From the NCBI RefSeq assembly GCF_000378045.1, contig NZ_KB899118.1, forward strand, positions 1 through 58,677: a stretch of 58,677 nucleotides of DNA, read 5' to 3'. The notes beneath the pieces were generated by a model, which was not told where the DNA came from, searched no databases, and was given only the letters and a program-made list of their open reading frames with translations. This DNA comes from Marinobacterium rhizophilum DSM 18822 (GTDB taxonomy: Bacteria > Pseudomonadota > Gammaproteobacteria > Pseudomonadales > Balneatricaceae). The position numbers and the translations under genes were made by a program. This document shows, piece after piece, positions 1 to 58,677 of this stretch (the first letter of the stretch is position 1; every line of letters starts with the position of its first letter).

Positions 1-198
1 GCCCGATCCTGGACCTTCAGTCGGATCGACAAGTTTATCCGACGTCGATTGAGAGCGTTACTGCGCAAGCAAGCGAAACGCCCGGGGATGGGTCGGTGTT
101 ATGCCGACCATCGCCGCTGGCCTAATAAGTACTTCGCTGCTGCCGGGCTTTTCACCTTATCCGAAGCTTGGCAGAAGGCGAGCCAATCACGATGTTGA
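1..198 (+). CDS. Group II intron reverse transcriptase/maturase, C-terminal fragment
   Basis: Open from base 1 to a TGA at 196-198, giving 65 residues of the C-terminal domain. It contains RRRLRALLRKQ, then RPGMGRCYADHRRWPN and a stretch ending GLFTLSEAWQKA, a typical ending for intron-encoded proteins that help the intron splice and move. The reverse transcriptase and maturase domains proper lie upstream of the window, so whether the enzyme is intact cannot be judged. Fifteen bases after the stop the RNA domain V begins, the expected layout for an intron protein encoded in domain IV. Confidence 0.85.
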   Translation, partial: ARSWTFSRIDKFIRRRLRALLRKQAKRPGMGRCYADHRRWPNKYFAAAGLFTLSEAWQKASQSRC

Positions 199-212
199 AA
201 CCACCGACTGGA

Positions 213-281
213 GAGCCGTGTGCGGGAGAACCGCATGCACGGTTCGGAGGGCGGGGAGGCCTAAGCCTCTCCGACCCCTAT
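213..281 (+). ncRNA. Group II intron domains V and VI
   Basis: Domain V is about 213-245: GAGCCGTG pairs with CACGGTTC, and the inner arm TGCGG pairs with CCGCA around a GAGAA loop. The AGC at 214-216 corresponds to the catalytic triad. Domain VI follows as a GGGGAGG/CCTCTCC hairpin near 252-272 with an unpaired A on the 3' side, the likely branch point. Structure was read by eye. Confidence 0.8.
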
Positions 282-313
282 CAGGTAATTGTGCGGCCGG
301 TGAAACTCGGCTA

Positions 314-1183
314 TTAAATCCATCTCTCTGCTTCGGCTATCACGGTTTTGGCGCGGTTGGGGATTGGCTTTTTGCGGTGATAACACAGGTAGAGGGTTTC
401 ATTTACCGGATTGGCGAGCGGGTGCACCCGAATCTGCTCGGGCTTTTGGAAAGCGTCCACCGCATGGGCTGGCAGTACGGTAAAGCCCAGCCCCAGGCAC
501 ACCGGCTCCAGGATCAGGTTGATTTGATTTGAAAAGCCGCTCTGGCGGAATTGTTCGGTGTGCTGAAACTCGGGGTAGTTGGCACCCAGCAGCAAACCGG
601 CGTGATGGGCGCCATCGGGATGGTCAATAAACCCCAGCGCCAGCAATGCATCCCAGCTGGGTACCTCGATCTCGGCGGGTGTAACCAGCAGCAGGGCTTC
701 GCGCCCAACGGCGGTACTGCTGACCTCCCCCAGGAAGGATGGCCGTGTCATAAAACCTATATGCACCTCAAAGCCCGCGATGGCCGCCTCAACGCCGGAG
801 TTGGGCCCGAAGCGATAATCGATGGATAGCCCAGGGTGGCGGCGCTGCAACTCAAGCAAATGGGGATAGAGCTTGAGCCCCACGCTGCCCGGCGATATGA
901 GCTTCACCAGCCCCTCGTGCGCGGAATCAGCACAGACCAGTTCTTCCAGATCGAACAGCGAACGAATAATACTGCGCCCTTCGTGGTAGAGCCGCACTCC
1001 TTCGTCGGTCAGGGTGAACTGCTTGCCCTGGCGCAGCAGCAGCGGGCGCCCCAGCTGCTCTTCGAGCTTGCGCACATGCTGGCTCACGCCCGACTGCGTC
1101 ATGTGCAGCTGATCGGCCGTGCGGGTGAAATGCCCGATCTCAACCAACCGGCAGAAACTGTTAAGCCAGACGGGATTAATCAT
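314..1183 (-). CDS. LysR-family transcriptional regulator
   Basis: A 289-residue protein, normal for LysR. The N-terminal winged helix-turn-helix is around residues 15-60 ([20 protein letters not shown], then KLEEQLG), followed by a substrate-binding co-inducer domain from about residue 90. It is divergent from the VOC-family gene at 1276, with 92 bp between the starts containing an AT-rich inverted repeat at 1197-1212. By the usual LysR arrangement it probably controls that neighbour and itself. The ligand cannot be told from sequence. No clear ribosome binding site precedes the start, which was chosen because the HTH begins close to it. Confidence 0.9.
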
Positions 1184-1196
1184 TACAAAAAATACT

Positions 1197-1212
1197 CAAA
1201 TTATAATATTTG
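1197..1212. promoter_or_regulatory. Possible LysR operator between divergent genes
   Basis: CAAAT and ATTTG arms flank a TATAAT core between the LysR gene and the VOC gene. Interrupted dyads of this kind are typical LysR sites, and the TATAAT could be a -10 element. No good -35 was found 17 bp upstream. Confidence 0.4.
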
Positions 1213-1275
1213 ATAATTTTACATAATCAGCCGTGATTTGTAACCTGTGCTGCAACCCAATACAGGAAGCACCCC

Positions 1276-1776
1276 ATGAGTAATCTATACCCGCGCAATT
1301 TCTCCCATATCGGCATATCCGTACCGGACCTCGAAAAAGCCGTCGAGTTTTATACCCAGGTGATGGGCTGGTATCTGATTATGAAGCCCACCGAAATCGT
1401 TGAAGACGACAGCCCCATCGGCGAGATGTGCACCGATGTGTTCGGCAGCAACTGGGACAGATTCCGCATCGCCCACCTTTCAACCGGTGATCGCATAGGC
1501 GTGGAGCTGTTCGAATTCAAGGGTCAGGTTAACCCTGAAAACAATTTTGAATACTGGAAGACCGGCATATTCCACTTCTGTGTGCAGGACCCGAACGTCG
1601 AAGAACTGGCCGAGCGCATAGTCGCCGCTGGCGGCAAAAAACGCATGGAAAAGCCGCGCTACTACTACCCCGGCGAAAAGCCCTACCGCATGATCTATAT
1701 GGAAGATCCGTTTGGAAACATTCTGGAGATATACAGCCACAGCTATGAACTGATCTACGGCGCCGGCGCCTATTAA
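1276..1776 (+). CDS. VOC (glyoxalase/bleomycin resistance/dioxygenase) family protein
   Basis: A 166-residue single vicinal-oxygen-chelate protein. It starts with the first beta strand SHIGISVPDLEKAVEFYTQV. Likely metal ligands are His in SHIGIS, Glu in GVELFEF, His in GIFHFCV and Glu in NILEIYSHSYE, the usual H/E/H/E set for this fold. Ribosome binding site CAGGAAG lies at 1262-1268. It is longer than GloA (about 130 aa) and has a YYYPGEKPYRMIY insertion, so a role in lactoylglutathione metabolism is unlikely. A small-molecule isomerase, lyase or dioxygenase is more probable. Divergence from a LysR gene suggests substrate-induced expression. Confidence 0.85.
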   Translation: MSNLYPRNFSHIGISVPDLEKAVEFYTQVMGWYLIMKPTEIVEDDSPIGEMCTDVFGSNWDRFRIAHLSTGDRIGVELFEFKGQVNPENNFEYWKTGIFHFCVQDPNVEELAERIVAAGGKKRMEKPRYYYPGEKPYRMIYMEDPFGNILEIYSHSYELIYGAGAY

Positions 1777-1810
1777 TCAGATAGCGGGTTGATTATTACG
1801 ACCCAATAGA

Positions 1811-1860
1811 TGAAGCAGGGAAGCTTCATGCTTGAACAGGCTTGCATGCGCAAGCCTGTT
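1811..1860. terminator. Hairpins downstream of the VOC gene
   Basis: Two stem-loops in tandem: TGAAGC/GCTTCA (1811-1828), then a perfect 11-bp stem AACAGGCTTGC/GCAAGCCTGTT with an ATGC loop (1835-1860). There is no strong T-tract, so this is a probable transcript end or mRNA stabiliser rather than a clear intrinsic terminator. Confidence 0.5.
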
Positions 1861-2557
1861 AACCAATAACCAATCACGAATTACCAGCAACCGCAGCAAG
1901 CATTCACCAACCGTGGGCGAAACGCAATGGCAAAACACGGATAGGCACAGGCAACAGACAGGCAAAACGCGAACAGCGGCAGAACAGACAGCGGCAAGCG
2001 ATATCAGCAGCTAGCTAGCGTCAAGGGGATACACCGAGGAAGACTCAGAGGTACAGCTTCACGAAGGTAGTGCCTTTCAGCGAACCAGCATCATGCCAAA
2101 CGTAATAAGAGTTGCACCGTAAATAAGCTTTTCCACGAGTTCGATATCCAAGTGAAATGGGTGCTGCATGTGTGCCATGAGGCCTTTTAGTCCTGTCGGT
2201 TACAGTTAAATTTAAGAAGGTCGGAGCTACGAACTGGGGGTGGCAAATGCCGTCTGGAGCGAGGCGTGTCACGAGTTGAGGCGCGCGATTATAGAGTTTT
2301 TGTGCAGTGCGTCAATAGCCGAAAACAGAAATAGTTGCAAAGAGCGCAAAAATATTCTAGCCAGTAAAAAAACCACTTTCTGTCCTCGTTTTCGAAGCAA
2401 TTTTCGTACCCCTACTGGCCCCTTCCCAGGCGTAATATTCGCCCGCAAGGCAGGCTCATAGAAGTGGCCTGAAGTGGCGCAAACGGACAGTTCACCAGGC
2501 TGCCGCATGACCATACGCACCAGGTAACGCCGCGCCGGGCTTAGCCGCAGAAAGACG
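1861..2557. other. Intergenic stretch without a convincing gene
   Basis: About 700 bp between the VOC gene and the DUF3081 gene. Two short minus-strand frames are open here (2045-2272 with a GTG start; 2269-2565 with a GTG start overlapping the DUF3081 stop). Neither has a recognisable domain. Base composition is mixed, with an AT-rich part at 2280-2400. A structured RNA is possible but I could not identify one. Confidence 0.5.
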
Positions 2558-2809
2558 TCACTCACTCAAGCGCTCTAAGGTTTCCATAAACCTGTCCAGG
2601 TCAGCACTGCGTTCAAAATCAAACTTGTACTTGTTGTGGAAATAGATATATAGCGTCACCCGGCCGTCCGTCATGGAGACCGTATAGCCATCGTATTCGG
2701 CCCGCGCCGTCACGCCATCCAGCACGTGACCCTCTGCGCCTTTCTCGCCGCGCTGCGTAATGCGATTGAACGCCTTGAGCGCCGAGACCACACTGAATCG
2801 ATGTTCCAT
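2558..2809 (-). CDS. DUF3081-family protein
   Basis: An 83-residue protein starting at the ATG at 2807-2809. It carries the pattern LDGVTARAEYDGYTVSMTDG, then VTLYIYFHNKYKFDF, typical of the small gammaproteobacterial family DUF3081, whose function is unknown. It lies 8 bp downstream of the DCC-family gene on the same strand, so the two are probably co-transcribed. The same frame is open upstream to 3091, but that extension overlaps the DCC gene and looks non-coding. Confidence 0.75.
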   Translation of the reverse strand: MEHRFSVVSALKAFNRITQRGEKGAEGHVLDGVTARAEYDGYTVSMTDGRVTLYIYFHNKYKFDFERSADLDRFMETLERLSE

Positions 2810-2817
2810 AACCCGCC

Positions 2818-3183
2818 CTACGGTAGTTGACAGCCCTTGTTCATGCGGCGCCTGAAACGCCAGCGGGCAAAATGCAGATAGGCCCATTGCAGCGCTGGCA
2901 GCAGACATAAAAAACCCACCAGTTTCGCCAGCCATCGATAGCCCGGCAGCCGCTGCCAGATCATCATGAAGTTGGCCGCCCCCGTAACCAGACGTCCGTC
3001 CTCGTCCAGGCCGTGCAGCACCGCCATGGCATCCAGGTAATCCACACCCACCGACGCCAGCCTGTTCGAATCCGCAACAATGTCCACCCACTCGATCAGC
3101 TGACGAGTATCGAGCCGCCGGTAGTGCGCAATCTCGCGGCGACAGAGGCCGCAGCTGCCATCATAAAAAATTACGGGTTTCAT
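2818..3183 (-). CDS. DCC-family (DUF393) thiol-disulfide oxidoreductase-like protein
   Basis: A 121-residue protein starting MKPVIFYDGSCGLCRRE. The DGSCGLC motif near residues 8-14 is the hallmark of the DCC family, proteins with a thioredoxin-like CxxC centre and no well-established substrate. A hydrophobic segment near residues 82-97 may associate with membrane. An upstream GTG at 3204 would add seven residues; the ATG is preferred because the conserved strand begins at once after it. The ribosome binding site is weak (runs of C on the coding strand). Confidence 0.8.
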   Translation of the reverse strand: MKPVIFYDGSCGLCRREIAHYRRLDTRQLIEWVDIVADSNRLASVGVDYLDAMAVLHGLDEDGRLVTGAANFMMIWQRLPGYRWLAKLVGFLCLLPALQWAYLHFARWRFRRRMNKGCQLP

Positions 3184-3831
3184 GGGGGGGCTATACGGGG
3201 GCACGGGGGGGATTGGTTCACTGGGCAGGGTCCGGATGCTGTTGAATGAATGGCTGTAAACGGCCCGGAATGAGGTTATTGGATCGCACCGGTTCCGCCC
3301 AGCTTCTGCTCGAAGGTGCTCGCAGATAAATGAAGGCCGTTCTGATTGTTCTGTACGGCGTAGCCTGATTCACGGTTGAAGCTTGCGGCGGTCGTATGAA
3401 GTCGCGCCCCGCGACGAAGCCTTTCCGCTGGGCTCTGACCGCATTTGGCGGCGCGACAGCCCCGCCTCGCCCGCTCGGGCCGGGCCGGACCGGGCCTGAG
3501 CGTCGTTACTCCCGCTTTCCGGAGAAGGCGCATGGCAGCACCCCGGCCGTCAAGGATTACCGACCGCTCAGCTTCCACGGGCCTGCGCACCTGTGAAGCC
3601 CGCATGCTGAGAGTACGGGAGCAGGATCGAAAGTTATCGATGGATGAACGGCCGAACGAGGTCAACATGCCCCGCAGCGGGGTCGAGGTCGCGGCTTTGC
3701 GCAAGGTAGTGGGTTCGCTGGCCACCCGCTGATTCTGCCGTTTCTTTATTCCCCCATGGGTCGGCCATCAATCGACATTGGGCCGTACGGGGCTATGCTG
3801 AAAATGAACCCGAAAACGCGGAGGCAACCCC
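3184..3831. other. GC-rich intergenic stretch with one REP-like palindrome
   Basis: Roughly 650 bp upstream of the phosphoribosyltransferase. It includes a REP-like core at 3401-3415 in the context GAAGTCGCG...CGCGACGAAGCCTTT, and a GC-rich inverted segment around 3470-3505. An open frame ending at 3732 has no recognisable domain. No promoter stands out. Confidence 0.5.
3401..3415. repeat. REP-like palindrome, copy 1
   Basis: GTCGCG-CCC-CGCGAC, flanked downstream by GAAGCCTTTCCGCTG. This is the same core and flank as five other copies in the window (6665, 11102, 12840, 12968, 13095); orientation is opposite to the last four. Confidence 0.75.
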
Positions 3832-4470
3832 ATGATGTTCAAGAACCGCCAGGATGCCGGCCGGCAACTGGCGAAGGCTCTGGAGAAATACAGGGGCCAG
3901 GACGCCGTCGTCTTTCCCCTGCCCCGGGGCGGCGTCACGCTCGGTGTGGAAGTCGCCCGCGCGCTGTCCCTGCCGCTCGACCTGATCGTACCGCGCAAGA
4001 TCGGACACCCAGGCAATCCCGAGTACGCGATCTGCGCCCTCGCCGAGGATGGCGAGCTGATCTGCAATTCGGCAGAAGCCGACAATGTGGACCCGCAGTG
4101 GCTGCGAGAACAGGTCGACAGCGAACACCGCGAAGCCGTACGCAGGCGTGAGCACTACATGCGCGGCCGGCCGCCGCAACCGCTGGATGGCCGGATCGCG
4201 ATACTGGTCGATGACGGCATCGCCACCGGCCTGACCATGCAGGCAGCCATCCACGATATCCGTCACCGCGGCGCCAGCCGCATCGTCGTCGCCATACCGG
4301 TCGTGCCGTGGGAAACCTTCGAGTCCCTCAAGGCCGACGTCGACGACGTGGTCGCCCTTGATGCCCCGCTGCTCTACCGTGGCGCAGTCGGTGCCTACTA
4401 CGAGGAGTTCGGCCAGGTAGAAGATGCCGAAGTGCTGGCACTGCTCGATGCGCTGCACCCGCCCGCATAA
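3832..4470 (+). CDS. Phosphoribosyltransferase-family protein
   Basis: A 212-residue protein with a type I phosphoribosyltransferase fold. The PRPP-binding loop is ILVDDGIATGLTM near residues 124-136; an N-terminal PLPRGGVTLGVEVA segment (residues 29-42) forms another conserved PRTase loop. Proteins of this length and pattern are usually stand-alone PRTases of unknown substrate, distinct from hpt, apt or pyrE. The ribosome binding site GGAGG at 3820-3824 serves either of two adjacent ATG codons (3832 or 3835). It stands apart from any operon, 100 bp upstream of the YbaK-type gene. Confidence 0.85.
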   Translation: MMFKNRQDAGRQLAKALEKYRGQDAVVFPLPRGGVTLGVEVARALSLPLDLIVPRKIGHPGNPEYAICALAEDGELICNSAEADNVDPQWLREQVDSEHREAVRRREHYMRGRPPQPLDGRIAILVDDGIATGLTMQAAIHDIRHRGASRIVVAIPVVPWETFESLKADVDDVVALDAPLLYRGAVGAYYEEFGQVEDAEVLALLDALHPPA

Positions 4471-4570
4471 TTGCGCGCCAGGGCGCCGGGCGGATGCCGA
4501 TGGACTATGCTGAGAAATGCAGATAAACCTGCGGCAATCCGAGTCCGATTATTCGGGGGAGGTTAGCACT

Positions 4571-5035
4571 ATGTCCATTTCACCGACCGTGCAGATATAT
4601 CTGGATCGCCAGCATGTCCCCTACCACACGCTGCATCATGCCTATGCGGAAACCATGATGAGGTCGGCCATCGCCGCGCAGCTGCCTGCGCGCCAGGTCG
4701 CCAAGGGCGTCGTACTCAAGGACGATGAAGGTTTCGTGATGGCAGTGGTTCCGTCGGATCGCATGGTGGATATCGACGCCATCAATCGCAGCATGAACCG
4801 GCTGCTCGAACCCGCATCGCAACAGGACGTCAAGATCCTCTTTCGTGACTGCAACCAGGGCGCGGTCCCGTCACTGGGACAGGCCTACAACATGCCGGTC
4901 ATCTGGGACGATGCGCTGGCACAGGAAGAAGACTGCTATTTCGAATGCGGTGACCATACCGACCTGATTCGCCTGGACAAGTCCTCGTTCGAGAAGGTCA
5001 TGCACAGCTATCCGCACGGTGTCATCAGCCACTGA
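4571..5035 (+). CDS. YbaK/EbsC-type aminoacyl-tRNA deacylase-like protein
   Basis: A 154-residue single-domain protein of the YbaK/ProX family, which hydrolyses mischarged aminoacyl-tRNA in trans. Conserved features include the N-terminal YLDRQHVPYHTLHH, the central QVAKGVVLKDDEGFVMAVVPSD (with the Lys found in the active-site region) and the later LGQAYNMPVIWD. Start at 4571 is supported by a strong GGGGGAGG at 4555-4562; a longer frame from 4517 adds residues without similarity. The tRNA specificity is not clear. An intrinsic terminator follows at 5057. Confidence 0.85.
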   Translation: MSISPTVQIYLDRQHVPYHTLHHAYAETMMRSAIAAQLPARQVAKGVVLKDDEGFVMAVVPSDRMVDIDAINRSMNRLLEPASQQDVKILFRDCNQGAVPSLGQAYNMPVIWDDALAQEEDCYFECGDHTDLIRLDKSSFEKVMHSYPHGVISH

Positions 5036-5056
5036 ACGCAGTCAGACTGCGCTCGA

Positions 5057-5085
5057 AACGGCGCCTACCAGGGCGCCGTTTTTTT
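5057..5085 (+). terminator. Intrinsic terminator after the YbaK-type gene
   Basis: AACGGCGCC pairs with GGCGCCGTT around a short TACCAG loop, followed by seven T. This is a canonical rho-independent terminator. Confidence 0.9.
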
Positions 5086-5240
5086 AGCACCGCCCGCACG
5101 CCAGGACGTTCGAGCCCTCGTCTCACGAAACGGCCAGCCGCACGCAGCATGTCGAAACGCTGCGGACCTGAGCCCGTAGCGAATGCCCGGGCTCACAGGG
5201 CCAACGGGCGCCGGGTATCGGGGCCCTATCGAGCGGGCGT

Positions 5241-6269
5241 TCAGCCGGAGCGCCCCAGCAGCGTCAGGTAATCGAGCACGTCGAACACGCGGCCGACATA
5301 CTTCTCCCGCAGCTGGAACTCGGCGCCATGATCCTGCTTCAGGTCCTGCCGGATGGCCTGCAGCAGCTTGCGCAGACGGCGCCGGTGCACGCCGAAGCGG
5401 GCCTGCAGCGGATCGGTCAGGATACCGATGAAGGTGGACACGAACGCCATTACCACCACCATGGCGGCGATAACGGCCAGCAGCGTCGGCAACGACGGGG
5501 TCACCGGCACCAGCGCATAAAAGTAGGACCCGGCCACGGGCCCCAGCCAGAAACTCGATACCGCGGCGTACTTGGCCACCGAGGCGGCAATAGCGCTGCC
5601 GGCACTGAGACTGCCGAAAGAGGCCTGCCCCAGCGCCAGCTGGCTGGACAGCAGCACCACGACATTGCCGGCGAACTCTGCCGTACCGGTACGCGAAGCG
5701 CCGTACTCGGCCAGTTTCAGCTCAAGCTGACGCCGAAAGGCCGGGTTCTGCTGTCGCCCCGCAGCAGCGTGCAGCCTGGCGTCGATAAGACCGGCCAGCG
5801 CCGGGTCCTTGAGAATTTCGTCCATCAGGGCATCCTTGCGGCTTTCACGCACGCCGTCCCGATGCGGCAGCTCCAGCAGCTCCGTCACCACCAGCCAGCC
5901 GACCTGGCGATCCAGGTTGGTGGTCAGGCCGCAGGGTACCCTGTTCAGGGCCGCCGCCACACCGGCAAACCCCGCCAGCCCGGCCAGTTGCCCCAGCAAA
6001 AAGAGCACCAGCCGTGCAACCGACCAGATGATGTTCAGCGGCACCCGGACCAGATCCCAGCCAAGCGCATGGGCATGCAGCCTGAGACTCCCCCTGATGG
6101 AATAATGATGCCGCACGAAGCGCCCGACCCGGTTTTCCCGGGCGGCCATATAGCGATCGATGGCCCGGCTCACGGCCTCTTCGACGATCTGCTCATAGCC
6201 CTGCGCGCGCGCTTGCGGTGCCTGGTGCGATGCGGCCCCTGCAGGACCTGCTGTATGCAGCGAACTCAC
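5241..6269 (-). CDS. Uncharacterised multi-pass membrane protein
   Basis: A 342-residue protein I do not recognise by function. It has an Ala-rich N-terminus, a basic segment (RENRVGRFVRHHYSIRGS), then hydrophobic stretches near residues 80-105 (SVARLVLFLLGQLAGLAGFA), 200-260 and 265-285 (LLAVIAAMVVVMAFVSTFIG). A charged C-terminal region follows (HRRRLRKLLQAIRQDLKQDH). At least four membrane segments are likely. It is convergent with the YbaK-type gene and alone on its strand. No signature residues of transport or catalysis were seen. Confidence 0.7.
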   Translation of the reverse strand: MSSLHTAGPAGAASHQAPQARAQGYEQIVEEAVSRAIDRYMAARENRVGRFVRHHYSIRGSLRLHAHALGWDLVRVPLNIIWSVARLVLFLLGQLAGLAGFAGVAAALNRVPCGLTTNLDRQVGWLVVTELLELPHRDGVRESRKDALMDEILKDPALAGLIDARLHAAAGRQQNPAFRRQLELKLAEYGASRTGTAEFAGNVVVLLSSQLALGQASFGSLSAGSAIAASVAKYAAVSSFWLGPVAGSYFYALVPVTPSLPTLLAVIAAMVVVMAFVSTFIGILTDPLQARFGVHRRRLRKLLQAIRQDLKQDHGAEFQLREKYVGRVFDVLDYLTLLGRSG

Positions 6270-6582
6270 GTCGATCCCCCGGCTTCTCGGTGTTCAATGT
6301 GTATTGGGCAGGCTCGGCGCTGCCGGATGAGGTTTTCATCCACATCCGGCGTAAAGGTACCACAGCAACTGCAGCCACATCATGTTCACCCGCATCCAAT
6401 GGCTCACCGGATGCGAAGCGGCGTCAGGCGCCGAATGTGTGCTGATCCCCACCTGCAAATACTGACCGTGAACAAACACAACCCGTCGGTTTGGACGCGT
6501 AACGCATCCAGATCTACCGGCTCAGACAGATAAAACGCAATGACGGATTGGCTGCTTGCCCGCCGGCTTATGGCCATGGATC

Positions 6583-6627
6583 GCGGAAGGCCGCCCCACG
6601 GAGGGCCGCCCCGCGGAAGGCCGCCCT
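6583..6627. repeat. Three tandem 15-bp repeats
   Basis: Three head-to-tail copies of GCGGAAGGCCGCCCC with one or two changes per copy, next to a REP-like element. Confidence 0.75.
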
Positions 6628-6664
6628 GATAGTTCTGTAGTGCGATGCCATGGTGCCCGTAGGA

Positions 6665-6679
6665 GTCGCGCCCCGCGAC
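6665..6679. repeat. REP-like palindrome, copy 2
   Basis: GTCGCG-CCC-CGCGAC preceded by GTAGGA and followed by GAAGCCTTTCGCTGCGCTCTG, the same flanks as the other copies; same orientation as copy 1. Confidence 0.8.
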
Positions 6680-7190
6680 GAAGCCTTTCGCTGCGCTCTG
6701 CCCTCGCCGGCTTCATAAGGGGGACCGGAGCCGCGCTGAAATTTGGTTGCCAATCTGATGGTCTGGGCTCAATTGCCTGTACAGAAGCCTTACCCCGTTG
6801 TACCTTTCATTAGCCTGTCAGCATTTAGTTGATAAACAGCAGACGGGCCAAGCAGGCATCGCAGCGGATGCGCCCTGCAACCAAACACCGCCCGGCGCAC
6901 CTTGCTGCAAGAAAAAAGAGCCAAGAGACAGGCGCCCAGGCAAACGTACCACCGACAATCGTCAGCTGAGCATGGAAGCCAGTCTGGGTGACCTCACCCC
7001 CTCTATCCCTTCTATATTCCCCTGACCTGCACACACCACCACTCGCATTCCGTCACAGGGCGGGCGGTAGCGTGGCTTTTCGATCTGATGGCAAGTGGTG
7101 ATGCGTGATCTGACCCTATTATTGTGTCAGAAGGCAAAAGACAAGACCTGACCGTATGACTCACGATGTTTCTGCCATAAGGAGGATAGA

Positions 7191-7811
7191 ATGTCGGACA
7201 TAACGCTAAACTTCATCAATAAATCCAATGATCAAAACAACTCTGAATTTGTAATATTTTCCAAGAATACTTTCGGCGGCTCTGATTACAGCTCAGTTGC
7301 CTGGAAGGTGATTCGAAATCTTGGTACAGGTGACACTCACCAATTTGTATACCCAAGCAATTTTTCCGTTTCTGTCGAAGACAACTATGGAAATTACACG
7401 CCACAGTTGAAGGCGAACCCGGGAGACCTTTTTGCCATGGTCAAGGACCAAACGGGTGACGTGATAAAACATCTAGGGACAGGAAATTATGGGAATGCAT
7501 TCAAGGTCGAAAACCGCCTTGAGCAAGGCTCCATAAAAGCGAAGATTTACAAAGATGGAAAGTTATTCAACTCAAGCCCCAGTTTGGCTCCAGACCAAAA
7601 AGTCACATTTGAATTAGATCCTGTAATTTGCATAAGTGCTGTTTCGCATATTCAGGAAGGTGACGCTATAGAATCTGCGGCCGTTTCTTCGAAACCTTCT
7701 GAAATATCTTTATTGGGAATTAAGTCTGCCGATATTGTTGTTACCGGTGGTGGGCCTGGCAACGCTGCTGAGCCGTTCAAGTTTGAATTGGACAACGTGG
7801 TTGAATCCTGA
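7191..7811 (+). CDS. Uncharacterised protein of a widespread beta-rich family
   Basis: A 206-residue protein without signal peptide or membrane segment. It begins SDITLNFINKSNDQNNSEF and ends with VVTGGGPGNAAEPFKFELDNVV. I recall similar uncharacterised proteins with the same start and a conserved C-terminal SLLGIxSADIVxTGGGPG block in diverse bacteria, sometimes misnamed as ring-opening dioxygenases. No metal site or catalytic motif is evident. The start has a strong AAGGAGG about 7 bp upstream. The gene is clearly more AT-rich than its GC-rich flanks and stands next to an integrase remnant, suggesting horizontal acquisition. Confidence 0.75.
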   Translation: MSDITLNFINKSNDQNNSEFVIFSKNTFGGSDYSSVAWKVIRNLGTGDTHQFVYPSNFSVSVEDNYGNYTPQLKANPGDLFAMVKDQTGDVIKHLGTGNYGNAFKVENRLEQGSIKAKIYKDGKLFNSSPSLAPDQKVTFELDPVICISAVSHIQEGDAIESAAVSSKPSEISLLGIKSADIVVTGGGPGNAAEPFKFELDNVVES

Positions 7812-7815
7812 GTTT

Positions 7816-8130
7816 TCACCGGATCCCGGTATGTTCGGACCCGACAGGATTGCCCAACGCCTCACAGACGCGATTCAGGACGTCCCTGCGCCGCTCTCCG
7901 TCCTTCAGATGGCTGCCATGCAGCTTGAACCACTCGTCGATCAGCTGGGACAGACGCCGCCGGTCGGCCTTCTTCGGCTCCCAGTCCGGGCCCTGGGCAT
8001 GCTGTGCCCTTAACCAGGCCTCCCAGCGCTTGCCCTCGGCCTTGGTCTTGAACGTCTTGCGGTATCGGGGGCAGGAGTGTCCGATATGGATATCGAACTT
8101 CCAGCCGCTGTCGGTCTTGGTGATAGCCAT
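7816..8130 (-). pseudogene. Phage-type tyrosine integrase, N-terminal remnant
   Basis: The 104-residue frame starts MAITKTDSGWKFDI and contains RYRKTFKTKAEGKRWEAWLR and ADRRRLSQLIDEWFKLHG, the arm-type DNA-binding domain and the start of the core-binding domain of phage integrases. After ALGNPV the frame runs into unrelated residues and stops; the catalytic domain with its R-H-R-Y residues is missing. It is therefore a truncated relic, joined tail-to-tail with the gene at 7191. An AGGAGG lies about 24 bp upstream of the ATG, too far to be a normal ribosome binding site. Confidence 0.75.
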
Positions 8131-8270
8131 GAAGCACCAATTAGATGATATAATTTCCTCCTAAATTGAGAACTCTAGACTCTATCACATTAGATTAAAC
8201 TAAAATCCCATATTAGCTTTTAGCTTGATTTTTCCAACTAGCGTGCTTATAGAGTATAAACAGGGACAGT

Positions 8271-9098
8271 ATGACCATTAATTTTGATGTTGTAATCGAA
8301 ACCCCAGAAGACTCGGTCGACATGAAGGCCGGGCTAGAATCTTTACAAGGTGTATCGGATGCAACTCGTTGCATTTCGGAAGCTATACTGACTGGAAATA
8401 CACCACAGAGACTGTCACATAAGGGAAAGGTTAGAACTGCTTTAAAAAGAAGGTTCAAAGGCTCGTACGGCCAGATCTTCAGCCTAGATATTCATGACGA
8501 AAAGTTAAAATCAAGATTTAATCTCATTGGAAAAGAAACCTTCGTTGAATTAATTACATATTTCATAAGCGAGGCTTTATACAAAGACTCAGTACAACTA
8601 TCTGATAAAGCCCAAAAAGTGCTGGATAGTCTAGGCGATTCGGCCGATAAGGTAGTAAAACAACTGCGTAAGTCCTCATTAGAGAACATCCATAAAATTT
8701 CAGTTTATTTTGATCATGACATTAAAATTAGATATAGAAAAAACAGACTGGAGTAAGAAGTAATTGCAAAGTTCGATAGTTCGACGGCTAAAGTTCTTGA
8801 AGCAAAAGAATCAAAAGATATTATAGACTTAACTGTTAGCATTACCCGTTTAAATATCAACACTGGAAATGGTCGGTTCCTAATTAAAGGGCAAAACGAT
8901 ACAGTAGCCTTTGGCTTCGGCGTAAATTACAGCGAAGTAAAAATAAGAGCCAAGAAACTATTTTCAGAAAATTTAAACTATAACAACGGTCTAAAGAGTG
9001 AAGATTGGAAATACCTAAAAATTAGTGCCTCACCTATAACTTTAAAAGATGGAAAAGTGGTCAAGTATATCGTCAAGAGAATTACAAATGACCAATAG
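8271..9098 (+). pseudogene. Uncharacterised gene interrupted by an in-frame TAA
   Basis: The frame starting at 8271 runs 161 codons (MTINFDVVIETPED to RYRKNRLE), meets TAA at 8754-8756, then continues open in the same frame for 113 more codons (EVIAKFDSSTAKVLEAKESK to VKRITNDQ) to TAG at 9096-9098. Both halves look equally protein-like, so the ancestral product was about 275 residues. The name and function are not known to me. No membrane segments. The 3' end overlaps the start of the next gene by 11 bp (ATG at 9088), which implies translational coupling and a joint role. A single substitution in a CAA, GAA or AAA codon would explain the stop. Sequencing error or readthrough cannot be excluded. 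Confidence 0.75.
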
Positions 9099-9825
9099 AT
9101 ATATAATTGCAGCTGCAGTCACTATAGCCGTAGTTTTTTTATCATATTTTATACATTTTTATATGATTCTTGGCTATAAGATATCTAATGACTCTGCCAT
9201 TTGGGCACAACTCGGCGATTATGCAGGAGGTATCCTCAATCCTATTCTAAGTTTCATTTCGATTGTTCTATTAATTAAATCATTAACCCTTCAAAATCAG
9301 GCCAACTTGGATCTTAGAAGAGAAATAAAAAACAACGAGAAAACAGAAAAATTAAAATCTTTCGAATCTATATTTTTTAATATGATTAATTCACAAAAAT
9401 ATTTATTTGACACATTTCGAATTGAAGTCAGTATAGACGAAGAATATGTGACAAGGACTGGCGTTGAAGCAGTTATTGAAATTGAAAACGCAATAGAAGC
9501 AAGAAGAGAAAATAATCCTAATGATAATATTGTTCAAGAATATCTTGATAACCTTGACGCTTTCGATCAAATATTTGGGATTACCCGAACTTTCTACATA
9601 ATGGTGAAGATGATTTCAGAGAAGTTGAGTGACTCCCATGGCTTTAATTTGGAAGATAGAAATTCACATTTTTTAACATTATTAAACTTTACAGATTTCG
9701 CTCAACTCAGGCTTATCATGATCTGCGTACAATTTATGGACTTTGAGTCAGTAAAATACTTGAAAAATAATGATGAATTCAAAGCCGTTCTTGATGAAAC
9801 GGGTTTAAGCTACGAGCTATACTAG
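9088..9825 (+). CDS. Putative phage abortive infection protein (AbiC-like), membrane anchored
   Basis: A 245-residue protein with two N-terminal membrane segments (about residues 4-30 and 48-68) separated by SNDSAIWAQLGDYAGGILNP. The W-x-x-LGDYxGGxLNPxLSF pattern, then a charged helical region (LQNQANLDLRREIKNNEK) and a soluble domain beginning FESIFFNMIN, match the layout of putative phage abortive infection proteins related to AbiC. Family assignment is by pattern memory. Start chosen at 9088 rather than 9049 because it overlaps the previous stop and removes 13 residues of non-homologous lead. Strongly AT-rich, unlike the chromosome around it. Likely partner of the broken gene upstream. Confidence 0.7.
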   Translation: MTNRYIIAAAVTIAVVFLSYFIHFYMILGYKISNDSAIWAQLGDYAGGILNPILSFISIVLLIKSLTLQNQANLDLRREIKNNEKTEKLKSFESIFFNMINSQKYLFDTFRIEVSIDEEYVTRTGVEAVIEIENAIEARRENNPNDNIVQEYLDNLDAFDQIFGITRTFYIMVKMISEKLSDSHGFNLEDRNSHFLTLLNFTDFAQLRLIMICVQFMDFESVKYLKNNDEFKAVLDETGLSYELY

Positions 9826-9915
9826 ACAAATAAAAATTACTAACTCAAAGAGAGCGTTCAGAGTTCTGTTTCAGACGATAACTGTTATATTTTATCTACC
9901 AAAAAATAAAAACTA

Positions 9916-10659
9916 TCAAATCTGACATTCTTTTGTGATAAAAGTTTTCTCCTTTTTATTATAAACCGATACATAACCTCTATCTAACGTAGCAGAAAGT
10001 TCACCAGAGTTTACATTTTTACAATGCGTTTTTGAAAAATACTCTGTTTCTAACAGAATCTCACCTGAAATCTGGTCATAAAAATTTTCCGCTTCTTCAA
10101 CATATTCAAAAGAAAACGATATTAACATTAGCAAAGAAAAGAGACCTAAAAATCGCGCCAACACATTAATAAATTTTAATGTTTCCCCATCCCTTCTCTT
10201 TTCAAAGAAGATAATAATCCAGTAAATTGAAATCAATATAAAAATAACAAAAAAAACGATAAGAAACCAAGACGCCGGGACAAACAAAAAAGATATAACA
10301 CTAGTAGCAAAAGGGAAATAACTTGGATCAACCCCTACAAATTCATTTACAAAATCATTAGCAAAAATCTCAGAAAGCTTATAAGCAAATAGCGCCAAAC
10401 CAGCCAAAACAAATCTAAATAAAACACTTGAATATATTTTCATTACGACATAAGCGTATTCAATCAATGTTGCAATAGATAATAATGCTCCTGATAACAA
10501 AACCAACAACAAAGACCAATCTATAGCCCATAAAATATAATAAAATTCCCATAATAAACGCAATAATATAGCGATGATTAGAATTATCACCCCAAGGCGA
10601 TACATCTTCTCGTAAATAAGCGAGCAAGGAAACTTCAAGCCACTATCATTAATAGCCAT
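9916..10659 (-). CDS. Uncharacterised polytopic membrane protein in the AT-rich island
   Basis: A 247-residue protein with about five hydrophobic segments (roughly residues 21-38, 45-70, 80-95, 120-155 including SWFLIVFFVIFILISIYWII, 165-183) and a hydrophilic C-terminus of about 60 residues. I do not recognise the family. It is convergent with the AbiC-like gene and shares its low GC content and codon use. A remnant frame with one membrane helix (10699-10857) lies just upstream on the same strand. A role alongside the defence-like pair is possible but not shown by sequence. Confidence 0.65.
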   Translation of the reverse strand: MAINDSGLKFPCSLIYEKMYRLGVIILIIAILLRLLWEFYYILWAIDWSLLLVLLSGALLSIATLIEYAYVVMKIYSSVLFRFVLAGLALFAYKLSEIFANDFVNEFVGVDPSYFPFATSVISFLFVPASWFLIVFFVIFILISIYWIIIFFEKRRDGETLKFINVLARFLGLFSLLMLISFSFEYVEEAENFYDQISGEILLETEYFSKTHCKNVNSGELSATLDRGYVSVYNKKEKTFITKECQI

Positions 10660-10698
10660 GATATTGCCATCTCTTTAAGTATATACTTGTTAATATAG

Positions 10699-10857
10699 TT
10701 AGCCAGTTATTCGTAAAAGTGCATATATCAATATAACATTAAGAGTAACCGATGCCATCAGCATTACGGTCTTGTAGTCGGGAGAGTCGTTAGCAGCTTG
10801 AACAGGCCGCTTGGGATACTCTAAACGTTCGGCAAGTCTCTGTAGGCGATTCGAGGG
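10699..10857 (-). pseudogene. Possible C-terminal gene remnant with one membrane helix
   Basis: A frame with no early start codon runs 52 codons to TAA at 10699-10701. It reads RLQRLAERLEYPKRPVQAAND, then a hydrophobic helix MLMASVTLNVILIYALL. It ends 39 bp before the start of the membrane protein at 10659. The upstream part enters GC-rich repeat sequence, so it is likely a truncated gene at the island edge; it could also be chance. Confidence 0.3.
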
Positions 10858-10922
10858 TCACCCATTAGCCGACGGTGGTCAGGTCTTGCCTTTTGACACT
10901 TTAACGAGTTTTGGCACCCAAA

Positions 10923-11099
10923 CCTCAGAACGGCCCCCTCCCCCTTATGAAGCCGGCGAGCACTGTGGTCATTTTGCGAATTGGCCCGAAGGGGCGATAC
11001 CGGGACTGCCGAGCCGCAGATTAGGAGCATGAATGTGCCGGCTCTTCACCTTGACGGCAGGGCGCCCCCAAAATGGCCGCAGAGCACAGCGAAAAGGCT
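10923..11099 (+). repeat. Composite intergenic repeat, copy A
   Basis: Starts near TCAGAACGGCCCCCTCCCCC, contains GAAGCCGGCGAGCACTG, CCCGAAGGGGCGATACCGGG and ATGTGCCGGCTCTTCACCTT, then runs into REP copy 3. It lacks the terminal ACTTTCTTTGC palindrome found in copies B, C and D. Confidence 0.7.
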
Positions 11100-11101
11100 T
11101 C

Positions 11102-11116
11102 GTCGCGGGACGCGAC
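11102..11116. repeat. REP-like palindrome, copy 3
   Basis: GTCGCG-GGA-CGCGAC between AAAAGGCTTC and TCCTACGACC; opposite orientation to copies 1 and 2. Confidence 0.8.
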
Positions 11117-11183
11117 TCCTACGACCGCCGCAAGCTTCAGCAGTCAATCAGGCTACGCCGGTATCATTGAATCACTACGAACT

Positions 11184-11433
11184 ATCAGAACGGCTCCCTC
11201 CCCCCTCAGCAGCCGACGAGCACCGGGATTATGCTCCGATCAGACCCGAAGGGGCGAGACAGGGACTGTCGAGCCGCCGATTGGGGACATGGATGTCCCC
11301 TTAGCGGCGTCCGGAGCATCATTCCGGCGCGCAGTGCAGCCGAAGGCCGGCTGATGGGTGGCGCTTTTCTTTGGATACTTTCTTTGCGCGTGCAAAGAAA
11401 GTAACGCGCCAGCAAGGCGCAATACGCACCCAA
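11184..11433 (+). repeat. Composite intergenic repeat, copy B
   Basis: Same lead as copy A (CAGAACGGCTCCCTCCCCCC, then CCCGAAGGGGCGAGACAGGG and GGACATGGATGTCC), ending in a palindrome at 11376-11403: TACTTTCTTTGC, four-base loop, GCAAAGAAAGTA, followed by ACGCGCCAGCAAGGCGCAA. No gene lies within. Confidence 0.8.
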
Positions 11434-11502
11434 ACAACGCCAGAAATAGTCCCGTTTACCACCTTTCAATAAAGTAACCAGCTAGCCAACTGGCTCCCAC
11501 CG

Positions 11503-12717
11503 TTAGCCCCTTTCCCCCAAAACCACCACCCTCTCCCGCCGCCACAAGACAAACACCAATGTCAGCAGCATCGGCCCCACCACCATCAGGTTTACCCACT
11601 GCCAGCCGTGCAGCTCCAGCAAGAACCCGGCGAGTAAATTCGAGCCCGCCACCACGCTGAACAACAGCGTATCGTTCAGTGCCTGGGCCCGCTCGGCGTC
11701 CTCGGGCCGGTAGCTGTCTGCCAGCATATCGGTCGCGCTGACGAACATCAGATTCCAGCCAACGCCCAGCAGCAACAGGGCGGCGGCAAAGTTCAGCTTG
11801 TCGACACCGGCCAGATTGATACTCACCGCCACCAGGAAGCAGACGATACCCAGCGCTGCGGTGCTGCGGCTGCCGAACCGGCGCACCAGGCGGCCGGTGA
11901 CAAAGCTCGGCGCGAACATGCCCAGCGTATGCAGCTGAATCACCCAGTTGGAATCACTGCTGGCAAACCCGTACAGGCGCATGGCCAACGGTGTGGAGTT
12001 CATGATGAAGGCCATCGCCGCAAAGCCGATGGCACCCACCCACACCGCCAGGGCAAAACCCGGCTGGGCCGCGATCTGGCGCAGCGAGCGCTGTGCGCCC
12101 CTGGCAGGTGACCGGCGAACACGCAGGCGGGATTTGAGCAGCAACAGGGCCGTCAGCAGGCAGAGGGCGGCAACGGTCAGGTAGGTGCCAGCGTAGAGCT
12201 TAAGCAGCAGTCCCTGGCTCCAGTTGGCCAGCGGGCCACCGATCAGCGCGGCCAGTACGCCCCCGCTGAGCACCAGTCCGATGGCACGGCTGCGCCAGAC
12301 CGGCGGTGCCTGTTCGATGGCGGCAAAGCGATAGTGCTGCCAGGTCGCATTGTGTATTCCCAAGCCCAGCGTCGCGATGCAAAACCCCGTGAAGCTGCCC
12401 TGCAACGCACAGACGGCCGCCAGCAGTGCCGACAGCGCGCCGATCAGTTGGCCCAGCAAGAACACCGGCCTGCGGCCATAGCGGCGCATCGCCAGCGCCA
12501 CCACGAAGGCCCCCGCCGCCATGCTGACGAACTGCAGCGCCAGCGGCAGTGTGGCCAGTGACTTGTTATCCGCCAGCCCGAACCCGGTGAGCGCCGCCAC
12601 CGTGAGGTACAGCATCACCCCGGTCTGGGACAACGCCAGCGCCAGGCTCAGCAGGATCAGGTCATTACGCGCAGTCACCGACACTGTCCTGTCTTGCACC
12701 GCTTCACTCGATTCCAT
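11503..12717 (-). CDS. MFS transporter
   Basis: A 404-residue major facilitator protein with about 12 hydrophobic segments and a central hydrophilic loop near residues 195-215 (KSRLRVRRSPARGAQRS). The loop between helices 2 and 3 reads RRYGRRPVFLLG, matching the MFS G-x-x-x-D/R-R-x-G-R-R motif. Start at 12717 is supported by GGGAG eight bases upstream; an in-frame ATG at 12762 adds 15 residues without an RBS. The C-terminal half resembles tetracycline/sugar-type drug exporters, but the substrate is unknown. The gene stands alone between blocks of dispersed repeats. Confidence 0.85.
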   Translation of the reverse strand: MESSEAVQDRTVSVTARNDLILLSLALALSQTGVMLYLTVAALTGFGLADNKSLATLPLALQFVSMAAGAFVVALAMRRYGRRPVFLLGQLIGALSALLAAVCALQGSFTGFCIATLGLGIHNATWQHYRFAAIEQAPPVWRSRAIGLVLSGGVLAALIGGPLANWSQGLLLKLYAGTYLTVAALCLLTALLLLKSRLRVRRSPARGAQRSLRQIAAQPGFALAVWVGAIGFAAMAFIMNSTPLAMRLYGFASSDSNWVIQLHTLGMFAPSFVTGRLVRRFGSRSTAALGIVCFLVAVSINLAGVDKLNFAAALLLLGVGWNLMFVSATDMLADSYRPEDAERAQALNDTLLFSVVAGSNLLAGFLLELHGWQWVNLMVVGPMLLTLVFVLWRRERVVVLGERG

Positions 12718-12839
12718 GTGGATACTCCCGAATTTCAAAGAAAAAACGACTTTTTTGCGCATTGGCCAGGCGGGGCGAGCCAGGAACTGTCGAGCTGGCG
12801 AAATGGCGAAATGGCTTCAGAACACAGACAAAAGGCTTC

Positions 12840-12854
12840 GTCGCGGGACGCGAC
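12840..12854. repeat. REP-like palindrome, copy 4
   Basis: GTCGCG-GGA-CGCGAC inside a ~127-bp unit (AAAAGGCTTC ... CTACAGAACGATCAGAGCCG) that repeats in tandem with copies 5 and 6. Confidence 0.8.
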
Positions 12855-12967
12855 TTCATACGACTGCCGCACGCTTCAGCAGGGAATCAGGCTTCGCCGG
12901 TATTGTTAAATCACTACAGAACGATCAGAGCCGGCGAAATGCGCTCAGAGCTCAGAGAAAAGGCTTC

Positions 12968-12982
12968 GTCGCGGGACGCGAC
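12968..12982. repeat. REP-like palindrome, copy 5
   Basis: Same core and flanks, 128 bp after copy 4; between them lies TTCGCCGGTATTGTTAAATC, shared with the next unit. Confidence 0.8.
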
Positions 12983-13094
12983 TCCTACAAACACCACAAG
13001 CTTCGGCAGGGAATTAGGCTGCGCCGGTATTGTTAAATCACTACAGAACGATCAGAGCCGGCAAAATGCGCTCAGAGCGCAGCGAAAAGGCTTC

Positions 13095-13109
13095 GTCGCG
13101 GGACGCGAC
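13095..13109. repeat. REP-like palindrome, copy 6
   Basis: Same core and flanks, 127 bp after copy 5, completing a head-to-tail array of three REP units upstream of the MFS gene. Confidence 0.8.
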
Positions 13110-13148
13110 TTCATACGACCACCGTAAGTTTCAGCAGGGACGTACAGA

Positions 13149-13417
13149 GCGATCAGAACGGCCGTCATCCCCCTTGTGAAGCCGGCGAGCGCTAAGGTCA
13201 TTCTGCGAACAGGCCCGCAGGGGCGATACAGGGACTGTATCGACGCTGATTAGCACATGGATGTGCCGGCTCTTAACCTTGGAGGCCGGCGCCCGCAAAA
13301 TGGCATCAGAGCGCAGCGAAAAGGCTTCATCGGGGCGCAATCTTTAAGGTAAAAAGCCTTGGTTACTTTCTTTGCGCGTGCAAAGAAAGTAACGCGCCAG
13401 CAAGGCGCAAAACACGG
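13149..13417 (+). repeat. Composite intergenic repeat, copy C
   Basis: Matches copies A and B (CAGAACGGCCGTC, GTGAAGCCGGCGAGCG, GATACAGGGACTG, ATGTGCCGGCTCTTAACCTT), includes a degenerate REP flank (AGCGAAAAGGCTTCATCGG) and ends with a perfect 13-bp stem palindrome TTACTTTCTTTGC/GCAAAGAAAGTAA at 13363-13392. Confidence 0.8.
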
Positions 13418-13518
13418 CCCCCGACAACCACCTCACCATAAATTCCAACAGTCCTCACCAATAACGAGCTGTTCTCTCAGGCATTAGCCGTTAAAGGTAA
13501 ACACGCTAACAGCCAACC

Positions 13519-14292
13519 TCAAACCGGAAACGACACCCTCGCCTCTCCCAGCCCCTCAAACCGCCCCACCACCTCGGCCCCCGGCTCAACAAACACCATC
13601 CCCGTCCAGGTACCGGTCGTCACCAAATCGCCCTTTTTCAGCCCACCGCTGCGACCGGTCAGATGATTTGCCGTCCAGTGCACCAGAAGCATGGGATCGC
13701 CCACCGAATGGGCGCCCTGGCCGCGCACCCGCACTTCGCCATCAACGATCAGCTCACCGGCAAGCTTGGCCGGGTCCAGCGTGCGCCAGTCCTGGGTGCC
13801 GCTGCCGACGATCAGTGCGGCGTTGATCTGGTTGTCGGCCAGCTTCCACAGCTCGGCGCAGGTTTTCCAGGGTTTGAGGCGTGTATCGACCACCTCGATC
13901 GCCACGTAAACGCCCTCGATCGCGGCGGCGACTTCCTCGGCGCTATAGGCCTGATCCCGCGGCGGCAGGTCTGAGTTGAAGCGATAGCACAGCTCAACCT
14001 CGATACCGATCATGTGCAGGCTGTCGGCCGGAATCACCGTCGGCGACGCGCTCACCACCGACTCGAAGATGGGCGCGGCATAGGGTTCGGTTTCGATATT
14101 GGGAGCACCGACCTTCCAGGTGCGGATGCCCTCGGGGCAACGAGCTTCAGTCACTATGGCCTGGATGGCGTAGGCATCGTCCTTGCTCTGGGGTTCCAGC
14201 GCCTGCGGCAGCTGCTCGATCTGCTGGCCGCTGTTGTAGGCCTGCAGAAAGAGTTCGGCGGCCTGTTCCACCTGGGTTTGGGTTAGTGACAT
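13519..14292 (-). CDS. 2-keto-4-pentenoate hydratase/fumarylacetoacetase-like protein
   Basis: A 257-residue protein of the MhpD-like branch of the FAH family: enzymes that add water to, or decarboxylate, 2-oxo acids using Mg2+. Visible motifs are GIEVELCYRFNSDLP near residues 94-108 (the acidic metal-binding ExE region) and the C-terminal LKKGDLVTTGTWTGM. Ribosome binding site AGGAGA lies just upstream of the ATG at 14292. It is a lone gene between repeats, upstream of the MFS exporter and downstream of the amidase/TRAP operon on the same strand. A role in the lower part of a ring-cleavage or dienoate pathway is the usual one; the substrate here is unknown. Confidence 0.85.
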   Translation of the reverse strand: MSLTQTQVEQAAELFLQAYNSGQQIEQLPQALEPQSKDDAYAIQAIVTEARCPEGIRTWKVGAPNIETEPYAAPIFESVVSASPTVIPADSLHMIGIEVELCYRFNSDLPPRDQAYSAEEVAAAIEGVYVAIEVVDTRLKPWKTCAELWKLADNQINAALIVGSGTQDWRTLDPAKLAGELIVDGEVRVRGQGAHSVGDPMLLVHWTANHLTGRSGGLKKGDLVTTGTWTGMVFVEPGAEVVGRFEGLGEARVSFPV

Positions 14293-14435
14293 GGCTGTCT
14301 CCTGTATAGGGTTGGAATCATGAAAGAGGTAAAGCTAAAAATCGTCATCGTGTTTTAATGGGAATTCGGGAAGTTTGCTGTTGGCGAATCCCTGCCGTCC
14401 CATATTTCGGGCGTGGCTGCTTGCCCGGTGGCTAT

Positions 14436-14656
14436 TTGTTACTTCCATTGCGCTTTGCTGGCGCGATACTTTCTTTGCTCGTGCAAAGAAAGTATCCAAA
14501 GAAAGCACGCCCGAAGCAGCCTCAACTACTGCGCGCTGAAACGATTTTTCGGATGCCGCTGACGTCACGTCCCTGTGCCGCATCGGCAGCTCGGCATCCA
14601 TGCCTCGCCCCTGCCGGGTCTTATCGAAAAATAGTCCCAGTGCTCGTCGGCTCCTA
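14436..14656 (-). repeat. Composite intergenic repeat, copy D (inverted)
   Basis: The reverse complement of the B/C type: it reads GAGCCGACGAGCACTGGGAC, then AGACCCGGCAGGGGCGA, and ends with the ACTTTCTTTGC palindrome (14464-14493) and CGCGCCAGCAAAGCGCAA. It fills the gap between the amidase and hydratase genes. Confidence 0.8.
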
Positions 14657-14743
14657 ACGGGATTCGGGGTGGTAGCTGCAAGTCACTGGGAGTGCTTCGG
14701 CTAGCTAGCCTATCCCGCCAATGACATAACCAGCGACCGACGG

Positions 14744-16249
14744 CTACGCCGGCCAGTGCGGTTCTCCAAGATCGGCGCGGGCCTTGGCTTCGTACTGCTC
14801 GGCCAGGTCGAACAGCGACCGGTCGCTGCCAAAGCGGCCCACCAGCTGAAAGCCGATCGGCAGGCCGGTGCGCGATGGCGCCGACGGCAGGTTGATGGCC
14901 GGGTGGCCGCAGGCATTGACCCAGCCGGTATAGATGGCGTGGCCGCGCGGGCCGACCTCGCGGCCGTCGATATGGTCGGGGTACGGTGTCGCTGCCGGCC
15001 AGGGCAGTGCCGCGGCCGAGGGCGTCATGATGATGTCGATGTCGCCATAGGCCGCCGTCACCTGGGCACGGAACGCATCGATACTTTCCAGCGCCCGCAG
15101 ATACGCCGGTGCACCCACCGCCGCGCCCGCCTCTGCCATGCCCGCAAAGCGCTCGGAGGCAAGTTCCCGGGCCTGTGGATAACGCTCAAACAGGGAGGCA
15201 ACACCCACCTGCCCCAGCACCGGCCAGAATGCATTGACGAAATCGAGGCTGAACGGCAGCGGTCCTTCGCTAACCTGGTGACCGAGGGCGCGCAGCCTGT
15301 CGCAAGCACCGGCCACGCTGGCGGCGATCTCCGGGTCCAGCGCATTGCCGCCGAAATCATTCACATAGAGAATGCGCAGCGGCTTTTGAGTCCCGGGCTC
15401 GGCTGCCGCCCTTTCGGATTCAGCAGTGGCGGCACCTGAGGCAAACAGCGACTTGCGATCGCGGTCATCGGGCCCCGCGATCAGCTCAAACAGCAGCCGC
15501 GTATCGGCCACGGTGCGGGCAATGGGGCCGATGACCTCGAAATCCAGCAGAATCGGCGGCAGGCCGTTACAGCGCGCCACCGCACCGATGGAGGGCTTGA
15601 ACCCCACAAGGCCGGTGTGGGAGGCCGGGCGGCGAATGGAGCCGCCGCCGTCAGTACCGATGGCCAGCGGGCCAAAGCCCGCCGCCACGGCCGCCACCGC
15701 GCCACCACTGGAGCCGCCGGGGGTCAGGTCCGGGTTCCAGGGGTTGCGCGTAACGCCGAACAGCGGATTGTCGGTGTAGCCCTCCAATGTGAATTCCGGC
15801 ACGTTGGTCTTGCCGAGAATCAACATGCCGGCGGCGCGCATGCGCGCCACCGGCAGCTCGTCGACATTCGGCACATAGTCGGCAAACAGCTTCGAGCCCC
15901 AACTGCAGACCAGATCCTGCACCTGGATATTGTCCTTCACCGTCACCGGCACGCCGTCCAGCGCGCTCAGCGGCGCACCCGCCGCCCAGCGCTCGCCGCT
16001 CGCCTGTGCCGCCTTCGCGACCGCCGGATTGGCGGTCACGATGGCATTGAGCTGCGGGTTCAGGGCCGCAATGCGCTGTTCGATTGCCGCCAGTACCTGC
16101 ACCGGCGTCAGCGCGCCGCCGGCATAGGCGGCACTCAGCTGTGCCGCACTCAGGGACCAGAGGGCCTGCGGGGCCGCGTCGGACCCGGCGTGCGAATCGG
16201 CTTTCACATCAGGCTCGCCTGCCATCACGTTCTCCATCATTTCAGTCAT
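14744..16249 (-). CDS. Amidase (amidase signature family)
   Basis: A 501-residue amidase signature enzyme, which hydrolyses a C-N amide bond. The Ser-cisSer-Lys triad is visible: Lys105 in PVTVKDNIQ, Ser180 in TPGGSSGGAV and Ser204 in GTDGGGSIRRPA, with the normal 24-residue spacing between the serines. It is the last gene of the operon formed with TRAP transporter 1, six bases after the dctM stop. Two starts are possible: ATG at 16249, or ATG at 16225, which has GGAG six bases upstream and would shorten the enzyme by eight residues. Substrate unknown; the context with hydantoinase suggests an amide or carbamoyl product of ring opening. Confidence 0.9.
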   Translation of the reverse strand: MTEMMENVMAGEPDVKADSHAGSDAAPQALWSLSAAQLSAAYAGGALTPVQVLAAIEQRIAALNPQLNAIVTANPAVAKAAQASGERWAAGAPLSALDGVPVTVKDNIQVQDLVCSWGSKLFADYVPNVDELPVARMRAAGMLILGKTNVPEFTLEGYTDNPLFGVTRNPWNPDLTPGGSSGGAVAAVAAGFGPLAIGTDGGGSIRRPASHTGLVGFKPSIGAVARCNGLPPILLDFEVIGPIARTVADTRLLFELIAGPDDRDRKSLFASGAATAESERAAAEPGTQKPLRILYVNDFGGNALDPEIAASVAGACDRLRALGHQVSEGPLPFSLDFVNAFWPVLGQVGVASLFERYPQARELASERFAGMAEAGAAVGAPAYLRALESIDAFRAQVTAAYGDIDIIMTPSAAALPWPAATPYPDHIDGREVGPRGHAIYTGWVNACGHPAINLPSAPSRTGLPIGFQLVGRFGSDRSLFDLAEQYEAKARADLGEPHWPA

Positions 16250-16255
16250 TCGTTG

Positions 16256-17548
16256 TTAGAGCATCAGGTTGGGCAGCCAGAGCGCGATCTGCGGGAAGAT
16301 CATCAGCGCCAGGGTAAAGGCCAGCATCATCAGCATATACGGCAATACGCCCCACATGACTTCCTGAATGTTACCGCCATCCTTGCGCACGCTCTGCACC
16401 ACGAACAAGTTCATGCCCACCGGCGGCGTGATCATGCCCAGTTCGCACATCAGCACGATGAAGACACCAAACCAGATCGGGTCCACACCCATGGCCATCA
16501 TGATGGGATAGGTAATGGGAATCGTCACCACCTGCATGGACAGCACATCCATGAACATGCCAAGGCACAGGTAGAACAGGATCAGCACCAGCAGCAGCCC
16601 GGTGGTCGACAGCCCGAAGGAGGTCACCCAGGCGGTGAGATCATCCACCACGCCGGTCAGGCTGATGGTGAGGTTCAGTATAAAGGCGGCGGTGATGATC
16701 AGCAGGATCATGCCGGTGATGCGCGCCGTCTGCACGAAGCAGTTCTTGAAGAACTCAAGATTCAGCCGGCCGGATCTCCAGCCGAAGAACAGTGCCGCCA
16801 TCACGCCAAGTGCGGCGGACTCGGTCGCTGTGGCGATGCCCAGGTAGATACTGCCCATGACGATGCCGAAGATGACCGCCGGCGGAATCAGGTTGACCGA
16901 CAGGCGCAGCTTGTCCTTCAGCGAGACCGTTTCCTCCCGCTTGCCCTCGGGGCCCCAGTTGGTCACGGCGATATAGCCCATGAACAGCAGGCTGAGCAGA
17001 ATGCCCGGCAGGAGGCCTGCCATGAACAGCTTGCCGATGGAGTTGTTGGTCAGCGAGCCGTAGATCAGCATGTTGACGCTGGGCGGAATCAGAATCCCCA
17101 GGGTGCCGCCGGCCGCGAGGCTGCCCAGCGCCTGTTTCATCGAGTACTTGCGATCCCCCAGGGTCGGCAGCGCCACGGTGCCGATGGTGGCTGCGGTGGC
17201 AACCGACGAGCCCGAGGTGGCGGCAAAGAGCGCGCAGCAGCCGATATTGGTGTGGATAAGCCCGCCCGGCAGGCGCCCGAGCCAGGCCGCCATGGCCACG
17301 TACATGCGATCGGCGATGCCGCTGCGCAGCATCAGCTCACCCAGCAGCACGAACAGCGGAATGGCGGTGAGGATGTTCTCGTTGTGCACGCTCCAGATCA
17401 CGGAACCGGTGGATTCCAGGAACGGCCAGCCGAACACGATGCCGCCACCGACCATGCCCACCAGTGCCATGGTGACGGCAATGGGCAGGCCCAGCAACAG
17501 CATGCCCAGCATGGCAAAAAAGGTCAGAAATACGATGGATACACTCAT
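16256..17548 (-). CDS. dctM: TRAP transporter large permease, DctM type (system 1)
   Basis: A 430-residue integral membrane protein with about 12 helices, the Na+-coupled transport subunit of a tripartite ATP-independent periplasmic transporter. Typical features are GLPIAVTMALVGMVGG near the N-terminus, FAATSGSSVATAATIGTVALP (substrate/ion region), ILIPPSVNMLIYGSLT and ELGMITPPVGMNLFVVQ near the C-terminus. It overlaps the dctQ gene by 4 bp, so the two are translationally coupled. It works with the DctQ and DctP proteins encoded just upstream to import an organic acid. Confidence 0.93.
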   Translation of the reverse strand: MSVSIVFLTFFAMLGMLLLGLPIAVTMALVGMVGGGIVFGWPFLESTGSVIWSVHNENILTAIPLFVLLGELMLRSGIADRMYVAMAAWLGRLPGGLIHTNIGCCALFAATSGSSVATAATIGTVALPTLGDRKYSMKQALGSLAAGGTLGILIPPSVNMLIYGSLTNNSIGKLFMAGLLPGILLSLLFMGYIAVTNWGPEGKREETVSLKDKLRLSVNLIPPAVIFGIVMGSIYLGIATATESAALGVMAALFFGWRSGRLNLEFFKNCFVQTARITGMILLIITAAFILNLTISLTGVVDDLTAWVTSFGLSTTGLLLVLILFYLCLGMFMDVLSMQVVTIPITYPIMMAMGVDPIWFGVFIVLMCELGMITPPVGMNLFVVQSVRKDGGNIQEVMWGVLPYMLMMLAFTLALMIFPQIALWLPNLML

Positions 17549-18192
17549 TTTACAGCCCCCGCGGTGCCCGTTACGGTAACAGCCGACATCGGCTCCTGAG
17601 GCCGGTTTGCGTCCTGCGCCCCATCCTGTGAATGCGAGCGGTGCTCAAAGTCCTCGAGTTCCTCTTTGACTTCCTCGGACACGCCCTTGGGATGGAACTC
17701 GGTGTTCAGGGTGTCGTGACTGCCGCTGAACAGCAGCCAGGTGGCACGCACGGCAAAGCCCGCGGACACCACGGCAAAGGTCGCGATGCTGGCAAACCAG
17801 ACGCCCTGTGGATAAATCAGCGGCGTGGCCCAGGGCGTTGCCGCCGTGCTGCCATAATCCCGGGTTTCGCCGATCACCTTGTAGGTGGTCCAGCACAGGG
17901 TGGCCGCAAAGGCCGCCATCAGCACCGCCGACAGCCAGTTAAGCAGGGTCTGCAGCCTACGCGGCAGCAGATCGTGGAACAGGTCGATACGAATATGGGT
18001 ACGGCCCAGCAGCGCCAGCGAAAACGCCAGGGTGCCGCCGATGGCCAGGGCATAGCCGCCGAGTTCGTCGGCGCCCTGCAACGACATGCTGAAAAATTTG
18101 CGCAGAACCGTTTCGACCGAGACCAGTACGGACAGCAGCACAAACACCGTGCCGAACACCATGCTGGCAATCGTCTCTATACGTTTCATCAA
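17545..18192 (-). CDS. dctQ: TRAP transporter small permease, DctQ type (system 1)
   Basis: A 215-residue four-helix membrane protein. The first helix carries TIASMVFGTVFVLLSVLVSVETVLRKFF, and the ADELGGYALAIGGTLAF and HIRIDLFHDLLP segments are standard DctQ elements. It is about 40 residues longer than usual because of an acidic, hydrophilic C-terminal tail (SEEVKEELEDFEHRSHSQDG) that should lie in the cytoplasm. A hairpin with T-tract separates it from dctP, so it is probably made in smaller amounts than the binding protein. Start at 18192; a second ATG follows immediately. Confidence 0.9.
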   Translation of the reverse strand: MMKRIETIASMVFGTVFVLLSVLVSVETVLRKFFSMSLQGADELGGYALAIGGTLAFSLALLGRTHIRIDLFHDLLPRRLQTLLNWLSAVLMAAFAATLCWTTYKVIGETRDYGSTAATPWATPLIYPQGVWFASIATFAVVSAGFAVRATWLLFSGSHDTLNTEFHPKGVSEEVKEELEDFEHRSHSQDGAQDANRPQEPMSAVTVTGTAGAVK

Positions 18193-18211
18193 GACACCTC
18201 ACTCTGGTAGG

Positions 18212-18248
18212 AAAAACGGGCCGAAGGGCTGTCGCCACCCCGGCCCGT
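18212..18248 (-). terminator. Hairpin with T-tract between dctP and dctQ
   Basis: On the minus strand ACGGGCCG (18241-18248) pairs with CGGCCCGT (18216-18223) and is followed by TTTTT. It is a likely partial terminator setting a high ratio of binding protein to permease. Confidence 0.65.
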
Positions 18249-18260
18249 GTTACTCAGCGG

Positions 18261-19298
18261 TTAGAGCCCAACAGACTCACCGAGAACCTTTTTCCAGTCA
18301 GCCGAGCACTGCGGGTTGGTCTTGTCGCAGACTTCCGACCAGGTCGGGTAGGAGACTTCCTTCACGCCGTTGCGCAGCAGCGCCATATCGTTGTCGCTGA
18401 CCGGCACTTCGGTCAGGGTGAAGCTGGTACCGGTGTTGCACGGCGTGGCACCCACATTGCAGCGCCCGGCATCGTCGAACAGCTCTTCGGAGTAGGCCCA
18501 GATTTCGTCCACCAGACCATCGAAGGCGCCCTGCAGCGTCGCCTGCTGCTCAGGTGTGAACTTGTTCCAGGTGTCCAGGTTGATGCCGTAGCCATTGAGC
18601 GCCATCTGGAAGGCCAGCGGCAGCACGTGGGTGGTCACTTCCGGCCAGCCGGCGGAGTTGGCAGAGCTTGGGCCGGTAATGGCGCAATCCACCACGCCCA
18701 GCGCCAGGCTCTGGTGCACGTCGCCAAAGCCCAGCGGCACCGGAATGCCACCCACGGACTCGACAAACTGCGCCAGGTTCTGGTCATACACCCGCACCTT
18801 CAGGCCTTTCACATCGCTCAGGCTGGTAATGGGATGCTTGCAGAACAGCACCTGGGGCCCGAACGGCCAGACGCCCAGCAGTTTGGTGTTGAAGCGCTCC
18901 TGCAGCCGCTTGTCGACCACTTCGCTGTACTTGTCCGCCACATCGCGGCCGGCCTTGTAATCGGGGCTCAGGCCCACCAGGTCGAGACCCAGAATGGTGG
19001 GTTCGTCACGGGAGACCTGGGACATGCGCAGCGAGACCAGGTCGAACATGCCGGACTTGAGTACGCGCAGTTCCTCCACATCCTTGATGCCGGTGGTATC
19101 CAGCGGCTTGTAGTTCACTTCAATCGGCAGGCCGGTTTTCGCCTGCAGGGTTTCAAAGAACGGCTGCTCCTTGTTTTTCTGGATCAGGCCGGTGGCCAGC
19201 GGCTGGCCCACCACCCTCAGCTTTACCGTATCCTGTGCCATCGCCGGGGCGGCGACGACACAGGCGCCCAGTACTGCGGCCAGTAGTGTTTTTTTCAT
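18261..19298 (-). CDS. dctP: TRAP transporter substrate-binding protein, DctP type (system 1)
   Basis: A 345-residue periplasmic protein with signal peptide MKKTLLAAVLGACVVAAPAMA followed by Q. The conserved DVKGLKVRVYD segment contains the arginine that usually holds the substrate carboxylate; GFGDVHQSLALGVVDCAITGP is the typical second-domain motif. Start at 19298 has AAGGAG upstream; the same frame is open to 19538 but that part runs into the aminotransferase gene. Four cysteines near the C-terminus (RCNVGATPC and VCDKTNPQC) may form disulfides, unusual for this family. Clustered with hydantoinase, aminotransferase and amidase, it probably imports their substrate or a related acid. Confidence 0.92.
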   Translation of the reverse strand: MKKTLLAAVLGACVVAAPAMAQDTVKLRVVGQPLATGLIQKNKEQPFFETLQAKTGLPIEVNYKPLDTTGIKDVEELRVLKSGMFDLVSLRMSQVSRDEPTILGLDLVGLSPDYKAGRDVADKYSEVVDKRLQERFNTKLLGVWPFGPQVLFCKHPITSLSDVKGLKVRVYDQNLAQFVESVGGIPVPLGFGDVHQSLALGVVDCAITGPSSANSAGWPEVTTHVLPLAFQMALNGYGINLDTWNKFTPEQQATLQGAFDGLVDEIWAYSEELFDDAGRCNVGATPCNTGTSFTLTEVPVSDNDMALLRNGVKEVSYPTWSEVCDKTNPQCSADWKKVLGESVGL

Positions 19299-19372
19299 GC
19301 TGTGGCTCCTTATTTTTATAATCAAACAGTCGGGTTGACTGGTTTCAGGCATTGCCGCGTGCGGCAAAGATT

Positions 19373-19394
19373 GGCGGCCGGCACACCGGCCGCC
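19373..19394. terminator. Hairpin between aminotransferase and dctP
   Basis: A perfect 9-bp stem GGCGGCCGG/CCGGCCGCC around CACA, with a second small stem (TGCCGC/GCGGCA) near 19352. There is no long T-tract, so it may be a processing or pausing site rather than a true terminator. Confidence 0.5.
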
Positions 19395-19419
19395 GTATTC
19401 CGTGTGATCGTTCCGGTTG

Positions 19420-20619
19420 TCAGGCGGCGCGCACGGCGGCGCCGGTTCCCGCGGCCGCTTCGGCCAGGTAATCCAGCGCCGCCTGCACACCGCCCTTGTT
19501 GTGGGCAATGCCGGCGACATCCAGGCCCATTTCCACACCCGCCAGGGTGCCGATCAGGGTGAGGTCGTTGAAGTCGCCCAGGTGGCCGATGCGGAACACC
19601 CGGTCCTGCAGCTTGTTCAGACCCGTACCGAGCGACATGTCGAAGTTCTCCAGGATCACCGCGCGCAGGCGGTCCGCGCTCTCGCCTTCAGGCATCAGCA
19701 CGGCGGTCAGTACGTTGCTGTGCTCACTGGGCACCAGGCTCAGCACTTCCAGGCCCCAGGCACGTACCGCCCGGCGAGTGGCTTCGCTGTAACGGGCATG
19801 GCGCGCAAAGACATTGTCCAGCCCTTCTTCCAGCAACATGGCGATGGCTTCTTTCAGGCCGTACAGCAGGTTGGTGGCCGGCGAATAGGGAAAGTAGCCC
19901 TTGGCGTTGTGCTGCAGCATCTCGTCCCAGCCCCAGTACGAACGCGGCAGGCCCGCATTCCTGGAGGCCGCCAGCGCCTTGGCGCTGATGGTATTGAAAC
20001 TCAGCCCCGGCGGCATCATCAGGCCCTTCTGCGAGCAGGTGATGGCCACATCCACGCCCCACTCGTCGGTGCGAAAGTCCACCGAGCCCAGGCCCGAAAT
20101 GGTATCCACCAGCAGCAGCGCCGGGTGGCCGGCAGCATCGATGGCGCGGCGCACGGCCGCCACATCGCTGGTCACGCCGGTGGAGGTTTCGTGGTGTACC
20201 ACGCAAACCGCCTTGATCTGGTGATCGCGGTCCTCGCTCAGGTGACGCTGCACCGCGGCAGGATCCACACCGTGGCGCCAGTCACCGTCGATGAACTCGG
20301 CTTGCAGCCCGAGCTTTTGCGCCATGGAGTGCCACAGGGTGGCGAACTGGCCCGTTTCGCACATCAGCACCCGGTCACCCGCACTCAGGGTATTCACCAG
20401 GGCCGCTTCCCAGGCACCGGTGCCGGAGGCCGGGTAAATCACCACCGGATTATCTGTTTTGAAAATCTGCTTCATGCCGGCCAGCACCGTTTTGCCAAGC
20501 TCGGCGAATTCCGGCCCGCGGTGATCCATGGTTGGTTTGTCCATCGCCCGCAGAATGCGATCAGGCACATTGCTGGGCCCTGGAATCTGCAAAAAATGGC
20601 GGCCACTTCGGTAAGTCAT
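19420..20619 (-). CDS. Class V aminotransferase (serine/aspartate/alanine--glyoxylate type)
   Basis: A 399-residue PLP enzyme of fold type I, class V. The N-terminus IPGPSNVPDRILRAMDKPT, then MDHRGPEF, and the PLP-lysine region CSQKGLMMPPGLSF (Lys198), with LLLVDTISGLGSVDF supplying the Asp that contacts the PLP ring nitrogen, match serine--glyoxylate and L-aspartate--glyoxylate (BhcA-like) aminotransferases. The amino donor cannot be fixed by eye; no other beta-hydroxyaspartate cycle gene is present. It lies between the hydantoinase gene and TRAP system 1 on the same strand, so it may remove the amino group of an amino acid released by that pathway. A MITE-like element separates it from the hydantoinase. 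Confidence 0.85.
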   Translation of the reverse strand: MTYRSGRHFLQIPGPSNVPDRILRAMDKPTMDHRGPEFAELGKTVLAGMKQIFKTDNPVVIYPASGTGAWEAALVNTLSAGDRVLMCETGQFATLWHSMAQKLGLQAEFIDGDWRHGVDPAAVQRHLSEDRDHQIKAVCVVHHETSTGVTSDVAAVRRAIDAAGHPALLLVDTISGLGSVDFRTDEWGVDVAITCSQKGLMMPPGLSFNTISAKALAASRNAGLPRSYWGWDEMLQHNAKGYFPYSPATNLLYGLKEAIAMLLEEGLDNVFARHARYSEATRRAVRAWGLEVLSLVPSEHSNVLTAVLMPEGESADRLRAVILENFDMSLGTGLNKLQDRVFRIGHLGDFNDLTLIGTLAGVEMGLDVAGIAHNKGGVQAALDYLAEAAAGTGAAVRAA

Positions 20620-20736
20620 TCGCGATCTCCTTGTTGTTATAAAAGATGCGTTGCCCTGGGCAGCGCACCGGCGTGCTCAATGACAGGCGCCAGGCTGGGG
20701 GCTCCAGCCTTCATGAACTCGGTGTTACACCCCGCC

Positions 20737-20903
20737 TAGCAGCCTGTCGGGCTTGACCGGTCGTAGCGAGGAAATGGCCGTTTTGAGTCAGTTTTTGGGC
20801 TCTTTTAAGGCGAATAGTGGTTCTATTTAACGAAAAAGAGCACGAAAAGTGGCCAAAATCGGCGTTTCCGCAGTAGATCAGTGTTAAGCCCGACAGGCTG
20901 CTA
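20737..20903. mobile_element. MITE-like element, copy 1 (167 bp)
   Basis: Flanked by perfect 18-bp inverted ends TAGCAGCCTGTCGGGCTT and its complement, with TA at both outer edges as expected for TA-targeting transposons. The interior has no reading frame of use. Both ends and parts of the middle (CCGGTCGTAGCGAG, GTGGTTCTATT, TTCCGCAGTAGATCAGTG) recur in the longer copy at 57777-58076, so copy 1 looks like an internal-deletion form. Confidence 0.8.
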
Positions 20904-22343
20904 ACGCACCCGCGGCTTGGCCATCTCGGGCCGGCCGCAGGGCAGGAAGCGACCACGCCCCACCGCATTGCTGGGCGCGCCCTGGCCCCAGACCACTTCC
21001 CCGCGGGACAGGGTGGTTTCGGGCCAGCCGGTGATCTGCATGCCCTCGTAGGGGGTGTAGTCCACATCGTGGTGCAGCTGTTCGTTGCGGATGGTGACTT
21101 CGCGCTGCGCATCCCAGATCACCAGGTCGGCGTCGGCGCCCACGGCAATGCTGCCTTTTTGCGGGTAAAGACCGTACAGCTTGGCCGGGTTGGTGGACGT
21201 GAGTTCGACAAAGCGGTTGATGCTGATGCGACCCTTGCCCACGCCTTCGGAAAACAGCAGCGGCAGGCGCGTTTCCAGCCCCGGAATGCCGTTAGGGATG
21301 TAGTGGAAATCCACTTCCTTGCCGCCCGGCTTCTTGCCCAGCGGGTCGTCGTAGTTAAAGGGGGCATGGTCGGATGAGAAGATGGTGAACAGGCCATCGC
21401 TGAGGCCATCCCAGATCACCTGCTGGTTGGCTTCATCGCGCGGCGGCGGGCTGCAGACGCACTTGGCGCCCTCGTAACCGTCGATGCCCAAATCCTCGGC
21501 GGTGAGGAACAGGTACTGCGGGCAGGTTTCGGCAAACACGCTCAGGCCCTGGCCCCGCGCCCAGCGAATCTGCTCCACCGCTTCGCGGCCGGACACATGC
21601 ACGATCAGGATCGGCACATCCACCAGCTCCGCGTAGGCGATGACACGGTGGGTCGCTTCACGCTCCACCAGCATCGGCCGGGCGGCGGCGTGATAGCGCG
21701 GCTCGGTATGGCCTGCGTCCAGCAGACGCTTGGTCAGCCAGCCGATGCAGTCGGAGTTTTCGGCGTGGATCATGGCCATGGCGCCTTCGTTGCGCGCCAC
21801 GCTGAGCACATCCAGAATCTGGCCATCGTCCAGCTTCAGATCATCGTAGGTCATGTAGATCTTGAACGAAGTGCAGCCCTCGCGGATCAGCTGCGGCAGC
21901 TCGTCCTTGAGCACCGCTTCGGTAGGGTCGGTAACGATCAGGTGAAAGGCGTAATCCACCAGCGCCTTGCCCTCGGCGCGGCGGTGATAGTCCTCCACGG
22001 CGGCGCGCAGCGACTGGCCCTTTTCCTGGGCGGCAAAGGGAATCAGGGTGGTGGTGCCGCCACAGGCCGCGGATCTTGTACCGCTGGTAAAGTCATCCGC
22101 CATCTTCATGCCCTCGGGCATGGGCTGATCCAGGTGACAGTGGGCATCGACCCCGCCCGGCAGCACCAGCTTGCCGCTGGCATCGATTTCGTCGCGGCCG
22201 GCGCCGAGGTTTTCACCCAGCGCCACGATGCGCCCGTCCCGAATGCCGATATCGCAGTGGGAGGTATCGGCGGCGGTAACGACCTGGCCGTTGCGGATGA
22301 CCATATCGAACTGGGGCTGGATTGGCGAAGACTGATCAGACAT
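20901..22343 (-). CDS. Dihydropyrimidinase/D-hydantoinase
   Basis: A 480-residue cyclic amidohydrolase that opens 5,6-dihydropyrimidines or 5-substituted hydantoins to N-carbamoyl amino acids. All binuclear-metal ligands are present: His68 and His70 in VDAHCHLDQP, carboxylated Lys161 in SFKIYMTY, His193 in MIHAENSD, His249 in IVHVSG and Asp325 in SSDHAPFN. It is probably the first gene of a minus-strand operon running through the aminotransferase, TRAP system 1 and an amidase. The stop codon TAG lies exactly at the edge of the MITE-like element; the pre-insertion site would also have read TAG. An AATTATGAA operator candidate lies about 115 bp upstream. Confidence 0.92.
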   Translation of the reverse strand: MSDQSSPIQPQFDMVIRNGQVVTAADTSHCDIGIRDGRIVALGENLGAGRDEIDASGKLVLPGGVDAHCHLDQPMPEGMKMADDFTSGTRSAACGGTTTLIPFAAQEKGQSLRAAVEDYHRRAEGKALVDYAFHLIVTDPTEAVLKDELPQLIREGCTSFKIYMTYDDLKLDDGQILDVLSVARNEGAMAMIHAENSDCIGWLTKRLLDAGHTEPRYHAAARPMLVEREATHRVIAYAELVDVPILIVHVSGREAVEQIRWARGQGLSVFAETCPQYLFLTAEDLGIDGYEGAKCVCSPPPRDEANQQVIWDGLSDGLFTIFSSDHAPFNYDDPLGKKPGGKEVDFHYIPNGIPGLETRLPLLFSEGVGKGRISINRFVELTSTNPAKLYGLYPQKGSIAVGADADLVIWDAQREVTIRNEQLHHDVDYTPYEGMQITGWPETTLSRGEVVWGQGAPSNAVGRGRFLPCGRPEMAKPRVR

Positions 22344-22726
22344 TTTGATTCCTCTTTCGAGAGCGGCTCACCAGGCGGCCGTTACTGGCAATAGCCAGCG
22401 GCTCAGCGGCCGGTTGCGCATCCACATCGTTAAGCGATAAACCATCCTAACCCCGATATAATTATGAATGCAATATATTTTATTCACCCAAAAGACAGCG
22501 CAAAAACAAGATTCAACCCCTTGTTTACAAAGGGATAATCAGCCAAAAAAACCGAGATATTCGATGCTTTAGAAAGAAAAAATATAAGAAATGGAGCAGG
22601 AATTGCGGCCCAAAAGGAGTCATGGGCGGCGGCTTGCAGCGCGCCGTGCCCCACCGCGGGAGCCGCTAGCAGGAAGCGTCAGCCCCCAGGTGAAAAGCGA
22701 AGCCGCTCAGGAAAAATGCAGCGGCC
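22344..22726. other. Promoter region of the hydantoinase operon
   Basis: A 383-bp gap between the hydantoinase start and the end of the symporter gene. The part 22440-22600 is AT-rich and holds the operator candidate. The rest is GC-rich with nothing recognisable. Confidence 0.5.
22457..22469. promoter_or_regulatory. AATTATGAA operator candidate, site 1
   Basis: TATAATTATGAAT, upstream of the hydantoinase gene. It shares AATTATGAA with the sites at 28854, 29285 and 36296. Here the inverted half is imperfect (GCAATAT follows). Confidence 0.5.
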
Positions 22727-23635
22727 TCAGCGTCGTAGCCGCGGTGCCAGCAGGGAGTCGAACAGAAGCTGCAGGAAGTGGAACAGGATACAGCTGATCA
22801 CGGCCACGCCCGTGGACGAACCCAGCCCCACCAGCACGCTGACGGCCACCGGCAGGGTTTTCTGCGAAGCGGTCAGCAGCAGCGCGCTGCGCTCGCCGGC
22901 CTCCAGGCTCAACAGCCTTGCCGCCAGCAGGCTCAACAGCAACAGCAGCCCATGCAGCACCAGCACCAGCACGGCGACACCCGCCAACGCCGGCAGGGAG
23001 AGCTGATACAGCGCCGCTTCGCTGGCGGACAGCGTGATCCAGACCGTCAGGATCACGCTGATTGTCGGTACCACCCCGAGCCAGGGTGCCTGCACCATGC
23101 CCCCCAGCAGGGGCCGCACAAGCAGCCCCAGTACAAAGGGCAGCAGTACGATCTGCAACAGCTTGAACAGCAAGGGCCAGGGGGAGATGTCGATGGAGCT
23201 GCCCACCAGGGTACTGAGCAGCAGCGGAATACTGAGAATGCCGAGAAAATTAAGCCCCAGCGTCAGGAACAGCGACCAGATCACCTTGCCGCCGGCCACC
23301 CGGGTCAGCACGATACAGGACGACAGGGTCGGTGGCACCAGGGCGATCACCAGCAGGCCCAGGCCAAGACTGGCATCGATGCCACTGCCCTGCACGATCA
23401 GCCAGCCCAGCAGCGGCGACAGCAACAGGCTGATCAGGGCCGCCGCCACAAAGGTGGCGCCAAAGCGCGGCTCAAGCCTGAGGCCCGAGAGCCGCGTCTG
23501 CATGCCGTTGATCAGGAAGATCAGCGCCACCAGCAACGCCGGCAGGCCCAGCTGACTCATCGACTCACCGGGCCCAGGCAGCAGCAGCGCCGCGACAATG
23601 GCCAGACACAACCCGACAGGCAGAAACCAGACCAT
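22727..23635 (-). CDS. Bile acid:sodium symporter (SBF/BASS)-family transporter
   Basis: A 302-residue protein with nine or ten hydrophobic segments starting MVWFLPVGLCLAIVAALLLP. It carries the family-type stretches FLINGMQT near residue 40 and ALVPPTLSSCIVLTRVAGG near residues 98-116, where the crossed helices that bind Na+ and substrate lie. Such proteins move organic anions (bile acids, pyruvate, pantothenate, sulfonates) with Na+. Start at 23635 is supported by AAGGAG eight bases upstream; the frame is open further into the tandem repeat array, which is not coding. It is separated from both neighbours, by 383 bp below and the repeat array above. Confidence 0.8.
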   Translation of the reverse strand: MVWFLPVGLCLAIVAALLLPGPGESMSQLGLPALLVALIFLINGMQTRLSGLRLEPRFGATFVAAALISLLLSPLLGWLIVQGSGIDASLGLGLLVIALVPPTLSSCIVLTRVAGGKVIWSLFLTLGLNFLGILSIPLLLSTLVGSSIDISPWPLLFKLLQIVLLPFVLGLLVRPLLGGMVQAPWLGVVPTISVILTVWITLSASEAALYQLSLPALAGVAVLVLVLHGLLLLLSLLAARLLSLEAGERSALLLTASQKTLPVAVSVLVGLGSSTGVAVISCILFHFLQLLFDSLLAPRLRR

Positions 23636-23657
23636 CGCAACACTCCTTCGCACCAGT

Positions 23658-25075
23658 AGGATGGGTGAAACCGCCAATGGCACAGCCATCATCGGCCGGC
23701 GCCGAGGCTTAGGGCGGTGCAACCCATCAGGGACCTGTCGGATATTACCCACCGCGTGAAAAACCTGATGGGTTACGCGGCGTACAGGCCTGGCAGTATT
23801 CTGTTTGAATCCAGCGGGTTACGCCGCTTCACCCATCCTACTCGTCTGCACAGCAAAAGTAGGATGGGTGAAACCGCCAACGCCACAGGCCTCATCGGCC
23901 GGCACCGAGGTTTAGGGCGGTGCAACCCATCAGGGATGGGCCAGATATTACCCACCGCGTGAAAAACCTGATGGGTTACGCGGCGTGCGGGCCTCGCAGT
24001 ATTCTGTTTGAATCCAGCGGGTTACGCCACTCCACCCATCCTACTCGTCTGCACAGCAAAAGTAGGATGGGTGAAACCGCCAATGGCACAGGCATCATCG
24101 GCCGGCACCGAGGTTTAGGGCGGTGCAACCCATCAGGGATGGGTCTGATATTACCAACTATCGGGAAAACCTGATGGGTTACGCGGCGTACAGGCCTGGC
24201 AGTATTCTGTTTGAATCCAGCGGGTTACGCCGCTCCATCATCCTACTCGTCTGCACAGCACAAGTAGGATGGGTGAAACCGCCAATGGCACAGGCCTCAT
24301 CGGCCGGCACCGAGGTTTAGGGCGGTGCAACCCGTCAGGGACCTGTCGGATATTACCCATCGCTTGAAAAACCTGATGGGTTACGCGGCGTACAGGCCTA
24401 GCAGTATTCTGTTTGAATCCAGCGGGTTACGCCGCTCTACCCATTCTACTCATCTGCACAGCAAAAGCAGGATGGGTGAAACCGCCAATGGCACAGGCCT
24501 CATCGGCCGGCACGAAGATTTAGGGCGGTGCAACCCATCAGGGGCCTGTCGGATATTACCCATCGCTTGAAAAACCTGATGGGTTACGCGGCGTGCGGGC
24601 CTGGCAGTATTCTGTTTGAATCCAGCGGGTTACGCCACTCCACCCATCCTACTCGTCTGCACAGCAAAAGCAGGATGGGTGAAACCACCAATGGCACAGA
24701 CGTCATCGGCCGGCGCCGAGGTTTAGGGCGGTGCAACCCATCAGGACGTGGCAGATATTACCCACCGCCGGGAAAGCCTGATGGGTTACGCGGCGTGCGG
24801 GCCTCGCAGTATTCTGTTTGAATCCAGCGGGTTACGCCGCTCCACCCATCCTACTCGTCTGCACAGCAAAAGCAGGATGGGTGAAGCCGCCAACGGCACA
24901 GACGTCATCGGCCTGCACCGAGGGTTATGGCGGTGCAACCCATCAGGGACCTGTCGGATATTACCCACCGCCCGGTAAACCTGATGGGTTACGCGGCGTG
25001 CGGGCCTGGCAGTATTCTGTTTGAATCCAGCGGGTTACGCCGCTTCACCCATCCTACCCATCTACTCATCGGTTA
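23658..25075. repeat. Seven tandem repeats of ~203 bp
   Basis: Units begin with AGGATGGGTGAA at 23658, 23861, 24064, 24266, 24469, 24672 and 24874 (spacing 202 or 203 bp). Each contains GGGCGGTGCAACCCATCAGG, CCTGATGGGTTACGCGGCG, GCAGTATTCTGTTTGAATCC and ends CACCCATCCTAC, so inverted pairs occur inside every unit and across each junction. Copies differ by a few substitutions (for example TACAGG or TGCGGG before CCT). The array fills the gap between the end of TRAP operon 2 and the start of the symporter gene. The period is not a multiple of three and the overlapping short frames it creates are not genes. Confidence 0.95.
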
Positions 25076-25084
25076 TGACGCGGC

Positions 25085-25816
25085 TCAATCAACCTCGCTG
25101 AACAGCGAGCCCCAGCCCTTGATACGGCGGGTATCGGCGCCGGCCAGTTTCATGCCCTTCCAGACACCGGTGGCGATGCTGTCGTAGATCGGAATCTGCA
25201 GTTCCTTTTCCAGCTCCGCCGCGACGCGGGTGCCCCTGAGGTTGGTGCAGAAGATGGTGATGGCATCGGGTTTCTGTTCTGCCGCCACGGCCCGCACCAT
25301 CTCGGCGATGGTCTCTTCGCTGTATTCGGAGAAGGAAAAATTGCCCTTGTCCCCCAGGTGCCGTTCCGCCACACAGCTGAAGCCGGCCTCACGGTAGTTG
25401 GCAATAATCTTTTCCTGCACGTCGTCTAGGTAGGGCGTCACCAGGGCGAAGTTCCTGACCTTGGTCTTTTCGAAGATTTCGTTCAGCGCCAGCACCGACG
25501 TGGTCGCAGCAATGCCGGTCTCCTGGCGAATGACGTCACACAGCTCAATATCGTCCTGGAATCCGCGCCAGCCCGACGAGGTGCCGCTCCAGGTGATGGA
25601 CTGCACCTTTGCATCGGCCAGCATGTGCGCCGCCTGCAGGAAAGGCGCGTTGTCGAACTGGCTCAGGGCCTGGTCGCGCAGCGATATCTCGGTCACCCTC
25701 AGGCGGCCGAAGTGGGCGCTGACATCCGGCACCCCGTGCAGGATCTCGGCGGTCAGCGGCTCCAGCACCGTGTTGGATGAAGGCGTCAGCACGCCCAGCA
25801 AGGTACGTTGTGTCAT
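25085..25816 (-). CDS. Maleate isomerase/arylmalonate decarboxylase-like protein
   Basis: A 243-residue Asp/Glu-racemase-superfamily enzyme. The start LGVLTPSSNTVLEPLTAEI is typical of maleate cis-trans isomerases and arylmalonate decarboxylases. The second-domain cysteine is present in ITIFCTNLRGT (near residue 190), but the first-domain position reads WSGTSSGWRG with no cysteine. One-cysteine members act as decarboxylases of malonates, two-cysteine members as isomerases or racemases, so a decarboxylase-like reaction is favoured here. It is the last gene of the operon with TRAP system 2, 66 bp after dctM, and probably acts on the imported diacid. Confidence 0.8.
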   Translation of the reverse strand: MTQRTLLGVLTPSSNTVLEPLTAEILHGVPDVSAHFGRLRVTEISLRDQALSQFDNAPFLQAAHMLADAKVQSITWSGTSSGWRGFQDDIELCDVIRQETGIAATTSVLALNEIFEKTKVRNFALVTPYLDDVQEKIIANYREAGFSCVAERHLGDKGNFSFSEYSEETIAEMVRAVAAEQKPDAITIFCTNLRGTRVAAELEKELQIPIYDSIATGVWKGMKLAGADTRRIKGWGSLFSEVD

Positions 25817-25882
25817 GTTGGTGTCCTTCCTTATATAGCTAGCCTGCGGGGTGCACCGGGCACCCCGCCAGTTGTGATCACA

Positions 25883-27163
25883 TCAATAGCCCAGGGCGCG
25901 GGGCAGCGCCGTGACGATATCGGGAAAAATCCAGCACAGCCCGAGCACCACGTACTGCAGCACAATGAAGGGCCAGACCGACTTAAGCAGTTCGCCAATG
26001 GAGATCTTGGATATGCCGCACATCACGAACAGCAGCACACCCACCGGCGGCGTCATCATGCCCACCACCAGGTTCATGACGAACAGAAAACCGAAATACA
26101 GCGGGTCGATGCCATAGGCCAGTGCGATAGGCGCAAACAGCGGCGCGAGCATGATGTAAGCCGCGTTCGACTCCAGGAACATGCCCACCACCAGCAACAT
26201 GCCCATGACCAGTGCCAGGAACACCATCGGATCGGCGGTGAAGCCCTGGATAAACTGCGACAGGTGCAGCGGCAGCAGGTCCAGCGTGAACACGAATGTC
26301 ACCGGCTTGGCAAAGGCAATCAGTGCTCCCACCACCGCCGAGGTCAGTGCGGCGCGGTACATGCAGCCCGGAATCGCCGACAGCTTCAGCTTGCGGGTCA
26401 CGAACATGCCCACCAGCAGCGAATAGATGACGGCGATGGCCGCACCTTCGGTGGCCGTGAAGATACCGCCGACGATACCGCCGATGACCAGTACCGGCAT
26501 GAACAGAATAACGCCGGCACGGCGGCACTGCAGCAGCACATTGCGCCAGCAGAACGGCTCGCCGGTGGGCTCATAGCCACTGCGGTACGACATCCAGGTG
26601 CACAGGCCCATCATGCCGACAGTGAGCAGAATGCCCGGCACCACGCCGGCCATAAAAAGCCCGCCGACCGACACACTGGAACCGGCCATCAGTGCGTACA
26701 CGATCATCGCGGCACTGGGCGGAATAATCGGCCCCAGGTTGGATGCCGAGGCCACCACCGCAGAGCCGAAGCCATTATCATAGTGCTTGCGCAACGATGG
26801 CATCATGGTGGTGCCCAGCGCACTGGCGCCGGCCACCGCCGCACCGGTCACCGAGGCAAGACCGAGCCCGGACAGAATGGTCACATGGGCTAGTCCGCCC
26901 TGCACCCTGCCGACCACGGCGTTGGCAAAGTCGATCACGCGCTGCATGATCTGGCCGCCCACCATGAACTCCCCTGCCAGCATGAACAGCGGAATCGCCA
27001 TCAACGGGAAGGAATCGACCGCATGCATCATGCTCTGCGGCATCAGGGCCAGGTCAATGTCACCAAAGACAAAAGCGCCCAAGGCCGAAAAACCCAGCGC
27101 AAATGCCAGCGGCATGCCCAGCAGCGCCAGCACGAAAAAGACTCCAATGGATACAATGACCAT
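25883..27163 (-). CDS. dctM: TRAP transporter large permease, DctM type (system 2)
   Basis: A 426-residue polytopic membrane protein starting MVIVSIGVFFVLALLGMPLAFALG. Family motifs include SVTGAAVAGASALGTTMMPSL, LGPIIPPSAAMIVYALM and MTPPVGVLLFVMCGIS. It overlaps the dctQ stop codon (TAATG), as in most TRAP operons, and is followed by the maleate-isomerase-like gene. It forms the Na+-driven transport unit with the DctQ and DctP proteins of system 2. Confidence 0.93.
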   Translation of the reverse strand: MVIVSIGVFFVLALLGMPLAFALGFSALGAFVFGDIDLALMPQSMMHAVDSFPLMAIPLFMLAGEFMVGGQIMQRVIDFANAVVGRVQGGLAHVTILSGLGLASVTGAAVAGASALGTTMMPSLRKHYDNGFGSAVVASASNLGPIIPPSAAMIVYALMAGSSVSVGGLFMAGVVPGILLTVGMMGLCTWMSYRSGYEPTGEPFCWRNVLLQCRRAGVILFMPVLVIGGIVGGIFTATEGAAIAVIYSLLVGMFVTRKLKLSAIPGCMYRAALTSAVVGALIAFAKPVTFVFTLDLLPLHLSQFIQGFTADPMVFLALVMGMLLVVGMFLESNAAYIMLAPLFAPIALAYGIDPLYFGFLFVMNLVVGMMTPPVGVLLFVMCGISKISIGELLKSVWPFIVLQYVVLGLCWIFPDIVTALPRALGY

Positions 27164-27708
27164 TATTCATCCCCCCAGACATGGGTGCCCTGCCAGACCA
27201 GAAACGCCAGGTGTAAAAAGGCGTGGGCCATTGAGATAATCACCGCGATATAGAAGGCCGATACGCTGAGTTCGACTGTAGGCATCATTTCGCCCCAGGC
27301 CTCCTGCGCCACCAGCACCGCCTGCCACATCACCAGCAGCATCAGCGCACTGCTGAGTGCCAGCATCAGGCGCATCAGGCTTTCGCGAATGTGCGAGCCA
27401 AACTGGTTGATCAGGATATCGATACCAACGTGTATGCCTTTCTTGACCCCGTGGGGCAATGCCAGAAAGATCGACCAGACAAATGCCAGACGCGACATTT
27501 CATCGGCCCAGTCGAGGGAATCACCGAAGAAATAGCGCAGTACCACCTGCGCCGTGACCAGGCCGGTCATCAGGGTCATCGCCAGGGCGATGAGCCCATA
27601 CGACAGGCCGTCGACGGCCTTGAGCATCTGCTGGTAGCGCCGGACCAGCGGAGAGGCCGTTGCGACCTCCTCCGCCACCGGGGCTCCATCAAGAACCCGG
27701 TCGTTCAT
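27163..27708 (-). CDS. dctQ: TRAP transporter small permease, DctQ type (system 2)
   Basis: A 181-residue protein with four membrane helices after a hydrophilic N-terminus of about 35 residues. Motifs ALAMTLMTGLVTAQVVLRYFFG, WADEMSRLAFVWSIFLALP and GIHVGIDILI are standard. Its start codon overlaps the dctP stop (TAATG at 27706-27710) and its stop overlaps dctM, so all three genes of system 2 are translationally coupled. Confidence 0.92.
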   Translation of the reverse strand: MNDRVLDGAPVAEEVATASPLVRRYQQMLKAVDGLSYGLIALAMTLMTGLVTAQVVLRYFFGDSLDWADEMSRLAFVWSIFLALPHGVKKGIHVGIDILINQFGSHIRESLMRLMLALSSALMLLVMWQAVLVAQEAWGEMMPTVELSVSAFYIAVIISMAHAFLHLAFLVWQGTHVWGDE

Positions 27709-28736
27709 TACTGCACTTCCGCCAGTACGGCATCAATCACATCAGCGCCGATACGCTCTTTCAGCGCGTCGATCACCGGCGCGGTGCGCTCGCGCATCTG
27801 CTGACGCAGCTCGGGTGAAACCTCAACCAGTTCCATGTTGGCCGCAACCAGCTTGTCCCGCGCAGCCGTATCCTCTTCGGCCGCCTTGGCACGCTGCCAG
27901 GTCACCGCTTCCCCCATGGCGTCACGCAGCGCCTTCTGCTCGGCCGGTTCGAGCTTGTCGAACTTGCGCTTGTTGGCCACCACCACGATGAAATCGAAGA
28001 AATGCGAGGTATCCGTCAGGTAGGTCTGCACTTCGTTGAACTTGTTCGTCTCGATCACGCTGTAGGGGTTTTCCTGGCCATCGATCACGCCCTGCTGCAG
28101 CGCAGAATAGACTTCGTTGATGCCCATGGAGACCGGGCTCGCACCCAGGGCCCGGAAGGTAGACAGGTGGGTCTCATTGGGCTGCAGACGAATCTTCAGG
28201 CCATCGAAATCCGCCAGTGTGCGGATCGGGTGCTGGCTGTTGGTGACCTGACGTGAGCCCAGTTCCATGAAGCCCAGCGCCACAAAACCCTTGTCGGCCA
28301 GCTTTTCATTCAGCAGGTCACCCACCGGGCCGTCGACGACCTTGAATGCCTCGCCGCGATTGGCATAGACGAACGGCAGGCTCACCGCTTCCAGTTCCGG
28401 CACGATACGGGACAGGTAGGAAGCCCCCACCCAGGTCATTTCCAACACGCCGGAGCGCACCTGGTCGATATTTTCCTTGGCACCACCGAGCTGCATGGCC
28501 GGGAATACATCCACCGTCAGAGCACCGTCGGACAGTTCCGGCAGGCGTTGCTTGAACTGCTCCATGGCTACGCTACTGGAATGGGTGGCGGCGAAATTGC
28601 CCGCCAGGCGCAGGTTCTTTTCAGCCATGGCGCTGGCAGAGAACAGTGTTGCCGCCAGCGCAGTAGCCAGTGTCGTGCGGACACAGGTGCGTGCCAGGGT
28701 ATCCAGTCGGGATGAGATCTTCTTGTTGTTTCGCAT
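27708..28736 (-). CDS. dctP: TRAP transporter substrate-binding protein, DctP type (system 2)
   Basis: A 342-residue periplasmic protein with an N-terminal signal of about 36 residues (ending SASAMA-EKN). The conserved FDGLKIRLQPNETHL segment carries the carboxylate-binding Arg and NEVYSALQQGVIDGQENP is the classical DctP-family motif. Start at 28736 has AGAGGAAG upstream; a longer frame to 28844 lacks support. It is the first gene of operon 2 and has a perfect AT-rich inverted repeat 118 bp upstream (28854-28873) containing AATTATGAA. A dicarboxylate or related acid is the likely ligand. Confidence 0.93.
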   Translation of the reverse strand: MRNNKKISSRLDTLARTCVRTTLATALAATLFSASAMAEKNLRLAGNFAATHSSSVAMEQFKQRLPELSDGALTVDVFPAMQLGGAKENIDQVRSGVLEMTWVGASYLSRIVPELEAVSLPFVYANRGEAFKVVDGPVGDLLNEKLADKGFVALGFMELGSRQVTNSQHPIRTLADFDGLKIRLQPNETHLSTFRALGASPVSMGINEVYSALQQGVIDGQENPYSVIETNKFNEVQTYLTDTSHFFDFIVVVANKRKFDKLEPAEQKALRDAMGEAVTWQRAKAAEEDTAARDKLVAANMELVEVSPELRQQMRERTAPVIDALKERIGADVIDAVLAEVQ

Positions 28737-28853
28737 CGTACTTCCTCTTGGTTTCCAGCGTATTGCCGCGAATCGCACCTGATCGGAGCCCCCTGTTCCA
28801 GCGTTGCCAGTTGAAGGGAGTGCCCGGATCGGGCCATCGCACATCTGTATATA

Positions 28854-28873
28854 TAATTATGAACACATAATTA
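28854..28873. promoter_or_regulatory. AATTATGAA operator candidate, site 2
   Basis: TAATTATG-AACA-CATAATTA, a perfect 8-bp inverted repeat, upstream of dctP of system 2. It is probably bound by the divergent GntR/FCD regulator (29699). Confidence 0.6.
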
Positions 28874-29284
28874 CAGATAATATATACACCAGCCTTTTTG
28901 TGATGACAACCGCTGTGCTGTTTTAAACAGCCTTTCCTTACTCACCCCCGCATCCAGATAGAAAGCACACAGGCCCAGTTGAACAGCAACAAGCATGCCC
29001 CGCATCCTACAAGAGTGCCGGCCACGGCCTGCACCACCGGTTTCGCCGGAAGTCGAATGTGTTCCTGCCCCTGATCCTGCATTGATGAACACCCAGGCAG
29101 CGCACCAAAAACTGGCACAAAACCTGGTTGAACCTTCGTTAAAAATTAATAATTTAATATATTTAATTCTTTATGTTTTTATAACTTATTGTTTCTAAAG
29201 GATTAAAAGCAAAACTGGAGGGTTTCGCACTCAATTGACGCACGGATTGATTGACGTACCCAAAAGGCACCACTAAAATCAAAC

Positions 29285-29299
29285 ATAATTATGAATTAT
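29285..29299. promoter_or_regulatory. AATTATGAA operator candidate, site 3
   Basis: ATAATT-ATG-AATTAT, a perfect 6-3-6 inverted repeat 400 bp upstream of the GntR gene start. Position is compatible with autoregulation only if the promoter is distal; it could also act on operon 2. Confidence 0.5.
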
Positions 29300-29698
29300 A
29301 TAGGGCCGTGCTCGATATGGCCGAAGGCCAGCGTCACGCTTTTTTACAGATACTGCAAAAGCCGATGGCAAGAACCGGCACAGATACTCAGCGACGACAG
29401 CTGATGATGGCTCCGGCAAGGCCTGTGCGACAGCACGCGATGCAGGGCCTGACACAAGGGGGCGACTGGCAGTCATTTTCAGCGCCTGGCCGCAGGCCAA
29501 ACCGGCCTGAACAGACCGCAGCCCGTGCCGTTATTAATCCAGCGGGTCAATGCATGAAGCCCACCTCTTCCCCTTCGAAGAATTCAGCACATGCACGCAC
29601 TTGCGCCCATTCTTTTGGGTTAAAAAGCCGGTGGGGTGACGGACACACAGGTAGGGAGCCTGTTTGTCTGCCAGGTTAATAAAGAAAGGAACAACCGC

Positions 29699-30388
29699 AT
29701 GAATGAGAGCATCCGGCTATCACACAGCGTTCGCCGACGCCTGTTGCATGAAGATGTTGCCGAACATCTGCGCACCATGATCACCGAAGAAACCCTGCCC
29801 GAAGGTAGCCGCGTGGATGAAGTGGAGCTCTGTGCCTTGCTGGAAATCTCCCGCACGCCGCTGCGCGAAGCGCTCAAGGTGCTGCAAAGCGAAGGACTGA
29901 TCAGTATCGAGCCCCACAGGGGCGCTCGCGTCGCGGCGGTGGACGAAGCCGAGCTGCAACAACTGTTTGATGTACTCAGTGGACTGGAGCGCCTGGCCGC
30001 GGAACTTGCAGCCCAGCGGGCCAGCGACGCCGAGCTGGAAGCCTTCCGGCTGCTGAACCTGGAAATGGAAGCGCAATACCGGGCCCGCGACCCGCGCACC
30101 TACTTCGCGCTTAACCTGCAGGTGCACCAGCAGGTCATCAAGATGTCCGGCAACCGCCAGCTGCAGCGTATTCACGCCCAGCTGAGCGGGCGTACCCGTC
30201 GCGGCCGCTACTTCTCCACCCTGTCCGATGCGCACTGGGATGCATCGGTTGATGAGCACAACGCCCTGGTCGAGGCCTTGCTGGCCCGCGACGCAAAGCG
30301 CGCCGGCCGCATTCTGTTCGACCATGTCATCAAGACCGGCGACACCATCCTCAACATGATGCAGCAGCGCCAGGCCGGGCAGGCATAA
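29699..30388 (+). CDS. GntR-family regulator, FCD (FadR) subfamily
   Basis: A 229-residue regulator. The winged helix spans about residues 14-76 (EDVAEHLRTMITEETLPEG, VDEVELCALLEISRTPLREALKVL, GLISIEPHRGARVAAV). The FCD ligand-binding domain follows, with the metal-binding pattern NLQVHQQVIKMSGN and later DEHNALVEALLARD. Start at 29699 is supported by AGAAAGGA about 8 bp upstream. It is divergent from the operon of TRAP system 2 and close to three AATTATGAA sites, so it is the best candidate for a local regulator of uptake and catabolism. FCD proteins commonly bind organic acids; the effector is not known. Confidence 0.9.
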   Translation: MNESIRLSHSVRRRLLHEDVAEHLRTMITEETLPEGSRVDEVELCALLEISRTPLREALKVLQSEGLISIEPHRGARVAAVDEAELQQLFDVLSGLERLAAELAAQRASDAELEAFRLLNLEMEAQYRARDPRTYFALNLQVHQQVIKMSGNRQLQRIHAQLSGRTRRGRYFSTLSDAHWDASVDEHNALVEALLARDAKRAGRILFDHVIKTGDTILNMMQQRQAGQA

Positions 30389-30905
30389 GCCTGTCCGCTG
30401 GCCTGGCACAGCAGCAAAGCACAGCACAGGCAGTGACAGAACACCAAGCGCCCGCTCAGTCGTGCGTTCACCTGCGCCTGGCAGTAAAAGCCGCTATTCA
30501 GCAGCCTCCAGCGCCCCTTCACCCGCAAAGCCACTTTCCCCAAAGCCACCTTGCCCAAAAGCAGAGCCACCGGCTCAGCCCAGGCGCGCTGCCGGGCGCC
30601 AAACTTAATCACCTGACGTTTGCACCGGACCACCCTTCACCTTTCGCGTTGAGTCCTCCGCTTTCAGGGAAAAACTCTGATTCTGGTTATCCCTGCCTCA
30701 TCGTTGAGTCTGCTGCTTGAAAAGATGGCCCAATGCGAACCCCACCGCTTGCCCTGCAAAGTATCCACCACGTTCGCGCACATGCGCCCACTCTTTTGAG
30801 TTAGAGATCCAGAGCAGTAACCCGCCGGTTTCACATACGGCTGATGCCTTTGCCGTGATCAGAACAGAGTTCAACCCGCCTCGGGCAACAGGCTGCAGCC
30901 AGGCA

Positions 30906-30937
30906 CAAAAACGCCCCCGGACGAAACCGGGGGCGTT
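30906..30937 (-). terminator. Intrinsic terminator of operon 3
   Basis: Perfect 11-bp stem AACGCCCCCGG/CCGGGGGCGTT with an ACGAAA loop. On the minus strand it is followed by a T run, 40 bp after the dctM stop. The rest of the gap 30389-30905 has no gene that I can support. Confidence 0.9.
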
Positions 30938-30977
30938 AAGTGGATTGCCGTTGGTAACTGGCCGGAATTGCGACCGG

Positions 30978-32279
30978 CTAACCGATCAGGGAGGGCAGGA
31001 ACATGGAGATGGGCTTTACGTAGGTCACCAGCAGGATCACGATCACCTCGCAGAGCACGAACGGAATCGCGTAGCGTGCGGCGGTGGCAAAGGGCACCTT
31101 GCCCAGCTGCGAGGCCAGGAAGAGCCCCACGCCCACCGGCGGAGTCAGGTGCGCCATCGACAGGTTCACCGTCAGTACCGCACCGAAATGCACCAGGTCG
31201 AAGCCGATCGCCAGCAGCGTTGGCTTGAACAGCGGCACCAGCAGGTACATGGCCGCAATGGGTTCCAGAAAGGCACCGGACACGATCAGTACCAGGTTGA
31301 AGAACAGCAGGATCAGGATCGCGTTGCCACCACTGATATCCAGAATGAAGTTGTTCAACATGGTGGCGAGGCCCTGGGTCTGCATGACCCAGCCATACAC
31401 GGCCGAGGTCGCAATCAGCAGTACAATCACGCCGATGGTGCGGCCGGACTCGAAGATCACATCCGGCAACTGGGCAAAGGAAATCTGCTTGTACACCAGC
31501 CGGTCGATCACAAACAGATACACCACGGCAACGGCCGCCGCCTCCGTCGCCGTAAAGATGCCGGTATAAATGCCGCCAAGAATAATCACCGGCGCCATCA
31601 GCCCCCAGAAAGCATCCTTGAAGGCATCGAAGAAGGTTGCCAGGTTGCGCTCCTCGACATCGGCGCCCCTGTAGCCACGCTTCTTGGAAATAAACAGTAC
31701 ATAGCCGCCCAGAATCAGCAGCATCGTCAGGCCGGGCCCAACACCGGCTGCGAACAGCTTGGGAATGGAAGTTTCGGTAATGACGCCATAGATAATAAAG
31801 CCGATGCTCGGCGGAATAACCACGCCAAAGGTACAGCCGGCGGCAACCACCGCCACGGCAAAGCCACGGTCGTAACCACGCTCCACCATGGGACCCACCA
31901 GGAAACTCAACGCTGCCACGGTGGCAATATTGGAGCCCGACATGGAGCCCAGTACGGCACCGGTCACCAGTACCGTCAGCGCAAGACCGCCCGGCAAGGG
32001 CCCGAGCATCATCTCGGCCAGACGCACCAGCTTGATGGCAATGCCTGTTCGAGTAATCAGGTTGCCGGCGATAATAAACAGCGGTGTCGCCAGCAGCGGA
32101 AAGGAGTCCAGCGAGCCGGAAAACACATAGGGCACCACACTCAGCGGTGCGATTTCAAACACGACAAACGCCATCAGACCGGCAAGGCCGATGGAGACAA
32201 ATACGGGGACGTTCAGGGCCAAAAAGCCAAAGAACACCATCAGGCCGATAATGGCCGGGTTAGTCAGTAACTGCATCAT
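30978..32279 (-). CDS. dctM: TRAP transporter large permease, DctM type (system 3)
   Basis: A 433-residue membrane protein starting MMQLLTNPAIIGLMVFFGFLAL. Signature stretches are GAVLGSMSGSNIATVAALSF, FGVVIPPSIGFIIYGVIT and LSMAHLTPPVGVGLFLASQ. It is the last gene of a minus-strand operon (racemase-like gene, amidase, dctP, dctQ, dctM) and is followed by a strong intrinsic terminator. Unlike systems 1, 2 and 4, it is separated from dctQ by a 64-bp gap. Confidence 0.93.
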   Translation of the reverse strand: MMQLLTNPAIIGLMVFFGFLALNVPVFVSIGLAGLMAFVVFEIAPLSVVPYVFSGSLDSFPLLATPLFIIAGNLITRTGIAIKLVRLAEMMLGPLPGGLALTVLVTGAVLGSMSGSNIATVAALSFLVGPMVERGYDRGFAVAVVAAGCTFGVVIPPSIGFIIYGVITETSIPKLFAAGVGPGLTMLLILGGYVLFISKKRGYRGADVEERNLATFFDAFKDAFWGLMAPVIILGGIYTGIFTATEAAAVAVVYLFVIDRLVYKQISFAQLPDVIFESGRTIGVIVLLIATSAVYGWVMQTQGLATMLNNFILDISGGNAILILLFFNLVLIVSGAFLEPIAAMYLLVPLFKPTLLAIGFDLVHFGAVLTVNLSMAHLTPPVGVGLFLASQLGKVPFATAARYAIPFVLCEVIVILLVTYVKPISMFLPSLIG

Positions 32280-32343
32280 TCAATCACTCGTAAGCTGCGG
32301 CCTGTCGCTCGGCAAGGCTTAGGGTTGTCTGCCGGGCGCGCGA

Positions 32344-32853
32344 TCATTCGTGCTCGTCCACGAGCGGCTTATCGATCCGATAAGCGCCCAGAATGAGCCC
32401 CTGAATGGTTCGCAGGAAAGCCAGCGTAAACGCCATGAACATGCCGCAGTTGATGACCCAGACCGGAATGCCGGTGGTCATGCTGGTCTGCCCACTGGCC
32501 AGGGCGCGCATCGTGGTGCCATAGCTGAGCCAGGCGAGAAAGCCGATAAACACCAGCATGCAGATGCCGACAATCACCTCGGTCAGGCGCTGCAGCGGCG
32601 CGGGCAACTTGTCCACCAGCAGCGGAATGCCGCCATGTTGTCCGGTCTTGCAGGCTGCCGCCGCACCGAACAGTGCGCCGAGCAGAAACATGTAGCGGGC
32701 CAGCTCCTCGGACCAGGCAATGGAGTAGTGGAAAAAGAAGCGCGACAGGACGCCCATGAAAATCAGCACGACAATGGATCCGCAAAGCGTGACGACGATA
32801 AATTTTTCCAGCCTGTCGAGCCAGCTGGTGGCTTTTGCAGCGACATATTTCAT
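32344..32853 (-). CDS. dctQ: TRAP transporter small permease, DctQ type (system 3)
   Basis: A 169-residue four-helix protein. EKFIVVTLCGSIVVLIFMGVLSRFFF, WSEELARYMFLLGALFGAAAA and HGGIPLLVDKLP are typical DctQ segments. Start at 32853 is chosen because GGAGA precedes it by seven bases; the frame also opens at 32877. It lies between dctP and dctM of the same system. Confidence 0.92.
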   Translation of the reverse strand: MKYVAAKATSWLDRLEKFIVVTLCGSIVVLIFMGVLSRFFFHYSIAWSEELARYMFLLGALFGAAAACKTGQHGGIPLLVDKLPAPLQRLTEVIVGICMLVFIGFLAWLSYGTTMRALASGQTSMTTGIPVWVINCGMFMAFTLAFLRTIQGLILGAYRIDKPLVDEHE

Positions 32854-32936
32854 CAACAGTCTCCATTGAAGGCGCACAGCACTGCCTGAGTTGGTGCGCT
32901 ACCGCGACCATCCGGTCGCGGCCCGCCATCAGGTCC

Positions 32937-33989
32937 TCAATTCATGGCGCTGACCTGCGCCTCGACTTCGCTCACCAGGTCTGCGCCAACCTTGTCTTTG
33001 AAAGTTGCATAGACCGGCGCCACCTTGGCCTTGAAGCCCGCCAGCGCCTCGGCGGACGGGGTCTGGATATTAACGCCGGCCTCCTGCATCACCTTCGCCA
33101 GATCCGCCTCTTCACTGGCGGCCACCTCACGCTGATACACCATGGCATCCCGGGCGGCCTGTCCTACCAGCGCCTGGTCTTCCGCCGACAGGCGGTTCCA
33201 GAACACATTGCTGGCCAGCATGCCGATGGCTTCAAAGGAGTAATTGACCATGGCTATATTCTTGCTGACCTCATAGAAGCGCGATGCGTAGATCAGTGGA
33301 ATCGGAGAAATGCCGCCATCAATCGCGCCGGCCTGCAACGCGGTAAATACCTCGGCAAAGCTCATGGCCACCGGCACCGAGCCGATGGCGGACCAGGAAT
33401 CGAGATACAGCTCCAGCCCCGGCGTACGAATCTTCACACCACTGATATCATCCACGGTCTCGATCGGGCCCGGGTTGGTATAGAGCTGAAAGAAGCTGCC
33501 CGATCCCCAGGCCAGGGCACGGATACCCTGGGACTCCAGCTTGGCCGACAGCTTGTCGCCCACGGGACCATCCATCACCGCCATGGCGGCATCGGTATCG
33601 GGGAAAATCCACGGCATGGACACCACGACAAAATCCGGATTGAGCTGGCTCAGCCAGGGGGTCGACTTCATGATGATATCGACTGCACCGGCCTGGGCCA
33701 TTTCCAGCTCCACGCGGTCGTTACCGCTGACCAGCGAGCCGTTGGCATAGACTTCAACCTTGTGCTTGGCACCGCTGCGCTCTTCTACCAGTTGCTTGAA
33801 CTTGTTGGCCGCCTTCACCCAGTTGGACGAATCCGACACCGTGGTGCTCAGACGAATGGTATCGGCGCTGGCAGAACCTGCGACGCAAAGGGCACCGGCG
33901 GTCATCACCGCAGCTGCCAGCAGGCTTTTCAGCCCTGAATATTTCAAACCCTGGCGTTTCGAGCTCTGCTGTTTAAGAGTTACGTTCAT
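32937..33989 (-). CDS. dctP: TRAP transporter substrate-binding protein, DctP type (system 3)
   Basis: A 350-residue periplasmic protein with a signal region of about 43 residues (SLLAAAVMTAGALCVAGSASA, then DTIRLSTTV). DDISGVKIRTPGLELY carries the binding arginine; MSFAEVFTALQAGAIDGGIS matches the family motif. Ribosome binding site AGGAG precedes the ATG. It is downstream of an amidase and a racemase-like gene, and likely imports the substrate of that enzyme pair or their product. Confidence 0.92.
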   Translation of the reverse strand: MNVTLKQQSSKRQGLKYSGLKSLLAAAVMTAGALCVAGSASADTIRLSTTVSDSSNWVKAANKFKQLVEERSGAKHKVEVYANGSLVSGNDRVELEMAQAGAVDIIMKSTPWLSQLNPDFVVVSMPWIFPDTDAAMAVMDGPVGDKLSAKLESQGIRALAWGSGSFFQLYTNPGPIETVDDISGVKIRTPGLELYLDSWSAIGSVPVAMSFAEVFTALQAGAIDGGISPIPLIYASRFYEVSKNIAMVNYSFEAIGMLASNVFWNRLSAEDQALVGQAARDAMVYQREVAASEEADLAKVMQEAGVNIQTPSAEALAGFKAKVAPVYATFKDKVGADLVSEVEAQVSAMN

Positions 33990-34043
33990 GGTGTTACTCC
34001 TGTTGCGTTTAGTTTAGATGGCATGAGCCATCGAGCTTTTACA

Positions 34044-35477
34044 TCAGCCGAAAGGCCATTTGGGTGCGGCGAAGGCGTGACCGAATGCCGCTTCGATTAC
34101 ATTGCCCAGCGCCAGAGCCCGGGCATCCTGAAAACGTGGCACGATAATCTGCGCCCCCATCGGCAAGCCGTTCGCGGCCAGGCCGCAGGGCACCGAAATG
34201 GCGGCGTGGAAGCTGTGATTGATAATCGGCGTAAAGACCGCATGGCCACGGGGTGACACGGCCTGGTTATCGATGGTTTTAGGGCCCAGTTGGGTGAACG
34301 GCCAGGCGGTACAGGGCGTGGTGGGCGTGAGCACCGCATCGCAGTGCTCGAACAGGTCCGCCATGGAGCGGTACAGCTGCGCGCGCTCAAAATGGGCCGC
34401 CGCGACCGCGGCGCCGGACAAGGTCATACCCTGTTCGATCTGGGCACCGATATCGGCATCAAACTGCTCGGGGTTCTGCCGCCACGGCTCGCCGTACAGC
34501 GCCGCAAGGCCTGCAAACTGCAAGGTTGCAAAGGCAGCCTCACCGGCACCGGGCGGCCAGACGGGATCGCGCTCCTCAACAATGGCGCCGGCATCGCGCA
34601 GCACTGCCGCCACCTGCCGTATCGCCGTGGCAACCTCCGGCTCCACCGGTACATCCAGCCCGAAGCGCGGGCTCAGCGCGACACGCAGCCCCCTGACCGA
34701 TGCAAGCGCCGCCACCGCGTCATAACCAGGCAGCCCGACGGGGGCATCGGGATCCCTCGCATCACCGCCGGCCAGCACCGGCAGCAACAGGTTGAGATCA
34801 GCAACTCGACGGCTCATCAGGCCAATCACGCCGTTGCCAAACAGCGGCTCCTGAAAGCCGGTGGGGTGTGGAATAAGACCGGCTGAAGGCTTGAAGCCCA
34901 CTACCCCGGTGTGGGAGGCCGGCCGGCGGGTCGAGCCGCCGCCATCGGTACACAGGGCAAAGGGGCCCAGCCCCGCGGCCACCGCCGCCGCGGCGCCGCC
35001 GGAGGATCCCCCCGGCGTCATGTCACGGTTCCAGGGATTGCGGGTCGGACCGTAGAGCCTGTTGGTGGTCACGCCCTTGCAGGCAAACTCTGAACTGTTG
35101 CTGTGACCCAGTATCAACGCACCCGCCTGGCGCAGCCGTTGCACCGCGAGGGCGTCGGCAGGCGCGACAAAGTCGGCAAACAGCCGAGAGCCCTGGCAGG
35201 CCCTTTGCCCCTGCACCCAGAGGGTGTCCTTGACGCTGAAAGGCACGCCGAGCAGTGGCGCCGCCCGGCCCGAACGCTGCAACGCTTCCAGCTCAGCCAC
35301 CTGGCGGCGCACTGCAGCGACATCGAAGCGAATCAAGGCATTGATGGCGGGGTTGCGTGCCTCCACCGCCTCAATAAAGGCCTCGGCAACCTCGGCCAGG
35401 CTCAGCTCGCGCCGCGTCACGGCGTCAGCCAGGCTCTTTGCATCCAGTGCCGGCAAGGTTTCGGACAATCTACTCAT
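34044..35477 (-). CDS. Amidase (amidase signature family)
   Basis: A 477-residue amidase signature enzyme, a second, diverged copy relative to that at 14744. Triad: Lys83 in VPFSVKDTLWV, Ser158 in TPGGSSGGAA and Ser182 in TDGGGSTRRPA, 24 residues apart. No membrane or signal segment, so it is cytoplasmic. It lies between the racemase-like gene (30 bp upstream) and dctP of TRAP system 3 (54 bp downstream), all on the same strand. Substrate unknown; linkage to a hydantoin-racemase-like gene suggests amides or carbamoyl amino acids. Confidence 0.9.
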   Translation of the reverse strand: MSRLSETLPALDAKSLADAVTRRELSLAEVAEAFIEAVEARNPAINALIRFDVAAVRRQVAELEALQRSGRAAPLLGVPFSVKDTLWVQGQRACQGSRLFADFVAPADALAVQRLRQAGALILGHSNSSEFACKGVTTNRLYGPTRNPWNRDMTPGGSSGGAAAAVAAGLGPFALCTDGGGSTRRPASHTGVVGFKPSAGLIPHPTGFQEPLFGNGVIGLMSRRVADLNLLLPVLAGGDARDPDAPVGLPGYDAVAALASVRGLRVALSPRFGLDVPVEPEVATAIRQVAAVLRDAGAIVEERDPVWPPGAGEAAFATLQFAGLAALYGEPWRQNPEQFDADIGAQIEQGMTLSGAAVAAAHFERAQLYRSMADLFEHCDAVLTPTTPCTAWPFTQLGPKTIDNQAVSPRGHAVFTPIINHSFHAAISVPCGLAANGLPMGAQIIVPRFQDARALALGNVIEAAFGHAFAAPKWPFG

Positions 35478-35507
35478 GACACTCCCCTGTCAGGCCGGAA
35501 TCATTCA

Positions 35508-36254
35508 TCAGCTGCGGTGCTCGATGCGGGCCGCCAGCGCAGCACTGAGCCCTCGAGTATCCTTGGCGCCGGGACGGCGATAGGTACCGGTTTCCGGCGC
35601 CTTGAGGTTAAGGCTGACGAGCCCCTCGATCTGCTTGATGGCAGCGGCACAGCAGTCGATCATCGGTACCGGCACGCGGTGACGGATGCGATCCGCCAAA
35701 CCCGACAACGGCGCACCGGCCAGCACGATCACGTCGGCGCCATCCTCCTGCACTGCGGCCAGCGCCAATTCGGCCAGCAGGTCTTCCTTCTCTTCGCGCA
35801 CCCCGCCAATCGACTTGAATGGCTGATCCAGCATGCGAATGGCGCAGCAGCGATCCTGCAGCTGATTCCATTCCACACATTCCTGGTACCAGGCGCCCAG
35901 CGCGGTGGAAAAGGTCACGATGGCGAATTTCTTGCCCAGCATGCAGGCGGTCAGCATGCCCGCCTCGGCCAGACCCACGATGGGAATATCGAACAGCTCC
36001 CGCGCCGCACCGAGCCCGGGATCACCAAATGCAGCAAGAATCGCTCCATCCACCTGTTCATGCTGCTGCGCAAGAATGTCCAGCGCCGCGCTCGCGCCGA
36101 TCACCGCCTCGGCCCGGTTGGCGATATAGGGCACACCGTATGCGCCAGTCGCAGGAATAATCTCGGTGCCCGCCGCGGCATAACGCGCTGCCACTTCGGT
36201 GAGCTGAGTGGTGAGGACTTCAGATGTATTGGGGTTAAGCAAAAGGATTTTCAT
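35508..36254 (-). CDS. Asp/Glu/hydantoin racemase-superfamily protein lacking both cysteines
   Basis: A 248-residue protein that starts MKILLLNPNTSEVLTTQL, the hallmark of hydantoin and allantoin racemases. These enzymes use two cysteines, one in a CFGDPG motif and one in an LGCAG motif. Here the first reads AILAAFGDPGLGAARE and the second IVLAGAPLSGL, so both positions appear replaced (Ala and Gly). The fold looks intact and normal in length. It is the first gene of operon 3, followed by the amidase. It may have lost racemase activity, use another mechanism or bind ligand only. Start at 36254; a perfect operator-like dyad lies 42 bp upstream. Confidence 0.8.
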   Translation of the reverse strand: MKILLLNPNTSEVLTTQLTEVAARYAAAGTEIIPATGAYGVPYIANRAEAVIGASAALDILAQQHEQVDGAILAAFGDPGLGAARELFDIPIVGLAEAGMLTACMLGKKFAIVTFSTALGAWYQECVEWNQLQDRCCAIRMLDQPFKSIGGVREEKEDLLAELALAAVQEDGADVIVLAGAPLSGLADRIRHRVPVPMIDCCAAAIKQIEGLVSLNLKAPETGTYRRPGAKDTRGLSAALAARIEHRS

Positions 36255-36295
36255 AGGTGCCCCTTTAGCGGGTGTTTTTCAATGATACTGTCATT

Positions 36296-36314
36296 ATTGA
36301 ATTCATAATTCAAT
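36296..36314. promoter_or_regulatory. AATTATGAA operator candidate, site 4
   Basis: ATTGAATT-CAT-AATTCAAT, a perfect 8-3-8 inverted repeat whose minus strand reads AATTATGAATT, just upstream of operon 3. Confidence 0.65.
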
Positions 36315-36366
36315 ATTTTTAGTTATGAGTTATTTTTGCACCCGTTTGAGTCCCGGTTAAGAGCCG

Positions 36367-36832
36367 CGCTTCGGCTTTGGCATCCTGCGTCGCCCTACCT
36401 CCTACATCCATGTAGTCGTGCACCACACGTAGGATGTGGCGCAGCGCAGCGAAGCCCACCAACCAAGCAACCCATTGTTGGGCTGCCCCCAACCTACCCA
36501 ACCGCACTCCGGCTTTGGCATCCTGCGTCGATCTTGCTCACCACACGCAGGATGTGGCGCAGCGCAGTGAAGCCCATCAATCGAGCAACCCAGTGTTGGG
36601 CTGCCCCGTACCTACCCGGCCGCGCTCCGGCTTTGACGTCCTGTACCTCGCCGCTCTTATTCACCACACGTAGGATGTGGCGCAGCGCAGCGAAGCCCAT
36701 CAATCGACCGACCCATTGTTGGGCTGCGCCCAACCTACCCAACCGCACTCCGGCTTTGACGTCCTGTACCTCGCCGCTCTTCGGCTTTGGCATCCTGCGT
36801 CGCCCTACCTCCTACATCCATGTAGTCGTGCG
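36367..36832. repeat. Tandem repeat array of ~120 bp, three units, with ~52-bp flanking direct repeats
   Basis: Units start with CCACACGTAGGATGTGGCGC at about 36423, 36541 (CCACACGCAGG) and 36664. Each contains AGCGAAGCCCATCAATCGA-like and CCATTGTTGGGCTGC segments and ends ACCTACCCAACCGC. The array is bracketed by a direct repeat CTTCGGCTTTGGCATCCTGC... through CATGTAGTCGTG (about 36369-36420 and 36780-36831). It lies between operon 3 and the NCS1 permease gene. No coding content. Confidence 0.85.
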
Positions 36833-36869
36833 CATCCCTGCGCCCGCGGCATACGTACATCCTGTACAT

Positions 36870-36899
36870 AAAAAAAAGGGCCCGCATTACGGCGGGCCC
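36870..36899 (-). terminator. Intrinsic terminator of the NCS1 permease gene
   Basis: Stem GGGCCCGC/GCGGGCCC with a short loop, followed on the minus strand by eight T. A canonical rho-independent terminator 31 bp after the stop. Confidence 0.93.
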
Positions 36900-36930
36900 A
36901 AGAGGAGGAAGAAGACTGTGCAGCCTTGTA

Positions 36931-38382
36931 TCAGGCCTGTTGCGGCACCACGACAACGCTGCCGCGCATCAGCACCCAGTGAATGACACCGCCGAGCAGC
37001 GCACCGATCACCCAGCCGTAGCCAGACAGCGCTTCAAGCGCAGGTACCCAGACGGTACCGATAGAGAAGATACCGGCGACAGAGAAGCCCATGATGGCCT
37101 TCTTGTTCCAGCCACCGTCAAAGTAGTAGGCACCCTCGGGGTCGGCCGAGAACAGATCCTGGATATCCAGGTTGCCGCCGCGAATAAGGTAGTAATCCAC
37201 AATCATGATGCCGTAAACCGGTGCCAGCACCGCACCCAGGGTATCGACGAAGCCGGCGATGCCGATCTGGCTGACCACCGACACCCAGAGACCGCCGATA
37301 AAGAACGCGATCACGGCGGCAATCAGACCGCCGGTACGAAAGTTGATCTTGCTCGGCGCCAGGTTGGCAATGTCATAGGCAGGCGGTACGAAGTTGGCCA
37401 CCAGGTTGATGCCGATAGTCGCGGCAAAGAAGGTGATGGCGGCGATTACGGTCAGGAAGGTGTTATCCACCCGCGCAATGATATCGGTCGGGTTGGTCAG
37501 CGCTTCACCAAACAGCACCACGGTGCCGGCGGTGACAAACAGCGCAATAAAGGAGAACACTGCCAGGCTGACCGGCAGCCCCAGCAGGTTGCCTTTCTTC
37601 ATGTCGGCCTCGCTGCGCACAAAGCGCGAGAAGTCGCCGAAATTAATCACCACCGCAGCGAAATAGGCAATCATGGTGCCGACAATGGCAACAAAAGCAG
37701 AGAAGCTGCTGCCCGTATAATCCGAAGCGCCACTGAAGATAGTGCCCACGGCATCCAGCAGACCGCCGCCCGCCTTGTACCAGATCACGGCCAGCAGCGC
37801 GAACATCACCAGGTACACCAGCGGGCCGGCCCAGTTAAGGAAGCGGGTAATCCAGTCAATGCCCTGCCAGAACAGGACAATCTGGAACAGCCAGACCAGC
37901 ACAAAGGCGGTCCAGTCGACGGCGGTCATGCCGAGGAAAGTCGCCGTACTTTCAATAGTGAAAAGGGTATTGATCAGCAGCGCAATGGCCGTGGACGCGA
38001 AGTAGGTCTGCACGCCATACCAGAAGATGGCGACGATACCGCGGATAACCGCCGGAAAGTTGGCACCACGAACCCCCATGCTGGCGCGCGCCATCACCGG
38101 ATAGGGAATGCCATAGCGTACGCTGGGCTTGCCTGAAAGATTCACCAGCCCCATGACGATAAAGCCCGCCAGGATGATGGCGGCAAACACCGCCCAGCCA
38201 TTCAGGCCGTAGGTAATAAAGAGCGACGCGGCCAGCGTATAGCCAAACAGGCTCTGAATATCGTTGGACCAGACATTGAAGATTTCGAACCAGCCCCAGG
38301 TCCGCTTTTCAACCGGAATAGGGGCCAGGTCCTCATTGTGAAGACTGCTATCGATTTTTTTAATTGTTAGATTTTCGCGCAT
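36931..38382 (-). CDS. NCS1-family nucleobase/hydantoin/allantoin:cation symporter
   Basis: A 483-residue membrane protein with about 12 helices. NVWSNDIQSLFGYTLAASL near residues 36-54 and the following GKPSVRYGIPYPVMARASMGVRGA match the substrate-binding helix and loop of NCS1 transporters (cytosine, uracil, allantoin, hydantoin). The N-terminal PIPVEKRTWGWFEIFNVW is also typical. Ligand choice cannot be settled, but hydantoinase, a racemase-like protein and two amidases nearby make a cyclic ureide or pyrimidine likely. It is monocistronic with its own terminator and is divergent from TRAP system 4. Confidence 0.9.
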   Translation of the reverse strand: MRENLTIKKIDSSLHNEDLAPIPVEKRTWGWFEIFNVWSNDIQSLFGYTLAASLFITYGLNGWAVFAAIILAGFIVMGLVNLSGKPSVRYGIPYPVMARASMGVRGANFPAVIRGIVAIFWYGVQTYFASTAIALLINTLFTIESTATFLGMTAVDWTAFVLVWLFQIVLFWQGIDWITRFLNWAGPLVYLVMFALLAVIWYKAGGGLLDAVGTIFSGASDYTGSSFSAFVAIVGTMIAYFAAVVINFGDFSRFVRSEADMKKGNLLGLPVSLAVFSFIALFVTAGTVVLFGEALTNPTDIIARVDNTFLTVIAAITFFAATIGINLVANFVPPAYDIANLAPSKINFRTGGLIAAVIAFFIGGLWVSVVSQIGIAGFVDTLGAVLAPVYGIMIVDYYLIRGGNLDIQDLFSADPEGAYYFDGGWNKKAIMGFSVAGIFSIGTVWVPALEALSGYGWVIGALLGGVIHWVLMRGSVVVVPQQA

Positions 38383-39158
38383 GGTGTTCCACCGTTCTTG
38401 TTAGAAACAGCACCTGCGTCTGTGGGCTGATGAACAGCCCGGCCAGTCCATGCCGACACAGTGCCAATAAGCCATCATCCTTGACTATTCGGCCTCAAAA
38501 GGATTTCAAACATAAACATTTACAATCCAAATAGAACACAACCGAGAACATTTTAAAACAAATTTGTGAACACAATTGTTAACAATTATTCATAGCCGGA
38601 ACCTGCTTCATACGACCGATCACCCTGCTACAGCACGGGAGGGTCCAGTAGAATCAAACAGATATCGGTACGATAAGACCTAAATCGAGGATGTTGCGCG
38701 AAATAAGAAGAATGGGCCATCAGATCCCGTACGTCGAACATTCTTGCCAAGGCAGTGCAACACCAGGACTGGCAGGCGCCTCCAACGCAAACAATTCATG
38801 ATTCTGTGAATTAAAGCGTTAACAAAAAGCACACGAAGCGTCTTCCGAACATCAGACACCGGCTCAACAGCGACAACCCCAGCGCCGGCTCCTCAATGGT
38901 GTAACGGGCGCTGTGGGTCTGGTACAGAAGAATCGGCTGAAAATGCTTTTCAGGTCAGTGATACGCGAGGGCACAGGGAAAGCTCGAATCAATGATCGGC
39001 TTCATTCTCACCGCTATTCAGCACCACCGTTCCCCTTATGTCGCTAAATAGCAGAAACCGGTCGTTGCAAACTATCACAAGGTCGCTCCCTGAACAGCGC
39101 CACGTTCCATTGGCAGAGGATACTGCTTGATCTACCTAAAGGAATGAGATGGAAGATC
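38383..39158. other. Divergent regulatory region, NCS1 permease/TRAP system 4
   Basis: About 775 bp. The stretch 38500-38600 is AT-rich with several dyads, including a perfect 14-bp palindrome AATTGTTAACAATT (38574-38587). The rest has no supported gene; promoter hexamers could not be fixed. Confidence 0.55.
38574..38587. promoter_or_regulatory. Palindromic operator candidate upstream of the NCS1 permease
   Basis: AATTGTTAACAATT is perfectly palindromic, preceded by CAAATTTGTGAACA. It differs from the AATTATGAA motif, so a different regulator is likely, possibly the GntR protein encoded at 42796. Confidence 0.45.
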
Positions 39159-40154
39159 ATGAATTTAAAGCCTGTTGCCGCCGCCCTCTTCGCCCTCACA
39201 AGCATGATGCCCCTCGCGTCCCATGCACAAACCCGCATGGATTTCTCCAATGAATACAACGCCAGCTCCATTCACGCTGAAGGCGACCTGTATTTTATTG
39301 AGCAGGTGAAAGAACTGACCCAGGACGAGGTCAGCATTACGCTCCACACCGGCGGAGCCCTGGGTTTCAAGTCTGCTGATCACTTTTATGCCGTCTCGGA
39401 CAATGCCATTCAGATTGCCGACACCCTGGCAGGAACGCTCAGCGGTATTGACCCTATTTTCCTGCTCTCCTCACTGCCATTCCTGGCGGAAAACGAAGAT
39501 GAAGCTGAAGCGCTCTATAAAATAGCGCGTCCGTACTACGAGCAGGTGTTTGCGGATAACAACCAGGTATTGCTCTACGCATCCCCTTGGCCTGCCAGCG
39601 GTATCTGGGCCAAAAAACAGGTGAACACGCCCTCGGATTTGCAGAATCTGAAAATTCGCACCTATGACAAGAACGGCACCATTACGCTGCGTGAAGCAGG
39701 CGCTTCACCGGTTAAGCTTTCATGGGCCGATGTGGTGCCACAGCTATCGACAGGCGGTATTGAAGCCGTCCTGACATCGGCAGAAGCCGGCGCTAATGGA
39801 AGTTTTTGGGAACATCTGAACAACTACAGCGCCATTCAGTACGCCGTACCGCTCAATATGGTGCACATGAACAAGGACGAGTTCGACGCCCTCGATCAGG
39901 CGCAGCAGCAAGCCGTTTTGCAAGCAGCCAAACAAACAGATGAACATAACTGGCTGGAGGTGCGTTCTCGTGTGAGCGAAAACTACAAGGACCTCAACGA
40001 GCATGGCGTAACGATCCAGAATCCGGTCTCTGACGAACTTTCAGCATCGCTCAAAATCGCGGCCAAACCTGCCATTGCCCAATGGCTGGAAGCGGTCGGT
40101 GAACGCGGACAAATCATCCTGACCCAGTTTGAGAAAAGCGGCAACACACAATGA
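39159..40154 (+). CDS. dctP: TRAP transporter substrate-binding protein, DctP type (system 4)
   Basis: A 331-residue periplasmic protein with signal peptide MNLKPVAAALFALTSMMPLASHA then QTRMDF. DLQNLKIRTYDKNG contains the usual binding arginine; SWADVVPQLSTGGIEAVLTSAEAGA replaces the more common motif and marks a subgroup different from systems 2 and 3. Start at 39159 is preferred to 39144, whose AAAGGA would directly touch the ATG. It is the first gene of a plus-strand operon with four-base overlap to dctQ. Confidence 0.92.
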   Translation: MNLKPVAAALFALTSMMPLASHAQTRMDFSNEYNASSIHAEGDLYFIEQVKELTQDEVSITLHTGGALGFKSADHFYAVSDNAIQIADTLAGTLSGIDPIFLLSSLPFLAENEDEAEALYKIARPYYEQVFADNNQVLLYASPWPASGIWAKKQVNTPSDLQNLKIRTYDKNGTITLREAGASPVKLSWADVVPQLSTGGIEAVLTSAEAGANGSFWEHLNNYSAIQYAVPLNMVHMNKDEFDALDQAQQQAVLQAAKQTDEHNWLEVRSRVSENYKDLNEHGVTIQNPVSDELSASLKIAAKPAIAQWLEAVGERGQIILTQFEKSGNTQ

Positions 40155-40660
40155 TCCGCCGGCTCTGTCGCTGTATTCGCCCGGTCAACCGGCTGGCGGG
40201 ACTGCTGGCGATGTTGCTGATTGTCTACATCACCGGACACATCCTGCTCGAAATCGTTATGCGCCTGTTCGGCACCTCGACCTTTGTGCTGGATGAGTTC
40301 ATCGGTTATGCCGTGGCGACCATGACGTTCCTGGGGCTGGGGTATGCACTTGAGCGCGGCTCGCTGGTACGCGTGAATGTGTTACTGGACCGCATGCCGG
40401 TCCGGTGGCACTGGCTGCCGGACCTGGCGTCGACCCTGGCGGCATTGGCGGCCTTTGCCTGGCTTGCCTGGTTCTGGGGTCAGAATGTCTGGCGCAGTTA
40501 TCAACGCGGAACGATGAGTGAAACACTCGCTGAAACCCCCCTCTGGATTCCAGAGGGAATGGTGCTGATAGGCATGCTGCTGCTTTGCCTCACGCTGCTG
40601 TCCCGCGCGTTACACCTGGTTACGGAGCGCTCCCTGCCCACCCATTCAGGAGTGAACTGA
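40151..40660 (+). CDS. dctQ: TRAP transporter small permease, DctQ type (system 4)
   Basis: A 169-residue four-helix protein: LAGLLAMLLIVYITGHILLEIVMRLFG, FVLDEFIGYAVATMTFLGLGYAL and RGSLVRVNVLLDRMP are typical. The ATG overlaps the dctP stop (ATGA) and the stop overlaps the dctM start (TGATG), so all three proteins are made in a coupled manner. Confidence 0.92.
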   Translation: MIRRLCRCIRPVNRLAGLLAMLLIVYITGHILLEIVMRLFGTSTFVLDEFIGYAVATMTFLGLGYALERGSLVRVNVLLDRMPVRWHWLPDLASTLAALAAFAWLAWFWGQNVWRSYQRGTMSETLAETPLWIPEGMVLIGMLLLCLTLLSRALHLVTERSLPTHSGVN

Positions 40661-41964
40661 TGGATACCGTGATGGTTGCTGTCGGGGTTATAAGCCTGAT
40701 CCTGCTTGTACTGGGGCTGGGTACCTGGGTGTTTGCAGGGCTGGTCATTGTTGCCCTGGGATCACTTGTCTGGCTCGGGGATTTCAGCCTGGATCGCGCC
40801 GGACTGATTCTGAGCCGTATTCTGTTCCGCGCCGGCAGCTCGTGGGAGCTGTCGGCCATTCCACTGTTTATTTTTATGGGGGAACTTATTTTTCGCTCCA
40901 ATATTTCCGAGCGACTGTTTCGCGGGCTGGAACCCTGGACAAATCGAGTGCCCGGCGGAATTTTGCACACCAATGTTGTGGGCTGCGCCCTCTTTGCAGC
41001 GGTCAGTGGTTCAAGCGCCGCCACGACGGCCACCATTGGGAAGATTACAACGACGGAGCTGGCTCGACGCGGCTATGATCGCAACCTGTCCATCGGCTCG
41101 CTGGCCGGTGCCGGCAGTTTGGGGCTGCTGATTCCGCCGTCCATCGTGATGATCGTATACGGGGTGCAGGCAGAGGTTTCTATCAGCCAGTTGTTCATGG
41201 CGGGCGTACTTCCTGGCATTCTGATCGCCCTGCTGTACTCCGGCTACATCGTGGCGATTACCCTGAAGCAACCGCACAAGGCACCTCGCAGTGTCGATGT
41301 CACGGCTACGTTTTTGCAAAGCCTGTGGCTGCTTAGCCCGGTACTGCTGCTGATTGCGCTGGTGATGGGATCCATCTACAGCGGGGTCGCCACCCCGTCG
41401 GAAGCGGCAGCGGTGGGTGTGGCCGCGACCCTGGTATTGCTAGGCTGTGAGCGGCAACTCAGCTGGAACATGTTTCGCGAAGCCTTGGCGGGTACCGTAC
41501 TGAGTGCCACCATGGTGTGCAGTATTCTGGTAGCCGCAGCGTTGCTATCAACCGCAATGGGATATCTGCACCTGCCGCGCGAGCTGGCCAGCTATATCGC
41601 CAGCCTTGAGCTGTCGCCCGCCATGCTGCTTCTGGCTCTGGCACTGTTCTATATTGTGCTGGGACTGTTTCTGGATGGTATATCGATTACGGTCATGAGC
41701 CTGCCGATCACGCTGCCCATCGTTATCCTGGGGGGTTTTGATCCACTATGGTTCGGGGTCTTCCTGGTCATAATGGTCGAACTGGGCCAAATCACACCAC
41801 CGGTTGGCTTCAACCTCTTCGTCCTGCAGGGATTGACCGGGGAGCGTATTGGCCGTGTTGCCTATTCCGCCATTCCGTTCTTTTTGCTGATGTGCGTTGC
41901 CGCACTTCTGGTGAGTATTTTTCCGGAAATCGCCCTGTGGTTACCGCATAAACTCACGGGTTAA
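40660..41964 (+). CDS. dctM: TRAP transporter large permease, DctM type (system 4)
   Basis: A 434-residue polytopic protein starting MDTVMVAVGVISLILLVLGLG. Motifs: LFAAVSGSSAATTATIGKIT, GSLGLLIPPSIVMIVYGVQAEV, and VELGQITPPVGFNLFVLQGL. Start at 40660 follows CAGGAG; the open frame upstream belongs to another frame of dctQ. A stem-loop 9 bp after the stop probably ends the operon. The GntR gene beyond it is convergent. Confidence 0.93.
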   Translation: MDTVMVAVGVISLILLVLGLGTWVFAGLVIVALGSLVWLGDFSLDRAGLILSRILFRAGSSWELSAIPLFIFMGELIFRSNISERLFRGLEPWTNRVPGGILHTNVVGCALFAAVSGSSAATTATIGKITTTELARRGYDRNLSIGSLAGAGSLGLLIPPSIVMIVYGVQAEVSISQLFMAGVLPGILIALLYSGYIVAITLKQPHKAPRSVDVTATFLQSLWLLSPVLLLIALVMGSIYSGVATPSEAAAVGVAATLVLLGCERQLSWNMFREALAGTVLSATMVCSILVAAALLSTAMGYLHLPRELASYIASLELSPAMLLLALALFYIVLGLFLDGISITVMSLPITLPIVILGGFDPLWFGVFLVIMVELGQITPPVGFNLFVLQGLTGERIGRVAYSAIPFFLLMCVAALLVSIFPEIALWLPHKLTG

Positions 41965-41972
41965 ACCCCGTT

Positions 41973-42003
41973 CAGGAGCGAGAGATTCAGTCTCTTGCTC
42001 CTG
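41973..42003 (+). terminator. Stem-loop after TRAP system 4
   Basis: CAGGAGCGAGAGA pairs with TCTCTTGCTCCTG (13 bp with one G-T) around TTCAG. A weak T-rich stretch follows (CCTTTCCCCTTC), so termination is probable, not certain. Confidence 0.65.
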
Positions 42004-42082
42004 GCGCCTTTCCCCTTCGAGTATTCCCATACCGGCAGACGACAAAACAACAGCAGACGCCACAAGACGTGGCGCAGACGGA

Positions 42083-42796
42083 TCAGCTGAAAATGCTTTG
42101 CAGGTCGATAGCGCTGTGGCTGCCGGAGGTAAGGTCGAGCTGCTCTTCCAGGTGGTCAAGGTGCTCGATCATCAGCTCCACCGCCCGCGCTGCATCCTGC
42201 TGGGCGAATGCCTCGATCAAGCCCCGGTGCTCGCAGCAGGGATGGGCCGCGGTCTGCTCAGCGTGGCGGGCACTGGCTCGCTGGTACTGGGCAATAATCA
42301 GTGAGGTTCGGGAAATGATTTCGCGCAAAAACTGGTTCAATACGGGCTTGTCTGCCAGCTCACCGATCTTCAGGTGGAACTCGCCGGACAGGCGAATACG
42401 CCGATTCAGGTTACCCTCGCGGTGTGCCTGCTCTTCCAGCTCGACATGCTCGTCCAGGGCGCGCTGCTTGTCGCTGGAGAAATTCAACGCCAGCTCGCGC
42501 ACCAGCTCGGTCTCAATCAGGCGCCGGGCCTGAAAAACCTCCCGCGCCTCTTTCACCGTCGCCTTGGCGACATAGGCCCCGCTGTTGGGAACCAGATTGA
42601 CCAGGTTATGGTGCGCAAGACGCTGCAGCACCTTACGAATACCGCCACGACTGGTCTGGAAAACCTCACACAGGTCCTCTTCCTTGAGGCGGGTACCCGG
42701 CTGAAGCTTGCGCTCCATGATGGCAGACCAGATACGATCGTATACTGCGTCTGCGCCGGGCTTGGTATCATTTTTACGAATGCTGGTTTTGGTCAT
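42083..42796 (-). CDS. GntR-family regulator, FCD subfamily
   Basis: A 237-residue regulator. Winged helix: AVYDRIWSAIMERKLQPGTRLKEEDLCEVFQTSRGGIRKVLQRL, then LVNLVPNSGAYVAKA. The FCD domain has SGEFHLKIGELADKPVLNQF and CCEHRGLIEAFAQQD, where the histidines usually hold a metal. Start at 42796 is taken as the first ATG close to the HTH; a longer frame begins at 42841 without an RBS. It is convergent with TRAP system 4 and may govern that operon and the divergent NCS1 permease gene. It differs clearly in sequence from the GntR protein at 29699. Confidence 0.88.
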   Translation of the reverse strand: MTKTSIRKNDTKPGADAVYDRIWSAIMERKLQPGTRLKEEDLCEVFQTSRGGIRKVLQRLAHHNLVNLVPNSGAYVAKATVKEAREVFQARRLIETELVRELALNFSSDKQRALDEHVELEEQAHREGNLNRRIRLSGEFHLKIGELADKPVLNQFLREIISRTSLIIAQYQRASARHAEQTAAHPCCEHRGLIEAFAQQDAARAVELMIEHLDHLEEQLDLTSGSHSAIDLQSIFS

Positions 42797-42967
42797 GGCT
42801 CTTTTCAAAGGTCTTGAAGCAAGTACGCCACCGGCAGTCATTGCACGATAGCGGTGACATTATGAGTCTACACAATATTCAACAATGCCCGAGAATCATG
42901 CTGTAACACAATCTCTGCTTTGCATTATCGCACAGCTTTGCCAGCAGGCTCTGAACAGAAGCCGGTT

Positions 42968-43693
42968 TCAGTCCGCGTCTGACTCGGGTAGCTGCCAGTT
43001 AATCGGCGTACGGCCCCGCGCCTTCAGGAAAGCGTTGGCCTGGCTAAAATGCCGACAGCCAAAGAACCCCCGATGCGCCGCCAGCGGCGATGGGTGCGGC
43101 GCCTTCAGCACAAGGTGACGCTCGGTATCGATAAAAGCACCCTTCTTCTGGGCATAACTACCCCATAACATGAACACCACATCACGGCAGTGCTCATTGA
43201 TGGCGTGAATCACCCGATCGGTAAATACCTCCCAGCCCCGGCCTTGATGGGAAGCCGCCAGCCCCTGCTCCACCGTGAGTACAGCATTGAGCAACAGCAC
43301 GCCCTGGCGTGCCCAGCTTTCGAGGCAGCCATGCTGTGCCGGCGTGATGCCAAGATCCGCCTGCAATTCCTTGTAGATGTTACGCAGGGACGGCGGCAGC
43401 TTCACGCCGGGCTGTACTGAGAAACTGAGGCCGTGCGCCTGACCCGGCTGATGGTAGGGGTCCTGCCCCAGAATCACCACTTTCACCTGGTCCAGCGAGG
43501 TGGCCTGGAGTGCATGCAGCCAGTTCGCGGGCGCCGGATAGATAACTTTCCCCTGTTGCAGCTCAGTCTGCAGAAAGCGCTGCAGCGCCTGCATGTAGGG
43601 CTTTTCCAGCTCAGGGCCGAGCAATGCCTGCCAGTCTGGCTGCAGCGACAGTTGCATCTGCCTGTTGTCGGGGGTGAGCCATTGCATGGGCAT
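42968..43693 (-). CDS. ung: Uracil-DNA glycosylase
   Basis: A 241-residue family 1 uracil-DNA glycosylase, which removes uracil from DNA in base excision repair. The catalytic water-activating motif [22 protein letters not shown] is near residues 72-93 (Asp78) and the DNA-minor-groove motif [16 protein letters not shown] is near the C-terminus. Length is close to the E. coli enzyme (229). Start at 43693 directly follows the upstream stop codon; an ATG further in (43657) is possible. It is paired with the small membrane protein gene upstream on the same strand. Confidence 0.95.
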
Positions 43694-43694
43694 A

Positions 43695-44141
43695 TCAGAG
43701 TTGTCCACTATCCTTGATGGCGCCATTGGCATCGCGCAAGGCCTTCACCACGCGACCATGGTAGATCGAGTAGTAACGCAAATGACCGGGGGCATGGGCG
43801 AAAAAGCCCGATATCAAAATGGCCAGCACAAACACCGGCGCCAGCAGTGCAGGCCAGGGCAGTACGAGCCCCAGCAGCAGCACTTTCAGCATGATGGCCT
43901 GACCCCGCAGCTGCAGCAGCCAGATGCCATCGCAGTAGAGCTCGATCAGCACCATGGCCAGCCCTGCACCAAAGCCCAGCCATAGAAAGCCGAGCCATTG
44001 CGCTGTTGGCAACTGATAGAGGAAGTGGCCCGCAAGGCCCGCAACCCCCACCAGGTGCAGGCTGCGCAGCGCGATGTTGAGGTAGCGCTTGCCCGGCACC
44101 CTGCGCGAGGGCGACGGGAACAGCAGGCTCGATGCAGCCAT
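43695..44141 (-). CDS. Uncharacterised small membrane protein
   Basis: A 148-residue protein with four hydrophobic segments (about residues 24-43, 48-65, 78-98 and 100-116) and a soluble C-terminal tail of 30 residues ([20 protein letters not shown]). No signal peptide or family motif that I recognise. It lies between lysS (24 bp upstream) and ung (overlapping stop/start spacing), so it is likely transcribed with lysS or ung. Confidence 0.7.
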
Positions 44142-44165
44142 ATTCAGGCGAAAACGCGGCTGTAT

Positions 44166-45674
44166 TTACAGACGCGGGCGCATGGCCGGGAACAGGATGA
44201 CATCGCGGATCGACGGCGAATCGGTGAACAGCATCACCAGGCGGTCGATACCGATGCCCTCGCCCGCGGTCGGCGGCAGGCCGTATTCCAGCGCATTGAT
44301 GTAGTCGGCATCGTAATGCATGGCTTCGTCATCCCCGGCGTCCTTCTCGGCCACCTGGGCGCGGAAGCGCTCGGCCTGGTCTTCCGCATCGTTCAACTCG
44401 GAGAAGCCGTTGGCCAGCTCGCGGCCGCCGACGAAGAACTCGAAGCGGTCGGTGACGAAGGGGTTTGCATCGTTGCGACGCGCCAGCGGGCTGACTTCGG
44501 TCGGATACTCGGTAATGAAGGTCGGCTGATCCAGGCGGTGCTCGACCGTCTTTTCAAAGATCTCGATCTGCACCTTGCCCAGACCCCAGCTGTCCTTGAC
44601 GTTGATGTCCAGACGCTGCGCGATCTGGCGCGCGGCAAAGTCATCGGCCAGGGCGGCAGCGGTGATATCCGGGTTGTAGTGCAGGATGGAGTCGAACACC
44701 GACAGCCGGGTGAACGGCTTGGACAGGTCGTATTCGAAGCGCTCCAGCACCTCGCCGTCTTCGTTGCGTACGGTATTCACCAGGGTCGTGGTGCCGAGCA
44801 CTTCCTGCGCAACGCTGCGCAGCATGTCTTCGGTCAGGTCCATCAGGTCCTTGTAGTCGGCATAGGCCTGGTAGAACTCGATCATGGTGAACTCGGGGTT
44901 GTGCCGCGTGGACAGCCCTTCGTTGCGGAAGTTGCGGTTGATCTCGAACACCCGCTCGAAGCCGCCCACCACCAGCCGCTTGAGGTACAGCTCCGGCGCG
45001 ATACGCAGGTACATGCCGATATCCAGTGCATTGTGGTGCGTCACGAACGGACGGGCCGACGCGCCGCCGGGAATGGCCTGCAGCATCGGCGTCTCGACTT
45101 CCAGGAAGCGGCGCTCGGTCAGGAAGCGGCGAATACCGGACACGATGCCCGAGCGCACTTCGAACACCCGGCGCGACTGCTCGTTGGTGATCAGGTCGAC
45201 ATAGCGCTGACGGTAGCGCATTTCGGTGTCCTGCAGCCCCTTGTGCTTGTCGGGCAGCGGACGCAGGCTCTTGGTCAGCAGCTGGCAGTTTTCCATGTCG
45301 ACAAACAGGTCGCCCTTGCCGGACTTGTGCAACACGCCGTTGATGGCAACGATGTCGCCCAGATCCAGCGTTTTGGCAAACGGCCGTGCCGCCTTGTTGA
45401 CGTACAGCTGGATGCGGCCGGTCATGTCCTGCAGCACGATAAAGGCACCGCGGTTGAGCATCACGCGCCCGGCAACCGACACCCGATATCCCAGCGCTTC
45501 CAGCTCTTCCTTGGTCTTCTCGCCGTAGGCCTGCTGCAGGTCCTGCGCATAGCTGTCGCGGCGGAAGTCGTTGGGGAAGGCATTGCCCTGTTCGCGCAGG
45601 CCATTGAGTTTTTCGCGGCGCTCGGCAATCAGGCGGTTTTCGTCTTGCGCGGCGGCTGGGGTAGTCTCGGACAT
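44166..45674 (-). CDS. lysS: Lysyl-tRNA synthetase, class II
   Basis: A 502-residue class IIb aminoacyl-tRNA synthetase that charges tRNA-Lys. The N-terminal OB-fold anticodon-binding domain covers about residues 60-170 ([20 protein letters not shown]), and the catalytic domain contains motif 2 [20 protein letters not shown] and motif 3 [13 protein letters not shown] near the C-terminus. Length matches E. coli LysS (505). It follows prfB on the same strand, the classical prfB-lysS order. A GC-rich hairpin (GGCCCGC/GCGGGCC, 45721-45739) without T-tract lies between the two genes. Confidence 0.97.
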
Positions 45675-45750
45675 CGGGGAACCTTGGTCTGTAAAACGTT
45701 GAATACGGGTCTATCGGGCCGGCCCGCGGGGAGCGGGCCCTGGGCCTGCG

Positions 45751-46845
45751 TTATAAACCGGCCTTGAGGCTGGCTTCAATAAACATGTCCAGATCGCCAT
45801 CCAGCACACGGTCGCAGTTCGATGTTTGCACACCGGTACGCAGATCCTTGATGCGGCTGTCATCCAGCACGTAGGAGCGGATCTGGCTGCCCCAGCCGAT
45901 ATCGGCCTTGGAGTCTTCCAGCGCCTGCGCCGCTTCCGAGCGTTTGAGCATTTCGAGCTCATACAGCTTGGAGCGCAGCTGCTTCATACAGAAATCCTTG
46001 TTCTGGTGCTGCGAGCGCTGGCTCTGGCACTGCACGACCGTGTTGGTCGGCACATGGGTGATACGCACCGCCGACTCGGTCCGGTTGACGTGCTGACCAC
46101 CGGCACCCGAGGCACGGTACACATCCACGCGCAGGTCGGCCGGGTTGATGTCGATCTCGACGTTGTCGTCGATTTCAGGCGACACGAAAACGGACGCAAA
46201 GGACGTATGGCGGCGACCGCCGGAATCGAACGGCGACTTGCGCACCAGGCGGTGTACGCCGGTTTCGGTACGCAGCCAGCCAAAGGCGTACTCGCCCTCG
46301 AAACGGATAGTGGCACTCTTGATACCCGCCACGTCACCTTCGGAGACTTCGACCAGCTCGGTCTTGAAGCCCTTGTCTTCACCCCAGCGCAGGAACATGC
46401 GCAGCATGATGTTGGCCCAGTCCTGCGCCTCGGTGCCGCCGGAGCCGGACTGGATATCCAGAAACGCGTTGTTGATATCGGCTTCGCCGGAGAACATGCG
46501 ACGGAACTCGAGGGTTTCCAGGCGCGCAACCAGCGCAGCCACTTCCTTCTCGACCTCGGCGACGGTGTCTTCGTCGTCTTCCTCTACGGCCATGTCCAGC
46601 AGTTCGCGGGCATCGGCCGCGCCGCTTTTCAGCGCATCCAGGGTCTGCACCACGTCTTCGAGCTGCGCGCGCTCGCGGCCCAGTTTCTGGGCGTTGGCAG
46701 GATCATCCCACACAGAGGGAGATTCAAGTTCGCGCTCCACCTCTTCCAGACGTTCTTTCTTGACGTCATAGTCGAGATATACACGCAGGGAGCCGGCGCG
46801 CTCGCCGATATCCTTCAGGGCGTTGATGATCGGGTTGATTTCCAT
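45751..46845 (-). CDS. prfB: Peptide chain release factor 2, without programmed frameshift
   Basis: A 364-residue class I release factor that reads UAA and UGA stop codons. Start [18 protein letters not shown] matches other RF2 proteins. The recognition tripeptide SPF is in [12 protein letters not shown] and the peptidyl-hydrolase GGQ is in [14 protein letters not shown]. Most bacteria carry an in-frame UGA after about codon 25 (YL-stop-D) that forces a +1 shift. Here the reading frame runs straight through [12 protein letters not shown], with CTC GAC at that place, so no frameshift is needed. The frame opens far upstream (47376), but that portion is not homologous. Confidence 0.96.
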
Positions 46846-47152
46846 CGCTTGCGTTCGATACTCGCAGATTAGAAAAGGGCGGTATTTTAACCGATCCGCC
46901 GGTGGCTTTAAATGATCTTTACGGTCGCAGGCAACCGCACAGCCAATCTGGCCCTCAAAAGGGTCCCGCAGCGCGATAGCGATGTGGGATATTCTCGGGC
47001 GGCAGCCCCCTAAAGCGATGCCCCGAGCGGGATCTGCGGCACGTCTAAACACAGCTAACTGCTTATTTTGGAAGTATACTTTCCACCCATGTGAGCGACA
47101 CGGGCTTGCGACACAGCGCGGCAATGACAGTACCAGTGGACGGGAGCGCCAG
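46846..47152. other. Divergent promoter region prfB/nhaD
   Basis: A 307-bp region between divergent core genes. AT-rich around 46860-46920 and 47050-47085. No specific operator or RNA motif was recognised. Confidence 0.45.
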
Positions 47153-48703
47153 ATGGAACCGAGCAACACAAAAAAAACCACCGCCTTGCGCCCGCGTGAT
47201 TTCGCCTCTGCGCAGGTGTCAGCGGGTCCGGCGAGCCTGCGGGCAACGCCGCTGGGGTTGTTGCTGGGGTTAGTGGGCCTGTGCAGCCTGCTGGGTGCTG
47301 CGCCTGCGCTGGCCTCCACCGTTTCTGCGGGCGCGGTGCCTGATCTCACCACCAGCCTGTACGGCGTACTGGCCATCCTGATCTTTGTACTGGCCTACAT
47401 CTTTGTCATCGGCGAAGAGTTTTTTCTGCTGCGCAAATCCAAGCCCATGATTGCCGCGGCCGGCCTGATCTGGCTGCTGACAGGCGTCGCCTATGCCGTG
47501 CATGGCGACACCGAAACAGCCGGCCCGGCGCTGCAGCACAACATTCTCGAATACGCCGAGATGTTTCTCTTCCTGCTGGCGGCGATGACCTTTGTCACCA
47601 CGCTGGAGGAACGCCAGGTTTTCGGCGCACTGCGCACCTGGCTGATTGTGCGCCAGTTCAGCCTGCGCCAGGTGTACTGGATTACCGGTGCCCTGGCCTT
47701 CGCACTCTCACCGGTGGCCGACAACCTGTCCACCGCCCTGCTGATGGGCGCCGTCGTGCTGGCCGTGGGCAACGGCAATCGCCAATTCGTGACGGTGGGC
47801 AGCATCAACATCGTGATTGCCGCCAATGCCGGCGGCGCCTTCAGCCCATTTGGCGACATCACGACGCTGATGGTCTGGCAGGAGGGCCTGGTGCCGTTCA
47901 ACGAATTTGGCCGGCTGTTTCTGCCCTCGCTGGTCAACTGGCTGGTGCCGGCGCTGCTCATGTACCGGGTGGTAGAACAGGCACCGCCGGCCTCCGACCA
48001 GAACGGCCATACATATATGCGCCGTGGCGCCCTGCCCATTATCGGCATCTTCCTGTGCACCATCATCAGCTCGGTGCTGATCAACAGCCGCCTGCACCTG
48101 AGCCCAGCACTGGGCATGATGACCGGTCTTGGCATCCTGAAACTCTACGGCTACTGGCTGGCCCGGCGCGAGCCTGCGCTGCGCGATGCCGGCCACCTGA
48201 GCCAGCACCAGGCGGAAAACATCGCCAGCATGGAACCCTCGCAGGGCGATCACACCGACGTGGTGCGCCGCTTTGACATCTTCCACGTGGTGGAGCGCGC
48301 CTCCTGGGACACACTGATGTTCTTCTACGGCGTGGTGCTCGCCGTGGGTGGCCTGGCACAACTGGGTTACCTGAGCCTGGCCTCCGAGCATGTCTATGGC
48401 ACCCTGGGGCCCACGCTGGCCAATATTGCTGTCGGGGTACTCTCGGCGGTGATCGACAACATTCCGGTCATGCTGGCGGTACTGCGCATGGCGCCGGACA
48501 TGGACCTGGCCCAGTGGCTGCTGGTGACCCTCACCGCCGGTGTCGGCGGTTCGCTGCTGTCGATCGGCTCGGCCGCAGGCATTGCCCTGATGGGTCAGGC
48601 CCACGGCGTCTATACCTTCATGAGCCACCTGCGCTGGTGCTGGGCCATCGCCCTGGGCTACGGCCTGAGCGTGCTGTGTCACCTGTGGATAAGCGGCATC
48701 TGA
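47153..48703 (+). CDS. nhaD: Na+/H+ antiporter, NhaD type
   Basis: A 516-residue ion transporter with about 12 helices that exports Na+ for H+. After a hydrophilic N-terminus, helices begin near residue 35. Family hallmarks are [41 protein letters not shown] and, near the C-terminus, [13 protein letters not shown] with [18 protein letters not shown]. NhaD is common in marine and halophilic gammaproteobacteria. Start at 47153 is backed by GGGAG six bases upstream. The final codons overlap the start of the MFS gene by one base (TGATG). Confidence 0.93.
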
Positions 48704-49947
48704 TGCAGACACTTGTCCGGCTGTTCGTACCCTTCGCCCTGGGCTATTTCCTGTCCTACCTGTTCCGGGTCATCAGTGCCGTCGTGGCCCCGGCCCTGAC
48801 CGCAGAACTGCAGCTGGATGCCGCCACCCTGGGACTGATTTCCAGCAGTTACTTTCTAACCTTTGCCGCCTGCCAGGTTCCCCTGGGCGTGCTGCTCGAT
48901 CGCATCGAAGTGCGCAAGCTCGCCGCCGCACTGCTGCTTTTTGCCGCGGCCGGCAGCCTGGTTTTCGCCCGGGCGGACTCGGCGCTTGAGCTGCTGATTG
49001 GACGCGGCCTGATCGGCATCGGCGTATCGGCCTGCCTGATGGCCGCGTTCAAGGCTTATGTCATCTGGCTGCCGCCGGCACGTCTGCCACTGGTCAACGG
49101 CCTGCAACTGGCCTGTGGCGGGCTGGGCGCCCTGGCAGCGACCTCACCGGTGGAATGGTTGCTGGGCTACACCAGCTGGCGGGGGCTTTTTCTTGGCATG
49201 GCGTTGCTATGCCTGCTGGTGTCCGCGCTGCTCTGGCTGCTGGTACCCAAAAGGCCAGTCACGCCGGACTCAGCCCAGCCCGCGCCGGCCAGGCTATCCG
49301 TAGGGCAGATCATGCTAGACCCGCGTTTCTACCGCGTGGCGCCTGCCAGCGTACTGGCCCAGTCCAGCTTCATCGCCTTGCAGTCACTCTGGATCGGCGC
49401 CTGGCTGCGGGATGTGATGCTGCTGTCCAGCAACGATACTGCCGACGTGCTCTTTGTCTGTGCCGCCGGCATGGTGGCAGGCTTCCTGCTGCTGGGGCTT
49501 ATCGCCGACCGCCTGCAGCACCTCGGCGTGACGCCGCGCAACCTGAGCCTCAGTGGCATCGGCGCCTTTGTATGCCTGCTGGTGCTGATACAGTTTGATC
49601 GCGGCGCACCCAACCTGCTGCTCTGGACCTTGCTGGGCTTTTTTGGAACCTCCGGAACCCTGATGTTCGCGAGCCTGACACAGCAGTTTCCACCCAGCCA
49701 GAGCGGCCGTGTGAGCACCAGCCTGAACCTGGGCATTTTTATCTGCGCCTTTGTCATGCAATGGGGTCTGGGGGGCATTATTCAGCTGTGGCCCGCAAAT
49801 GACGCCGGCCAGTATCCGGCCGAGGCCTACAGGGTTGCCTTTGGCATCGCCGCCCTGATTCCAGCCGCGGGGCTGCTCTGGTATGGCCTGGGCGTGTGGC
49901 GCCCTCAGACGGACAGGCCCGCCAAGCCAAACTCGGCCAGCACCTGA
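48703..49947 (+). CDS. MFS transporter
   Basis: A 414-residue major facilitator protein with 12 predicted helices. After the first helix (LFVPFALGYFLSYLFRVISAVVAP) comes the loop motif GVLLDRIEVRKLAAALLL near residues 63-80. The sequence type, with SSYFLTFAACQVPLGVLLDR, is shared with organic-anion and sugar-acid MFS carriers. The start overlaps the nhaD stop, suggesting translational coupling with the antiporter, perhaps to use Na+/H+ balance together; this is inference. The 3' end overlaps the convergent flavodoxin gene by 43 bp. Confidence 0.87.
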   Translation: MQTLVRLFVPFALGYFLSYLFRVISAVVAPALTAELQLDAATLGLISSSYFLTFAACQVPLGVLLDRIEVRKLAAALLLFAAAGSLVFARADSALELLIGRGLIGIGVSACLMAAFKAYVIWLPPARLPLVNGLQLACGGLGALAATSPVEWLLGYTSWRGLFLGMALLCLLVSALLWLLVPKRPVTPDSAQPAPARLSVGQIMLDPRFYRVAPASVLAQSSFIALQSLWIGAWLRDVMLLSSNDTADVLFVCAAGMVAGFLLLGLIADRLQHLGVTPRNLSLSGIGAFVCLLVLIQFDRGAPNLLLWTLLGFFGTSGTLMFASLTQQFPPSQSGRVSTSLNLGIFICAFVMQWGLGGIIQLWPANDAGQYPAEAYRVAFGIAALIPAAGLLWYGLGVWRPQTDRPAKPNSAST

Positions 49948-50441
49948 GGCAGCCAGGTCGCAAGCCGGGCATCCGTTTCGCTGCGCTGGCTGTCTTCATC
50001 CAGCGCCAGCCCGACAAAACTGCGGCCATCGGCGTTCAGCGCCAGCGAAGCCTCGAAGTCGTACTCATCGCTATTGGGCCAGGTGCCGACAAAGCGGGCA
50101 CCGCAGCGCTGCAGCCGCTCATGCAGCAAGCCCATGGCATCGAGATACCATTGCGAATACCCCAGCTGGTCTCCCAGTCCGAACAGCGCACAGTGACGCC
50201 CGCGCAAATTAAGCGCGTCCAGCTCGGGCCAAAACTCTTGCCAGTCCAGCTGCTGCTCGCCAAAGTCCCAGGTGGAAATACCGAAAATCAGGTAATCGTA
50301 TTCATCCAGCCCGGCCAGAGCCGTAGCGGCAATATCGTGCAGGTCAATCAGGCCGGGGCCTGCAAGCTGCGCGATACGCTCGGCAACAGACGCCGTGTTA
50401 CCCGTCGTGGAGCCGTAGAACAGCCCAATAGGTGCAATCAT
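49905..50441 (-). CDS. Flavodoxin (FldB-like)
   Basis: A 178-residue FMN electron carrier. The phosphate-binding loop is FYGSTTGNTASVAERI near residues 9-24; isoalloxazine-contact loops are GISTWDFGEQQLDWQEFW and LGDQLGYSQWYLDAMGLL. Length and the GYSQWYLDAM pattern fit long-chain flavodoxin, nearer to E. coli FldB than FldA. Start at 50441; a frame to 50477 lacks support. It is convergent with the MFS gene and overlaps its 3' end. Confidence 0.9.
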   Translation of the reverse strand: MIAPIGLFYGSTTGNTASVAERIAQLAGPGLIDLHDIAATALAGLDEYDYLIFGISTWDFGEQQLDWQEFWPELDALNLRGRHCALFGLGDQLGYSQWYLDAMGLLHERLQRCGARFVGTWPNSDEYDFEASLALNADGRSFVGLALDEDSQRSETDARLATWLPQVLAEFGLAGLSV

Positions 50442-50530
50442 CAAAATCCGGATCAAGAATACAGGCGGGAAAAACAACAGCAGCGATGCCGCAGCCCAGG
50501 GGCTGCGACAGGGTCAGAGCACAGTGCGCC

Positions 50531-50866
50531 TTACTTCGATTGGCTTTGGTTAAAGGCCTCGAGGCTGCTCTGGGTAATCTTTTCGATGGCGGTGCGTGCT
50601 TCCTGCAGCGCTTTGAGGTTCTGTTCGCCCACGCTGCGCAGGGTATCTTCCAGTTCCTTGGCGTAGGCTTTCTGCAGTTCCAGCAGATCCGTCGCGTTCT
50701 GGCATTTCTGCATTTCCCGCGTCTGCTGAATCGTCGCCTCGATGCAGGACTTGGTGCACTCCATCTGCTGGCGGGTCAGTTCCTCAAGCATTTTGGTCTG
50801 GATATTGACAAGATCCTTGAACGGTTCCATTGACGAGCCGAATTGCTTGGTAAATTCTTGAAACAT
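50531..50866 (-). CDS. Phasin-family protein
   Basis: A 111-residue, almost wholly helical protein starting MFQEFTKQFGSSMEPFKDLV. The amphipathic pattern with ILEELTRQQMECTKSCIEA-like and KELEDTLRSVGEQNLKAL segments is that of phasins, which coat polyhydroxyalkanoate granules. No PHA synthase gene is in the window. Upstream AGGGTGA provides a ribosome binding site. The frame is open to 50950 but the phasin similarity begins at 50866. Confidence 0.8.
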   Translation of the reverse strand: MFQEFTKQFGSSMEPFKDLVNIQTKMLEELTRQQMECTKSCIEATIQQTREMQKCQNATDLLELQKAYAKELEDTLRSVGEQNLKALQEARTAIEKITQSSLEAFNQSQSK

Positions 50867-51038
50867 AACGGTCACCCTATGTGAGACAGGAACAATAATA
50901 CTGGAAGCCTGGAAGATGCTCGCTGAGGAATTAATACGATGAATCCTCACAAGTCTCTATAATACAGCACTCGAATCGGCATTGGGCAAGCTCAGTGTGG
51001 CATTAGCGTCAGACCCAGCCGACCAATCAGGAGTGGTT

Positions 51039-51431
51039 ATGCGTATATTACACACCATGTTGCGGGTCACCGACCTGCAGAAGTCAATCTCCTTCTATAC
51101 CGAGCTGATGGGCATGCGACTGCTGCGTCGCAAGGACTACCCGGAAGGCAAGTTCACCCTGGCCTTCCTCGGCTACGGCGATGAATCCGAAACGACTGCA
51201 CTCGAGCTGACGCACAACTGGGACATCACCAGCTACGAGCTGGGTACCGCCTACGGTCACATCGCCATTGAAGTCGATGATGTCTATGAGGCCTGTGACA
51301 GCATCAAGACCAAGGGTGGCCAGGTGGTACGCGAAGCCGGCCCCATGAAAGGCGGCAACAGCATACTGGCCTTCGTCAAGGACCCGGACGGCTACATGAT
51401 CGAGCTGCTGGACCGCAAGCGCCTGGACTAA
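51039..51431 (+). CDS. gloA: Lactoylglutathione lyase (glyoxalase I)
   Basis: A 130-residue VOC enzyme that converts the methylglyoxal-glutathione hemithioacetal to lactoylglutathione. Metal ligands are His5 in [10 protein letters not shown], Glu in TALELTHNW, His in [10 protein letters not shown] and Glu in [10 protein letters not shown], the H/E/H/E set of Ni-type glyoxalase I. Length agrees with E. coli GloA (135). Ribosome binding site CAGGAG lies 8 bases upstream. It has its own intrinsic terminator and a TATAAT at 50959-50964 upstream. Confidence 0.95.
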
Positions 51432-51453
51432 CGTCTAACGCTAGCCACCGAAC

Positions 51454-51486
51454 ACCGGTGCGCAGCCCTGTGCACCGGTCTTTTTA
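51454..51486 (+). terminator. Intrinsic terminator of gloA
   Basis: ACCGGTGCGCA pairs with TGTGCACCGGT (one G-T) around GCCC, followed by TCTTTTT. Confidence 0.9.
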
Positions 51487-51636
51487 CCTTGTTTCCCCTC
51501 CGTGTTTCAGGGTTCATTGCTGGCGACATTGACCCAGCTTCGCCTGTGCACGTTTTATCCACGGCTGTGCGCCGCTATAATGGCCGCCATTCTGAATTTT
51601 GAAGTACCCCAGCGATCCTAGGGAGCACCCTTTCCA

Positions 51637-52443
51637 ATGAGTAAACGAACACTCCTTGCAGCCGCCGGCCTGATACTGGGCCTGTACAACACACCACTGT
51701 TGGCGGCAGACCTGGGCCAGGCCAGCCGCGCCTTTGAAAACAAGGATTACAGTGCAGCGCTCGACGCCCTGGAACCCCTGAGCAAGGAAGGTGTGCCGGA
51801 CGCACTGAACATGCTTGGGCAGATGTATGAAAACGGCTGGGGCGTGAACAAGGATCTCGACAAGGCCGCCGCCCTGTTCAAGCGCGGTGCCAACCAGGGT
51901 CACCTGGAAAGCGTGAACGGCCTGCGCAGGCTGAAAAACCTCGAATACCGCAAGGAACTGGAAACCGTGCAGAAAAACGCCGAAGCCGGCGACGCCACTG
52001 CCCAGAACCGCCTTGGCGAAATGTACGAGTTCGGTTACGGCATTGAGCGCGACCCCAGCATGGCCTACAGCTGGTACCTGCGTGCGGCCGAGCAGAAGCT
52101 GGTGGCGGCGCAGCATAACATCGGCCGCTGCTACAACTTCGGCACCGGCGTGGAGCAGAACTTTACCGAAGCAGAACTCTGGTATCGCGAAGCCGCCAAA
52201 CAGGGGCACATGGATGCGATGTTTTTTCTCGGCACCCTGTACTCCAACGACCACGGCCTGGATCACAGTACCGATACCAACGTGATTGCGTACGCCTGGA
52301 TGCACAACTCCGCACAGCTGGGCAACGCCACCGCTGCGGCCATCGAAAAACGCCTGCTGATGAAACTTGACGAGACACAGACCCAGGCCGCCAAGACGCT
52401 GGCCGAGAAGTACCTCGACCAGTACGTGCGCCCTTTCAAGTAA
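51637..52443 (+). CDS. Sel1-repeat (TPR-like) periplasmic protein
   Basis: A 268-residue protein with a signal peptide (MSKRTLLAAAGLILGLYNTPLLA-A). It contains about five Sel1-like repeats, such as ALNMLGQMYENGWGVNKDLD, AQNRLGEMYEFGYGIERDPS and AQHNIGRCYNFGTGVEQNFT, each of about 36 residues forming a helix-turn-helix. Such proteins are scaffolds for protein-protein contacts in the envelope. The specific partner is unknown. It sits upstream of the RDD-family gene with an 88-bp gap. Confidence 0.88.
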   Translation: MSKRTLLAAAGLILGLYNTPLLAADLGQASRAFENKDYSAALDALEPLSKEGVPDALNMLGQMYENGWGVNKDLDKAAALFKRGANQGHLESVNGLRRLKNLEYRKELETVQKNAEAGDATAQNRLGEMYEFGYGIERDPSMAYSWYLRAAEQKLVAAQHNIGRCYNFGTGVEQNFTEAELWYREAAKQGHMDAMFFLGTLYSNDHGLDHSTDTNVIAYAWMHNSAQLGNATAAAIEKRLLMKLDETQTQAAKTLAEKYLDQYVRPFK

Positions 52444-52531
52444 CCTGCCCCCAGGCTCCTGTCCGGCATCAGGCCGCATTGCCCAGCGATGCGACCCGGT
52501 GTCGGCCGGCAGGAACTTTCCCGGAGACGTC

Positions 52532-52981
52532 ATGCATATCCCCTTTTCCAACAACCGCACGGCCATTCGGCCCGCGCCGCTGGTACGCCGGCTGCTGGCC
52601 ATGCTGTATGACAGCCTGCTGGTCATCGCACTCTGGATGGTATTGGGCGGCATCGCCGTGGCAATCAATCACGGCGAAGCGGTAGAAGGTCCGCTGTTCA
52701 ATTCGGTGCTGTTTGTTTCCTGCTATCTGTTCTTTGCCTACTTCTGGACCCGCAGTGGCCAGACCCTTGGCATGATGGCGTGGAACCTGCGCGTCGAAAC
52801 CACCGCCGGCGGGCGCATCAACTGGACCCAAGCGCTGATTCGCTTCCTGGTTGCCATCCCCTCTTTACTGCTGCTCGGTGCCGGTTACTGGTGGATACTG
52901 CTGAACGATGAAAAACTCAGCTGGAATGACCGCATCTCGGACACCCGCGTGGTACAGCTGGAAAAGCTGAAGAAGACGTAA
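52532..52981 (+). CDS. RDD-family membrane protein
   Basis: A 149-residue protein with an RDD domain: the N-terminal PAPLVRRLLAMLYDSLLVIALWM holds the R-x...-D motif, a second helix (LFNSVLFVSCYLFFAYFW) follows, then SGQTLGMMAWNLRVETTAGG. Three helices in total, ending with WNDRISDTRVVQLEKLKK. RDD proteins are of uncertain role; some affect ion transport or membrane assembly. Start at 52532 has CCGGAGA upstream. Confidence 0.88.
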   Translation: MHIPFSNNRTAIRPAPLVRRLLAMLYDSLLVIALWMVLGGIAVAINHGEAVEGPLFNSVLFVSCYLFFAYFWTRSGQTLGMMAWNLRVETTAGGRINWTQALIRFLVAIPSLLLLGAGYWWILLNDEKLSWNDRISDTRVVQLEKLKKT

Positions 52982-53010
52982 AAGAGATTAAGCAGCAAGG
53001 TGAAAGGTGA

Positions 53011-53049
53011 AAGGTGAAAGGACATTTTTCATCCTGCCCCTTTCACCTT
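53011..53049. terminator. Bidirectional terminator between the RDD gene and lptG
   Basis: AAGGTGAAAGG pairs perfectly with CCTTTCACCTT across a 17-base loop. The left arm is the last of several GGTGAAA direct repeats (52998-53021). The hairpin can serve both convergent genes. Confidence 0.65.
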
Positions 53050-53061
53050 GTACCTGAAGAT

Positions 53062-54123
53062 CTATTTTGCCCGCTGCAACATCCAGCCGCCCAACCCTGC
53101 GCATATCAGGATGGGCACCAGGACAGCCAGCCAGGGCGCAAAGCCGTACACGCTGCTGGCCGGCCCCATCATATCCTGGGCGAACTTGAAGGTAAGGCCC
53201 ACCAGGATGCCCACGATCAGGCGCTGACCCACCGTCACGCTGCGCAGCGGCCCGAAGATAAACGAAATTCCGATCAGCACCAGTGCCAGTATCGACAGCG
53301 GCTGCAGCACCTTGCTCCAGAACGCCAGCTGATAGTCCGCGTTGCTCAGCCCCTGCTCGCTCAGGTAGGTCGAAAATGCCTTCAGGCCGGTAATGGAGAG
53401 ATCCACCGGTTCCACCACGATTACCGACAGCAGGGTGGGCGTCAGACCGGTGGTCCAGACTTCACTCGCGCGCTCCTGCACCTCGGTATGGTCACCCAGA
53501 AAGCGGGTTTCACGGATGTCTTCCAGCTGCCAGGCATTGTCTATGAACTCGCCGCGGCGCGCATAGCTGGCACTGACCAGGTCGCGATTCCCGTCCAGCC
53601 CGTAGCGCGTCACACCGAAGATCACGCCACCCGGCTGTACGGCGTTGATATGGATGAAGCTGTCACCCTCGCGGTGCCAGACCCCGAAACGCGACTGCAG
53701 CGCCTCGCCACCGGACTGCACCAGGGCCCTGCGGCTCTGGGCGATCTGCTCGGTTTTGGGTACTACATATTCGCCCAGCAGCAGTGCCGTCAGCACCAGC
53801 ACCAGCACCGGCTTCATCACGGTGCCAACGATACGACCGGTGGATACACCCGAGGCACGCATGACCGTCAGCTCACTGTGGGAGGCCAGCATGCCCAGCC
53901 CGATCAGGCAGCCCACCAGGCAACTCAGCGGCAGAAATTCATAGATCCGTCGCGGTGTCGTCATGCCCAGGTAAATGAGGGCCTCGAGCATATCGTAGCG
54001 CTCGTTAAAGGAGTCCATCTCATCCACCAGCGAGAACAGCAGGTCGAGCCCCACCACAACCAGCATCACCACCATAATCGCGCCCACCACGTGCTGGGCG
54101 ATATACCAGTCGAGCTTTTTCAT
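53062..54123 (-). CDS. lptG: LPS export ABC transporter permease LptG
   Basis: A 353-residue inner-membrane permease of the LptB2FG complex that extracts lipopolysaccharide toward LptC and LptA. It starts MKKLDWYIAQHVVGAIMVVM, has the usual six helices (three at each end) and a large periplasmic beta-jellyroll between them, and contains TPRRIYEFLPLSCLVGCLIGLG after the first helices. Length is as expected (E. coli 360). The ATG overlaps the lptF stop (ATGA). A longer frame to 54240 lies inside lptF and is not used. Confidence 0.95.
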   Translation of the reverse strand: MKKLDWYIAQHVVGAIMVVMLVVVGLDLLFSLVDEMDSFNERYDMLEALIYLGMTTPRRIYEFLPLSCLVGCLIGLGMLASHSELTVMRASGVSTGRIVGTVMKPVLVLVLTALLLGEYVVPKTEQIAQSRRALVQSGGEALQSRFGVWHREGDSFIHINAVQPGGVIFGVTRYGLDGNRDLVSASYARRGEFIDNAWQLEDIRETRFLGDHTEVQERASEVWTTGLTPTLLSVIVVEPVDLSITGLKAFSTYLSEQGLSNADYQLAFWSKVLQPLSILALVLIGISFIFGPLRSVTVGQRLIVGILVGLTFKFAQDMMGPASSVYGFAPWLAVLVPILICAGLGGWMLQRAK

Positions 54124-55229
54124 GTGCGCCCCCGCGTAAGACTCGACAGACTCGGCAAGCGTTGTCCCACCCGCTCCCAGAAGTGTTCGGCAAAAATCAG
54201 ATTCAGGGCCAGTGCCAGAAAGCCACCGTGCACCAGCCACAGACTGATGCCCGGTGCCTTGCCATCTTCCACCGCGCCGCGGGCCGCTCCCAGCAGCGTC
54301 AGATACAGCAGATACAGCAGGATGGAGGGAATCAGCTTGGCAAAGCGGCCCTGGCGCGGATTGGTACGGCTCATCGGTACCGCCAGCAACGTCACCACCA
54401 GCGCCAGCACCGGCAGCGACAGTCTCCAGTGGAACTGGGCCATGGCCGCGTTGCTGCCATCGGCCAGCAACCCCAGCGTCGACGTCGCCTCAAGATTGGA
54501 CTTGCGCCCCTGGGCACCGGTGTCCGGCAGGCGCACACCGTACTCGCCGTACTCGATACGACGGTAATTGGCATCCCCGGGCACGCCTTCATAGCGCACG
54601 CCATTCTGCAACACCAGGAAGCGCTCGTTGTCCGGGGAATCGTAGCGATAGCCGTGTTCAGCCAGCACCACCACCGGCGCTCCGCCTGCAGTGCTGTCGG
54701 AAATAAACAGCCGCTCCAGACCGCCGGCTGCCGCATTCAGCGACTCGGTATAGGTGACGCGGTTACCGCCCGGCAACGGCTGGAAGCGCCCCGGCACCAG
54801 GATATCGAAGGCGTTGACGTTGTCCCGCTGCACGTACAGGTCCGCCGTGCGCTGTGCGCCCAGTGGCGACAACTGCGTGCTCAGCAGCCCCACCACCAGC
54901 GCCACCAGCGCCGCCGGCCCCATTGCATAGAGCACCAGTCGCCGCTGGCTGATGCCACAGGCCCGCAACACCACCATTTCGCTTTCCAGATACAGGCGGC
55001 CAAAGGCCAGCAGCACCCCCAGAAAGAGGCCCAGGGGCAGGATCAGTTCCAGAAAGCCCGGCAGGCGATAAAGCAGCATCTGGCTCAGCAATTCAGGCGC
55101 CAGCTTGCCCGCCGCCGCATCGCCGAGGTACTTGATAAAGCGCCCGCTTACGATGATCATCAGCAGGATTATGCTTACCGCAGAGGTGCTGATCAGTACT
55201 TCGCGGGTCAGGTATCGGAAAACGATCAA
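54120..55229 (-). CDS. lptF: LPS export ABC transporter permease LptF
   Basis: A 369-residue partner of LptG, starting MIVFRYLTREVLISTSAVSI. It has six helices and a periplasmic domain (about residues 125-260). RLPGFLELILPLGLFLGVLLAFGRL is the conserved second-helix region. It is the first gene of the lptF-lptG operon and is divergent from pepA, a common gammaproteobacterial order. Confidence 0.95.
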   Translation of the reverse strand: MIVFRYLTREVLISTSAVSIILLMIIVSGRFIKYLGDAAAGKLAPELLSQMLLYRLPGFLELILPLGLFLGVLLAFGRLYLESEMVVLRACGISQRRLVLYAMGPAALVALVVGLLSTQLSPLGAQRTADLYVQRDNVNAFDILVPGRFQPLPGGNRVTYTESLNAAAGGLERLFISDSTAGGAPVVVLAEHGYRYDSPDNERFLVLQNGVRYEGVPGDANYRRIEYGEYGVRLPDTGAQGRKSNLEATSTLGLLADGSNAAMAQFHWRLSLPVLALVVTLLAVPMSRTNPRQGRFAKLIPSILLYLLYLTLLGAARGAVEDGKAPGISLWLVHGGFLALALNLIFAEHFWERVGQRLPSLSSLTRGRT

Positions 55230-55469
55230 GACGCTTTACCCTGTCGGTCACAGGAAAGGCTGGTGCATTCGCAGGGTCCGATGCAAGCCAGGGGTCGCGC
55301 GTTCAGACGCAGGCAGATCCGTTGGCGTGACGGGCTCCGCCGGCGAATAAGTCAGCGGTTCCTAAGTTCAATGAATTCAAATAGTTTTAAATAGTTTATA
55401 GTGCAATGCACTTTGGGGTGCTGCGGCATTATCCATAAATACGACTTTAAAGTCTTGTTTGGAGCCATC

Positions 55470-56978
55470 ATGGATTTCGAGATTGTAAGTGGCGCCATCG
55501 CGGCGCTGGAAACGGAACTGCTGATCGTCGGTGTCGAAGCCGACAACGTCCTGACCCCTGCCGCTGCCAGTCTGGACAGCGCCAGTAACGGCTACCTGAG
55601 CGACATTCTTGGCGGTGGCGATATCCAGGGCAAGCTGGCCGAAAGCCTGTTGCTGCACAGGGTACCGGGTGTTGCCGCCAAGCGCGTGCTGTTGCTGGGC
55701 CTGGGCAAGAGCGATGAGCGCAACGAACGCAGCTACCGCAAGCTCGTCAAGGCTGCCTTCGCCAGCATCAAGAGCATCCGCGCGACCAGCGTCCTGTTCG
55801 CCCTGGATGTCCCGGCCACGCAACAAAACGACCTGTATCGCCAGACCCGCCAACTGGTGGAATGGGGCACCGCCGAGCTCTACCAGTACGACGAAACCAA
55901 GAGCAAGAAGGCCGATCCGCTGCAACTGGATCACCTGCATATCCTGCTGGCCGACGATGATGTCGAGACCGGTGAACATGCCCTGGTCGACGGCGTCGCC
56001 ATCGCCAATGGCGTATCGGTAGCACGGGATGTCGGCAACCTGCCGGGCAATATCTGCACCCCCACCTACCTGGCCCAGCAGGCCATTCGCCTGGGCGACG
56101 AGTACGACAGCGTCAGCACCCAGGTGCTGGACGAGTCGGAAATGGAAAAGCTCGGCATGCACTCGCTGCTGTCGGTCGGCCATGGCAGCGATCAGCCGTC
56201 CAAGCTGATTGTGATGGAATACAAGGGCGCCGCCGATCCCGACGCCCAGCCTTACGCCCTGGTGGGCAAGGGCATCACCTTCGACACCGGCGGCATCAGC
56301 CTGAAACCCGGCGCCGGCATGGATGAAATGAAATTCGACATGTGCGGTGCTGCCAGCGTGCTGGGTACCATGAACGCGGTGGCCGAGATGGCACTGCCGA
56401 TCAACGTGGTCGGCATCATCGCCGCGGCCGAGAACATGCCCAGTGGGCGTGCCACCAAGCCGGGCGACGTCATCACCACCATGTCGGGACAGACAGTCGA
56501 GGTGCTCAACACCGACGCCGAAGGCCGCCTGGTGCTGTGCGATGCGCTGACCTACTCCGAGCGCTTCAAGCCCAAAACCGTGGTGGATATCGCCACCCTG
56601 ACCGGCGCCTGCATCGTTGCACTGGGCAACCACGCCTCGGGCCTGCTGGCCAACGATGACGACCTGGCCAACGAGCTGCTGGAAGCCGGCGAGTTTGCCG
56701 CCGACCGTGCCTGGCGCCTGCCGCTGTGGGATGAGTACCAGGAACAGCTGGATTCCAACTTTGCCGACATCGCCAACATTGGCGGTCCGCCTGCCGGCAC
56801 CATTACGGCGGCCTGCTTCCTGTCCCGTTTCACCAAAAACCTGCGCTGGGCTCACCTGGATATCGCCGGTGTGGCCTGGAACAGCAAGGGCAAGGAAAAG
56901 GGCGCATCCGGACGTTGCGTACCCCTGCTGAGCCAGTACCTGCTGGACCAGATCGAAGACAGCGAGCATGAGCACTAA
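55470..56978 (+). CDS. pepA: Cytosol (leucyl) aminopeptidase
   Basis: A 502-residue M17 metallopeptidase that removes N-terminal residues; in E. coli it also acts as a DNA-binding factor in Xer recombination and carAB control. The active-site signature NTDAEGRL is at residues 347-354. Metal ligands and catalytic residues fit the E. coli pattern: Lys267 and Asp272 in KGITFDTGG, Lys279, Asp290 in KFDMCGAA, Asp349, Glu351, Arg353. Start at 55470 follows GGAG. The gene overlaps holC by 11 bp. Confidence 0.97.
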   Translation: MDFEIVSGAIAALETELLIVGVEADNVLTPAAASLDSASNGYLSDILGGGDIQGKLAESLLLHRVPGVAAKRVLLLGLGKSDERNERSYRKLVKAAFASIKSIRATSVLFALDVPATQQNDLYRQTRQLVEWGTAELYQYDETKSKKADPLQLDHLHILLADDDVETGEHALVDGVAIANGVSVARDVGNLPGNICTPTYLAQQAIRLGDEYDSVSTQVLDESEMEKLGMHSLLSVGHGSDQPSKLIVMEYKGAADPDAQPYALVGKGITFDTGGISLKPGAGMDEMKFDMCGAASVLGTMNAVAEMALPINVVGIIAAAENMPSGRATKPGDVITTMSGQTVEVLNTDAEGRLVLCDALTYSERFKPKTVVDIATLTGACIVALGNHASGLLANDDDLANELLEAGEFAADRAWRLPLWDEYQEQLDSNFADIANIGGPPAGTITAACFLSRFTKNLRWAHLDIAGVAWNSKGKEKGASGRCVPLLSQYLLDQIEDSEHEH

Positions 56979-57411
56979 AAACCGCGCTGACTTCTATATC
57001 CTGGCGACATCCGGCGAGGATGGCCGCCAGCAGTTTTTCTGCCGCCTGAGCGAGAAAATTCTCGGCCTCGGGCTGCAGGTGTTTGTCCAGGTGCCGGACG
57101 AAATCCGCGCCAACCGGCTCGACGAACAGCTCTGGTCCTGGCGACCGGACAGCTTCGTACCCCACGCTCTGCAGGGTGCAACGCCCGAGGCGCCGATTAC
57201 CATCGGCTGGGGTGGCGAGTTGCCCGCGCACCGCGATGTCTACGTCAACCTTGGGCTCGAACTGCCGCCAGAAGCGTTGCAGTTCCGGCGTATCGTCGAG
57301 ATCGTGGTACAGGATGAGGCCATACTCGCCGCCAGTCGCAGCAACTACCGCCTGTGCAAGGAACATGGCCTGGAGCTGCACCGCACCGACATGCGCCAAC
57401 CCGCCAAATAG
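56968..57411 (+). CDS. holC: DNA polymerase III subunit chi
   Basis: A 147-residue protein of the HolC family, which links the clamp loader to single-strand-binding protein. It has the family start RADFYILATSGEDGRQQFFCRLSEKIL and the later RIVEIVVQDEAILAASRSNYRLCKEHG. Overlap with pepA implies co-translation, as in other gammaproteobacteria. In many relatives valS follows, but here it is absent and the synteny breaks into gene scraps. Confidence 0.95.
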   Translation: MSTKNRADFYILATSGEDGRQQFFCRLSEKILGLGLQVFVQVPDEIRANRLDEQLWSWRPDSFVPHALQGATPEAPITIGWGGELPAHRDVYVNLGLELPPEALQFRRIVEIVVQDEAILAASRSNYRLCKEHGLELHRTDMRQPAK

Positions 57412-57426
57412 CGCTGGGGGTGCTGA

Positions 57427-57526
57427 TCAACGCACGGGCATGCATCCCGCGCCGCGGATCGTCGCCTGTTCGGCATCGAGAATGACCACCTTGACCTCCG
57501 GGTCCCCAATCAATGCCCAGATACAT
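57427..57526 (-). pseudogene. Xylulokinase/FGGY kinase, N-terminal scrap
   Basis: Starts MYLGIDWG, the first strand of FGGY carbohydrate kinases, then shifts frame and continues EVKVVILDAEQATIRG before a TGA. Only about 33 codons remain of a gene normally near 490. The ATG lies two bases beyond the transketolase stop, so the original gene order was transketolase then kinase. Confidence 0.7.
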
Positions 57527-57528
57527 GA

Positions 57529-57650
57529 TCAGGCCATCCGCTGCTGTGCCAGTACCGTCCGCGCCGTCTCGACGACGCGCTCGACGGTAAAGCCGAAGTG
57601 ACGCAACAGTGCCTCGGCTGGCGTCGACTCGCCGAAGCTCGTCATGCCGA
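57529..57650 (-). pseudogene. Transketolase, C-terminal scrap
   Basis: The minus strand reads [20 protein letters not shown], then [16 protein letters not shown] and a natural TGA stop. This is the last 40 residues of a transketolase (usual length about 660). The upstream end runs directly into a sugar-binding-protein fragment, so a deletion has fused the two. Confidence 0.75.
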
Positions 57651-57776
57651 CACATCAACCGCAATCACGCGGATGCCGGCGTCCTGAGCACGGCGCACGG
57701 CAGGGGCTATGCCGTCGTGATCAGCCGCTGACAGCAGAATAAGCTGTACCTTATCGCTGATGAAGACGTCGATCTG
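57651..57776 (-). pseudogene. Sugar ABC transporter periplasmic-binding protein, internal scrap
   Basis: The minus strand reads QIDVFISDKVQLILLSAADH and [21 protein letters not shown], the end of the first lobe of RbsB/XylF-like proteins. The N-terminal part is cut by the MITE-like element at 57777 and the C-terminal part by the fusion to transketolase. Confidence 0.7.
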
Positions 57777-58076
57777 GCAGCCTGTCGGGCTTGGCCGGTC
57801 GTAGCGAGGGAAAGACCGGTTTAAGTTGGTTTTTGAGCTCTTTTGAGGTGATAAATCGGCAGGATTGTCGATTTACACAGCGATAGCGGCCCGCAGGGCA
57901 AGCTACAGGGATGTAGTTTGTGAAAAGTGGTTCTATTCAACACTTGGAACGCAGAGTAAAGAACCGCTTTAGCGGGGTCGCAGACCGAGGAGCCTGCGAC
58001 GAGTCAAAAAGAGAACAAGAGATAACCAAATTCGGCTTTTCCGCAGTAGATCAGTGTTAAACCCGACAGGCTGCTA
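57777..58076. mobile_element. MITE-like element, copy 2 (~300 bp)
   Basis: Ends are GCAGCCTGTCGGGCTT (57777-57792) and ACCCGACAGGCTGC (58061-58074), followed by TA; the left edge has lost its TA. About 40 bp inside each end matches copy 1. The middle (57890-58030) is extra sequence with no usable frame. It separates the ABC ATPase from its binding-protein remnant. Confidence 0.75.
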
Positions 58077-58080
58077 GCAA

Positions 58081-58677
58081 TCAGGCCACGTAGGCGCCGG
58101 CCGGATGATCGTTAGGGTCCAGTGCGCCGGTCATGATGGCGACGGCCTCGGACATGGTATGGGTATCGGGTTTGACAATCGCGATGCGTTTGCCGAGGCG
58201 ATGGATATGAATCCGGTCGGCCACCTCGAATACATGCGGCATGTTATGGCTGATCAGGATGACGGGCAGCCCCTTGGCGCGTACGTCGTTGATCAGGTTC
58301 AGTACACGACGCGACTCCTTGACCCCCAGTGCCGCAGTCGGCTCATCCATGATGACCACATGGCGGGCAAAGGCGGCTGCACGGGCCACGGCAACGCCCT
58401 GGCGCTGCCCGCCGGACAGGGTTTCCACGGCCTGGTTCATATTCTGAATGGTCAGAAGGCCGAGTTCCGCCAATTTGGCCTTGGCGTCATCATGCATGCC
58501 TTTTTTGTCGAGCATGCGAAATACCGAGCCCAGGATGCCGGGGCGGCGACGTTCGCGCCCCAGGTACATGTTATCTGCGATATCCAGTGACGGCGATACC
58601 GCCAGATTCTGGTACACGGTTTCGATACCCATTGCCCGCGCATCCATCGGGCTCTTGAAGTTGATCGGCTGGCCGTC
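58081..58677 (-). CDS. Sugar ABC transporter ATP-binding protein, partial
   Basis: The frame is open to the end of the window; 198 residues are visible. Q-loop VYQNLAV, signature LSGGQRQGVAVARA, Walker B VVIMDEPTAALG and the switch ISHNM are intact; Walker A lies beyond the window. Length suggests a single-domain type like FrcA, not the double-domain RbsA/XylG. The stop is four bases from the MITE-like element. Its binding-protein partner is only a fragment here, so the transporter is probably non-functional unless supplied elsewhere. Confidence 0.88.
   Translation of the reverse strand, partial: DGQPINFKSPMDARAMGIETVYQNLAVSPSLDIADNMYLGRERRRPGILGSVFRMLDKKGMHDDAKAKLAELGLLTIQNMNQAVETLSGGQRQGVAVARAAAFARHVVIMDEPTAALGVKESRRVLNLINDVRAKGLPVILISHNMPHVFEVADRIHIHRLGKRIAIVKPDTHTMSEAVAIMTGALDPNDHPAGAYVA

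What the first reader, a model, noticed from the sequence alone, without database searches (positions are those of the whole stretch)
8271..9825. Putative two-gene defence unit: unknown protein plus AbiC-like membrane protein
An AT-rich patch beside a truncated phage integrase holds a gene of about 275 codons whose end overlaps (11 bp) the start of a membrane protein with the layout of putative abortive-infection (AbiC-like) proteins. Overlap implies coupled translation and a joint role. Location, composition and the partner type point to an acquired anti-phage cassette. The partner is of a family I cannot name, so the pair may be undescribed. This is the best candidate in the window for a novel system.
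Basis: partly seen in the sequence, partly recalled or inferred. Interest (0 to 1): 0.75.

Follow-up and report, generated by a model that had tools for sequence, protein, structure and literature searches.

The report
Unnamed two-gene phage-defence candidate
Two overlapping genes, one for a soluble protein and one for a membrane protein, travel together in prophages, plasmids and genomes and turn up in a known anti-phage hotspot, so they are probably an undescribed bacterial defence unit, although the copy in this window has a broken first gene.

Summary
Gene A (8271-9098, soluble) has one in-frame stop at codon 162. Its end overlaps gene B (9088-9825, two predicted membrane helices) by exactly 11 bp. 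Both lie in an AT-rich insert (A 36%, B 32% GC; window 59%), next to a truncated integrase.

Searched as separate pieces, both halves of A hit one phage family (phrog_13337); B hits phrog_8999. No PADLOC model matches either. The pairing is strict: all 48 distinct full-length A genes held have B directly downstream (-26 to +10 bp). Distant cousins of either family lack the partner.

The pair sits on IncX1 and small Col plasmids. In P2-like viral contigs it lies between gpA and the portal gene, a published anti-phage hotspot. In one same-genus genome the same site carries a RelA/SpoT-domain gene instead.

B is a distant full-length relative of putAbiC-like proteins. A matches no solved fold at E 0.001, but the model of an intact relative resembles a DUF6575 phage protein; a DUF6575 protein was found in a published anti-phage selection. 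My reading is sensor/antitoxin A plus membrane effector B, acting by abortive infection. Function is untested, and this copy is probably inactive. One result against: PADLOC models were no more frequent among neighbours than in a control.

The parts
8271..9098 (+). Gene A: soluble protein, frame of 275 codons interrupted once by TAA at 8754-8756 (codon 162); probably inactive in this copy
   Evidence: pieces searched apart hit phrog_13337 at profile positions 4-163 and 167-272; weak, sub-cut-off DUF7946 and DUF7947 matches
8271..8756 (+). Gene A, first piece (P0003, 161 aa): N-terminal alpha/beta domain
   Evidence: 54-61% identical to its six best relatives; phrog_13337 E 6.9e-26
8757..9098 (+). 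Gene A, second piece (P0001, 113 aa): C-terminal beta-rich DUF7947-like domain with the conserved TRxNxxTGxGRL stretch
   Evidence: 49-65% identical to its six best relatives; for the four relatives on both lists 55-65% against 56-61% for the first piece; phrog_13337 E 1.4e-20
9088..9825 (+). Gene B: 245-aa membrane protein; two N-terminal hydrophobic segments, helix 4-27, long helix 36-108, beta hairpin, helical bundle
   Evidence: phrog_8999 E 4.8e-35; AlphaFold2 mean pLDDT 90; hydropathy; profile match to putAbiC-like proteins
9088..9098 (+). 11-bp overlap of the end of A with the start of B
7816..8130 (-). Integrase fragment (N-terminal part only), cut near the left end of the insert
7825..10917 (.). 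Insert without a match in the same site of a same-genus genome (right end uncertain, 10918-11070, because of dispersed repeats)
   Evidence: flanks align at 88.7% (6775-7824) and 95.2% (11071-12747); no match listed for 7825-10917
7191..7811 (+). 206-aa gene of unknown family, left flank of the variable site
   Evidence: present in G003 at the same place; no Pfam match for the G003 copy
9916..10659 (-). ORF C, 247 aa, five hydrophobic segments, convergent with B; no relation to the pair shown
   Evidence: no relative found in viral contigs
11503..12762 (-). MFS transporter, right flank of the variable site
   Evidence: PF07690; inside the 95.2% flank in G003

Best explanation
A-B is a two-gene anti-phage unit of the abortive-infection kind, carried by mobile elements. 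Shown here: it is a genetic unit (fixed order, near-zero spacing, co-divergence, purifying selection in relatives), A is predicted soluble, B has predicted membrane helices, and the pair occupies a place in P2-like phages that is published as a defence hotspot. Inferred: B is the effector. Its membrane hairpin and 73-residue helix would assemble in the inner membrane and harm the infected cell. A is the sensor or regulator, encoded first and coupled to B by the overlap, which holds B inactive (antitoxin-like) or switches it on when an infection cue appears. The C-terminal beta-rich domain of A is my best guess for the part that meets the cue, perhaps a nucleic acid. In this window A is broken, so this copy is probably a remnant.
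For: Strict pairing: 48 of 48 distinct full-length A genes held (42 groups at about 90% identity) have B at -26 to +10 bp, none without. Over the first 46 the A and B distances correlate at r = 0.89, 0 of 2000 permutations as high. 15 of 15 genome loci were found from A alone. Three strong hits in genome samples (G277, G622, G695) carry B. dN/dS is 0.03-0.28 for both genes in six comparisons, some with few changes or saturated silent sites. A lacks a membrane segment in 45 of 46; B has at least two in 48 of 50. In P2-like viral contigs the pair lies between gpA and portal: both sides named in 3 loci, one side in 4 more. PMC9122126 and PMC9519451 describe that interval as a defence hotspot (passages). 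B is a profile relative of putAbiC-like proteins, including its C-terminal half alone. The model of an intact A relative matches a DUF6575 phage protein at E 1.6e-8, and DUF6575 is among the domains of the systems in PMC9519451 (passages). The window's chromosomal site holds a RelA/SpoT-domain gene in G003.
Against: I found no phage test for any member. PADLOC models were no more numerous among 134 neighbours than among 134 control proteins: 75 against 74 families at E 1e-10. No PADLOC model hits A or B. No solved structure matches either model at E 0.001. The DUF6575 fold match has poor global superposition (TM 0.35 and 0.27, rmsd 15), the best-ranked viral match is an uncharacterised protein, and no DUF6575 sequence match was listed. 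Nucleic-acid binding by A rests on weak OB and cold-shock matches only; a profile comparison with two cold-shock proteins was negative.
Confidence: 0.55

Rival explanations
1. A-B is a toxin-antitoxin or plasmid-maintenance module: A is the antitoxin and B a membrane toxin, and the benefit is keeping the element rather than stopping phages.
For: Soluble first gene overlapping a membrane second gene; carriage on Col-type plasmids of 4652 and 6126 bp with 5 and 7 annotated genes and on IncX1 plasmids. PD-T4-10 in PMC9519451 is an overlapping pair, antitoxin first and toxin second, that stops T-even phages (passages), so the two readings may be one.
Against: Recurrence at the P2 gpA-portal interval, where published cargo includes many anti-phage genes (passages); relation of B to putAbiC.
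Confidence: 0.25
2. The pair is superinfection exclusion or entry exclusion: B changes the inner membrane so that DNA of related phages or plasmids cannot enter, with A as accessory.
For: Small two-helix membrane protein on viral contigs and conjugative plasmids.
Against: Such exclusion proteins are usually very small and act without a 275-aa soluble partner (general knowledge); B has a large helical domain after its membrane part.
Confidence: 0.1
3. The pair is mobile-element cargo with no defence role, for example a regulator or metabolic accessory.
For: No functional annotation; PADLOC models among neighbours not more frequent than in a control.
Against: Purifying selection, fixed pairing across unrelated carriers, placement in the P2 hotspot and in a chromosomal site with other cargo in a relative.
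Confidence: 0.1

Closest known systems
putAbiC, Pfam PF16872 (putative phage abortive infection protein)
   Same: Same layout: N-terminal membrane helices with a WGxFGDxxGGxxNPxLSF-type stretch, a long helix, then a helical domain. hhalign 99.9% over 215 columns against 55 putAbiC-like viral proteins; C-terminal halves alone 87.6%, E 3.5e-6. 5 of 8 such cousins sampled match PF16872 above its cut-off.
   Different: B shows no PF16872 match (at E 1; 0 of 36 members at E 0.01), and it has a partner A, which 0 of 55 cousins have (one of the 55, L065, starts at its contig end and cannot be judged).
DUF7946-DUF7947 proteins (Pfam PF25678, PF25679)
   Same: A has the same two-part order; 24 of 24 A C-terminal domains match DUF7947 at E 1 or better, best 2.8e-5.
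   Different: The window's two pieces are below the Pfam cut-offs. Five distant A-type proteins found in genome surveys have no B; two of them, the only ones scanned, pass both Pfam cut-offs.
DUF6575 protein of an anti-phage system in PMC9519451
   Same: Foldseek match of the A-relative model to a DUF6575 phage protein, E 1.6e-8, probability 1.00.
   Different: No sequence match to the DUF6575 model was listed; global superposition is poor; the passages read do not say which system or partner it belongs to.
PD-T4-10 (PMC9519451)
   Same: Two overlapping genes of unknown function, protection by abortive infection, antitoxin first and toxin second (passages).
   Different: No PADLOC model hits A or B at E 1; that the library includes PD-T4-10 is my assumption, and the sequences were not compared directly.
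P2 old and tin and other gpA-gpQ cargo (PMC9122126)
   Same: Same place in P2-like phages (passages).
   Different: Different proteins as far as the text read tells; supplementary tables not seen.

Membership tests
putAbiC (PF16872) | Pfam gathering score over the C-terminal domain | tested here: not met
   No match for B at E 1; 0 of 36 B members at E 0.01
putAbiC (PF16872) | Homology over most of the length by profile comparison with putAbiC-like proteins | tested here: met
   hhalign 99.9%, E 3.1e-31, 215 columns; C-terminal halves 87.6%, E 3.5e-6 (E-values are for one comparison)
putAbiC (PF16872) | Abortive infection of phage-infected cells | not testable with these tools
   Needs a phage assay
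DUF7946-DUF7947 | Gathering scores of both domains | tested here: not met
   14.6 of 27 bits and 23.6 of 27 bits for the two pieces
DUF7946-DUF7947 | Family-level similarity of the C-terminal domain | tested here: met
   24 of 24 C-terminal domains match DUF7947 at E 1 or better, best E 2.8e-5
phrog_13337 with phrog_8999 (unnamed pair) | Each protein matches its PHROG and the two are adjacent in order A then B | tested here: met
   E 6.9e-26 and 1.4e-20 for the pieces of A, 4.8e-35 for B; order and overlap
Known defence systems in PADLOC-DB 2.0.0 | Profile match | tested here: not met
   No match for A pieces or B at E 1
Toxin-antitoxin module | Small adjacent or overlapping pair | tested here: met
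   Gene order and spacing; which gene, if any, is toxic is unknown
Toxin-antitoxin module | B toxic alone and neutralised by A | not testable with these tools
   Needs expression assays
DUF6575 | Sequence profile match | tested here: not met
   DUF6575 not among the matches listed at E 1
DUF6575 | Same fold | tested here: inconclusive
   Foldseek E 1.6e-8, probability 1.00, but TM-scores 0.35 and 0.27 and rmsd 15
Cold-shock or OB nucleic-acid-binding domain (C-terminal part of A) | Fold or profile match | tested here: inconclusive
   OB and cold-shock chains among weak PDB matches, E 0.05-0.4; hhalign with two similar cold-shock proteins negative; PDB profile search negative

The most novel reading that the evidence does not exclude
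An undescribed family of anti-phage systems in which a soluble two-domain sensor (DUF7946/DUF7947-like, perhaps the same fold as DUF6575) controls a membrane effector of the putAbiC superfamily. It would give a putAbiC-type effector a dedicated sensor partner, and it would link three domains of unknown function (DUF7946, DUF7947, DUF6575) to phage sensing.
Probability: 0.45. Interest if true: 0.72.

Novelty: new variant of a known kind. Interest (0 to 1): 0.6.

Why it matters
If the pair protects, it adds a two-gene defence family that no PADLOC 2.0.0 model matches, found in P2-like viral contigs, IncX1 and Col plasmids and chromosomes of several genera. It would let one ask how putAbiC-type membrane proteins are switched on, since here the likely switch is a separate gene that can be studied alone. 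It would also suggest a role for DUF7946/DUF7947 proteins, for which no paper was found in the library.

Tried and rejected
Sequence searches. PADLOC for the A pieces, B, ORF C and the 206-aa protein gave no match at E 1; the integrase fragment gave one chance-level match. NCBIfam gave only chance-level matches to A and B. PDB sequence searches with A, B and the A C-terminal profile gave nothing meaningful.

Cold-shock idea. The conserved TRxNxxTGxGRL stretch of A looked to me like a cold-shock motif (my own reading). hhalign with two cold-shock proteins, which are very similar to each other, was negative, and a Pfam scan of 24 C-terminal domains listed no cold-shock family, so nucleic-acid binding stays a guess.

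Defence-island test. I scanned 134 neighbour ORFs (90 aa or more, simple ORF picking) within 6 kb of 16 pair loci against PADLOC, and 134 proteins drawn at random from 172 in 16 stretches of G000 that I picked by position. They gave 75 and 74 families at E 1e-10. By this count there is no enrichment. Names such as PDC-S46, MzaA, PD-Lambda-5_B and a DRT reverse transcriptase occur only on the neighbour list, but just the first 25 families of each list are shown, so I draw no conclusion. The control is a single genome, not matched hosts.

Rows dropped. The 48 pairs exclude the window's own copies (L001, L002, L110, L163; broken A), A-type hits under 100 bits (L111, L112, L153, L154, L206, L207, L208; none has B) and duplicates. 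The Mantel test used the 46 pairs held at that time. Of 25 high-scoring B loci in the viral scan, 22 show A; in the other three (L031, L038, L052) B begins at base 1-29 of the locus. That scan kept 80 of 87 confirmed loci. For viral neighbours I scanned 148 of 194 proteins.

ORF C gave no relative in viral contigs. A DUF6575 survey of 185 genomes gave one sub-cut-off match with no informative neighbour. B-type proteins of three Leptospira elements and one faecal phage record were looked at; no A-type protein was found in those stretches.

Literature. No paper holds DUF7946 or DUF7947, putAbiC or PF16872, the six protein accessions tried, or the two PHROG numbers or phage Kp4865-4. Other term searches gave none or two papers of which I read passages only. 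Of PMC9122126 and PMC9519451 I read passages, not the whole text; their supplements were not open, so I cannot exclude that the pair is listed there without a name. For the other papers I saw the listing only.

Full report
What is there. The insert lies in a 58.7-kb contig (G000:C30) of an unnamed 5.36-Mb genome. Gene A runs from 8271 to 9098 in one frame with a single in-frame TAA at 8754-8756; gene B runs from 9088 to 9825; the overlap is 11 bp. GC is 36.0% and 31.6% in a 58.8% window. On the other strand upstream lies an integrase fragment of 104 aa.

One gene with one stop. The two pieces of A match consecutive parts of phrog_13337 (4-163, 167-272). Against the four relatives on both best-six lists they are 56-61% and 55-65% identical, so the part after the stop has not decayed faster. 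The break is therefore probably recent, or an error in this one assembly. Intact copies exist: the 48 distinct pairs found elsewhere have an A of full length.

The pair recurs. tblastn in plasmid and phage records found A next to B on IncX1 plasmids, on Col-type plasmids of 4652 and 6126 bp, on an Acinetobacter, a Photobacterium and a Plesiomonas plasmid (the last beside phage tail genes), and in Klebsiella phage Kp4865-4. A scan of viral contigs with B gave 80 loci. Of the 25 that score at least 150 bits against the B model, 22 have A beside B and in the other three the locus begins at B. None of the 55 that score under 85 bits has A, though one of these also begins at B. A scan of species genomes with A alone gave 15 loci, and 15 of 15 have B directly downstream. 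Over all held loci, 48 of 48 distinct full-length A genes (42 groups at about 90% identity) have B at -26 to +10 bp on the same strand. Over the first 46 the distance matrices correlate at r = 0.89 with 0 of 2000 permutations as high; linkage alone can give such a correlation. Both genes are under purifying selection in relatives, dN/dS 0.03-0.28 in six comparisons, two with very few changes and one with saturated silent sites.

It is rare and patchy. In genome samples A-type matches are found in 4 of 369 (class, phrog_13337), 5 of 390 (order, own profile) and 2 of 398 (phylum, own profile), each count including the window's own genome. The three strong non-self hits (G277, G622, G695) carry B. 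The five weak ones (G156, G262, G426, G512, G1032) do not; the two of them scanned with Pfam are true DUF7946/DUF7947 proteins. In E. coli one variant matches in 14 of 5426 genomes, all on plasmids (12 with at least 80% of the query), and another in 82 of 5426, all on chromosomes.

Where it sits. Of 148 viral neighbours scanned (of 194), the commonest PHROGs include the P2-type replication nickase (7) and portal (7). Named one by one, the gpA-type gene and the portal gene flank the pair in L037, L040 and L041; gpA was named on one side in L039 and L043, and portal in L059 and L020. PMC9122126 describes this interval between gpA and gpQ as a hotspot of anti-phage systems and the home of old and tin, and PMC9519451 found four of its systems there (passages). 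In the window's own genus, G003 has the same flanks (88.7% and 95.2% identical), but between them a RelA/SpoT-domain protein of 436 aa in place of the insert. RelA/SpoT-type proteins are known in toxin and phage-defence roles (general knowledge), so this chromosomal site too may be one that swaps such cargo. It is one comparison.

What the proteins are. B has two predicted membrane helices (at least two in 48 of 50 distinct members). Its AlphaFold2 model (mean pLDDT 90) has helix 4-27, one helix 36-108, a hairpin and a helical bundle. It has no PF16872 match, but profile comparison shows it is a distant relative of putAbiC-like proteins over 215 columns, and the C-terminal halves match on their own. 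A has no membrane segment in 45 of 46 members. The modelled A is an intact relative from a viral contig (L016, identical to the Plesiomonas one), not the window's broken copy; it models well (mean pLDDT 89). No solved structure matches it at E 0.001. Against predicted viral structures three match at that level: an uncharacterised protein (E 4.0e-9), a DUF6575 protein (E 1.6e-8) and a Leptospira phage protein (E 3.1e-5), all with poor global superposition. The only paper in the library that mentions DUF6575 is the anti-phage selection PMC9519451.

Mechanism. The anatomy suggests a soluble controller made first and a membrane effector made second. I infer that B harms the inner membrane of infected cells and that A restrains or triggers it. 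Which of the two A does, and what cue it reads, is not shown by anything here.

Against. I found no phage test of the pair. PADLOC models are as common in a control set as among neighbours (75 against 74 families). The fold link to DUF6575 has no sequence support. The window's own copy is interrupted.

Novelty. No PADLOC model fits and no paper was found under the terms tried, but supplements were closed and preprints are not held. I rate it a new variant of a known kind (two-gene abortive-infection unit with a membrane effector), with a fair chance of being an undescribed family.

Noticed in passing
window 11000-11460, 12930-13410, 14447-14661: Dispersed repeats with many copies in the seven genomes of the genus searched; they blur the right end of the insert.
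   Followed up: no
window 7191-7811: 206-aa gene without Pfam or PADLOC match and only a chance-level PHROG match, kept at the left edge of the variable site in two genomes of the genus.
   Followed up: partly
L203:5146-6456: RelA/SpoT-domain protein (436 aa) in the place where the window has the pair: possible swapped defence cargo in a chromosomal site.
   Followed up: partly
L153:7195-8103: A DUF7946/DUF7947 protein lies between ORFs that look like pieces of Rhs genes (my reading), without B: a possible other use of the A fold.
   Followed up: no
L007 and L008: Col-type plasmids of 6126 and 4652 bp that carry the A-B pair among only 7 and 5 annotated genes.
   Followed up: partly
L010:9782-11526: AAA ATPase plus DUF3226 gene pair about 1.1 kb downstream of the A-B pair, in a stretch with phage tail genes.
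   Followed up: partly
window 9916-10659: Convergent 247-aa ORF with five hydrophobic segments in the same AT-rich insert; no relative found in viral contigs.
   Followed up: partly
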